Positions 1 to 38,725 of a stretch of 38,725 bases of DNA are shown in pieces. Every line of letters starts with the position of its first letter. The stretch's first letter is position 1. Source of the DNA: a virus. Location of the stretch: the IMG/VR virus record IMGVR_UViG_3300025011_000097, positions 1 to 38,725 of that record; one strand, written 5' to 3'. The position numbers were made by a program, and so were the translations under genes. The notes beneath the pieces are model-generated. The model ran no database searches. It had not been told where the DNA came from and saw only the letters and a list, made by a program, of their open reading frames with translations.

Positions 1-1749
1 CAGGCCCATAAGCAATTCTCCCAGGGAAAAACTCCTCAGCGAAGGACTATCTCAAAGCGTAAGGCATTACTATCGGCAGGAACAACTCTCGAGAGCATAT
101 TTCAGCAGTTTGGGGGATTAGTTTTGTCTTTCTTAGGACATAACGAGGATGATAAACCTCAGGCAAAACAAATGGACCTTGATAAGCGCGAAATACTCAT
201 CGAAGGAACTCTGCATCGATCCACGACGAGCAAGCGCAACGAACCGACATTCAGCACTCGTATTAGGGTGGCCAGTCACAGCACAGACGATAACCGGCGG
301 GAAATAACATCCAGAGCTCTGGCTAATTCGTTCATCGATGTGGCCGGAGATAATGAACTCGAAAAGGTTGATATAAGCACACGGGCTACTGTCCGTATTC
401 TTTGCGAGATCAACCGACACAGATTAAAACTAGGGAGCCTCTTAGAAATGGATACTAATATCATGAGTGCAAGTGAGTTGGGGAAACTCGCACAGATCCC
501 TGGACCAGGGTTACAGGATGACTACGCTGACCAGCTAGAAACTATCAAGCTACGTCAAGATGGCCCTCCTGCAAGTGTATCAGGTGATGGTATAGCATTA
601 GGTTATGCAGAACTTAAGAAAGAACAGGTGCCCGTCTACAAACCGATCAGTAATTATGAGGAACTGTGTTTGCCAGATATTATTATAGGCGGTATGGGCT
701 GTGGTAAAACTAAAGGTCAGGCCGCAAATACGGCTGTAGAGGCGGTGAATCACGGCTTTGGGGCGGTTACTATTGACCCTGCTAAACGCGAGCTAGGACG
801 CGAGATTATGTCCGTGTTAACTCCTGATAAATATATACACATAGACCTTTCTAAGGTAAAGATAGGCTTAGACTGGCGTGAGAGCTTCCATACTGAGCAT
901 ATGACAACTCGCCTTGCGAATACTATCCTTGCGTTCTTCAGCATGGAGGGTACAGAGATGCAAACAGAACGATTCCTTTTTGCTGCAGTCGTAGCAATGC
1001 GAACTCGAAAGTTAGGCGAAATACTTAAGATCTTTGAGAATGATGACTACCGTGAAGAGTGCATAAAAACCATGACAGACGGGATAAATAAGACTACTCT
1101 TACCGAGTTCGGTCTGTATACTAATGATCGCAAACGCGGAATTCTAGCCCCAATATATAACAGAATGGCTGTCATATTCAGAGATCAATACCTCGCAGAG
1201 TGTATGGAATGCGACGACGGCCTAGACTTCTGGGAGTTAATGCAACAACCAAAAATAGTTATCATAGACATTCCCGACGACACTTTTGATCCCCTAGCTA
1301 AAGACCTGCTCATAAACCTGATAAGCACTAAGATTGATATTGCTATGAGACTACGACCCGAGGAAAAACAGTTTCCATTTTTTATCGTCATGGATGAGCC
1401 TCACCAGTACTTACGCAGCGCCAAACTGTGGACGGCTGCGGCAGTCGAAAGTCGGAAGTTTAGGGTAAAGTACTGCTGGCTCTTTCATAGCTGGGAGCAG
1501 ATCCCCCCGGAGTTAGCAGAGATTATCCTAAGCGCAGGACCACATTTTCACATTTATCGGAGTTCGGAAAAAACCTATAAGAGTCTTCGCCACTTCCTCG
1601 AGCCTTATACCGTTGGAGATGTAACTAAGATGCCGCTTTATCACGCGATTAATATTATTCGTGCTAATTTGGAAACAACTAGACCCTTCATGGCCAAGAT
1701 GTTGGAGCCGCCAAGTAAACAAAAGCTGAGATTAAATGCGGCCAAATGA
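1..1749 (+). CDS. HerA/VirD4-like P-loop ATPase, 3' part (5' end outside window)
   Basis: The reading frame is open from base 1, so the gene starts to the left of the window; the TTG at 124 is only an internal candidate start. Numbered from that TTG, a Walker A motif GGMGCGKT lies at about residues 189-196. It is followed by a VTIDPAKRE segment and, far downstream, an IVMDEPHQYL Walker B-like strand. This architecture fits HerA/FtsK/VirD4-type DNA-pumping or coupling ATPases of conjugative elements. No transmembrane segment is visible in the part present. It lies on the opposite strand to the phage genes and is separated from them by small genes and terminators, so it may belong to a neighbouring mobile element rather than the phage. 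The ATPase call is solid, the subfamily uncertain. Confidence 0.7.
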   Translation, partial: QAHKQFSQGKTPQRRTISKRKALLSAGTTLESIFQQFGGLVLSFLGHNEDDKPQAKQMDLDKREILIEGTLHRSTTSKRNEPTFSTRIRVASHSTDDNRREITSRALANSFIDVAGDNELEKVDISTRATVRILCEINRHRLKLGSLLEMDTNIMSASELGKLAQIPGPGLQDDYADQLETIKLRQDGPPASVSGDGIALGYAELKKEQVPVYKPISNYEELCLPDIIIGGMGCGKTKGQAANTAVEAVNHGFGAVTIDPAKRELGREIMSVLTPDKYIHIDLSKVKIGLDWRESFHTEHMTTRLANTILAFFSMEGTEMQTERFLFAAVVAMRTRKLGEILKIFENDDYREECIKTMTDGINKTTLTEFGLYTNDRKRGILAPIYNRMAVIFRDQYLAECMECDDGLDFWELMQQPKIVIIDIPDDTFDPLAKDLLINLISTKIDIAMRLRPEEKQFPFFIVMDEPHQYLRSAKLWTAAAVESRKFRVKYCWLFHSWEQIPPELAEIILSAGPHFHIYRSSEKTYKSLRHFLEPYTVGDVTKMPLYHAINIIRANLETTRPFMAKMLEPPSKQKLRLNAAK

Positions 1750-1769
1750 TTAAAAAGTGAGGTAATTAC

Positions 1770-1916
1770 ATGGGAGTGACTAAGTTTCCGCGTAGATCTA
1801 AAGAAATCAGAGTTAACATTACTGTCAATACCATCCCCCATCCTGATCCGCAGAGCGGAATTGATCTGTTGGCGGGATTAGTATTGAAACAAATTCTATT
1901 AGCCGAAAACAAATAG
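1770..1916 (+). CDS. small hypothetical protein (48 aa)
   Basis: This short frame starts with ATG after a GAGGT ribosome binding site, 20 bp downstream of the ATPase stop, and probably lies in the same transcript. The product is basic at its N terminus (TKFPRRSKEIRVN) and ends in a short hydrophobic, probably helical, segment (LLAGLVLKQILLAEN). An intrinsic terminator follows directly. No family was recognised and function is unknown. It is supported only by ribosome binding site, spacing and position before the terminator. Confidence 0.5.
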   Translation: MGVTKFPRRSKEIRVNITVNTIPHPDPQSGIDLLAGLVLKQILLAENK

Positions 1917-1939
1917 CCCTCAGATTTCCGAGAGCCATT

Positions 1940-1972
1940 AAGACGCCGTAAGTTTATTCGGCGTCTTTTTTA
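1940..1972 (+). terminator. intrinsic terminator after the ATPase operon
   Basis: A perfect 9-bp inverted repeat, AAGACGCCG at 1940-1948 and CGGCGTCTT at 1959-1967, is followed by a run of T to 1972. It ends plus-strand transcription of the ATPase and 48-aa genes. It overlaps the 3' end of the convergent HTH gene, so it probably separates the two converging transcripts. Confidence 0.85.
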
Positions 1973-2163
1973 TGTTCCAGTAACTCCCCTACCCCCACGT
2001 CCAAGTAGGTGCAGAGTTTGTCAATAACCTCTCTGGGATATTGTTGCATATCATTATTGTATATTCGCCGCACGGTCTCAAAGTGGCAATCTATATCACG
2101 GGCGATTTGTCTTATGGATAATCCCCGTGCGTCTGCAATATCTTTAAGTTTTGATTTAATCAA
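1954..2163 (-). CDS. small Cro/C1-type HTH repressor (69 aa)
   Basis: The whole protein is one helix-turn-helix domain of the Xre/Cro type. KLKDIADARGLSIRQIARD forms the first helices, HFETVRRIYNND the recognition region, and PREVIDKLCTYLDVGVGELL the closing helices, the last typical of XRE proteins. It presumably binds the inverted repeats in the divergent intergenic region next to its start (2164-2297). The ATG follows an AGGAGGG-type site. It is transcribed away from the 98-aa gene, the usual layout of an autoregulated repressor and its target. Whether it controls the phage or the neighbouring element cannot be told from the window. Confidence 0.85.
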   Translation of the reverse strand: MIKSKLKDIADARGLSIRQIARDIDCHFETVRRIYNNDMQQYPREVIDKLCTYLDVGVGELLEHKKDAE

Positions 2164-2184
2164 GATAATACCCTCCTCACAAAT

Positions 2185-2213
2185 AAAGTACCATGACTAT
2201 AAAATATTGTCAA
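2185..2213 (-). promoter_or_regulatory. promoter of the HTH repressor
   Basis: On the minus strand a TTGACA box (plus coordinates 2208-2213) is separated by exactly 17 bp from TACTTT (2185-2190). The spacer contains the operator arm TATAGTCATGG, so bound repressor would block its own promoter. Confidence 0.6.
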
Positions 2214-2244
2214 TTGGTATTGACTATATAATATAGTCATGGTA
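2189..2244. promoter_or_regulatory. operator region: nested inverted repeats
   Basis: Three copies of the half-site TGACTATA/TATAGTCA are present. A perfect 13-bp inverted repeat has arms TACCATGACTATA (2189-2201) and its complement (2232-2244). Inside it, 2221-2239 is a perfect 9+1+9 palindrome built on TGACTATAT. The outer arms sit in the spacers of the two divergent promoters, as expected for a repressor controlling both directions. Confidence 0.7.
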
Positions 2245-2248
2245 TTAT
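2220..2248 (+). promoter_or_regulatory. rightward promoter for the 98-aa gene
   Basis: TTGACT at 2220-2225 and TATTAT at 2243-2248 are spaced by 17 bp, with an operator arm between the boxes. It reads into the gene starting at 2298. Confidence 0.6.
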
Positions 2249-2297
2249 CTACTTGACCACATTATCTAGTCAAGATCAAAGCTGAGGAGGAAGAAAG

Positions 2298-2594
2298 ATG
2301 AAACTCTACGATGTACGCATCCCGATTCATGAAACTCCCGAGGGAGAACCGGCATTGGATGATGTTATCGAGAAACTGGGCGAAATGTTAACGCAATACG
2401 GGATAGACCATTACTTTGCACTTCCGAGCGCGGCAGAAATAAAAGCAGACCCGAAGCCGCTTGTTTACCAGCTATTTTATCAATCCGAGCAGAACATCGA
2501 ACTGACTTTGGCAGTTAGCTTATGGTTGAAGCTCTACCTGAACAAGGACAAACAACGCATCCTTGAAGCAATTGTAAAGTCATTTGGGAAATAA
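2298..2594 (+). CDS. hypothetical protein (98 aa), repressor-controlled
   Basis: The ATG follows a strong GAGGAGGAAG ribosome binding site and lies directly downstream of the operator-bearing promoter, divergent from the HTH gene. The product is small, soluble and acidic in its N-terminal half (EGEPALDDVIEKLGEML), with a probable C-terminal helix (KDKQRILEAIVKSFGK). No domain was recognised. Its place opposite the repressor makes it the first gene the repressor controls, but nothing in the sequence shows its role. Confidence 0.65.
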   Translation: MKLYDVRIPIHETPEGEPALDDVIEKLGEMLTQYGIDHYFALPSAAEIKADPKPLVYQLFYQSEQNIELTLAVSLWLKLYLNKDKQRILEAIVKSFGK

Positions 2595-2644
2595 ACGGAT
2601 ATGCCGAAACCGGGCGGCTAAGCCCGGCAGAAAGGATGATATGT

Positions 2645-2797
2645 ATGAAACGGAAAAAGATTTGGGCTTACTTGGATGGAAAAAAGTTGGTCGAAGTGAT
2701 ACAGGCGGCCTTGGACAATAATATGACCGTTACTGATATGAAGGCCTTGCTGGTTAAAGAAAACCCAGGGCGTGAAGTAACTTTCAAAGTAGTTTAA
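2645..2797 (+). CDS. small hypothetical protein (50 aa)
   Basis: ATG preceded by AAAGGA at 8 bp, about 50 bp downstream of the 98-aa gene and probably co-transcribed with it. The N terminus is very basic (MKRKKIWAYLDGKK); the rest could form two short helices and a strand. A GC-rich hairpin (CCGGGC/GCCCGG, about 2610-2627) lies between the two genes. Function unknown; supported by ribosome binding site and context only. Confidence 0.5.
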   Translation: MKRKKIWAYLDGKKLVEVIQAALDNNMTVTDMKALLVKENPGREVTFKVV

Positions 2798-2905
2798 CCC
2801 GCCTGACGATGGCCACCTGGGGCGTGGCCGAAACCGATGATCCGGATCCACCCGGGGAGGTCGCGGGATCCCGCTTCGAGGAAGCTATGCATTGCTTCCC
2901 TTTAC
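2798..2905. other. GC-rich intergenic patch with several hairpins
   Basis: No gene is visible here. The stretch is clearly richer in G+C than its surroundings and holds the inverted repeat GGCCAC/GTGGCC (2811-2816 and 2824-2829), the 12-bp palindrome GCGGGATCCCGC (2863-2874) and a GGAAGC/GCTTCC stem (2880-2899). The last has only a weak T-rich tail. Role unknown; structured RNA, inserted repeat or recombination site are all possible. Confidence 0.4.
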
Positions 2906-2952
2906 ATATATTTTGACTGCGGAAATTCTACTACATAAAGGAGGAACATGGG

Positions 2953-3168
2953 ATGCACGTAAAAATATTAAAAGGCCCTTACGCTGGCCGTGTAGGTAAA
3001 GTAGTAGCTGCAGGGGACTTTAACGTATTCGGAAGGAATGTAACCGGGGTAAAAGTAAACGCAGGCCTAGCAGGTCCGCTAGTATTGGAGGAAGGCGACT
3101 ACAAAGAAGTACCGGCCCCAGACGCAGCACCTGACCGGTTTAAAAAGATTAAACGAAAAGAGCCGTAA
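2953..3168 (+). CDS. KOW-motif-like small protein (71 aa)
   Basis: The ATG follows an AAAGGAGG ribosome binding site. The N-terminal half, KILKGPYAGRVGKVVAAGD, looks like a KOW motif (beta-barrel RNA/protein-binding fold of NusG and ribosomal proteins). The C terminus is a proline-rich, lysine-rich tail (KKIKRKEP). Proteins of this size with a lone KOW motif occur in mobile elements, but their role is not established. It is the last plus-strand gene before the phage block and reads toward the terminator at 3205-3222. Confidence 0.6.
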   Translation: MHVKILKGPYAGRVGKVVAAGDFNVFGRNVTGVKVNAGLAGPLVLEEGDYKEVPAPDAAPDRFKKIKRKEP

Positions 3169-3195
3169 TTTAATTGATGAGTTACTTATACAAAC

Positions 3196-3222
3196 AAAAA
3201 AAAACCCCACCTTTCGGTGGGG
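3196..3222 (-). terminator. strong intrinsic terminator ending the phage late operon
   Basis: Seven-bp stem CCCCACC (3205-3211) and GGTGGGG (3216-3222) with a 4-nt loop. On the minus strand it is followed by nine T residues (plus-strand A run 3196-3204). It lies about 30 bp after the last phage gene and may also stop plus-strand transcription from the KOW gene. Confidence 0.9.
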
Positions 3223-3254
3223 CTCTATGAGATAGTTTCTTATCAAAGTATTCT

Positions 3255-3632
3255 TTATCCCGGATCAGTTACCTTACTCTCTTGAATCTCTTCCTGTTGA
3301 GGCTTCTGATTCTCGCCATTAGTATTTAGCCCTGATAAATAATTCTTTGCTCTCGCATAAAGTACTTTGGCCATGTCTTCAAACATTGTATATGTGATAA
3401 ATAAACGTACATTCCTTGGCAGGAGTTGGTAGCCATAATCGACTACGAACATAAATTTCTCATCCCCACTTTTTAGGACCATACCCTCTGCTTCCTTCTC
3501 GGCCCTGAGCATGAGCGATAAGATGATCTGTGTAGCCTTAGCTTTTCCCTGGGTCACCAAGAAAATCACAAAGCCGATGACGAACAGGATGATCCCCCAA
3601 TAATTTTGAAGGCTTGACAATAAAATATTCAT
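3255..3632 (-). CDS. LLH-type phage holin / lysis membrane protein
   Basis: A 125-aa protein with one strong N-terminal membrane segment (about residues 12-27, GIILFVIGFVIFLVT), then an amphipathic region containing LRAEKEAEG and a polar, glutamine/glutamate-rich C-terminal tail. This plan resembles LLH-family phage holins, in which the N-terminal segment anchors the protein and the tail faces the cytoplasm. It is the last gene of the lysis cassette, immediately after the endolysin, with a good GGGAGG site before its ATG. It could act as a second holin or as an antiholin to the one at 4928. Confidence 0.6.
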   Translation of the reverse strand: MNILLSSLQNYWGIILFVIGFVIFLVTQGKAKATQIILSLMLRAEKEAEGMVLKSGDEKFMFVVDYGYQLLPRNVRLFITYTMFEDMAKVLYARAKNYLSGLNTNGENQKPQQEEIQESKVTDPG

Positions 3633-3653
3633 TTCTTATTTTCCTCCCTTTTG

Positions 3654-4907
3654 TTACTTTTCTCCCTTAAAGAAATCTAATAGAAGCTGCAGCATCTTTC
3701 TTAACAGGGCCACCGCGCCGCTTTCCGTGGGAACCGATATGACCACAACTTCAGTGGTCATTTTTTTATAGATCTCGACGATCTCTTCACCGTAACCATT
3801 CCCCGGGACCGCCCAACGCCCATTGAGATCCTCCCAATTAGGGCAGCTCCCCCGCTTCACTAGTTGAAAGCGTGGGTCTATTTGTGCGTAATCACCAAGA
3901 TCATCCGTGGATGCATAGGCAAATAGATGTTGGAGCTGTGCAATTACCCCCGCTTCCGGAGTCAAGAACGATGCTCCAGCCGCTCCTCCTCCTACGGCCC
4001 CAATTCCAGCATAATTGTTCTGATCAGTTTTTACATCGCCACCAAACTGGAGATAGCCGGTCTCTTTAATCATCTGAGCCACGGCATAGCCCCATCGAAT
4101 ACCTAGTGCCTTCCCGTGCTTCTCGTAGAATGGAATGATGTCCGGGGCGTTTGGATTATGCTTGAGCAGGAACTGTTTACATTGTTCAATCGTGATTGTT
4201 TCAACTCCCATAATGGGCGTTCTGGGGGTCGCGGGGACTGGCGTAGGTGTTTGTGCCTTGGCGTAGTCAAAGACGCTTGCACCGTCCGTATTTCGTTGCA
4301 CAGTTCCTTTTTGAGCCCCACCTGCATCAACTACTTTTTTAACTTCAGCAATAGCAGCGTCCTGAGATCCCAGCGCCATAGTTTGCTTACCGTCTAAAAT
4401 AACCCGATACATTACCGTTACTGGCTTGAGATCCTTAAATAACCTACCCCAAGGGAATCCCGAGCCTGGACAATTGGGGCGGTTCACACTGTCGATCCGG
4501 TAATGCCCAATGATATGTTCAGTGTCGATGGGTATTCCATATTTTGCGGTTAGTCCCTTATGGAGAAATAGAGTGGCCTGGTATTGTTCTTCAGGCATCA
4601 CGTCTCCGGATTGTCCTTCGTGTTCAATCCCCAGGGTATAAAGGTTTGGGTTAGTACCATCGTAGAGACTCCAGCTCGGTTTATTAACCGCCCCAGCGTG
4701 CCAAGCCTTGTCTCCCTCCTTGACCATTTGAATAATGCGACCAGATTTTGTAACAAGATAATGCGCGCTTGCTTGTGACACTGGGTTCTGCATCCACGAT
4801 AAACAACCAGGGAAAGATCCTGCAGTGATGTGATTCACTATGGCTATTATCTTTCTACCTTCTCTGCTACTAAAATTAGGAGAAGGTGACCACTCTTCTA
4901 TCGGCAT
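3654..4907 (-). CDS. bifunctional endolysin: N-acetylmuramoyl-L-alanine amidase plus glucosaminidase
   Basis: Residues about 15-155 are an amidase_2/PGRP-like zinc amidase. The zinc ligands fit H26 (VNHITAG), H135 (IGHYR) and C146 (NCPGSGFPW), with E95 in GIEHEG near the active site. A short linker domain with a YRVILDGKQ start follows, then a proline/threonine-rich hinge (about 219-232). Residues about 238-380 resemble a glucosaminidase/lysozyme-like domain, with a possible catalytic glutamate in MIKETGYLQF. The enzyme cuts both the peptide and the glycan part of peptidoglycan to release progeny. No signal peptide is present, so export depends on the flanking holins. AAAGGA lies 9 bp before the ATG. 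Confidence 0.88.
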   Translation of the reverse strand: MPIEEWSPSPNFSSREGRKIIAIVNHITAGSFPGCLSWMQNPVSQASAHYLVTKSGRIIQMVKEGDKAWHAGAVNKPSWSLYDGTNPNLYTLGIEHEGQSGDVMPEEQYQATLFLHKGLTAKYGIPIDTEHIIGHYRIDSVNRPNCPGSGFPWGRLFKDLKPVTVMYRVILDGKQTMALGSQDAAIAEVKKVVDAGGAQKGTVQRNTDGASVFDYAKAQTPTPVPATPRTPIMGVETITIEQCKQFLLKHNPNAPDIIPFYEKHGKALGIRWGYAVAQMIKETGYLQFGGDVKTDQNNYAGIGAVGGGAAGASFLTPEAGVIAQLQHLFAYASTDDLGDYAQIDPRFQLVKRGSCPNWEDLNGRWAVPGNGYGEEIVEIYKKMTTEVVVISVPTESGAVALLRKMLQLLLDFFKGEK

Positions 4908-4927
4908 AAAAACATATCCTTTCTTCT

Positions 4928-5338
4928 CTATTTTTCTTTTTCACTTTTCTTCTGTAATTGACAAAGCACCTTGCTAATCTCCGGAGGCAATGGAACTCCC
5001 AATATTCCTAAGTTCTCTGTCAGCGATACACCCTCGCGAGCAACATAAAAGTAAATTGCGAGCGTTCGAAGGATCGGGTCAGCATTTCCCACTAGCTCGT
5101 CAAGTAAGACGGCGATAATCAGCACAGCAAGGATTGCTCCTTTGCGAATCCCGCCCCAGAACATTACATCGCTACTCACGCTTTTAGTTTTTATCGCACC
5201 TAAGAGGCCAGTAATATAGTCTGCAACCATTAAGGCAATCAGGACTTTCAGTGCGATATCCCAACCCCCTAGAGCCGCGCTCATGACTGTACAGGCCGCT
5301 GCGATTACTGAACTAAACCAAAGTTCTTTCTCGTTCAT
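4928..5338 (-). CDS. phage holin (holin_4 / toxin-secretion holin family)
   Basis: About 136 aa with several hydrophobic segments: VIAAACTVMSAALGG, a long one around LIALMVADYITGLLGAI, and GAILAVLIIAVLLDELVG. The YITGLLGAIKTK and conserved aromatic/glycine pattern are typical of this holin family. It makes membrane lesions that let the endolysin reach the wall. The start was placed at the ATG at 5338 because AAAGGATGG lies just before it; an in-frame ATG at 5386 would add 16 polar residues. It begins the lysis cassette and is separated from the tail genes by a terminator-like hairpin. Confidence 0.85.
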   Translation of the reverse strand: MNEKELWFSSVIAAACTVMSAALGGWDIALKVLIALMVADYITGLLGAIKTKSVSSDVMFWGGIRKGAILAVLIIAVLLDELVGNADPILRTLAIYFYVAREGVSLTENLGILGVPLPPEISKVLCQLQKKSEKEK

Positions 5339-5386
5339 TTTTTCGCCATCCTTTCGCATTACGTTACCCGTAAGATTCCCATGCAT

Positions 5387-5411
5387 AAAAATAGCCCCGT
5401 TAGGCGCGGGG
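5387..5411 (-). terminator. terminator-like hairpin between tail and lysis genes
   Basis: On the minus strand CCCCG and CGGGG (plus coordinates 5407-5411 and 5395-5399) form a stem with a 7-nt loop, followed after three bases by five T. It lies directly after the stop of the 182-aa gene. It is modest in strength and may only reduce read-through. Confidence 0.55.
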
Positions 5412-5412
5412 T

Positions 5413-5961
5413 TTATAGTTGCTCAACTGCAGTCGGGACGATATCGGCTTTGGCTTTTACAGTACCGCTTGAGAACACTCTGAACATCTTCCGGCTAGTG
5501 ACTGTTAGCTTGATCTCACTGACACTAGGCGTTGCGGCAAGATTCGTAGTATTAAGCTTTGCCCGGTACTTCAGTTTGTAGCCGGTTAGATCCATACCGA
5601 CAGTAATACCCGGAATATTCGAATCAAGAACATTCACTGCCTGCCAGTTGCTCCAGGTCAAGCCGCCATCTGGTGATAGAGCAGTTTCAATAATGACGTT
5701 AGTACCAGCGCCACCACTCTGAGCCCAAGTGAGTTTTGCGGCCTGTACCTCTCCGCATGGAGAGAGATCCACTGGCTGGCCTTCGTATATCCCACCGCCC
5801 TCATAATAAGCTGTCGAGTTGGCCACATTAAGTAAGTAGTTTAGGATCTGATTGCCATCTAATGCGTCATTCCATGAGGTAGTATCATCAAGGCTCCTAG
5901 TTTCATCTGCAGCCGCAGTGACGTCGTCATATGCTGAATATAGAGCTATTGCTAAGGGCAT
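5413..5961 (-). CDS. putative tail-tip/fibre-associated protein (182 aa)
   Basis: No named family was recognised. The protein starts with a short helical part (MPLAIALYSAYDDVTAAADE), then looks like a beta-sandwich with ETALSPDGGLTWSNWQAV, a pattern common in carbohydrate-binding modules and seen as similar short turns in the big fibre protein at 10636 (FSPDDGATW). It sits directly after the DGR reverse transcriptase and before the lysis genes, so it is probably the last structural gene of the late operon. A role in binding the host surface is an inference from fold-like patterns and position only. Confidence 0.6.
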   Translation of the reverse strand: MPLAIALYSAYDDVTAAADETRSLDDTTSWNDALDGNQILNYLLNVANSTAYYEGGGIYEGQPVDLSPCGEVQAAKLTWAQSGGAGTNVIIETALSPDGGLTWSNWQAVNVLDSNIPGITVGMDLTGYKLKYRAKLNTTNLAATPSVSEIKLTVTSRKMFRVFSSGTVKAKADIVPTAVEQL

Positions 5962-5977
5962 TCAAAAACCCCCTTTC

Positions 5978-7075
5978 CTATTTTCTAAAAAAGGTCAGAG
6001 ACTGCATTAACTTTGTCTTTAGATTATGGCTGTCGCAGTGCATCATAATGCCAAGGTAAGACTGAAGACTGTTGTTTACTTCCTGTAACTCGACATCCCC
6101 TCTGGCATAAGCACGTTGTAGATATCCCAACCTGCGCTTCATTTTGAGAGCGCTCTTCTTTCTGAGCTTTTTGTGTGTTGGCCAAACGCGAAACCCCACA
6201 AACTCAATTCCCTGCGATGCCTTACGAACCATGGTTTTATTGTTGAGCTGAAGATGGAGCCTATCCATTACGAACTCATTAATTTGAGCCATGAGAGCCC
6301 AGAGATACTTTTTATCCTGATGAAGTACAACGACATCATCCATGTAGCGCAGATAGTGTTTAACGTGAAGCGTTTGCTTCGCGTATTGGTCTAACTCATT
6401 TAAGTATAGATTTGCAAACATTTGGCTCGTTAGGTTACCGATCGGCATTCCAACTCCACCGATCCGGTCAGCATCGAATTGATGATCACCTAGTGGGATC
6501 CCAAACTTCGTATGCTCGCACCTTACAATAACATCTAGCAACCAAAGGAGATCCTCGTCGCCAATGCGTCTGCGCAGGATGCCCATGAGTACGTTATGAT
6601 CCACTCGGTAAAAATACTTAGAGATATCTAGTTTAAGCGCATAGAATCGCTCATGTCGTCGGTGCATGTAGCGTAACCAGTATTGCAACCTATTCACGGC
6701 CCTATGCGTTCCTTTATCAACTCGACATGCATAAGAGTCCTGGATAAACCCTTTTTCGAAATAAGGATTAAGAACTTGGTAAATAGCCCATTGAACGACC
6801 CGGTCTTTGAAAGGCAGCGCCATAATAAGACGTTTCTTTGGTTCGTTGACAAAGAATTCCCGGTACCTCCCGACAGTGTATGTTTTTTGGATTAGTTCAT
6901 TCTGTATATTAAGCAAATTCTCCTCGAGGCGATTTGTGAATTTCATGACCTCGATGCGGTAACGTTTACCCTTTCGAGCGTGAATGTAAGCCTGATGCAA
7001 ATTACCGAAATCATAGATTTGATCGTACAAACTGCGAATTTTATGCAATGTTTTATGCCCTTTCGCTTGCGCCAT
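5978..7075 (-). CDS. DGR reverse transcriptase
   Basis: Group-II-intron-like reverse transcriptase of diversity-generating retroelements. In numbering from the upstream ATG at 7111, motif A is KLDISKYF (Asp162) and the catalytic box is RYMDDVVVL (YMDD, 256-259). The diagnostic segment GMPIGNLTSQ (221-230) has IGxxxSQ where other bacterial RTs have QGxxxSP; this change is the hallmark of DGR enzymes and is linked to error-prone copying at adenines. GIEFVGFRVW marks the thumb. With Avd it reverse-transcribes the TR RNA and feeds mutated cDNA into VR. The ATG at 7075 is chosen because AAAGAGG lies 6 nt before it; the ATG at 7111 would add 12 basic residues and has a poorly spaced site. No maturase or endonuclease domain is present. 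Confidence 0.96.
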   Translation of the reverse strand: MAQAKGHKTLHKIRSLYDQIYDFGNLHQAYIHARKGKRYRIEVMKFTNRLEENLLNIQNELIQKTYTVGRYREFFVNEPKKRLIMALPFKDRVVQWAIYQVLNPYFEKGFIQDSYACRVDKGTHRAVNRLQYWLRYMHRRHERFYALKLDISKYFYRVDHNVLMGILRRRIGDEDLLWLLDVIVRCEHTKFGIPLGDHQFDADRIGGVGMPIGNLTSQMFANLYLNELDQYAKQTLHVKHYLRYMDDVVVLHQDKKYLWALMAQINEFVMDRLHLQLNNKTMVRKASQGIEFVGFRVWPTHKKLRKKSALKMKRRLGYLQRAYARGDVELQEVNNSLQSYLGIMMHCDSHNLKTKLMQSLTFFRK

Positions 7076-7111
7076 GCGTGGCCTCTTTCGCGGACTACTC
7101 GCGACCTTCAT

Positions 7112-7220
7112 GGCAATTAAATTTTCTTCCTTTGTTGCTAGGAAGGGAAATGGACCCCTTTGTCCTCTGGTACTGGATAGTATCCCTTAAGATACTAACT
7201 ACTGACTAATTGAGGGTAGA
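7112..7220 (-). ncRNA. DGR spacer RNA between TR and RT (candidate)
   Basis: In the studied Bordetella phage DGR the template RNA includes TR and the following spacer, which binds the RT-Avd complex. The equivalent region here lies between the TR and the RT gene. It holds a perfect 7-bp stem TAGTATC/GATACTA (7179-7185 and 7192-7198) with a 6-nt loop, and no convincing long gene. The assignment is by position and analogy. Confidence 0.45.
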
Positions 7221-7330
7221 GCGGAGCGAAACCCGATGTTCGTGTTCGAATTCGACCGAGGGTTGTTCAAGTTCAAGTTGAACACGCCAGCGTTAGAACC
7301 GTTGTTCCAGTTGCCGCCACGAATCGGGAG
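7221..7330 (-). repeat. DGR template repeat (TR)
   Basis: This 110-bp stretch aligns without gaps to VR at 7804-7913 with 12 differences. In the reading register of the target it would encode an asparagine-rich copy (GGNWNNGSNAGVFN...), with ten AAC codons and one AAT. AAC codons are favoured in DGR templates because adenine mutation gives many amino acids and never a stop. It lies between avd and the RT gene, 30 bp after the avd stop, the same place as in the Bordetella phage system. It is not translated in this frame here; it serves as RNA template for mutagenic cDNA. Confidence 0.95.
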
Positions 7331-7360
7331 CTTAGTATGGTCCATTCCCCATAAGTATAA

Positions 7361-7702
7361 TTATTGCTTTATTGCCTTGATCCATCCACCGAGCATCTTG
7401 CCTATCTCGTTAAGCATTCTGCTCCAGTTTTCGTATTTCTTAAGCGTTAGGTATCTCAATTCGCTGTCCGCTGACAGACGAATCAGAGTTCTAAGGGTAT
7501 CAAGTTCAACGTCGATTTCTTGGAGTGTTGTCTTTTTGTAATAACGTTTGTTGGCCGCGATGATGAGACGAAGGAGCGTGTACATAGATTGCTTGATGTC
7601 AGACGCTAGTGCGTACTTTTCAGACTTGGGAAATTGCTTGAGACATATATTCCCGTAGAGGATCATGTCGTAGGTCTTTTGCAGAATTTTAAGATCTTCC
7701 AA
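7361..7702 (-). CDS. avd: DGR accessory variability determinant (Avd)
   Basis: A 113-aa, largely helical, lysine-rich protein (KRYYKKTTLQ, LTLKKYENWSRMLNEIGKML) with the size and pattern of the four-helix-bundle Avd proteins, relatives of the 23S rRNA intervening-sequence protein family. Avd forms a barrel-shaped pentamer that binds the RT and the template RNA and is needed for retrohoming. Its position between the target gene and the TR is diagnostic. The start appears to be a TTG at 7702 with AAAGGAG upstream at a rather long spacing, which could keep its level low. Confidence 0.88.
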   Translation of the reverse strand: MEDLKILQKTYDMILYGNICLKQFPKSEKYALASDIKQSMYTLLRLIIAANKRYYKKTTLQEIDVELDTLRTLIRLSADSELRYLTLKKYENWSRMLNEIGKMLGGWIKAIKQ

Positions 7703-7743
7703 TGCTTCAGGGTCTCCTTTTTATGTCATCTCGCTAGTCGAGG

Positions 7744-7766
7744 AAAAGGGCGCCCTATCGGGCGCC
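7744..7766 (-). terminator. hairpin downstream of VR: terminator and/or DGR homing hairpin
   Basis: A perfect 7-bp GC stem, GGCGCCC (7749-7755) and GGGCGCC (7760-7766), with a 4-nt loop; on the minus strand it is followed by a run of four T (7744-7747). It lies 24 bp after the target stop and 37 bp after the end of VR. It could end part of the transcripts before avd. GC-rich hairpins with a 4-nt loop just after VR are also known to stimulate retrohoming in the Bordetella phage DGR, so both roles are possible. Confidence 0.7.
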
Positions 7767-7790
7767 TGGCAGATTACAGGGGGTCAGATA

Positions 7791-8975
7791 TCAGAGGACG
7801 AAAGCGGAGCGAAACCCGATGCTCGTGTTCACGTTCGACCGAGGGTTGCCCAAGTTCAAGTAGAACACGCCAGCGCCAGAACCGTTGCCCCAGCTGCCGC
7901 CACGAATCGGGAGGCGTTCACCGTTGTTCCGGAAGTAGATATAATCGCCACCGTGGGCTGAATCTAAAGGGAACAAACCTAAAGCTTTTGCAATATCAGG
8001 TATAGTGACACCTGCATGAGCTGTTAAGGTCTCAAAAGCTTTATTTCCATATGCGGTATCATCCACCTGTGCATTTACTATTGAAGTAGATATTTCAAAG
8101 CTCGTGGATCCCGCCGCGGGAGCGACAGTATAGTCAAATTTCAACGTGTCCGCCGTCCCAGGTGCGACGAGGGAGCCGTCTTGCAAAATAGCCTTCCACT
8201 CAGCACTTACGGCAGATTGGTCTTTAGTGTTATCAGCAGCATTATTGTCAACGAGAATCTGAATCTCCCCATTATTAAGGCGAAGGCCCCCAACCCATTC
8301 GTGAACGTTTCCATTAAGGTCGTATATCCCAAAAGGGCTACCGTCATGAGCCCAAGAGATTGGCCCTGAACCGGTTAATACTCGCGCCATTTTAGTCCCG
8401 TCGAAATAGCTTCCAATACCTTTCTCCGAGCTGACATTTGTGTCTGCCGTGTAATTATTATTCCCTCGAGGCATAAAGCCTTGTTTCTTTGTCGATAGAG
8501 CAATCGCTGACCATTCTGCATTCGTCATGAGATGCCAACCGGTACCTTTTTGTTTGCAAGCCAACGCCGCATTATCCCAATTGATACTGTTACCAGGATC
8601 CATGTGCTTGAGGCTTAGTGCTCTCATGGCCGCTCCAGCACCCACAACGACATTTTGGTATTTCGAGATATGGAGCACAGGCTTTGTTACGTTGTTAACG
8701 ACGAAAGCAGGGTGCATTTTTTGAGAGCTGCCTATGCCTAGATCAGCCAAGGTTTGCAGCAGGAAGGCCACCATAACGGAAGGGTTACCCTGGTCATCGA
8801 ACATTACAGTATTCCGGGCAAAGCTCGCATCCTGCACACGTTCGCGCCATGACCGTTGTTCAGCCGCATCAGTAATAACTCCACCCAACTTAAATCGATC
8901 CGTCAAAGCGAGCTCTATTTCATTGATATCCTTAAGTAGCTGTCCTTGTGTGTACGGTCCGCTAATGTATTGCAT
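7791..8975 (-). CDS. DGR target: C-type-lectin/FGE-fold tail receptor-binding protein
   Basis: 394 aa. The N-terminal ~110 residues are probably the attachment part (PYTQGQLLKDINEIE). From about residue 110 the protein follows the formylglycine-generating-enzyme-like C-type lectin pattern: HLMTNAEWSAIAL, GIYDLNGNVHEWVGG and, at the end, RGGSWGNGSGAGVFYLNLG...IGFRSAFVL. No enzyme activity is implied; this fold displays variable residues in DGR systems. VR covers residues 355-391 up to the last few codons. Positions 361, 363, 367, 372 and 376 differ from TR through adenine changes. The gene overlaps the preceding one (TAATG), so translation is coupled. It most likely forms the tip of the tail fibre and sets host range. 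Confidence 0.92.
   Translation of the reverse strand: MQYISGPYTQGQLLKDINEIELALTDRFKLGGVITDAAEQRSWRERVQDASFARNTVMFDDQGNPSVMVAFLLQTLADLGIGSSQKMHPAFVVNNVTKPVLHISKYQNVVVGAGAAMRALSLKHMDPGNSINWDNAALACKQKGTGWHLMTNAEWSAIALSTKKQGFMPRGNNNYTADTNVSSEKGIGSYFDGTKMARVLTGSGPISWAHDGSPFGIYDLNGNVHEWVGGLRLNNGEIQILVDNNAADNTKDQSAVSAEWKAILQDGSLVAPGTADTLKFDYTVAPAAGSTSFEISTSIVNAQVDDTAYGNKAFETLTAHAGVTIPDIAKALGLFPLDSAHGGDYIYFRNNGERLPIRGGSWGNGSGAGVFYLNLGNPRSNVNTSIGFRSAFVL
7804..7913 (-). repeat. DGR variable repeat (VR) with IMH-like 3' end
   Basis: The 3' end of the target gene, a 110-bp near-copy of TR. Upstream of 7834 all eight differences are coding-strand adenines (seven A to G, one A to T), at 7849, 7850, 7862, 7876, 7877, 7888, 7889 and 7894. 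Near the 3' end there is one more A change (7822) and three adjacent non-adenine changes (7831-7833). These probably belong to the initiation-of-mutagenic-homing (IMH) segment, which is retained from VR. The last 18 bp before 7804 are identical in TR and VR. Confidence 0.95.
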
Positions 8976-9187
8976 TAAAACATACCTCCATCTTCTACTG
9001 GCATTTCAGGGACTGGGAACTTCTCTGCGAAGTTCCGGCGCAAATCAGACTCAAATACTGGCAGGTAAGCCACCGCAGCAGATTCATCGCCCTTTACTGA
9101 GGTTTCACCGGTTAGTTCGACACCTTCATCGGCAAAATCAACTTTGATTATGGTCGTGTCACCATCATTAATAAATTCATGGGTCAT
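8975..9187 (-). CDS. small acidic tail protein, unknown (about 70 aa)
   Basis: Short acidic protein (THEFINDGDTTIIKVDFADEGVELTGE) with no recognised family. Its stop overlaps the start of the DGR target (TAATG), suggesting close translational coupling. It may be a partner or assembly factor for the variable tail protein; that is inference from position. The ATG at 9187 is preferred because GGAGGT lies 9 bp before it; a GTG at 9196 is too close to that site. Confidence 0.65.
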   Translation of the reverse strand: MTHEFINDGDTTIIKVDFADEGVELTGETSVKGDESAAVAYLPVFESDLRRNFAEKFPVPEMPVEDGGMF

Positions 9188-9687
9188 ACTTCCCACACCT
9201 CCACTTTAATACTTGCTCCCTCGCTAATAGCGTAAATTGGAACGTAGATGCCTGGGTCTAATTTAATCTTCACCGCCGCACCAGGCTCAAGCGAGGTACC
9301 GGTTTGTTGGTTGACCCCCGAGGCCCCTATCTTGCAACGCAATACTGGATCCGTGTTCTTAATATACAGCATTCTGCGATTAGCTTTTGCAGAGGCCCCC
9401 GAGAAGATCTCTGCCGCTGTGGCTATGACAGTCTTCAGACCAGTTAGCGGAGCTGCTACTGTTGTCTCTAGATCCGTTACAGACACAGACGTTATTTCTG
9501 TGACAACGGGTATTTTCCCACCGACAGGCGTAACTCCCGTGTCAACTCTGAGCCTTCCTTCGACAATCTCAAGTTCAGTAATCTGTTTATTACCGTGTTC
9601 ATCAAGAATTGGGTCTCCACTAATATCTACGAGTAAGGCATAGCCTTGGAATCGGTCATATAGTACATGGGATCGTGATCTAACCAT
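9184..9687 (-). CDS. tail-fibre region protein, paralogue A (167 aa)
   Basis: Function not recognised. The C-terminal ~85 residues (from LKTVIATAAEIFSGASAK to PIYAISEGASIKVEVWEV) are a clear paralogue of the end of the next upstream gene product at 9717: both contain TAAE, DPVLR, SGVNQQTG, EPGA and ISEGASI. The pattern suggests a small beta-sandwich, as in phage fibre or decoration modules. The N-terminal ~80 residues differ between the two. It overlaps the 70-aa gene by a few bases. Confidence 0.7.
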   Translation of the reverse strand: MVRSRSHVLYDRFQGYALLVDISGDPILDEHGNKQITELEIVEGRLRVDTGVTPVGGKIPVVTEITSVSVTDLETTVAAPLTGLKTVIATAAEIFSGASAKANRRMLYIKNTDPVLRCKIGASGVNQQTGTSLEPGAAVKIKLDPGIYVPIYAISEGASIKVEVWEV

Positions 9688-9716
9688 CCGATCTCTTCAC
9701 TCCTTTCGTTATGACG

Positions 9717-10112
9717 TTATACCTCCTTAACTGATACTTGAATACTAGCACCTTCGCTGATCACGTATATTGGGACTGAAACTCCTGGATCAAACTTAAA
9801 TTTCGCCGTAGCTCCAGGCTCAATAGGGAAACCAGTCTGTTGGTTAACACCCGAAGGCCCAACACGAAAGCGAAGGACAGGATCTTCATTCTTAACTAGC
9901 ATTAGACTTCTGCCACTCTTGGCTGAACCACCAGCAAATACCTCAGCCGCTGTTGCCGTGATCGTCTTAGCTCCTGTCACCGGAGCTAGGTTTGTGATAT
10001 CCCCCACTGCAATCGAGGAAACCTTTGGCTTTGATGTTGTGTCAACACCCTTCACCCAGTCGGACACGTTTTTCCATAGATCTCTTAAGGCTCCCAGTGT
10101 AATCGTTGCCAT
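9717..10112 (-). CDS. tail-fibre region protein, paralogue B (131 aa)
   Basis: Shares its C-terminal domain with the 167-aa protein just downstream, pointing to tandem duplication followed by divergence. Its own N terminus (MATITLGALRDLWKNVSDWVKGVDTT) is helical and could attach to the tail. The ATG has a good AAAGGAG site. No family name can be given; a structural or fibre role is inferred from the fold-like pattern and from its place between the large DUF4815 protein and the DGR target. Confidence 0.7.
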   Translation of the reverse strand: MATITLGALRDLWKNVSDWVKGVDTTSKPKVSSIAVGDITNLAPVTGAKTITATAAEVFAGGSAKSGRSLMLVKNEDPVLRFRVGPSGVNQQTGFPIEPGATAKFKFDPGVSVPIYVISEGASIQVSVKEV

Positions 10113-10124
10113 AAGCTCACTCCT

Positions 10125-10403
10125 TTAAATTACTTCGACGTCTGTTAGACTCCCGAGAAACGTTGTGTCAGTCTTTTCATACGGGATCCCGTTACCGGGG
10201 AACTCTATATCCACGCTACTATCGAGAGCGTTATACCGGCACTTAAACCCTCCGCCTATGGGGATGACTACGGATCCGTTAGATTGATTCTGCGCTTCGA
10301 TTTTCAAGGCGAGTTCTGCCTCGATCTCGTCTAGTGCAGCGTTAATCTTTAATGCACCGGCATACAGGCTATCCCCTGGGAAGTTCAGATCAATCCGTTC
10401 CAA
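10125..10403 (-). CDS. phage tail-region hypothetical protein (92 aa)
   Basis: Starts with TTG after a GGTGGTGATG site. The N-terminal part resembles short trimer-like attachment segments of fibre proteins (FPGDSLYAGALKINAALDEIEAELALKIEAQ), followed by strand-rich sequence (SVVIPIGGGFKCRYNALDSSVDIEF). No named domain recognised. It sits among fibre genes in the late operon, so a minor structural or attachment role is likely but not shown. Confidence 0.6.
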   Translation of the reverse strand: MERIDLNFPGDSLYAGALKINAALDEIEAELALKIEAQNQSNGSVVIPIGGGFKCRYNALDSSVDIEFPGNGIPYEKTDTTFLGSLTDVEVI

Positions 10404-10408
10404 CTACA

Positions 10409-10588
10409 TCACCACCCATATTCCTTATTTACCAAAAGAGCCTCTAGTCGTTCGACCCGCTCACGAAGATCCTCGTTTTCCTGCTTCACGTTCGCCACAT
10501 CCTCTAGGGCTTTCTTGAGGGCCTTCTCTTCGTCGCTTAGGTCGAATACCATCGCACCACTATTTGGACACCGCCGCCGATTGGGCAA
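10409..10588 (-). CDS. small coiled-coil protein (about 59 aa)
   Basis: The C-terminal two thirds are a heptad-like coiled coil (EEKALKKALEDVANVKQE then LRERVERLEALL). The TTG at 10588 is chosen as start because GAGAGGGGGG lies about 8 nt before it; an in-frame TTG at 10627 would add 13 residues but lies inside the hairpin that follows the big DUF4815 gene and lacks a good site. Small coiled-coil proteins of this kind occur after tail-fibre genes in PBSX-like phages (XkdX-like position), but no homology is claimed. Confidence 0.55.
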   Translation of the reverse strand: MPNRRRCPNSGAMVFDLSDEEKALKKALEDVANVKQENEDLRERVERLEALLVNKEYGW

Positions 10589-10613
10589 GTATGGCACCCC
10601 CCTCTCAATACAA

Positions 10614-10636
10614 TAGACAGGCCACAAAGGCCTGCC
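10614..10636 (-). other. hairpin directly after the DUF4815 gene
   Basis: As RNA on the minus strand, AGGCAGGCC pairs with GGCCUGUCU (9 bp, one G-U pair) around a 5-nt loop, starting right at the stop codon of the 1105-aa gene. There is no clear T run after it, so it is more likely an RNA-stability or processing stem than a full terminator. Confidence 0.5.
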
Positions 10637-13600
10637 TATTTGATGATATTTAAGAACCTTTTCGCTCGAGGGCGAACCAGTTGACTTGACGCGCTAAGTT
10701 CGACCTGAGCTCGGAAAGTAGTGGCCGGAACTTCCAGTGTATGCGAGAACGTATACCTCGTGAATACCTGGTCGAGCTGTTCGGTCGTGACTGACGATGG
10801 GGTGATCCAAGTCGCTCCGTCATCAGGACTGAATTTAATGACCGCATTAGACCCGGACGGAATCGCAAGATCGAGGACCTGTTTCACTGTAGTGTATTCT
10901 TGCGACAGTGTCACTAAACGACTTACGTATTTAGCTGCTAGGGCATTCTCAAAGCCGATGATGTACGGAGACGCAAGGCTCACTACAGGAGATAGATACT
11001 TACTACTTTTGAGGGTGGCTCTAACCTTGACCTTATTCGCTAGGAAGGATAGTTCTCTCTCAGCGTAGGGGCTAGTTGGCATGAAGGCTCCATCATTGAG
11101 GGAGATCTCCCAGAGTGCGTTCGTCCCTTGCGGCAAGAAGTCATCGACGACCAACAGAACACGGTCAAGCTGTGTCCCTTCTGGCACCGTCCAAGGCTCA
11201 AAATCTAACACGCTACTGGTCTGGAAAGTGCAGGCATAAAGCTTAAATTTCAAGTCCTTCGCTTGATGATCTGTCCAGGTTAAAGCATTCGAAGAGCTAA
11301 ATAACACCCCGACTACATAGGGCTGTCGGGTTACCCATGCGCTAGTCTTAAGATCCTGTTTACCGAGCTCAGCAACCCCTAGGGCATGAACGTTGCTATG
11401 AGAGAGTACCACGACACAGTACTGCTCTTCGGCGCGGCAAAACGACGGTTTTGGAAAGGACACGATCGTCTCTACATCGGCTTTGGAGGAGGCTGTGATA
11501 TCCGACGGTTCCACAAGCTGTTGGGCCAAAACATCCCTGCCGGGGAATCCATTGACCATATTACGGATCTGAACGATCGCCGGAGCATTAAGATCCTTCG
11601 CGGTGAAGAATAAACCAACTTTCGATACTAGGCAGCTCTGTGCCACCGAAAAGCTCTGAGCTAATGGATCAACCGGTTGAATATGAACTTCTCGCGTTAG
11701 GACCGTTGTCTCAGTGATCTGCTTTCGACCTTCCGCTTGATACGTGCAGCTGCCCTCGTTATTCACATTGGCAATGGTAATGAGCCTCGTGCCTGTGCGG
11801 GTACCAGAAGGAATCATAAAGCTACACTTGAACTTCCCTGCTGCATTAGCTCGAACGGATCCAGCCGTTGTGCCTGCCAGTGTTGTCTCAAGTGGTTGAA
11901 GAACCACAGGCTGGCCATCAAAATACCCAATCAGGTTATCTGCACTCGGCTCATAGTTATTGCCTGTGATAATCAGTTCTTTTTGCCTCATGTAGGTGAT
12001 AGCTTCATCCAAGATCTTATCACTAATAACCTGCTGCTGGGTGCTGCTATATGCATCCCAGCCTCGCATATCACCAGCTCCAAGCTCCTCAAATCTTCGG
12101 CGTTCTTCTTCCGCCCACGCAGCCCCCTGGTGGTACCACCAACGTCTAAGGGTAGTGCTCACAACCTCTTTCTCCTCGACAACGACCGTGCCTTGTTCAA
12201 TCCAGTTATCCACCCGCGGATTGACGTTCGTCAAGGTGATTCGATTGAAGACCGCGTAAGGATTGACCAGCATACTCTCTGTTGCGAAGTCTTGATTGAT
12301 GATCAGCTCATGCGCTAGAACCTTACCCGTGGATACATTCTCCCAGCTTTCCGCAGTAGTTGATGCTGGAATCAGCTGCAGCTCGTGAAGGGTATCATCT
12401 GCGCTGAGTGTGATCTCGCTACGTTCTAAATCATACCCAAGAGTAAACCCCGGGAAAGTAGTATCCGCTTTATTCAGAGTAGCAAAACTGTCGGTAAAGA
12501 TCCCTTTGAGATCTGTGGGAGATTCTCCTTGCATTGCTTCATTGTCTAGGCCTTCAACCGCCTGGTTATACTCAATGTCCTCAATGCGTCTGACTAATTT
12601 CTGAATATCTTCCATCGAGTAGCGCACAATAGAGAAAGGGTTAACGATTGCTTGGCCACTATTCGGTGGCAGCGTAAGAGTTCCTAAGGGGAGCATTTCC
12701 CGCGTTGACACTTTTGGGGGTACCACGAATTGCTCAAGGTCACTTTGCCCCCGGATAATGGTGATCAGTCCTTCTTTATCCATGGCCACCAGGTCTTTAC
12801 GTGCTAGGTAGAAATCGTAGTCAATTTGGAAGGTTGACGCATCTACAGGATTATCCCCAGCGGGCGAGAAGTCTGCGTAATACTCTCCATCCGTACTCGT
12901 AAGCGTATAATCCGTATCAAGCACCATCTGCTTGTTATAGCGCCAGGTCACACTAAACGTGGTACCAATAGCTGGCTCGCCCCCTATAAGCGACCAGTCC
13001 ACACTGTTGTTGGTTAACTGGTAGTCTACACCCTGCGTGTAGGTTGTTCCGCCTTGAGAGACAGAAACAATGGAGACAACAGGTGTTTTTGGTAAAAGAT
13101 CCAAGCCTCCAGAAACATTCCCTCGGGTGATGTTCTGCGTGATCTGGACAACACCTACTAAGCGTGAGATCTGCTTCGCTGGCTTATTGTTCAGCTTGTA
13201 AAGGTTCGTCCCTGCCGCAAATACTTTAGGCTCATTGAGGACAGTTCGCGTTTCTAAGGCTTTCTCCACGAGGGTCTTTGTGGATGACATCAGCGCTCGC
13301 TCAAAACCCATTACATAGCCCTTGCCGGGTTCTGTCGTGTGCTCTATGCGAGTCGCGTCATAATCTCGGGCCCACATTCCAAAACCGCTTACTTTGTAAT
13401 TACCGGATTCATCGTAGGTTCTACGAGCTAAGATCGGGCTAATACCATCCAGTTCAGGCGGAGCAATTTGGGTAATAGGTTGCCCGTTGCTCAGTCGTAT
13501 GATCTTGATTGCAGAGCCATCGTTAACTACCCAGAGAGGGCTGACTACTTTACGATCCATCCCGGGTAAACCGAAGTTATCATAACCCACTGCTGGATCA

Positions 13601-13953
13601 AGCAGAGTAGGATCCTGTTCATAGGTTACCACTTCTTCATCTAGCTTTAGGCCAATGGACTCTTCACCTACTCCCGTGATGGCGAGCGTGGTTTCCTGGA
13701 TGTCATGGATTATCCCATCCGCATAAACCGAGCCCGAGGTAATACGAGCGCTCGTTTTATCGTCTGAGATATAAAGCTGGCAGCCGTCAAGGACGTGTCC
13801 TGAACCAAATATTGCGTCACCCAAGCGCTTATCGCGATGCCTCGACATAGATTGGATCTCATTCATTTCTGCGGTCTGAAGCCTTCGCCCAGGTGTTGCT
13901 AATAACTCTGACCATTTTTTTGTTGGGTCGAACCGGTTAGGGTAATTACCCAC
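10636..13953 (-). CDS. large DUF4815-type baseplate/tail-fibre protein (1105 aa)
   Basis: The N-terminal region (NYPNRFDPTKKWSELLATPG, then LDGCQLYISDDKTSARITSG) matches the DUF4815 phage protein family. The middle has strand-rich repeats including WRYNKQMVLDTDYTLTSTDG, and the C-terminal part contains jelly-roll-like modules with LNDGAFMP and FSPDDGATWITP turns. It is probably the main side-fibre or baseplate-rim protein linking the tail to the distal adhesin. It starts with GTG after GAGGTG and is the largest gene of the window. Family recognition is good; the exact place in the virion is inferred from order (after the XkdT/XkdU-like baseplate genes). Confidence 0.8.
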   Translation of the reverse strand: MGNYPNRFDPTKKWSELLATPGRRLQTAEMNEIQSMSRHRDKRLGDAIFGSGHVLDGCQLYISDDKTSARITSGSVYADGIIHDIQETTLAITGVGEESIGLKLDEEVVTYEQDPTLLDPAVGYDNFGLPGMDRKVVSPLWVVNDGSAIKIIRLSNGQPITQIAPPELDGISPILARRTYDESGNYKVSGFGMWARDYDATRIEHTTEPGKGYVMGFERALMSSTKTLVEKALETRTVLNEPKVFAAGTNLYKLNNKPAKQISRLVGVVQITQNITRGNVSGGLDLLPKTPVVSIVSVSQGGTTYTQGVDYQLTNNSVDWSLIGGEPAIGTTFSVTWRYNKQMVLDTDYTLTSTDGEYYADFSPAGDNPVDASTFQIDYDFYLARKDLVAMDKEGLITIIRGQSDLEQFVVPPKVSTREMLPLGTLTLPPNSGQAIVNPFSIVRYSMEDIQKLVRRIEDIEYNQAVEGLDNEAMQGESPTDLKGIFTDSFATLNKADTTFPGFTLGYDLERSEITLSADDTLHELQLIPASTTAESWENVSTGKVLAHELIINQDFATESMLVNPYAVFNRITLTNVNPRVDNWIEQGTVVVEEKEVVSTTLRRWWYHQGAAWAEEERRRFEELGAGDMRGWDAYSSTQQQVISDKILDEAITYMRQKELIITGNNYEPSADNLIGYFDGQPVVLQPLETTLAGTTAGSVRANAAGKFKCSFMIPSGTRTGTRLITIANVNNEGSCTYQAEGRKQITETTVLTREVHIQPVDPLAQSFSVAQSCLVSKVGLFFTAKDLNAPAIVQIRNMVNGFPGRDVLAQQLVEPSDITASSKADVETIVSFPKPSFCRAEEQYCVVVLSHSNVHALGVAELGKQDLKTSAWVTRQPYVVGVLFSSSNALTWTDHQAKDLKFKLYACTFQTSSVLDFEPWTVPEGTQLDRVLLVVDDFLPQGTNALWEISLNDGAFMPTSPYAERELSFLANKVKVRATLKSSKYLSPVVSLASPYIIGFENALAAKYVSRLVTLSQEYTTVKQVLDLAIPSGSNAVIKFSPDDGATWITPSSVTTEQLDQVFTRYTFSHTLEVPATTFRAQVELSASSQLVRPRAKRFLNIIK

Positions 13954-13968
13954 ACGTTTTCACCTCAC

Positions 13969-14484
13969 TTAAAATTCGATGATGAACTCCACGAGCTCTT
14001 TCTGGTCTTCTGCTCGAGGAATAGGAGAACGGTTATTTACCGCTCCGAGATAACCGAGATCGGATACTTCTGCAGGTAGGAGCGTCAGTTTTCCAGCATC
14101 AACGCCTACATTGCGGATAACCCCTAAGTACGCCCCGGTCTGGCGATAGGTTACAATCGGCACCTCGCCATAACGCAACCACGCTGCTACGTATACCCAT
14201 CGCGCTTGTTTGGCACGGGCATCACTAACAACGACTGGCATCCACTTTTGACCTAAGTGTTCAATAGTTCCATTCGGATCCGGAACGACCAAGGTCAGCG
14301 TTTCCGCTTTCTTTAGAGCCACAAGACCATCTAACGCAGTCGTGCTCGAGTCGACCTGTGGTGGAGCATCACCATCACCCCAGACCGAATTCTTGCCGAT
14401 CCCCACCCATGCATTTGCTGCCAAGACCGCTTGAACCGCTTGCCAGATTCGCATTCCTATAACCGATGCAGTGTAACTCGCCAT
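13969..14484 (-). CDS. phage baseplate-region protein (171 aa), unknown
   Basis: No family was recognised with confidence. The N terminus is a likely helix (VIGMRIWQAVQAVLAAN), followed by a strand-rich middle (RWVYVAAWLRYGEVPIVTYRQTG) and an acidic C terminus. It lies between the YmfQ/XkdU-like tail protein and the DUF4815 protein, each within a few bases, so it is almost certainly part of the baseplate or fibre-attachment assembly. The ATG is preceded by GGAGGTGG. Confidence 0.65.
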   Translation of the reverse strand: MASYTASVIGMRIWQAVQAVLAANAWVGIGKNSVWGDGDAPPQVDSSTTALDGLVALKKAETLTLVVPDPNGTIEHLGQKWMPVVVSDARAKQARWVYVAAWLRYGEVPIVTYRQTGAYLGVIRNVGVDAGKLTLLPAEVSDLGYLGAVNNRSPIPRAEDQKELVEFIIEF

Positions 14485-14485
14485 T

Positions 14486-15493
14486 TTATCCCACCTCCAC
14501 TTTAATGCTGCTATACTGAGCCTTTACATTGTTTTCTAAGAAAGACACTCCAGGCTCTAAAAAAGTAACTGCTCGCGACCACTCGCTTCTAACTGAGGGC
14601 ACGGCGACTGAGATCCCTATTTGATTCTGTTCAATACACACAGACTCCGGAACGATCGCCTTAAAGCTATAACCGTTCCAAAGCTTATTGATTGCTGGCA
14701 TACTGACCGGTCCCGTTTCGAAGATGTGGGCGAACAACTCTGTTGCATCCAACTCTTCATCAACGTCAAGTTCATCGACCGAGAGATCGTCGACGTTTTG
14801 CAAGATCTCCAATGCCCCGAACTCTGTGAACTTAAGCAGTAATCCATCGTAAGCCACTACAGGCGCTGTCCTAGCCTTTGATTCATCCACGGTTAATCTA
14901 GTCTGTCTGTTGAGGGTTAACACGACCTTACGCAGGACCTCTGGGCCTGAGAGCATATCATCTGCGCTTGAGAGGATGACGCCAGGGTATAAGTTAAGTC
15001 CTCCCGTTATCGGTTTAGCCTCATGACTGACATACTCTGCAGCCTTAACAGATAACCAATACCGAAACCCTGCGGCTCTAGTTGCTTTAATCAGTCGTCG
15101 AGTGACCTCAATGTCCTTCGGCTTTGTGATCACGTCCGTGATTAATGGCCCGTAATACATGCCATCGGGAAACACGGCATCGTTACCAGAAAGCGTGTAA
15201 CCCGCTTCAGGTGAAAGACGATAGGTTTCAAGGAGATCAAGGCCCATGCTTTCGGCAAGCTCGCGGTTGAATATACCCGTAGCACGCAATTTCGCAAATA
15301 GGTCGTCTCTAGTTTCTGCCTCTAGCTCATTTTGCCAGAGATACAGATACTCTTCTGGGCACGTAGAGAGGAAAAAGACTTGCCAAAGATAGTTGATCCC
15401 ATCCGGTATTTCCGGCTCTATGGCCCGCTGGATCTCCTTCATAACGCTACTCTCTTGGTAATAAGGAGGGAGATAACCCATTAAATCAATCAC
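14486..15493 (-). CDS. XkdU/YmfQ-like baseplate protein (tail protein I type)
   Basis: The N terminus (LMGYLPPYYQESSVMKEIQRAIEPEI) is typical of the DUF2313/YmfQ and tail-protein-I group, which plug into the baseplate next to gpJ-like proteins and carry fibres. At 335 aa it is longer than the PBSX protein, with an extra C-terminal strand-rich domain that ends in VTFLEPGVSFLENNVKA. It starts at a GTG overlapping the stop of the baseplate J gene. Gene order after XkdT supports the call. Confidence 0.78.
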   Translation of the reverse strand: MIDLMGYLPPYYQESSVMKEIQRAIEPEIPDGINYLWQVFFLSTCPEEYLYLWQNELEAETRDDLFAKLRATGIFNRELAESMGLDLLETYRLSPEAGYTLSGNDAVFPDGMYYGPLITDVITKPKDIEVTRRLIKATRAAGFRYWLSVKAAEYVSHEAKPITGGLNLYPGVILSSADDMLSGPEVLRKVVLTLNRQTRLTVDESKARTAPVVAYDGLLLKFTEFGALEILQNVDDLSVDELDVDEELDATELFAHIFETGPVSMPAINKLWNGYSFKAIVPESVCIEQNQIGISVAVPSVRSEWSRAVTFLEPGVSFLENNVKAQYSSIKVEVG

Positions 15494-16227
15494 GGGATCA
15501 CCACCACTGGATCAAGAATACTATCTGGGGGCAGGCTAACGTTACTCGTCGGTTCAGTTACTACCGCATCCGAAGCGCCTGCTTGAATTAGTGCAGTCAC
15601 GAGTTTGGACAGGATTGCCGTTCCCCCAACGCCTACCGCGTTCAAATACGTCAAGGCCACAGTTGCAGCGTCTTCTTGACTAAGCCCTTCAACACTAATC
15701 GTAAATTCCTTAGTCACTAACGTTACTTTTTTAACCTTAGCGTCTACACCGGAAGGTTTCTTTTTATCCACGAGAGTTTGGACGTCTATGACTAACTGAT
15801 TCAGAGTGTCTGGAAGTCCTGAAACAATAACATCCACCGTTCCAAGTCCGCGTGCTTTATCAATCGATCGCGCATACTGCACTCCCGCCACTGAAAGGGC
15901 CCAGCGTTCATAATCAGTATCTGCTCCACCTTTTTCCGGATTACGCTTAAGGTAAAGCGCTCGCGGCCTAAAAGACTCATCATCCTCATCCAGTGATCTG
16001 GTAAGTCCTAAATCCCCAGCACCAAAATCTAGGTACTCGCCAGTTGAAGTACTAATGAAAGCTTGCTTTATTAGGTTTTGGAACACATCGTATTGCTGCG
16101 CTAATTCCAAGGCTGCTGGAGCAAGTGCATCCCAGATAATGCTTCCTTCTCTTTTATCCATCTCATCAGGAACGCGACTCAACATGCGCCGAAGAATCAC
16201 TTCATATGTCGTTAAATCCTCACTCAC
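15490..16227 (-). CDS. xkdT: baseplate J-like protein (gp47/XkdT family)
   Basis: The sequence from RVPDEMDKREGSIIWDALAPAALELAQ through GEYLDFGAGDLGLTRS is the conserved N-terminal signature of Mu gp47/P2 gpJ-type baseplate wedge proteins. At about 245 aa it is shorter than the usual ~350 aa of the family, so it may be a compact version or share functions with the 335-aa neighbour. The GTG at 16227 is preferred (GGAGG 9 nt before); a TTG at 16233 is the alternative. It overlaps the XkdS-like gene by a few bases. Confidence 0.88.
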   Translation of the reverse strand: MSEDLTTYEVILRRMLSRVPDEMDKREGSIIWDALAPAALELAQQYDVFQNLIKQAFISTSTGEYLDFGAGDLGLTRSLDEDDESFRPRALYLKRNPEKGGADTDYERWALSVAGVQYARSIDKARGLGTVDVIVSGLPDTLNQLVIDVQTLVDKKKPSGVDAKVKKVTLVTKEFTISVEGLSQEDAATVALTYLNAVGVGGTAILSKLVTALIQAGASDAVVTEPTSNVSLPPDSILDPVVVIP

Positions 16228-16624
16228 GAACAATCGCCTCCTGTTGAAAACTGCCGTATTCGGATACGACGCTAAATTTAACTAACGCACTCTCGCCGTC
16301 TATTTCGAAAACGAAATCCGTAACATCCGTAATCCGATCATCCCATAAAAGTGCTTCACTAATTTGACGCTTAAGTTCTGACTTCATAAGCGCTTGATTC
16401 TTTCCGATACTGCCGCTAAGCTCGGCACCATAGCTAGGGCTGTAAATAGGGAACTCATACCGGTTAGTCATAACGATTTTGTAAACAGTCTGTTTAGTTG
16501 CTTCTAAATCATCTATAAGCCCTACAGCGCCTCCATTCTGAAGGTCGTCAAGGCTGTACGTACGGCTAGGCTGTTTTCTGATACCCTCTGTCACATCAGC
16601 TAGTACACCGCCTTCAGGGATCAT
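16220..16624 (-). CDS. xkdS: XkdS-like baseplate protein (DUF2634, gp25-like)
   Basis: 134 aa with the pattern of the PBSX XkdS/gp25-like group: RTYSLDDLQNGGAVGLIDDLEATKQTVYKI near the N terminus, YSPSYGAELSG in the middle, and a C-terminal strand region (VLFEIDGESALVKFSV-like). These proteins form the ring of the baseplate at the end of the sheath. It overlaps both neighbours (ATG at 16624, stop inside the next gene start), typical of the compact tail operon. Confidence 0.85.
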   Translation of the reverse strand: MIPEGGVLADVTEGIRKQPSRTYSLDDLQNGGAVGLIDDLEATKQTVYKIVMTNRYEFPIYSPSYGAELSGSIGKNQALMKSELKRQISEALLWDDRITDVTDFVFEIDGESALVKFSVVSEYGSFQQEAIVRE

Positions 16625-16989
16625 ACTCCCACCACCTTATCCATGATCACGTACTGCTGGCCGCCCTGCACACGTAGAAGGATCACCTTATCCCCGACAA
16701 TCAAACCGTGGCGAACGATCAAGTTTGGCACTAATTGCTCATCCGTTGTTCTCTGAGTTGAGCCAGCGTCACTGACGTCCTCGTATTGGTGACCGTGCTT
16801 AAGACTTACCTCATAGCGTGCAATCCGTTCTGTGAGTACTAAAAAATCCTCTGTAAGAGTAAAGCGCTGATCCACGTTTACCTCCAGAGGATTCACCTTC
16901 GTAACACTTCCAAAAAGAATCGCTGTCGGATTTGTCGCGTTCTGCGCGTCAATCCCCGCCTGTTTGATCATTTCGAGTAAGCTCGCCAC
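16621..16989 (-). CDS. xkdR: XkdR-like protein (DUF2577)
   Basis: 122 aa starting with a GTG that overlaps the XkdQ stop. The pattern SLLEMIKQAGIDAQNATNPTAILFG, then FLVLTERIARYEVSL and GDKVILLRVQGGQQYVIMDKVV, fits the DUF2577/XkdR family of small baseplate hub or spike-associated proteins. The last part is an OB/SH3-like strand set. Its position between XkdQ and XkdS is the PBSX order. Confidence 0.85.
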   Translation of the reverse strand: MASLLEMIKQAGIDAQNATNPTAILFGSVTKVNPLEVNVDQRFTLTEDFLVLTERIARYEVSLKHGHQYEDVSDAGSTQRTTDEQLVPNLIVRHGLIVGDKVILLRVQGGQQYVIMDKVVGV

Positions 16990-17951
16990 TAAATCACCTT
17001 CAATTCTAATGTCATGGTATGGTCGGGATCCCCGATCCCTTTATGCGTACACTCATTAACCAAGAATCTTAAGTTGATACCCAGCTCCTCGATTATAATC
17101 GGGATATAGCATCCAGCACGCACCCGAATATCGCCTAAGGCTGAGATCTTCAAGCTCTTAGATTCTCTGTTTTTGAGTTTAAGCAGTTGATTAAGCAGCT
17201 CGTTAATCTGAGTGCTATCCATAGCCTTGTCCACCGTTTGGTAAAGCTGCAATCGTCCCCATTTAGCAATATTAGCGCTATCCTGGGCGATATAGATGTC
17301 CCTGTGTCCAGACTCCTTGTTATCCTGGGCAAGCTTAATTCGGTTATATGTTTCGCTATCGATTGACCGTTTATAGCTGTAGTCATACATTAAGCTGTCA
17401 TCGCCTATAACAGTATCGATTACCATGCTCTCCACATCACGAATTGCCAATTGCCCAAAATCATCGAATAGGACGTAAATCTTTCCCGTAGCGATAAGCG
17501 TGTAGTCCAAGGCCTTACAGATCATATCCAGAAGTTTCTGGTTATCCTCTACCATGGTTGGTATCCGGTGTTTAGTGTCTGTGAGAGTACCAGTCTTTAG
17601 ACTGAAGTCACCGGCAATTCGACTAAGGACCTCTGTAGCTGTTACGTTACTAAACACGTACGTATCATTAGCCAAAAGATATCGGATTTGATCGTAAGCT
17701 GTAACCTTAAGCTCCTCATTTTTTCCTATCTCAGGAGTAAATACATATCCATAAAATACTTTCTGGTCATCTAATCGGACCCGGACGATGTCCCCCGTGT
17801 TTATGGCGAGATCAACATCCTTTAAAAGTGAAAAATCCAGGCTTCCCGCTTTCCCGATCCGACTCGTTTTCCACGTCACACCAGTAACCAACTCAGAAAT
17901 ATCCCACACATTACCGTTTTTATTATCTAATAGAAATTCTAACAACGGCAT
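16989..17951 (-). CDS. xkdQ: XkdQ-like baseplate hub protein
   Basis: About 320 aa with features of XkdQ/YqbQ and late-control-D-type hub proteins: LLDNKNGNVWDISELVTGVTW at the start, KAGSLDFSLL, LDDQKVFYGYVF and RIAGDFSLKTG. Such proteins form the trimeric hub under the tail tube, related to T4 gp27. The ATG at 17951 overlaps the XkdP stop (TGATG); a GTG one codon before is also possible. Confidence 0.85.
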   Translation of the reverse strand: MPLLEFLLDNKNGNVWDISELVTGVTWKTSRIGKAGSLDFSLLKDVDLAINTGDIVRVRLDDQKVFYGYVFTPEIGKNEELKVTAYDQIRYLLANDTYVFSNVTATEVLSRIAGDFSLKTGTLTDTKHRIPTMVEDNQKLLDMICKALDYTLIATGKIYVLFDDFGQLAIRDVESMVIDTVIGDDSLMYDYSYKRSIDSETYNRIKLAQDNKESGHRDIYIAQDSANIAKWGRLQLYQTVDKAMDSTQINELLNQLLKLKNRESKSLKISALGDIRVRAGCYIPIIIEELGINLRFLVNECTHKGIGDPDHTMTLELKVI

Positions 17952-18619
17952 CACCCCGGGATCTTTATTGTCAGGCCGATAGGAAGTCTTCGAAGCTCTG
18001 AATCTGCTATACCATTGAGCTTTTGAATCTCTGGATATCGAGCTCCGTTACCAAGGTACACCTGGGCGACCTTCCAGAGGCTATCTCCTGCGACTAGAGT
18101 ATACGTCTTAGGCTGTTCACGAGTATCAGGCCTTGGGGGAGGATCGGCAATTACAACGACCTGCTGAGTTGCCAATATCGTTGACACTACGACCTTCTTA
18201 GCTTTATAAGGCACGTATTTTTTAAGGCTGAGCTTATATTCGATGTCCCCTACAGCCCCACTCGATTCTTTCCAGCTGAACTTTTCGATACTGACGAGCA
18301 TATTAATATCCACTGTTGAACCCGCAAATACAAAGCGAATAGGCTTTTTGGTTTCCATCCACTTTTTTATCATTTGGATATACTGCATGGGTTCAAGTAA
18401 TTTTGACACAACGACATAAGGATACCAAGAAGCTGGAAATTCACTTTCGAAATTTATTTCCGTCAACTTAAGATTTTTTAGTACATTGACCTCTCCTAAT
18501 TTTGAGATATCAAAGGTCTTATTATTTCCACTTTCGGAAACGTCGATCGTAGGTGGATTGACTGGGAGCTGCATGACTTCTGTTTCGTTATTGAAACTCA
18601 GGTATATTCCATAACCCAT
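17951..18619 (-). CDS. xkdP: XkdP-like LysM baseplate protein
   Basis: 222 aa. The N-terminal part (MGYGIYLSFNNETEVMQLPVNPP) and the following strands match the XkdP/YqbP family. Residues about 172-221 form a LysM domain (YTLVAGDSLWKVAQVYLGN and LPIGLTIKIPG), which in tail proteins of this family is thought to help the tail tip contact peptidoglycan or hold the hub together, like T4 gp53. Stop and start overlap those of the neighbours. Confidence 0.9.
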   Translation of the reverse strand: MGYGIYLSFNNETEVMQLPVNPPTIDVSESGNNKTFDISKLGEVNVLKNLKLTEINFESEFPASWYPYVVVSKLLEPMQYIQMIKKWMETKKPIRFVFAGSTVDINMLVSIEKFSWKESSGAVGDIEYKLSLKKYVPYKAKKVVVSTILATQQVVVIADPPPRPDTREQPKTYTLVAGDSLWKVAQVYLGNGARYPEIQKLNGIADSELRRLPIGLTIKIPG

Positions 18620-20610
18620 CAGGCATACACTCCTTCAGCGGAAGATACGATCTCCCCTTCGAGCATCGTCTTTATTCGTTCCACGACCGTATCTACATCA
18701 TTCCCATTGTTGATGTCACCCGTATGAACAACGCTCACTGTCGGTGTCAACGTTACAAAGTTCTGGATGCTTTTTATTTCCGCCAATTCTCGCATCACCT
18801 TTAGATCCTCACTCGAGATATCTACCGTATCCTTGATCTTACCGACTTCGCCCACTTTGCCGATATTAGGTATATCCGCCATTCCCGTCCCAGGTAAGTT
18901 AGGTTTGAGTGAATTAAACATATTACCAAGTGAACCGGCTGCGCCCTGCATTTTATCTACTGCCCAGCTCCCGGCTGCTTTCCCAATTCTACTCCCAAAA
19001 TCGAAAGCATTACTATAATCAACCTGATCCAGTCGGGGGATACTGATAACATCCTGATCACTTTTAAGGTTAGCCCTTGCCGTCTCCAGACCGCCAAGCA
19101 TATTTTCCATTCCTGAGGTAATGCTAACATGTACCCCTGGAATGCTGTTTAAAATATTCTCGATACCTTTTGCTATGTTGGTTAGGTAAGAGAGAACAGT
19201 TATGGACATATCATAGAAAAGTTTCTTAACAGCGTAAACTGGATCAATAAATACGTTGACAAGGAACTCCGCAACAGATGCGAGCATATTCCAAAAGAGG
19301 CCGAAGGTATTAAACAAAAACGCAAAAAAGGTACCGAATATCCCTCCGACAAAACCTATCACCTGGACCGTTGTATTTCCCCAATTCAGCATCGCATAGA
19401 TCAGAAATCCAATTGCAGCACCGATTAGGAGAATGGGCCAATAAGCCACGGCCCACGCTGCAGCCTGTGCTAAGATAGGATAAACTAATAAGCTTAACTG
19501 AGTATATAACTTAGGTATCATACTAATAGACCATAAGGCTAAAGCTGCAGTTATCATATAAAGGATGGGACCGATAGTTCCCCAGCTGTTTTGGACAGCA
19601 TCTCCAATCCATATCAGGCCTGATATTAGTTGATTTGTAGCCATTGCAGCCCCATTGATTACAGTTACCAGATTTGAGATAAATTCCGTCCCCCCTGGTG
19701 AATTGAGCAGTTTATTTATATTTTCAATCACCGGGGCAAAGGCTTGAATGGCTTCGTTTTTCAACCTCGTTGTGACATCTGAGAAAGTAATAGGCATAGT
19801 CTTAAACTTCTCATTAATATCATCGGCTGCTTTGAACAACGCACCTTTAATGATGTCTGCAGTGATCGTTCCATCCGCAGACATCTTCTTTAATTCCCCT
19901 TTGGTTTTACCTGCGAAATCAGCGATAGCGCTTGCCAGCATTGGGGCATTTTCCATGATAGACCTAAACTCATCACCCTGCAGTTTCCCAGCAGCCATGG
20001 CCTGAGTTAACTGATACATACCAGCCTGCTGCTCCATGGTAGAGGATCCGCTTACTTTAAACGCTTTCTGCATTAGCTCTGTGAACTTAATCGTTTCATC
20101 GTTACTCGAGAAAGCATCACCCGCTAGGAGACCCAATTTTCCAACACTAGCGGCCATCGTTCCATAATCGCCTCGAGAGTTATATGCAGCATCAAAGACC
20201 TTATTTTGAAGTTCTGGCGTGGTCTGTCTCCCGTCATTGATCAACCCTAGTCTAGCTTGAGCAGATATATACTCATCGGAGATTGCCATGCCCCTTTGAA
20301 TTGCTTGAATAGAAAGATATGCCGCTCCTAAGCCCTTAAGCTGACTAATTAGATTACTGGTTCCATTTTGGCTTGTCCGGTTGAATCGTTCTTGAGCCGA
20401 ATTGGACTGATTAATGGCTTGTGTAATTTCTGTCTCGGCCAAAGCTAACTGACGCCTTGCAGCGACTAAAGTTCGGTCAATATTTACGTTTTGATTTGCT
20501 GAACTCTGCATTCTGTCCATTGCTGAAATCATAAGATTCATAGACTGAGTGATATTTCTCAGGGGGCTAGTCATGGAATCAAATAGCCTTAACGTTGAGC
20601 TGACAGTTGA
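18619..20610 (-). CDS. tail tape measure protein
   Basis: About 663 aa. After a coiled-coil N terminus (LRLFDSMTSPLRNITQ, VDRTL/LALAETEIT-type heptads), residues about 130-320 match the tape-measure N-terminal domain (GNYGTM-like, KLQGDEFRSIMENAPMLA, ADGTITADIIKGALF). The middle holds several strongly hydrophobic helices (AALALWSISM, PILLIGAAIGFLIYAMLNW, GGIFGTFFAFLFNTFGLFW), which are injected into the membrane in such proteins. It sets tail length and sits inside the tube. The ATG at 20610 is preferred; a GTG at 20649 would start inside the terminator of the preceding gene. Confidence 0.88.
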   Translation of the reverse strand, partial: STVSSTLRLFDSMTSPLRNITQSMNLMISAMDRMQSSANQNVNIDRTLVAARRQLALAETEITQAINQSNSAQERFNRTSQNGTSNLISQLKGLGAAYLSIQAIQRGMAISDEYISAQARLGLINDGRQTTPELQNKVFDAAYNSRGDYGTMAASVGKLGLLAGDAFSSNDETIKFTELMQKAFKVSGSSTMEQQAGMYQLTQAMAAGKLQGDEFRSIMENAPMLASAIADFAGKTKGELKKMSADGTITADIIKGALFKAADDINEKFKTMPITFSDVTTRLKNEAIQAFAPVIENINKLLNSPGGTEFISNLVTVINGAAMATNQLISGLIWIGDAVQNSWGTIGPILYMITAALALWSISMIPKLYTQLSLLVYPILAQAAAWAVAYWPILLIGAAIGFLIYAMLNWGNTTVQVIGFVGGIFGTFFAFLFNTFGLFWNMLASVAEFLVNVFIDPVYAVKKLFYDMSITVLSYLTNIAKGIENILNSIPGVHVSITSGMENMLGGLETARANLKSDQDVISIPRLDQVDYSNAFDFGSRIGKAAGSWAVDKMQGAAGSLGNMFNSLKPNLPGTGMADIPNIGKVGEVGKIKDTVDISSEDLKVMRELAEIKSIQNFVTLTPTVSVVHTGDINNGNDVDTVVERIKTMLEGEIVSSAEGVYA

Positions 20611-20640
20611 CATACAAGTACACCCACTTTCGGGCATAAT

Positions 20641-20666
20641 AAAAAGCACCCATGCGAGAGTGCCTT
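20641..20666 (-). terminator. intrinsic terminator after the moron gene
   Basis: On the minus strand GCACTC pairs with GGGTGC (plus coordinates 20658-20663 and 20646-20651) around a 6-nt loop. The stem is extended by up to three weaker pairs and followed by TTTTTATT. It lies 14 bp after the stop of the membrane-protein gene and before the tape measure start. Confidence 0.75.
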
Positions 20667-20679
20667 AAATAGCGATTTG

Positions 20680-21348
20680 CTATAATTGAACTGTTACCAC
20701 TGGATTTTTTGTAATTAAAGATTTCATCGTGTCTACAACCTCTTGTGCACGATATTCATCAGAGTCATCCACTTCAAACATTACCGCTGCAATCTCACCA
20801 GTAGAATTGACATAGTTTAAAATCAGATAATGTGTATACGACCTTTTCTCCTTACTCATCGCTCTTGACCCAACAACTAATCCGATTGGTCCAAAGAGCA
20901 ATCCACCAGCAATACCCTTCGCTGCACTACTATTAACGATATTCGCAACCTCAGTATCAGTTTTTATTTCTGCTGCTCTTAATTGCGGAATCATTATACT
21001 GAAAGCGGTTCCACCTCCAGTAATGCTTAACTTATCTGGGGTCATCACTAATTCACAAAACGTTTTTTCTGATAAAGGAAGCCCTTCTACATGATGTGCG
21101 GAAATCCTCGCTAAAATATCAGGTCCCGTTTCCCGTAATTCTTTTTTGTTTTCCTTCTTCTTACGCGGATTAAATAATACATAAATTGCAGTTACGATAA
21201 TCAAAAGAAAAACAACACTGCCCATCATTTGCGCCATCTTATTTTCGGTTATTGTGGGCCCATTCATAGTTCTACTTACAACGCTCCCCCAAACAAACCA
21301 TGCAACTAAGGCCCAAAACCACCATCGTTTGTATAAAGATTTCTTCAT
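20680..21348 (-). CDS. moron-like membrane protein of unknown function (222 aa)
   Basis: No phage family fits. From the ATG at 21348 there are two membrane segments (about residues 9-26, WWFWALVAWFVWGSVVS, and 42-60, MGSVVFLLIIVTAIYVLF), then a lysine-rich stretch (NPRKKKENKKE). The soluble domain (SEKTFCELVMTPDKLSITGG, then KTDTEVANIVNSSAAKGIAGG and a glycine-rich hydrophobic loop) resembles PH-like domains of bacterial membrane proteins. GGAGGAG precedes the ATG; an ATG at 21429 would run through the promoter. The gene has its own promoter, flanking inverted repeat and terminator and interrupts the normal chaperone-tape measure order. It is therefore likely a moron expressed in the lysogen, perhaps altering the host envelope or excluding other phages (inference). 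Confidence 0.75.
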   Translation of the reverse strand: MKKSLYKRWWFWALVAWFVWGSVVSRTMNGPTITENKMAQMMGSVVFLLIIVTAIYVLFNPRKKKENKKELRETGPDILARISAHHVEGLPLSEKTFCELVMTPDKLSITGGGTAFSIMIPQLRAAEIKTDTEVANIVNSSAAKGIAGGLLFGPIGLVVGSRAMSKEKRSYTHYLILNYVNSTGEIAAVMFEVDDSDEYRAQEVVDTMKSLITKNPVVTVQL

Positions 21349-21363
21349 ACCGTTTCCATCTCC

Positions 21364-21419
21364 TCCGTTTACACATCTTTGTCTGAATAATATAAGAAAA
21401 TTATACGTGTGTAAACGGA
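21364..21419 (-). promoter_or_regulatory. moron promoter flanked by a 12-bp inverted repeat
   Basis: On the minus strand TTTACA (plus 21410-21415) and TATTAT (21387-21392) are spaced by exactly 17 bp. A perfect 12-bp inverted repeat, TCCGTTTACACA at 21364-21375 and its complement at 21408-21419, encloses the promoter: one arm covers the -35 box, the other lies just after the expected start of transcription. This looks like a two-site operator. Confidence 0.7.
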
Positions 21420-21425
21420 AACTTA

Positions 21426-21602
21426 TCACTTTTTCATTAATTTTGCGTTTTGTTTTTTCTCAGCTTCAACCCGAATATCAATTAAAGCTACGATTGCCGC
21501 CTTTTGTTCCCTATTGTAATCAGCGTATTCCCAAGGCTTAATGTAAAGCTCATGGAGGGCATAGTAAGCATAATTCCACTCACTATCACCCTCCTTGACT
21601 AG
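21426..21602 (-). CDS. tail assembly chaperone, -1 frameshift extension
   Basis: A 58-codon open frame directly after the XkdN-like gene, in the -1 frame. Its product (EWNYAYYALHELYIKPWEYADY, and KAAIVALIDIRVEAEKK) has the typical content of the second tail-chaperone frame (lambda gpT position). It has no ATG, GTG or TTG before its last few codons, so it can only be made by frameshifting at A AAA AAC (21602-21608) as a fusion of about 198 aa with the upstream protein. The fusion helps load the tape measure during tail assembly. Confidence 0.85.
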   Translation of the reverse strand, partial: LVKEGDSEWNYAYYALHELYIKPWEYADYNREQKAAIVALIDIRVEAEKKQNAKLMKK

Positions 21603-22021
21603 TTTTTTATTTCTTCTACGACCTCATTGATATCACGGTCATAGCCGTTCAGTTCCTCTACCTTCTGAACCAATGCCGCATACTCACCTGAGAGGAGCAT
21701 CTTTTTGAGAAGAGCTTCAGCCCCAAGAACATTATAAGATTTTTGCAGCTCTGCATCTTTTAGATTCGGAAAGATCACACTAGATGTGGCAAGTTTCCCT
21801 ACATACTCTGCAGCGTTTGTCTCTGGGACCTTCATTCCATTTTTGCCCTTGACTGTTTTCGTTGCAGACTTACGGATCTCTTCATTTTCAGCTTCGGTTA
21901 CGGTACGCAGTTTCCAGGGGATAGCTTTCCCCTCAGCGTCCTTAAATCGTTCACTGACAGTAAAGTCCTCGGTAATACTGGCTTCGACATTCTGAGAAAA
22001 AAATGCTTGTAAATCACTCAC
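21599..22021 (-). CDS. xkdN: XkdN-like tail assembly chaperone
   Basis: 140 aa, the position and pattern of XkdN (lambda gpG equivalent): SDLQAFFSQNVEASITEDFTVSERF, IPWKLRTVTEAENEEIRKS, LLKKMLLSGEYAALVQKVEELNGYD. It binds the tape measure protein before tube assembly and is not part of the virion. Its last codons, ATA AAA AAC before TAG, form the slippery site for making the longer fusion product. Confidence 0.88.
   Translation of the reverse strand: MSDLQAFFSQNVEASITEDFTVSERFKDAEGKAIPWKLRTVTEAENEEIRKSATKTVKGKNGMKVPETNAAEYVGKLATSSVIFPNLKDAELQKSYNVLGAEALLKKMLLSGEYAALVQKVEELNGYDRDINEVVEEIKN
21602..21608 (-). other. programmed -1 ribosomal frameshift site
   Basis: The minus strand reads A AAA AAC in the X XXY YYZ register of the zero frame (ATA AAA AAC TAG). 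A slip by one base leads directly into the open frame ending at 21426. Sequence-only evidence, but register, position and gene pair all match the conserved tail-chaperone frameshift. Confidence 0.88.
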
Positions 22022-22042
22022 GACCTTATTTGCTCCTTTCGT

Positions 22043-22507
22043 TTATCCTAATACCGGCTTTTTAAAGCTATCCAGGATATCCACGTCTTCAAAAGTGAAG
22101 TCAATATCTTCTTCCAAAGAATCAGACTCAGTGTCTAGCGTAGCCATGATCACCTTGTCAAGATTAACTCCCTTGAGTACGACAGTCTGCCTGCCGATTG
22201 TAGATCCTGGGTCCTCATTAACAACCTGAACATCAAAGTAAGTATCCACGCCATTTTTAATGTATTTAAGCATCATTTGCCTAAACAAAGTAGTGGTGTA
22301 GTAAATAGTCATGGATCCCTTACCACTCCACCCAGTAGCCTTACGCTGAGTTCCTCGTTTACCGAGCGTCTTTTTTTCAGCTTTGCTTTTTTCGACCGTC
22401 GCCTCGAGTTTTTTGACATAAAACATCTCTTCGACTTGGCCATTAATTGTACTGTAGGCTCGGCCCTCCTGCCCGGAGATTGTATCACTGGCCTTTAAGA
22501 AGGACAT
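22043..22507 (-). CDS. xkdM: tail tube protein (XkdM family)
   Basis: 154 aa, the usual size for the family. The sequence AYSTINGQVEEMFYVKKLEATVEKSK and GKRGTQRKATGWSGKGSMTIYY are typical for XkdM, which forms the inner tube of contractile tails. It follows the sheath gene by one base gap, as in PBSX, and precedes the chaperones. Confidence 0.92.
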   Translation of the reverse strand: MSFLKASDTISGQEGRAYSTINGQVEEMFYVKKLEATVEKSKAEKKTLGKRGTQRKATGWSGKGSMTIYYTTTLFRQMMLKYIKNGVDTYFDVQVVNEDPGSTIGRQTVVLKGVNLDKVIMATLDTESDSLEEDIDFTFEDVDILDSFKKPVLG

Positions 22508-22508
22508 T

Positions 22509-23825
22509 CTACCTCACCTGCACTTTCATGTATACTTTTTCGATCGAGTCAACAGTCTGGATATAGGCCCCAACGTATACGGCGTCTGAATCCTCTCCCT
22601 GGGATACCACGATATCCGTTTGAGCATCGAAGTTCTGGATGGCTCCCATCCCTTGGTAGTTCTCGGCTAACTTGATGCAATCTTTCCGGAATAAATTGCG
22701 ACCATCATCGTCATTGTCGACCTTGCCAATATAATACGTCTCATAGACTGCTTTCCAGTCATTAGCAAGCCCATCCATAACGCGAATTGGCCGGTTCTTA
22801 GAAAACTGCTTACCTTTTGTTGGGGTGAAACTCGTGAAGGTATTGATGTCCTGCTCTACAATAGCTTTTCCGCCATTGTGGACAAATACGAACTCACCGT
22901 TTAAAAGGGCTGCTATGATCTGTGGACCGCTATGACGTGGAACGGCATCCAGTGCATCATCATAAGCCTGGTAGGTTAGCGACTGGTTAGCCTCGGCTCC
23001 TGCAGTAGCAGCCGCCACCCATGCGGTAGCTTGTTCTGCCGTAAGAGTCGTTCCATCTGTTAGCGCTACTCCGTTCTTTACGCTGATCACGCCCTCGAAG
23101 TCTGCCGTTGGGTAATTTTCTACGACCAGTTGGATCTTCCGTCCTTCGCCGTCTCGCAAGCGCTTAGCGAATGATACATAAACGGATTTTAAAGTAGCAT
23201 CGGCTGATACTAAGGCCATAGTGTTAAAATCATACAACTCAGCTACGGCCAAGTAATCTGTATGATCTTGATTAGTGCCACTACCATCGGCACCACCACT
23301 CAAAACTACACCAGGGTTAGCAGCAAGGGATCCGACACCCGAGAAATCTACCCAGATGTTAGGTACTAGCCCTGCGATATCGGCAACAGTTTGTGAATCT
23401 ACTTCCTCATTACTGACTGTGGTATTGACATCAAATTTCGTGTTATCATCCAAGTTCGCCTGGACAATAACTTTAATGTCATTTCCTCTTAGGCCGCCAT
23501 ACTTCGCTGTAGCCGTCAGAGATCCGAGAATCGCAGTTGCTTTGGTGCCCGCATTCAACCGATACAGCAATAGAGTCTTAACCCGTTTTAGAGCCTCGCG
23601 GACTAACAATAGCTGCGGGGCCGTGATGTCATACCCTAGCATATCAAAGAGATTACTATCGGCATAAATCGTGTGTATCGTTTTAGGAGCCCCCCAGGAT
23701 AACGCCAAAGCCATTGTCGTGGTTCCACGCTCCCCGACAGTTGATAAGGGTTTGGCTTGACTGTAAATATCGATATATACGCCAGGTCGCACTTTGTTTT
23801 GTGCTACCCATGTTCCACCCGCCAT
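22509..23825 (-). CDS. xkdK: tail sheath protein (XkdK family)
   Basis: 438 aa. Starts MAGGTWVAQNKVRPGVYIDI, the standard N terminus of XkdK/FI-like sheath proteins, with a middle insertion domain (SGGADGSGTNQDH) and the conserved C-terminal domain (VFVHNGGKAIVEQDINTF, RKDCIKLAENYQGMGAI, VDSIEKVYMKVQV). It forms the contractile outer sheath and so defines the phage as a myovirus. AAGGAGG precedes the ATG. Confidence 0.95.
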   Translation of the reverse strand: MAGGTWVAQNKVRPGVYIDIYSQAKPLSTVGERGTTTMALALSWGAPKTIHTIYADSNLFDMLGYDITAPQLLLVREALKRVKTLLLYRLNAGTKATAILGSLTATAKYGGLRGNDIKVIVQANLDDNTKFDVNTTVSNEEVDSQTVADIAGLVPNIWVDFSGVGSLAANPGVVLSGGADGSGTNQDHTDYLAVAELYDFNTMALVSADATLKSVYVSFAKRLRDGEGRKIQLVVENYPTADFEGVISVKNGVALTDGTTLTAEQATAWVAAATAGAEANQSLTYQAYDDALDAVPRHSGPQIIAALLNGEFVFVHNGGKAIVEQDINTFTSFTPTKGKQFSKNRPIRVMDGLANDWKAVYETYYIGKVDNDDDGRNLFRKDCIKLAENYQGMGAIQNFDAQTDIVVSQGEDSDAVYVGAYIQTVDSIEKVYMKVQVR

Positions 23826-23826
23826 A

Positions 23827-24000
23827 CTATAGCGCCTCCTTCTTTAAAAACTCATCCAGCAGCGTGTCAACCTGTTCCAACGTATACGTTTCGTTGTCGC
23901 TTAAGAGAGCATTCAAAAGATCCCGGTTGCCCTCGAATTTAGCCGATTGAAGAAACTGCTGTTTCGTGAATTTAGTCGTTTCGTTTTTGTTACTAGTCAT
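23827..24000 (-). CDS. small protein upstream of the sheath gene (57 aa)
   Basis: ATG at 24000 overlapping the stop of the preceding gene (TAATG), with AGGAGG inside the end of that gene; it ends just before the sheath ribosome binding site. The product is helical and charged (TKQQFLQSAKFEGNRDLLNALL, then LEQVDTLLDEFLKKEAL). A small gene of this type and place is common in PBSX-like tail operons (between XkdJ and XkdK). Function unknown; possibly an assembly factor. Confidence 0.8.
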   Translation of the reverse strand: MTSNKNETTKFTKQQFLQSAKFEGNRDLLNALLSDNETYTLEQVDTLLDEFLKKEAL

Positions 24001-24416
24001 TACTTAAATTCCACCTCCTGATCAAGCGTCTGCATTTTAGGTTTTTCGGGATCCGATCGCATGACATGAAAGGCATAATCTACGAAGAAATGAAGCACAC
24101 TATCTATGATTTCGTGGTGCATCGTTTTTCCCCTATAGGTGCCTCCTTCGGATTGGATGTACTCTAAATTACTGTAAAGCTGTTCAGCCATTGCATGAAG
24201 AGCCTCATTCGTTTCGTCGAAATAATGAACGTCAAAGGAATTGTCCCGCCTGTATCGACGATTCAACTCCCGTTCATGCCCGACAGAGAGGACCTTAACG
24301 AAAAAACAAGGCTCCTGGAAGCCCTGCTTAATCTCTTCACCGTAGACTTTTATCGCGGGGAAGCTCTGCTTAATTACCGATATAACCCCATCTCTAACAC
24401 CGTTGACGGTTATCAA
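24000..24416 (-). CDS. xkdJ: XkdJ-like tail terminator/completion protein (DUF6838)
   Basis: 138 aa with the pattern of the family: GVRDGVISVIKQSFPAIKVYGEEIKQGF, CFFVKVLSVGHERELNRRY, and LHFFVDYAFHV near the end. Its place between the gp10-like protein and the sheath is that of a tail completion protein, which caps the tube and joins it to the head. Short overlaps with both neighbours indicate coupled translation. Confidence 0.85.
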   Translation of the reverse strand: MITVNGVRDGVISVIKQSFPAIKVYGEEIKQGFQEPCFFVKVLSVGHERELNRRYRRDNSFDVHYFDETNEALHAMAEQLYSNLEYIQSEGGTYRGKTMHHEIIDSVLHFFVDYAFHVMRSDPEKPKMQTLDQEVEFK

Positions 24417-24925
24417 TGGTTACCACCTCCAGAGGGACGGCCATTCATAATTTGGTTAATTAGATCACTTTGTCGCCTTTCAAGATACCTTGGCAGTTCC
24501 CGCTCTATTTCCTGCATAGAGATTGTCATCATGAAACGGCCTTCAACCCATTTGGTGAGACCTCGACCCGTACGATGCCCGTATTCCACGTAAACTGCAT
24601 ACTCGGTGTTGTTGATGATTTCAATGATATATGCATTACCATGACGTTCAATATTCCCAACTCGCCATGTTCGCCTGAGGTGACCGCCTACTCTTCTTCT
24701 TGATGTCTTAAAATGAACTAGCTTTCCTGATGCTGTTGTAAAGCTAACCTCATCCGAATATACGCCCACCGGAGTACGCCTCTTAATTTTTCGAAGTGAC
24801 CGCATCGCCATTTCTGTCAAGAACTCTCTAATAAATCGATCTATTACTCTTTCGTCCAGGGCTCTCTGAAATTTACCTGCAAGATCCTTAAGTTCTCGGA
24901 AATCAAAATTACCCCATGTTGCCAT
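24413..24925 (-). CDS. xkdI: HK97 gp10-like tail protein (XkdI family)
   Basis: 170 aa: FREFLTEMAMRSLRKIKRRTPVGVYSDE, then LRRTWRVGNIERHGNAYIIEIINNTEYAVYVEYGHRT. The RTPVGTG-like and YAxYVEYGHR motifs are the family signature. It belongs to the head-tail joining proteins and lies between XkdH- and XkdJ-like genes. Confidence 0.9.
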   Translation of the reverse strand: MATWGNFDFRELKDLAGKFQRALDERVIDRFIREFLTEMAMRSLRKIKRRTPVGVYSDEVSFTTASGKLVHFKTSRRRVGGHLRRTWRVGNIERHGNAYIIEIINNTEYAVYVEYGHRTGRGLTKWVEGRFMMTISMQEIERELPRYLERRQSDLINQIMNGRPSGGGNH

Positions 24926-25284
24926 TAGGCTCTTCCTTTTCTTTGTAGGCTGATCTCTTGATGGCTGCCATAAACGAAAGGTTCACCTGCAGTGAATAGA
25001 ATGGTTCTGCTGCAGTGGGTGACCACGAGTGTATCCCCCTGCAGAATCACTAACTCAGGAGCAATGGAGAGCTTAGACTCATAAGCAATGTCGTTTGTGG
25101 ACTCAGTCTGATTGTTACTAGCCAAAGCTTTTTGTGATAGCTTACAGGCTTTACCAGTGTAGACGTCCATTTCCTCTTGCTTAGTTTCTCCTGAAGGCTT
25201 TGTGACGTCCATCATACGACGGATCGTGCAGGTATCCTCATAGAGTTTCTCGATGGCCCGGCGATGACGATTGTAGTTGATCAC
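24925..25284 (-). CDS. xkdH: XkdH-like head-tail connector protein
   Basis: About 119 aa: INYNRHRRAIEKLYEDTCTIRRM, then CKLSQKALASNN and a strand-rich C terminus ending FVYGSHQEISLQRKGRA. It fits the head-tail adaptor (XkdH/minor capsid) group. The GTG at 25284 is preferred because GAGGTG lies 6 nt upstream; a GTG at 25293 is within that site. TAATG overlap with the next gene. Confidence 0.78.
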   Translation of the reverse strand: MINYNRHRRAIEKLYEDTCTIRRMMDVTKPSGETKQEEMDVYTGKACKLSQKALASNNQTESTNDIAYESKLSIAPELVILQGDTLVVTHCSRTILFTAGEPFVYGSHQEISLQRKGRA

Positions 25285-25286
25285 AA

Positions 25287-25664
25287 CTACCACCTCAGCT
25301 TTCGGTATCGATTCAAATCAACTTTGTAGTTAAGCACAACAGAATCAATGACAGATTTTGACGTGTTAGCGATATCCCCGCCACTGCTCCTTGCGGGTGA
25401 TACTTGCGTATCGCCTATTTTTACTGACTCAGCACCGCCTACAGTATCAGCTATTTCACCCACATTTGGGAGATCAATTCTAACCGCATCGATGGCCATT
25501 GACGCCCATACAAACTTGAGGCCATCCGGTACCGTACCAATTCCGCAATAATGGAGGATCCGGAGCTCAAGTTCTTCGATATAAGAGAGAATCAGCGGTT
25601 GTAAATCGTCATTAGCGAGTCTAAGGCGAAGCTTAATAACGGCCCATATATCTGTACTGACCAT
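25287..25664 (-). CDS. head-tail connector (gp6-like)
   Basis: 125 aa: IWAVIKLRLRLANDDLQPLILSYIEELELRILHYCG is the helical N terminus of gp6-like/XkdG-neighbour connector proteins. It contains FVWASMAIDAVRI and ends with SVVLNYKVDLNRYRKLRW. It closes the portal ring and receives the tail. Located right after the capsid block, as expected. Confidence 0.8.
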   Translation of the reverse strand: MVSTDIWAVIKLRLRLANDDLQPLILSYIEELELRILHYCGIGTVPDGLKFVWASMAIDAVRIDLPNVGEIADTVGGAESVKIGDTQVSPARSSGGDIANTSKSVIDSVVLNYKVDLNRYRKLRW

Positions 25665-25665
25665 A

Positions 25666-25839
25666 TCATTCCACCAGCTCGGCTACTTTAGCTGCGACCA
25701 ACTCTGCCGCTTCTTCTGAGCTAACCGATGTTTTCCCCCTGGCCTGATATCGCTTCCCATGGTGTTTAACATTGACGGTCCAAACCACAAAAACTTTGGA
25801 AGGAGACTTAGATTTTGGATTATCTTTTTTATCGGCCAT
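25666..25839 (-). CDS. small basic protein after the capsid gene (57 aa)
   Basis: ATG at 25839, stop one base before the next gene's ATG. Basic, lysine-rich start (MADKKDNPKSKSPSKVFVVW), a strand pair (VNVKHHGKRYQARGKT) and an acidic helix (SSEEAAELVAAKVAELV). The tight spacing with its neighbours indicates a real gene in the head module; such small proteins are common here. Function not recognised. Confidence 0.7.
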   Translation of the reverse strand: MADKKDNPKSKSPSKVFVVWTVNVKHHGKRYQARGKTSVSSEEAAELVAAKVAELVE

Positions 25840-25905
25840 ATCAGTTACCTATCCTTTCAACAAATCAAAAAATCAAGGAGGAGATCCACTCTCCCCCTCA
25901 TCGGA

Positions 25906-26952
25906 CTAATTAACCTTGGCGATGAAAATCGTGTCAATCGTTTCAAAGCTTGGCAGTACAATCTCTGAAACAATAGTTTCGACATTCACTGGATGGGGTT
26001 CTTTGATACTTGTAATAGCCACGCCGGTATTAACAATGGATACCTCCGCGTTGGAGATCCCAGCCATGAGATCAGACTCTTCGGGAGTAGTTCCATAATA
26101 GGTGCTTCCCAGTGTTCCATCTGGAATCAGAGTGAAGTACTCGTCCGGATAGAACAGCTGCGTAGATCCGTCCTGGAGAGCAAACTTCTTGTTGTACACT
26201 GCAATACTAATGCCCAGCTTAGTTTGCATGTATTGCTTCATCATAGCATCCGTCATGATGATGTTTTGTCCACCTAATGGATTCATGTCGAGCCTGACAG
26301 GTTTATTCTGGAGAACGTAATTCCAGGTCTTTCTGGTACAGATGCCCTTTGTAGGACGTACACCGGTATCGTCTTCCACTTTATCCTGCCAGGTCTTGAT
26401 ATCACCCACGATGTCTGCATCCACGCTGCTCCATTTGTCCTCTGCTGCAATAAGTGTTTCCGTATGCCCGGAAGACAGCTGGTAATCATAGTCGTAGTCT
26501 TGGCGATTGGCTGTTATCCTTATTTTCCCGGTAGAGAGCAACTGCATGATCATCCGTTCTGGGATAACTTGAGCGCCATTGACCAAATTTGTTACGTCAT
26601 CATAAATGGCATTGATCAGCGGCATGATTACGGCTTCGTTTTGAGATGCGGCTAACTTGTTTAGTTCCTGCCGATCTTTCTCACCGATACGCATAGCCTC
26701 ACGAAAGAACGGCATTTCAGTGTCAACCTTAGCGAATCCGATACGATCCCTAAGTGTAGCCTTAGTATCAAAAGCTGAAGGCTGCAAGGACACGGGAAGC
26801 CCACGGGATCCTTTGATCCATGATAGATCTAACCCCATCTGTTTCTTTGAGGGAAATAAGGTTGCTCCCAAATACGGAATGGTGTTGGACGGGTTAGCAA
26901 GATAATATGTCGCTATATTCTTAGCATTCACCAAATCAAAAATTGTAGCCAT
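25906..26952 (-). CDS. major capsid protein (capsid E-like)
   Basis: 348 aa. MATIFDLVNAKNIATYYLANPSNTIPYLGATLFPSKKQ-type start, then PFFREAMRIGEKDRQEL and a C-terminal region (YYGTTPEESDLMAG and VNVETIVSEIVLPSFETIDTIFIAKV) fit the phage major capsid protein E family (HK97 fold, lambda gpE-like). It lies after a decoration-like gene and scaffold, the same order as in lambda-like head modules. It forms the icosahedral shell. Confidence 0.92.
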   Translation of the reverse strand: MATIFDLVNAKNIATYYLANPSNTIPYLGATLFPSKKQMGLDLSWIKGSRGLPVSLQPSAFDTKATLRDRIGFAKVDTEMPFFREAMRIGEKDRQELNKLAASQNEAVIMPLINAIYDDVTNLVNGAQVIPERMIMQLLSTGKIRITANRQDYDYDYQLSSGHTETLIAAEDKWSSVDADIVGDIKTWQDKVEDDTGVRPTKGICTRKTWNYVLQNKPVRLDMNPLGGQNIIMTDAMMKQYMQTKLGISIAVYNKKFALQDGSTQLFYPDEYFTLIPDGTLGSTYYGTTPEESDLMAGISNAEVSIVNTGVAITSIKEPHPVNVETIVSEIVLPSFETIDTIFIAKVN

Positions 26953-26976
26953 CGCTATTTACACTCCCTTCTTTTC

Positions 26977-27354
26977 CTAAGCAATAAAGGCAATTAATCC
27001 GAGCGCTGCCACTTCTGCAGCGTCTGGGGCTTCTGGTAACTTAGCCAAATCGATAAATCCATGGATGACCATCGCTCCAGGTGCTGGCCCATTAGTTACA
27101 TCAACATCGTTCAGTAAGACTCCCTCAGCATTCGATGTATCCGGGGTACCTGGAGTCGTTATTGCTTTCGCTACCATTTTAGTTGGGTCAGCAATGGTCC
27201 CGTTGCCCACAATAGTTCCTGCAGGGACGATCTTTTTACCCTCCACTGCCACGATACCAGTGTCGTCTACGGTTACCGCCAAAGCTACGTAATGGTCAGG
27301 GAACTTTAGGATATCCTTTTTATTCCCATAGGTGGTTGTAACAAATTTACTCAT
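26977..27354 (-). CDS. head decoration-like protein (125 aa)
   Basis: Strand- and glycine-rich small protein (VALAVTVDDTGIVAVEGKKIVPAGTIVG, then GVLLNDVDVTNGPAPGAMVIHGFI) resembling phage head stabilisation/decoration proteins of the lambda gpD-like class. Its place directly upstream of a capsid E-type gene supports this. ATG with a good GGAGG-type site. Confidence 0.75.
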   Translation of the reverse strand: MSKFVTTTYGNKKDILKFPDHYVALAVTVDDTGIVAVEGKKIVPAGTIVGNGTIADPTKMVAKAITTPGTPDTSNAEGVLLNDVDVTNGPAPGAMVIHGFIDLAKLPEAPDAAEVAALGLIAFIA

Positions 27355-27369
27355 CTTTATTTATCCTCC

Positions 27370-28008
27370 TTAATCAAAATAGGATTGTCGGGCTTTATCC
27401 AGCCCCTCATTGCTTTTTGCGGCCATTTCGGCCAGACGTTTGCCAAAGCCTCCTTCTTTATCACCTTCGCCGCCTTTAGCCCCGTCCGGGTCTTTACCGT
27501 CAGCAGGCTTGAAGCCTTTGAACTGAAATCCTTGATCGCCTTTCTTTTCTTCGACAAACAAAAAAGCCTTTGATTCTTTCAAAGACTTAATCTGATCGTC
27601 TAGGCCGGTCTTAACATTTCCATTGTCGTCCAGTTCAATTTTGGTCTTATCCAGCAAATTAGCCACAATATCTGGATCGTGCGTTTTTCCGGATAGGGCT
27701 AACTTTAAGGCTGTGTCAAGTTTCAATACCTTCATGTCAGTTTCGTACTTGTCGGTAGCTTCTTTGTTGGCCTTCTGCAGGTCTGCGATCTGCGTGGTCA
27801 GTGTCTCATTCCCTTTAGCTTTTTCACCAAGATCTTTAAGTTGAGTATCCCGTTCTTTCAGATCCTTTTCAAGCTGCTTCTTCCCCTCATTGATCTCATC
27901 AAATCTAGCTTTGGGGATGTAGGTTTTTAACTCTTCCTGAGAAGCTGTTGCAGCCTTTGCAGCTTGCTCTTCAGTAAACCCTAACACAATGAATTGCTCC
28001 TTGGTCAT
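27370..28008 (-). CDS. scaffolding protein (GP20-like)
   Basis: 212 aa, highly charged and mostly coiled coil: KKQLEKDLKERDTQLKDLGEKAKG and ETLTTQIADLQKANKEATDKYE. The C-terminal third is glycine/lysine-rich and probably binds the capsid protein. This matches phage minor structural protein GP20/scaffold proteins. It is expected to be absent from mature heads. Confidence 0.85.
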   Translation of the reverse strand: MTKEQFIVLGFTEEQAAKAATASQEELKTYIPKARFDEINEGKKQLEKDLKERDTQLKDLGEKAKGNETLTTQIADLQKANKEATDKYETDMKVLKLDTALKLALSGKTHDPDIVANLLDKTKIELDDNGNVKTGLDDQIKSLKESKAFLFVEEKKGDQGFQFKGFKPADGKDPDGAKGGEGDKEGGFGKRLAEMAAKSNEGLDKARQSYFD

Positions 28009-28106
28009 TTATATTTCCGCCCTTTCATCTTCACTTTTTACCCGGTCGTGTCCGGTTGATGTCCTGTTCTTTTACGCCGACAGTACCGAAACGGCGAAAC
28101 AACAAT

Positions 28107-29135
28107 TTACCCAGCATACTGCCCCATCCATTTTTTATAGGTCATATCAGCCGGTACATAATAGGAGTTGTCCTTTGAATCTCTTGCAATTCGTTTTCCG
28201 GGATCTATCTCATCCTCGAAGTATGGCATAGTCGTCGTCCGGCAATTAACATGAAAGGGTGGGCAATTCGTGTGGACCATCATTTCAGACGTCTTAAACA
28301 CCTTGCCATCCATTTCTCGGCAAATCTCGGACGTCCGCATATCTAGCGTGGCCAGTATCTCGTATTGTTTGACCATGCCACTTTGCCGATAACCCTCCAT
28401 CGTAGCCTGCTCAACAAAGAACGCAGTCTCTGTCTGAATTAATCTGTCAGCGTTTTCACGCGAAACACCCATGCGCTTAGATAAATCTTTCGACATGCGA
28501 TCGATGCTATCCCCTCGAATGAAGGATTGCGAGAGCTTTGTTTGTAGCTCTAAGGCCAGTTTGTCCCGATCACCCCAGATCCGTTTACTCCAGTTCGATC
28601 CGACAAACTCCGAACCAAGCACCTTACTTAATCCTTGTTCATCGATCTTAGCAAACGTCACGCCAATGCCGGTACCAACTTGAAGCTCAAATAACGTGCG
28701 GTAGTAGGTATCTGTATACACATCACCTAAAAGGCTCTCAGCGTCTTTCTGGCGCTTTCCCGCAAGCATTTCAGCCTGTTGCCTTATCTGAATTTGCAAA
28801 GCCTCTAATCGACTAATCCTGGTGCGATAATAGCTATTGTTCAGCTGCTTTGTCCACCGACCATCGACATTATCCTTGCCTTTGGCGATAAACTCCTCAA
28901 CAGTCATCTTGAACTCTTTGAGCTGGTTACTATTGAGTAGCTTTCGAGTCTCAGCATAATCGACAATACCGTTATTATCGGCAAAGCGCTGATAGAATAT
29001 GGCTATATCGCGCTTTATGGTTTGAGTAGCACGATCATACTCCCTAAGAAGTTCTGTGACATTTAAGTCCGCCTTATCGAATTGAATCTGAGCGATCTGC
29101 TCAAAACGTTTTTGCCAATACTCTGCGGACTTCAT
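28107..29135 (-). CDS. minor head protein (SPP1 gp7 / MuF family)
   Basis: 342 aa with the C-terminal MuF signature: EICREMDGKVFKTSEMM followed by HTNCPPFHVNCRTTTMPYF. The N terminus is helical. Such proteins bind the portal and enter the head in small numbers, and take part in DNA ejection. No extra toxin or enzyme domain is attached. The ATG overlaps the portal stop. Confidence 0.88.
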   Translation of the reverse strand: MKSAEYWQKRFEQIAQIQFDKADLNVTELLREYDRATQTIKRDIAIFYQRFADNNGIVDYAETRKLLNSNQLKEFKMTVEEFIAKGKDNVDGRWTKQLNNSYYRTRISRLEALQIQIRQQAEMLAGKRQKDAESLLGDVYTDTYYRTLFELQVGTGIGVTFAKIDEQGLSKVLGSEFVGSNWSKRIWGDRDKLALELQTKLSQSFIRGDSIDRMSKDLSKRMGVSRENADRLIQTETAFFVEQATMEGYRQSGMVKQYEILATLDMRTSEICREMDGKVFKTSEMMVHTNCPPFHVNCRTTTMPYFEDEIDPGKRIARDSKDNSYYVPADMTYKKWMGQYAG

Positions 29136-30616
29136 TATGCTTCACCGGGTCCCTTGACTCCCTGAGCGCCTTTTACTCCCAAGGGTCCATTAAGATTGCC
29201 ATATTGCTGAGATAACTGATTGTCCTCTACTTGCTGCTTCTTTAAGCGATCCAGCTCATCCTGGACATCAGTTACCCACGGATGATTCGAGATGACGGTC
29301 TCATCGGAGATCACTCCAACGCTGTTCTTGGCATTGGTGATCGCGTCTGCCTCGTTGATGAGGATATCTCTATTGAGAATAAAGTCGACCGTCTCTTCTG
29401 TATAGTCTTTGCTAGTCGTATTGACTAGATGGACATCGATAAACCACCTTAATTGCTCTAAACTAGACTGGAATTCTGTCTCAATGATATTGGCATCCAT
29501 GTCTAGGTCCGCGTAAATAAACTTTAGGGCAATACCACTCGGGCTATTTCCCAACTTGTCACTTTGGGAATCTACGCCGCGACCGAACTCATAGATATCT
29601 TTTCGGTTCTGGTTCTGGTGATTCTTATACGCTTCCGTATCAATTTCCAGGCTTATCGTATCAACGTCGCCTTCACCGGTCGTAAACACCACTCTGTACG
29701 TTGAGATATTCTTTCTGAATTCTGCCCCTTTAGTCCCATCAAAATCCTTAACCACGTAAATACTATTTGGCAAATCCTCCAGGTTATTGGAGTTATCGGA
29801 TTTCCTAGCATCGTAATCATCGACCAGGGATTTGATGAGTGCTAACAGAGATTGTTCTTCTTCATTGTACTTAAAGGCGATGAAGGGAACACGCTCCCAG
29901 TTGCTGGGGGATTCCAAGTCCCCTTTGGCTACCACAAAATGTGATCCCGTATCTCCTACTTCCACATCAGGCACAAGACCGCCCTGCAGCACATATCGTT
30001 TTACACCGTTAATATCCCACCACTCAACTTTCGTAACGGTTGTTCGTCTTGTACCCTCGTAGGTCTCCACCTCGTAAGTACGAATTACTGCCTGTAGATC
30101 TGTGTGGGCTGCATCGCGCCATAATGGGATGATCTCTTCCGATGGGATCCGCATGAAGGACAATAGGCCAGTTTCGTTGTAATAGACATGCAACCAGGCT
30201 ATCCCTTTTTTGATGGATTCTTTCCCAACGTTCTGAAGCATTTTAAGCATGGATTTTCCAAAAAAAGAGGACATCTGCTCCTGGTAGTCTTTGTTATCTG
30301 TCTGAATGCTTAGTGGCTTTGATAGCAAGTAACCGACCTTTTGATCCACGAGCTTTCGGAAAAAACCGTTAACCAATTTATTATTGGCCAAATTCCCAAC
30401 CGTTTCTTTGGCACCACTTTCCCCAATGGCCGTACGTTCACGATCCAAGATATCGGTCTTATTTCGGTAATACCGTTCCCCTTTGAGCATTTCGGCTCGT
30501 TTGTGGGAACTTTTCCACTCACTCAAATTTAGAAGAATGATCTGTTCAATATCCATGGCCGTCTTTGCTCCAGCCGCGATGATCTGAGCGATTCGTTCAT
30601 TTTCGGTTATTGGCAC
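29135..30616 (-). CDS. portal protein (SPP1 gp6-like)
   Basis: 493 aa, the usual length. The sequence KGERYYRNKTDILDRER, LANNKLVNGFFRKLVDQKVGYLLSKP and the region DSQSDKLGNSPSGIALKFIYADLDMDANIIE are characteristic of the SPP1-type portal family. It forms the dodecameric ring through which DNA is pumped and to which the tail connectors bind. GTG start after GAGGTGAG; follows terL directly. Confidence 0.92.
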   Translation of the reverse strand: MPITENERIAQIIAAGAKTAMDIEQIILLNLSEWKSSHKRAEMLKGERYYRNKTDILDRERTAIGESGAKETVGNLANNKLVNGFFRKLVDQKVGYLLSKPLSIQTDNKDYQEQMSSFFGKSMLKMLQNVGKESIKKGIAWLHVYYNETGLLSFMRIPSEEIIPLWRDAAHTDLQAVIRTYEVETYEGTRRTTVTKVEWWDINGVKRYVLQGGLVPDVEVGDTGSHFVVAKGDLESPSNWERVPFIAFKYNEEEQSLLALIKSLVDDYDARKSDNSNNLEDLPNSIYVVKDFDGTKGAEFRKNISTYRVVFTTGEGDVDTISLEIDTEAYKNHQNQNRKDIYEFGRGVDSQSDKLGNSPSGIALKFIYADLDMDANIIETEFQSSLEQLRWFIDVHLVNTTSKDYTEETVDFILNRDILINEADAITNAKNSVGVISDETVISNHPWVTDVQDELDRLKKQQVEDNQLSQQYGNLNGPLGVKGAQGVKGPGEA

Positions 30617-30631
30617 GTTCTCACCTCGTTT

Positions 30632-31894
30632 CTACTCAAAGGATACTCCAGGCTTGTGGAACAATATCGTATTTATAAAATATCGATCAGCATCTAGACA
30701 ATGGTCGTTCTGTTTGGCAGGCTTATCTTCACCGCGCTCTGCGGCTTTAACATCCCATACGTAAGAGAAGAATTCACGAAAAGTATTTAAACAGCAGTCG
30801 TTATAATTAATCAGCTCGTTACTTAGTGCCGTGGCCACATTACGGATGCCTTCCAGTACATCATTATTGGCTTTCTTGACTCTGAATTTTCTATGCTTCT
30901 TAATCGTGGCGATAAACGAAGCAGCACTCGGATCCACTATCACTGCTTTAATCTTGATATCGCCTATGAACTTTTCAAGATCCTGATAGTACTCTTCGTC
31001 TGTCTTCTGCTTTCCTTTGTCCTTTCCGGAATAATAATACTCTTTGACCTTATACCATTTGCCTAAGTATTTTCCCCAAAGACCAAAGGTCGTCGGGTTC
31101 TGGGTACCATAGTCTCCACTGACGTAATACTCTGTATAAGCACGGTCCGTTGCGGGAACCTTATGTCTATCCTCATCAAACATGTCATAGATAATGCCCT
31201 CAGCCATCACCCATAGGCCGAGAATGTAACGTTTGAAGAATACTCCGGAGAACATCCTTCTGAACCGTTGTTTAACCTTTTCAGAGAGCGAAAGGTTATC
31301 ATCCATTATGAAATGGAGATAATAAATTTGTTTCTCCCAGCGCTTATCGATGAACTCGATCTTCATGTAGTGATACGGACCACGCGGATTGCAGTTTATA
31401 AATATTTTTGCTCCGTCTACGGAACAACGGCCAATCATCTGATCCGTAAAAGACTGCGGAAACAAAGCGCCTTCATCAGCCAATGCACCGGCAGCAGTTA
31501 ACCCTTGTAGAACATCCTGCGAAGCTTCATTGTTAGCTCCAAAGCAGTAATAAGTGTTAGTACCGATGATAATGAAATGCTCTGACCGATTATACTCGTA
31601 CTTGATCCCCCAAGCCCCAAGTATTTGGAACATAGGTTTTAGAACGTTCCGCTTTAGAGCCCCGATACTTTTTCCAGCAAGGATAAAGCTTTCTCCCTCA
31701 AAGTTCTTCATGGACCAACGGAGGAAGCTACAGATCATGGCAATTGTTTTTCCGGAACGAATAGCACCATCGGCGATAACAATGTCTTTATCTTTATTCG
31801 GGGATCCATCTTCCCACCAGTAGAGTAGTTTCTTCTGTTTTGGCGAAAAGGGCTTGAACTCGAAGGCTTTAGTCTTTTTCTTGAATGCCCTCAT
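30632..31894 (-). CDS. terL: terminase large subunit (PBSX type)
   Basis: About 420 aa. Walker A GAIRSGKT (about residues 43-50), Walker B-like ALADEGAL, and the C-terminal RNase-H-like nuclease with acidic residues in VSGDYGTQNP, AVIVDPSAAS and HCLDADRYF. It cuts and pumps DNA into the head. The ATG at 31894 is chosen because GAGGGTGAT lies upstream at suitable spacing; an ATG at 31909 would add MRVIV. It overlaps the 3' end of terS. Confidence 0.95.
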   Translation of the reverse strand: MRAFKKKTKAFEFKPFSPKQKKLLYWWEDGSPNKDKDIVIADGAIRSGKTIAMICSFLRWSMKNFEGESFILAGKSIGALKRNVLKPMFQILGAWGIKYEYNRSEHFIIIGTNTYYCFGANNEASQDVLQGLTAAGALADEGALFPQSFTDQMIGRCSVDGAKIFINCNPRGPYHYMKIEFIDKRWEKQIYYLHFIMDDNLSLSEKVKQRFRRMFSGVFFKRYILGLWVMAEGIIYDMFDEDRHKVPATDRAYTEYYVSGDYGTQNPTTFGLWGKYLGKWYKVKEYYYSGKDKGKQKTDEEYYQDLEKFIGDIKIKAVIVDPSAASFIATIKKHRKFRVKKANNDVLEGIRNVATALSNELINYNDCCLNTFREFFSYVWDVKAAERGEDKPAKQNDHCLDADRYFINTILFHKPGVSFE

Positions 31895-32798
31895 CACTAT
31901 CACCCTCAAACATTGCCTTTATCTCGGCCTCTGACATCGTGGTAGCCTCAATAAAGTTCTTAATACCCTCCTGGTCATTACCCTGGCCCTCGCCGGTAAT
32001 CTTAAGCTTATCGAGTTTTAGTTTTTCTTCCTCAATTCGACGCTGGAATTTATCCGGGAATAAATCAAAGTACAAAGCAAGTTTATCCAAGGCCTTTTGC
32101 CGATCCTCTAATTTGATACTGGCTCCGTCTTTGCCCTGTTTAATTTGGCAGATAAGACCTCCGTCAAGTGTCGAGGATTCTTTGAATTTGAGAACGTTAA
32201 CTATTTTTGTGAGTGGCTTCTTTTCATGGGTTACAGGATCCTCAATTTCAACTGGTCCAAACATACCCATCACGGAGACTTCCTCTTGGCCAAACTCAAT
32301 GAAATCGTTCATATCCGCAAAAGCAATCTTGATGTATCGATCGAGTACATCCATGGCATCAACGAAAACGCCTTCTTGTAGCTGACCTTTTAGCCTTTTG
32401 ATTTCCGTTGAAACCTTAGGATTTCTTAGGAGTTGACTAGCTGTGACGTGAGCGCTGTCTGCAGCGTATCCAGCTTTGGTAGCTGACATAGTCCCATTAA
32501 ACGATTTGATGTAATACAAACAAAAAAGACGCTGCCTCTCAGTTAAATCTAAGCTTTCGTCAAATCCGATTTCTTTGTTGTTTACAACTATCTTTAATCT
32601 GGGATCCTGCGTCTTTGTTTTATTTTTTGAACCCTTCTTGGATGCATCCTTGGATGCAACCTTGGATGCATCTTTATTCCAACTCTCGCGCTGTTTTCTG
32701 CTTTTGATTGTGGGGTATTTTAAACCGTGCTTCACAGCTAAATCACTTAATGATATTTCGGAGGATTCGTATTCGTTCCGAATTTTAATCCAGTCCAT
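31869..32798 (-). CDS. terS: terminase small subunit
   Basis: 309 aa. N-terminal HTH (SDLAVKHGLKYPTIKSRKQRESW), then a repeated D/V-ASK linker (KDASKVASKDASKKGSK) and the terminase_2 core (TERQRLFCLYYIKSFNGTMSATKAGYAADSAHVTASQLLRNPKV). It recognises phage DNA and starts packaging. The linker is encoded by three tandem 12-mers (32637-32672). C-terminal part longer than usual and acidic, probably for contact with terL. Confidence 0.92.
   Translation of the reverse strand: MDWIKIRNEYESSEISLSDLAVKHGLKYPTIKSRKQRESWNKDASKVASKDASKKGSKNKTKTQDPRLKIVVNNKEIGFDESLDLTERQRLFCLYYIKSFNGTMSATKAGYAADSAHVTASQLLRNPKVSTEIKRLKGQLQEGVFVDAMDVLDRYIKIAFADMNDFIEFGQEEVSVMGMFGPVEIEDPVTHEKKPLTKIVNVLKFKESSTLDGGLICQIKQGKDGASIKLEDRQKALDKLALYFDLFPDKFQRRIEEEKLKLDKLKITGEGQGNDQEGIKNFIEATTMSEAEIKAMFEGDSDEGIQEKD
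32637..32672. repeat. three tandem 12-bp repeats within terS (possible pac site)
   Basis: On the plus strand CTTGGATGCATC, CTTGGATGCAAC, CTTGGATGCATC in direct tandem. They encode the DASK/VASK/DASK linker. Packaging-start sites of several headful phages lie inside the small terminase gene, so this is a candidate recognition site; it may equally be a simple repeat-expanded linker. Confidence 0.6.
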
Positions 32799-32829
32799 TA
32801 CTACATGTCACCACCTCCGGGAGGTTTTA

Positions 32830-32964
32830 TTACATCGGGCCACAGATGCCACGATTTGCCCGCATCATATAGTCGAAGGCTTTATACTTATTTGAGTCCT
32901 CGTACTTCGTAGATATCGGTGAAGGTTTGGCCACTGTTTTTTTCTTCCGTTTTTTCTTAGCCAT
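32830..32964 (-). CDS. small basic protein before terS (44 aa)
   Basis: ATG at 32964 after AAGGAGGGGG, ending 31 bp before terS. Extremely basic start (MAKKKRKKKTVAKP), then KYEDSNKYKAFDYMMRANRG. It is the first gene of the late operon, after the leader terminator. It might bind RNA or DNA given its charge; no family recognised. Confidence 0.65.
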   Translation of the reverse strand: MAKKKRKKKTVAKPSPISTKYEDSNKYKAFDYMMRANRGICGPM

Positions 32965-32985
32965 GCTCCCCCTCCTTTTAGACAT

Positions 32986-33032
32986 AGAAAAAGCGCTACC
33001 TTTCCGGGGACGCCCGAATTGGGAAGCGCTTT
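32986..33032 (-). terminator. leader terminator/attenuator before the late operon
   Basis: Outer 8-bp stem AAAGCGCT (32990-32997) and AGCGCTTT (33025-33032), with a GC-rich inner hairpin (GGGG/CCC-type) in the 27-nt loop, and five T after it on the minus strand. It lies between the promoter at 33058-33086 and the first late gene, so late transcription must read through it. A candidate antitermination control point. Confidence 0.65.
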
Positions 33033-33057
33033 CTTTTAGATAAAATTTGATAATAGT

Positions 33058-33086
33058 ATCATAACATGGCTTATTTATAATGTAAA
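33058..33086 (-). promoter_or_regulatory. candidate late promoter
   Basis: On the minus strand TTTACA (plus 33081-33086) and TATGAT (33058-33063) are separated by 17 bp. It lies in the AT-rich gap after the ArpU-like gene and points into the packaging and structural operon. Similar GATAATA sequences on both sides could bind a regulator. Confidence 0.5.
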
Positions 33087-33131
33087 TCTCAACTTATTAT
33101 CATGGTTGTCAAGTGCCTTCAACCCCCCCCC

Positions 33132-33671
33132 CTAAAGCCCTAACCGCAAGCCATCCACACCAAAAACCATAACACTAAGCTCTTCAATCATATCATTTTT
33201 CCACCGGTAAACTGATGCCTCGCTACAATGTAGTTCCGCAGCTATAATCTGAACTCTTTCCTTCCATGGCATTAAACTTTTAAAGGGATCTAAGTAGAGT
33301 TTTTCGATGACAGCATATTTTTCGGGTTGTCCCATATCTACCATCCTTGTCCTAAGCGCCGCCAACGACACTTCCACTTGCGTGACCATAATCAAGGTTC
33401 GTATTCTTCCACGCCTTACTGCATAGATGATGACATCCTCCATGTCTGTTTCTTCGAAGTTGTAAGTTTCCAGATCATCTTTTGTAGCTTTATCCCGCGC
33501 AAGCTCAAAATGTTCGATAAGGTTCAGATATTTCTTTAAGAGTAATTCGGTGTTATGAAATCTGTTTTTACGTACTCTCATCCGCTCCTCGTTCTTCTGG
33601 AGCTTAAGCGCTTCGACGGCAGCTGCTGTGGCTATCTCATGTATATTGACTGTACCGAGTTTTTTACCCAT
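33132..33671 (-). CDS. ArpU/RinA-like late transcription regulator
   Basis: 179 aa. The N-terminal and middle parts are charged helices (LLLKKYLNLIEHFELARDKATKDD); the C terminus carries a sigma-70 region-4-like HTH (VQIIAAELHCSEASVYRWKNDMIEEL). This plan and the position immediately before the terminase genes fit the ArpU/RinA/LtrA group of activators that turn on late phage genes. The gap after it contains the candidate late promoter. A run of ten C (plus strand) borders its stop codon. Confidence 0.75.
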   Translation of the reverse strand: MGKKLGTVNIHEIATAAAVEALKLQKNEERMRVRKNRFHNTELLLKKYLNLIEHFELARDKATKDDLETYNFEETDMEDVIIYAVRRGRIRTLIMVTQVEVSLAALRTRMVDMGQPEKYAVIEKLYLDPFKSLMPWKERVQIIAAELHCSEASVYRWKNDMIEELSVMVFGVDGLRLGL

Positions 33672-33686
33672 TGGGAGTTCACCTCC

Positions 33687-33791
33687 TTATCCACACTGAC
33701 TCCACCCACAAGCTTGATCAGGACACTGAACGCATCCGCCTGTGTGTATTACTGTTAATCCGCAACAAGGGCAGGATTTATCGTCGTTCAT
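33687..33791 (-). CDS. small zinc-ribbon protein (34 aa)
   Basis: ATG at 33791 with GGAGGT 5 bp before it. The product has CPCCG near the start and CVQC and CGWSQC further on, a pattern of paired cysteines that would bind zinc. Its start overlaps the end of the 55-aa gene upstream. Such mini zinc ribbons are common in Gram-positive phages, function unknown. A longer frame from 33872 is less likely. Confidence 0.6.
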   Translation of the reverse strand: MNDDKSCPCCGLTVIHTGGCVQCPDQACGWSQCG

Positions 33792-33945
33792 CTTGTACCT
33801 CCACCTCCAATGGACAATGTCCGTGGCAATCAACCAAAACGGGGTTCGCTTTGTTTTCACGACATCCCTCATTGCACGATTCGTTTTTGCAATACTCGTC
33901 TTGGCAGGTATTACATTTACAGGTGATACACTCCTGATATTTCAT
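33778..33945 (-). CDS. cysteine-rich small protein (55 aa)
   Basis: ATG at 33945, just after the dUTPase stop. It has nine cysteines in 55 residues (positions about 6, 9, 11, 14, 19, 24, 28, 40, 44) and two histidines between the last two, with no signal peptide, so it probably binds a metal in the cytoplasm. The C terminus is acidic. It overlaps the 34-aa zinc-ribbon gene by 14 bp. No family recognised. Confidence 0.65.
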   Translation of the reverse strand: MKYQECITCKCNTCQDEYCKNESCNEGCRENKANPVLVDCHGHCPLEVEVQDERR

Positions 33946-33947
33946 CC

Positions 33948-34388
33948 TCAAAACCTCCCAGTCGAACCGAAACCGTCAACGCCTCGATCTGTCTCTGATA
34001 GTTCTCCAACTCTGGCGAAACAAGCTGTCAGGCAAGGAATAATTACCAATTGTGCCAGTCTTTCATAGGGCTCGATTATTACGGTCTTATCGGTCACGTT
34101 TACAACGACTAGATGGATCTCGCCTCGGTAGTTCGCATCGATGGTTCCAGAGATTGTTAACTTACCGTCGACGGCTGCCCCGCTTCTAGGCCTTACGTCT
34201 CCAACAAAACCTTCGGGTATCTCGACGGCGACGCCTGTCGGGATTTTAACAGTTTTCTCTGAGTGTAGAAGTATTGGTTGATCGATCCTTGCTCGAAGAT
34301 CTGCCCCCGCGTCATCTGGGTATTTTCTTGATGGTTCAAAGACTGGGTGATCAGTATTTATAAGTTTATAATTAACGATTACTCTCAA
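33948..34388 (-). CDS. dut: dUTP diphosphatase (trimeric dUTPase)
   Basis: 146 aa with all five motifs of the trimeric family: DAGADLRA (26-33), RPRSGAAV (66-73), GTIDANYRGEI (81-91), ERLAQLVI (109-116) and RGVDGFGSTG (135-144). It hydrolyses dUTP to dUMP and pyrophosphate, keeping uracil out of phage DNA. TTG start with GAGGTGACC before it; it overlaps the SNF2 gene. Confidence 0.96.
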   Translation of the reverse strand: MRVIVNYKLINTDHPVFEPSRKYPDDAGADLRARIDQPILLHSEKTVKIPTGVAVEIPEGFVGDVRPRSGAAVDGKLTISGTIDANYRGEIHLVVVNVTDKTVIIEPYERLAQLVIIPCLTACFARVGELSETDRGVDGFGSTGRF

Positions 34389-35767
34389 GATTGGTCACCT
34401 CTCACTTTCTCGATTCTGGCTTTTACCGCGAACATCAAGGCGTCCTGTCCAGCGGCTTTTCTCTCTAGGGCTTCCACCGCGTCCTCGTCAATAGTCCCCT
34501 CTGCTACCAGTCGCATGATCACGATCCGTCTCGTCTGCCCTTGCCGGTGTACTCTGGCATTCGCTTGCTGGTCTTCTTCCAGGCTCCATATTTGATCAAA
34601 CCAGACAACCGTCTGACAACTCGACTCTTGGAGATTGAGGCCATGACCGGCACTCTTTGGGTGCAGTAGCAGCAAGGGTATTTTATCGTTGTTCCAGTCT
34701 GCGATATCTTGACTCCCGTCTTTGCCTTTTCGCAGGATCTGCGCTTTCGGGAAACGTTCTTGGATCCGGGATAACGAGTGCTTGAAGTTGTAAAACACCA
34801 TGACCGGCTTACCGTTTGCCGCCTCGATTATGTCCTCCAGTGCGTCCAGCTTGGCGTTATGGATCTGCTTGACTCCTCGCTCCTCGTCGTAGACTGCTCC
34901 GGAGGCCATCTGCAAAAGTTTGTTTGACAGCACTGCTGCGGTAAGGGCAACAACGTCCGCGTCCATATATGGCAGTAACATATCTTTCTCCAGCTTTTTA
35001 TACAGCTCCCGTGCTGGCTCGGATAGTTTGATTGGGACAACGCGGTCAATTCGTTCAGGCAACTCCAGCCAGTCCTCGGACTTCATGCTGACCGCGATAT
35101 CTGATATGGCATCGTAGATCCGCTGCTCTGCCTCCTGCTTTTCCTTCCACTCGTAAACCACGTGCCCGCTTCTGGCTCCAGGGGTAAAATAATGATCCCG
35201 GTAACTCGTGATTGTCTTGCCTAAACGATCCCCCTGGTCAAGTAGGTATATCTCTGGCCAAAGGTCCATTAGACCATTGGGTGCTGGTGTGCCGGTTAAT
35301 CCGATCACCCGTTTCATCAGTGGCCGCACTCGACGCAACGCTCGGAATCGCTTAGACTGGCCATTCTTAAAACTGGATAGCTCGTCGATCACGACCGTGT
35401 CAAAGTTCCAGGCAGTACCCAGCTCACTCACTAACCACTCGACGTTCTCTCTGTTGATCACCCAGATATCAGCATCAGCCTTTAGGGCTTTTCTTCGTGC
35501 CACTGCGGATCCTAACACTTTACTGATCCGCAGGTGCTGCAGATGGTCCCATTTCTCGGTCTCTCGTGCCCACGTGTCATCTGCTACCCTCAGCGGTGCG
35601 ATGACCAGGACTCTAGTCGCATCGTAATAGTCGTTCAACAGTAGATCGATCGCGGTCAAGGTGCTCACAGTTTTGCCCAAACCCATTTCTAGCAAGAGGG
35701 CTATATAAGGCGTGTCCAATATTCGTTGGGTGGCGTAATCCTGGTATTGATGTGCGTTATACTTCAC
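34385..35767 (-). CDS. SNF2-family DEAD-like helicase
   Basis: 460 aa with the helicase motifs in order: Walker A EMGLGKT (27-33), motif II DELS (128-131), motif III LTGTPAPN (157-164) and motif VI QANARVHRQGQTRRI. It is the short phage form of SNF2 ATPases, found next to VRR-NUC and VirE-like genes in many Firmicutes phages; it probably remodels DNA during replication. No extra nuclease domain. Confidence 0.93.
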   Translation of the reverse strand: MKYNAHQYQDYATQRILDTPYIALLLEMGLGKTVSTLTAIDLLLNDYYDATRVLVIAPLRVADDTWARETEKWDHLQHLRISKVLGSAVARRKALKADADIWVINRENVEWLVSELGTAWNFDTVVIDELSSFKNGQSKRFRALRRVRPLMKRVIGLTGTPAPNGLMDLWPEIYLLDQGDRLGKTITSYRDHYFTPGARSGHVVYEWKEKQEAEQRIYDAISDIAVSMKSEDWLELPERIDRVVPIKLSEPARELYKKLEKDMLLPYMDADVVALTAAVLSNKLLQMASGAVYDEERGVKQIHNAKLDALEDIIEAANGKPVMVFYNFKHSLSRIQERFPKAQILRKGKDGSQDIADWNNDKIPLLLLHPKSAGHGLNLQESSCQTVVWFDQIWSLEEDQQANARVHRQGQTRRIVIMRLVAEGTIDEDAVEALERKAAGQDALMFAVKARIEKVRGDQS

Positions 35768-36042
35768 TCGCTCACCTCGATTATGAATTGGTCGATGTCT
35801 TCATCCGAGTCGATCTTGTAAACTCGGTGCCCAAGTTTCCGTAGGATCTTTGCCCATCTTTTCTGTAGGGGCTCTAGTGGTTTACCTGGTGCTTTCATTT
35901 CGACGTATATCGTTCGTCCTCCCGGGAGAATTACCAATCGATCATTCACTCCACGGTTTCCTGGTGAAACGAATTTAGGTGCTATTCCTCCGATCCGTTT
36001 GACCTCATTAACCAAACGGTGCTCCAGTTTTGATTCTCTCAA
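35764..36042 (-). CDS. VRR-NUC domain nuclease
   Basis: 92 aa from a TTG at 36042 (GAGGTGG 6 nt upstream); a longer frame to 36099 has no good site. PD-(D/E)XK-type residues: D34 (GVNDRLVI), E48 and K50 (YVEMKA), with Q60. This small form of the VRR-NUC fold is typical of phage replication modules beside SNF2 helicases. It probably cleaves branched DNA. Confidence 0.9.
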   Translation of the reverse strand: MRESKLEHRLVNEVKRIGGIAPKFVSPGNRGVNDRLVILPGGRTIYVEMKAPGKPLEPLQKRWAKILRKLGHRVYKIDSDEDIDQFIIEVSE

Positions 36043-36340
36043 GTAACCCACCTCTTGAATAATTTGTTTAGATGATCTCGCGCACGCGTATATGTGCATA
36101 AATGTGCGTTAGCATAGGGGCGCATAGGGATTACCCTTTACTATGTTCCTATGCTCTTTTACTTTTATCTTATATAGGGTAATTTGCTGATACATCTGAT
36201 ACAATACCAGTCAATGCCTTGGTGCTACTTGGTTTATGGTGTATCAGATAGGTTATTTTATCTGATACATTACTGATATTTCTGTTACATTTTGTGTATC
36301 AGATGTATCAGATAAGTATCAGTAAATTTATAATCATCTG
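36043..36340. repeat. iteron-like repeat region between replication genes
   Basis: No gene is present. From 36187 to 36344 there are about ten copies of the octamer TCTGATAC or its complement GTATCAGA, some with one change, in both orientations. Examples are 36195-36202, 36241-36248, 36261-36268, 36296-36303, 36305-36312 and 36316-36323. Further left, AGCATAGG (36111-36118) and CCTATGCT (36148-36155) form an inverted repeat, and GTGC repeats occur near 36080-36110. The region is AT-rich with possible promoter sequence. It looks like a replication origin or a multi-site regulator-binding region. Confidence 0.7.
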
Positions 36341-38680
36341 TTACACTCTTTCGAAGGCCGTTTGCAGTCCATAACTCGGTATACGTGCTCTTCCTTTTCG
36401 CTCTTTCCAACCAGGTATGCGCCGCAAGATATTGCAAATTTCTCTGGCCTCCCATGGTCTCATTGACCCTGTTTTGTTATGCAAGCATTCCGCCCAAACC
36501 TGGGAAGCGCATACGCGATTCCGGAGTTGTTTTTCTTCTGATTCCTCTCCCCACTCATCTTCTATGGGAGACTCTAGCCATTCTTGGATTAGTCCAACAC
36601 GCGGATCGTCCTCCATGTGAAGGCCTTGTATACGTTCGGCATCGTTAATAACCTCTGGAGATAACGTAAGAACCTCACCATCCCAGTATGCTTGTAAAAC
36701 TTCCGCCCATATCTGTCCGATTTCATACTCAGAAAGATCAGTAAAGACACTTTTAGTTCGTTCATCCGGTTCTACCACAACCGGCCAAAATCTGCGGTTC
36801 CCTGTTGGGTCCTTTAAAAAATCCATATTGTTGGTAGTACCGAAAAACACGCATTTGCGTGGAAAATCTGTAATGACTCGATCGTAAGCAACCCTGTACT
36901 TATCACTACGTTTCGTGATGAACTGTTTGATCTCATCGACTTCGGTCTTATTCATACCGGCTAACTCCCCGAACTCGAAGATCCATGCCGACTGGAGATG
37001 CTCTCCTGCTTCTTTGGTGTCAAACTTTTTAAGAGAATCACTAAACCAGCGCCTTGCTAACATCTGAATGATCGTGCTTTTACCGGCTCCTTGGGGACCT
37101 ACCAAAACCAGCATATAGTCAAATTTGCATCCCGGTTCATAAAGTCTTTTGACCGCCGCGATGAACATCTTCCGTGTTACTTCCTTTACATAATTAGAGT
37201 CTTCTGCTCCTAAGTAATCTATGAAAAGGCGATCGATGCGTGGGGATCTGTCCCACTCTTGGGATTCAAGGTATTCGATGATTGGGTGAAACTTGTTAAC
37301 GTGTGCCACCTCCGTAAAGGCATTCTTAATGGTCGTTCCTGATTTGATCTCGTAAGTCTTACCGAACCAGTGCTCTAGCCGTCTATCATCCGCCCCAAGC
37401 CACGGTTCATAATCTTCAAAAGGTCTCTCTCGGATCCTCCAAGGCAAGGGTTTCCTGATAACCTCTGTATTACCGAATGCGTCATAAGCTAGAACACCCT
37501 TGAACGGTCCATTGCTTAGGATGACCTCCGCATTCTTGGCTGAGGACAAAGGGAACCCATTTCTCTCATTCATTTTTAATTGGTCTATCCAGTCAGCGTC
37601 GGGTTCCTTTTCGCCATCAGGCTCAGATTCAGTTCCTGCAAAGTCTTCAGATAACTCAGATAAACGTTCACGTTTTACTTTTCCGTCTTGTGTGGCAAAT
37701 GCGACCATCGCGGTATGGCTTGGCAACTTATCGATGTTGGTCTTCTCACTCGCCCGATCATCCAGTTTCCCGAACTTGTGCAGCCGGACTAGGTCAAAGG
37801 CATTGACCTCTCTGCCACTACATGGATCGCTCTCATGATGGGAGTAGGCGAATGTGTCCTCGTCATACACGACCAATCCGCCGAAGCTACTGGAGCCAAC
37901 GTGAGTATACCGTGTAAGTCCATCGTCTACCGGATCATACGTGTCTGGTAGGAAGGTATCAATAGCCTCACTGATGGAGTAGCAGCGGCAAAAGGCCCCT
38001 ACTACTCCCAGCTTGGTTTTAGGGTCTTCCATGCGCTTAGACGTTTGCCGTTGGGCCTTATCATCAGTATGACGTGGCCACTGGAGAGGATCCCGCCAGT
38101 CGGCATATTCTGAGAGTATACCGTCCACATCTAAGTGATCTCCATCGTAAACATCCAGTAAGGGATCCGCATCTTTCGAGCAGCTCGGGAGATACATGAG
38201 CCGGTGAACATCGAACGTTGTTTTATCGAAATACTCCATACCGATTTGCTCTGCCAATTTACGACTAACCGCTGCATATTCGTCGGGGTTCATAGCACGA
38301 TTAACCGGCACGAGTAAGCGGTATTTTGGATTCTCTGGCCTGTAGCTATGCGTGGAATAGATTACGTAAGCCGTCCCCCCTAACACCAGCTCAGCAGCGA
38401 ACGTAAAGCCATCGTCAGCATGATCCACGTCTAAAGTGATAAGACTACGAGTATCAACGTTTTCTTTTTTACGTCGACCACCACGAACAAGTCCACCGAC
38501 GAACGCCGGGCCGTCTTTGACTTTGCCACGCGCGATATTGTGCATCTTGTCATACTGGGCCATCGTCTCGGACGTTCGTCTGACCTTTTTTAGCCGATCG
38601 ACGAACTCATCCCAGGTTAGATATTCAGGCTTCCAGTTCGTGTCCGCCCGGTGTTTACCGAAGCTAATGTCTAGTTCCAT
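36341..38680 (-). CDS. primase-helicase (AEP-like primase plus VirE-type ATPase)
   Basis: 779 aa. The N-terminal part looks like an archaeo-eukaryotic primase: LITLDVDHADD (Asp84, Asp86), YSTHSYR (S-x-H around 109-111) and TTFDVHRLMYLPS (Asp157). The C-terminal part is the virulence-associated-E-type helicase, with Walker A GPQGAGKST (528-536), IFEFGEL as Walker B, and TNNMDFLKDPTGNRRFWPV. It would prime and unwind phage DNA. GAGAGGTGAT precedes the ATG. The repeat region follows directly after its stop. Confidence 0.93.
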   Translation of the reverse strand: MELDISFGKHRADTNWKPEYLTWDEFVDRLKKVRRTSETMAQYDKMHNIARGKVKDGPAFVGGLVRGGRRKKENVDTRSLITLDVDHADDGFTFAAELVLGGTAYVIYSTHSYRPENPKYRLLVPVNRAMNPDEYAAVSRKLAEQIGMEYFDKTTFDVHRLMYLPSCSKDADPLLDVYDGDHLDVDGILSEYADWRDPLQWPRHTDDKAQRQTSKRMEDPKTKLGVVGAFCRCYSISEAIDTFLPDTYDPVDDGLTRYTHVGSSSFGGLVVYDEDTFAYSHHESDPCSGREVNAFDLVRLHKFGKLDDRASEKTNIDKLPSHTAMVAFATQDGKVKRERLSELSEDFAGTESEPDGEKEPDADWIDQLKMNERNGFPLSSAKNAEVILSNGPFKGVLAYDAFGNTEVIRKPLPWRIRERPFEDYEPWLGADDRRLEHWFGKTYEIKSGTTIKNAFTEVAHVNKFHPIIEYLESQEWDRSPRIDRLFIDYLGAEDSNYVKEVTRKMFIAAVKRLYEPGCKFDYMLVLVGPQGAGKSTIIQMLARRWFSDSLKKFDTKEAGEHLQSAWIFEFGELAGMNKTEVDEIKQFITKRSDKYRVAYDRVITDFPRKCVFFGTTNNMDFLKDPTGNRRFWPVVVEPDERTKSVFTDLSEYEIGQIWAEVLQAYWDGEVLTLSPEVINDAERIQGLHMEDDPRVGLIQEWLESPIEDEWGEESEEKQLRNRVCASQVWAECLHNKTGSMRPWEAREICNILRRIPGWKERKGRARIPSYGLQTAFERV

Positions 38681-38693
38681 TGGTTATCACCTC

Positions 38694-38725
38694 TCATGCC
38701 AGCAGATCGTCGAACTCGATCTCCT
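38694..38725 (-). CDS. 3' end of an upstream gene (partial)
   Basis: The last codons of a minus-strand frame entering the window, ending EIEFDDLLA and stop, 13 bp before the primase-helicase start. It is probably another gene of the replication module, such as a DUF2815-type or polymerase gene, but too little is visible to identify it. Confidence 0.5.
   Translation of the reverse strand, partial: EIEFDDLLA

Follow-up and report, generated by a model that had tools for sequence, protein, structure and literature searches.

Genome Context and Organization of the Locus

The window analysed here is a whole linear virus record of 38,725 nt, in which genes for the tail sheath, tape measure, baseplate, portal, terminase and capsid are found. 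The minus strand of this myovirus record carries a diversity-generating retroelement (DGR), with the target gene, the gene for the accessory variability determinant (bAvd), the TR and the reverse transcriptase (RT) gene following one another in that order (Table 1). An earlier reading made from the letters of the window (hereafter, the sequence-only reading) had described these four parts as present in the classic order on one strand of a contractile-tail phage. Both the coordinates and the family matches agree with this description, and a tail sheath gene (22509–23825; phrog_279; E-value, 4.5e-131) confirms the contractile tail.

Table 1. Components of the DGR in the analysed window.
Feature	Position	Strand	Description
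Target (variable protein)	7791..8975	-	394 aa; FGE-subtype C-type lectin fold
VR	7803..7913	-	111 bp, near 3' end of target gene
GC hairpin	7749..7766	-	GGCGCCC-GATA-GGGCGCC; 36 nt past VR
bAvd	7361..7702	-	113 aa, TTG start
TR	7220..7330	-	111 bp, 25 adenines
RT-14 RNA (Rfam RF02921)	7072..7219	-	63.1 bits (gathering 48.1); first base is the base after TR
DGR RT	5978..7048	-	356 aa; probable start TTG 7048; ORF open to ATG 7111

The DGR is flanked on one side by a large DUF4815 gene (10636–13953), which has small genes behind it, and on the other by the genes for holin and amidase. Because of this place in the genome and the same gene order in known phages, a tail or baseplate role of the target appears probable. 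Two neighbouring small proteins (9184–9687 and 9717–10112) have a segment in common (TATAAE[IV]F.G.SAK...) and are apparently paralogues; no match to either of them was found in Pfam or PHROG. At the left end of the record (1–1749), an open-ended ORF of 582 aa on the opposite strand matches phrog_5156, a family of unknown function.

Reverse Transcriptase and bAvd

The RT matches RVT_1 (E-value, 8.3e-20) and phrog_1423 ("Reverse transcriptase"; E-value, 4.6e-142), and the motifs IGNLTSQ and YMDD, both named in the sequence-only reading, can be read in its translation. A search against known RTs, of the kind proposed with that reading, returned RTs of phage DGRs, brt of BPP-1 included. The best solved relative was 8ub7 (E-value, 3.8e-59), which we take to be a DGR RT entry and which stands far above the group II intron RTs. 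It is exceedingly improbable that the enzyme is a group II intron maturase or the RT of a retron or a DRT defence system, with an incidental repeat beside it: NCBIfam models of group II, retron and DRT enzymes do give matches, but these are sub-threshold and far below the cut-offs, and the adjacent bAvd, TR/VR pair and lectin target are decisive. The assignment of bAvd is based on matches to Pfam PF22296 (E-value, 1.5e-36; 125.6 bits against a cut-off of 40), NCBIfam DivGenRetAVD (NF033474; E-value, 9.5e-40; 135.1 against a cut-off of 80) and phrog_3206 ("Avd protein of DGR"; E-value, 2.1e-44).

The start of the RT gene is probably the TTG at 7048 rather than the ATG at 7111, because the latter lies inside the RT-14 RNA and because in two related loci, L006 and L007, the TTG corresponding to 7048 is the first start available in frame. 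This TTG is 173, 179 and 171 bases from the TR end in L006, L007 and the window, respectively. In 98 of 140 DGR loci, moreover, the RT frame does not stay open past the site corresponding to this ATG.

TR/VR Pair and Adenine Bias

The comparison of TR and VR in this phage rests on a single genome copy. The two repeats align without gaps, as the sequence-only reading had it, over 111 bp and not the 110 bp given there. They differ at 12 positions, nine of which (75%) are adenines in TR (VR positions 7894, 7889, 7888, 7877, 7876, 7862, 7850, 7849 and 7822); with adenine at 25 of the 111 positions, the probability of at least nine of the 12 mismatches falling on adenines is 5.6e-5 (hypergeometric). 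The remaining three mismatches, which are adjacent, are not at adenines. Among the 140 loci with TR/VR pairs, a count that includes the window, adenines account for at least 75% of the mismatches in 136. No second VR or target gene was found in the window, where the best remaining site has 47 non-adenine mismatches.

All of the codons changed at adenines are AAC in TR and correspond to target residues S361, G363, G367, Y372, G376 and S385. In an alignment of 44 targets, the AAY positions, including the changed codons, are among the most variable columns, with almost no variation in the frame residues that separate them. The adenine changes from TR to VR comprise eight A to G and one A to T. 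This proportion (8/9) was considered as a possible unusual A-to-G bias and dropped, since 48% of the adenine changes in the relatives are also A to G (P = 0.015, for one locus of 130 looked at). In one study of BPP-1, the commonest error was misincorporation of C, which gives A to G (PMC12875486).

The three non-adenine mismatches form one adjacent trio, TTC in TR (7250–7248) and CGT in VR (7833–7831). At the place of the TTC block, CGT is found in the TRs of both nearest relatives, as well as in the VR of L006, and therefore the present VR was not copied from the present TR sequence. Either the TR has changed since homing last took place, or the VR was imported by recombination. Of 130 non-redundant TR/VR pairs, 94 have no mismatch at non-adenine positions, and only 10 have two or more. 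The trio, derived on the TR side, might accordingly be read as the mark of a recently silenced or degenerating DGR, in which the cassette sequence is intact, homing has been lost, and TR and VR are drifting apart. We consider this improbable, as no damage is seen in any of the ORFs, in the catalytic motifs, in the spacer RNA or in the hairpin, the trio is one contiguous block that fits a single event, and the other 83 non-adenine positions are free of drift. The element may home seldom or be silent at present, and nothing in its sequence indicates that it is dead.

Alternatively, recombination with a related phage may have replaced the VR, or else a short segment of TR, leaving a mixed pair in an active DGR. 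Some more distant relatives, L010 and L088 among them, carry AATTCG at this place in their TRs, and the nearest relatives carry AACGTG; in addition, the patchy distribution of an N-terminal extension of the target (see below) indicates that modules are exchanged in this group. Outside the trio, however, the TR of the window is closest to the nearest relatives, so that the exchanged TR tract would have been only a few bases long, and a single multi-base mutation fits equally well. Recombination of this kind is therefore conceivable, although rather unlikely.

A different pattern was observed in the close relative L086, the TR of which (5782–5900) is VR-like and lacks many of the AAC codons of related TRs. 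Between this TR and the corresponding VR (5190–5315), changes go both ways, a pattern suggestive of VR sequence having been written back into TR.

Hairpin and RT-14 RNA

Neither the hairpin nor the RT-14 RNA was named in the sequence-only reading. The hairpin located past VR has a perfect 7-bp GC stem and a GATA loop that fits the GRNA consensus (Guo et al. 2011). According to the literature, homing of BPP-1 needs a hairpin behind VR, and phage DGRs have 7–10 bp GC stems with 5'-GRNA loops (PMC3240598); the distance from VR in the window is slightly beyond the 4–34 bp of the examples in that study. A GC hairpin with a 4-base loop within 110 bases behind VR was found in 95 of the 140 loci, compared with 18 of 700 random stretches, and the loop is GRNA in 83 of these 95. 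None of the 140 loci has a GRNA-loop GC hairpin behind TR. As the hairpin also resembles an intrinsic terminator, uses in homing and in termination are both possible.

All 15 relatives searched contain the RT-14 RNA, its start lying about 4 nt or less from the end of TR. The stretch that separates TR from RT in BPP-1 adopts a fold, brings in the RT-Avd complex and acts to prime the synthesis of cDNA (PMC12875486). Because the RT-14 RNA adjoins TR and the corresponding BPP-1 sequence acts in this way, it is probably the spacer of the DGR template RNA, both in the window and in this RT clade as a whole. A search of the available literature for RT-14 yielded nothing useful.

Target Protein

The sequence-only reading placed a VR of the C-type-lectin/FGE type at the end of the target and proposed that the protein be put through structure prediction. 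The target matches FGE-sulfatase (E-value, 4.2e-7) and phrog_2889 (E-value, 5e-119), and its single sequence finds TaqVP, the variable protein of a Thermus aquaticus prophage DGR (PDB 5VF4), over residues 41–394 (E-value, 2.5e-61); a profile of 44 target homologues finds the same entry at 2.9e-117. The AlphaFold model (pLDDT 94) has a C-type lectin fold with VR at the C terminus and is closest to TaqVP in Foldseek (E-value, 3.1e-42; TM, 0.85–0.89), with weaker structural matches to PvdO, the Treponema variable protein and Mtd. TaqVP itself adopts the C-type lectin fold of the FGE subtype, in which the solvent-exposed variable residues constitute a putative binding site (PMC6328139). The assignment of the target to this type is thus upheld by the family match, the homology to TaqVP and the model fold. 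Based on gene position and homology, the target is a putative tail adhesin that would set the host range.

The suggestion that the attachment domain of the target may be undescribed does not hold for residues 41–394, which TaqVP covers, and may hold for the first 40 residues (window positions 8856–8975). The latter form an additional N-terminal helical extension that does not align with TaqVP. The extension is common to L006, L007, L009, L095 and L107 and is absent elsewhere, including the close relative L086. On the RT tree, four or more gains or losses are needed to explain its distribution (L097, the extension of which is divergent, being placed with the group in this count), and for this reason it looks like an exchangeable module, perhaps an anchor to the tail. 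A broader proposal can be put forward tentatively, its chances being somewhat below even: the lectin head may be a standard part fitted to different tails by a swappable 40-residue anchor, which docks to one specific baseplate and moves among DGR phages separately from the RT, with the RT-14 RNA serving as the spacer of the DGR template RNA across a large group of related Bacillota phages.

Proposed Mechanism and Probable Host

All of the DGR features that can be tested in a sequence are present at this locus, namely, the RT motif, TR/VR mismatches at adenines, bAvd, a lectin target, the hairpin and the spacer RNA. It is almost certain that the element is a complete, apparently intact phage DGR which would work by mutagenic retrohoming. 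The RT together with bAvd would copy the TR RNA, and the structured spacer (RT-14 RNA) just downstream would provide the priming. Misincorporation by the RT opposite TR adenines would then vary as many as 11 residues that are encoded by AAY codons and lie on the binding face of a C-type lectin resembling TaqVP. This lectin would be displayed at the tail or baseplate of a Bacillota myovirus, the host of which is probably Desulfosporosinus-like.

The nearest RTs are those of Desulfosporosinus acididurans M1 (86–87%), a Bacillota bin (82%) and a virus contig (77%), and in the RT tree the window is sister to D. acididurans within Bacillota (support, 98/87). A Desulfosporosinus-like host is likely. 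No RT match at 1e-60 was found in the other 44 searched genomes of the D. acididurans family, and the plasmid records searched contained only distant RTs. In Anaerovorax sp. IOR16, three near-identical copies of a DGR RT were observed (L019, L020 and L021), with a TR/VR pair in L020 and L021 and none in L019.

Comparison with Known Systems

The DGR system and its function in general are already well known. More than 30,000 DGRs have been described from metagenomes, three lineages being found mainly in phages, and their targets are almost throughout C-type lectins (PMC8144416). No paper mentioning both DGR and Desulfosporosinus was found in the literature searched, and the present locus adds a probable Desulfosporosinus-type host to those of phage DGRs that look intact. 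With the set of 140 DGR loci, the GRNA-loop hairpin and the RT-14 RNA can also be compared as cis elements.

The chromosomal DGR of D. acididurans M1 (L006, the same locus as L002) resembles that of the window in cassette order, the N-terminal extension of the target, the hairpin, the RT-14 RNA and an upstream DUF4815-type tail gene, with identities of 86% for the RT and 83% for the target. It differs in that its TR and VR are distinguished only at adenines and in that other lysis genes lie downstream.

In accordance with the sequence-only reading, which regarded the DGR class as known, the closest described systems are those of Faecalibacterium phage FP_Lagaffe, Bacillus phage BalMu-1, the T. 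aquaticus prophage and Bordetella phage BPP-1. FP_Lagaffe is likewise a small myovirus with target, avd, TR and RT followed by lysis genes (target, about 45%; RT, about 49%), but it has a second target gene, in line with target matches at two places in this phage, and its DGR has been reported as active (PMC11792537); the 40-residue extension is lacking in this phage. BalMu-1 has the same order (RT, 59%; target, 38–42%), a shorter target without the N-terminal extension, and another host. The T. aquaticus prophage shares the cassette order, the FGE-subtype lectin fold and the C-terminal VR, whereas TaqVP lacks the first 40 residues and the host is different. BPP-1, the mechanistic prototype, also has an RT (about 40% identical), bAvd, TR/VR and a GRNA-loop hairpin behind VR, but its Mtd is a trimeric multi-domain protein. 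The DGR described here is a well-formed new example of a system type known from phages of related bacteria.
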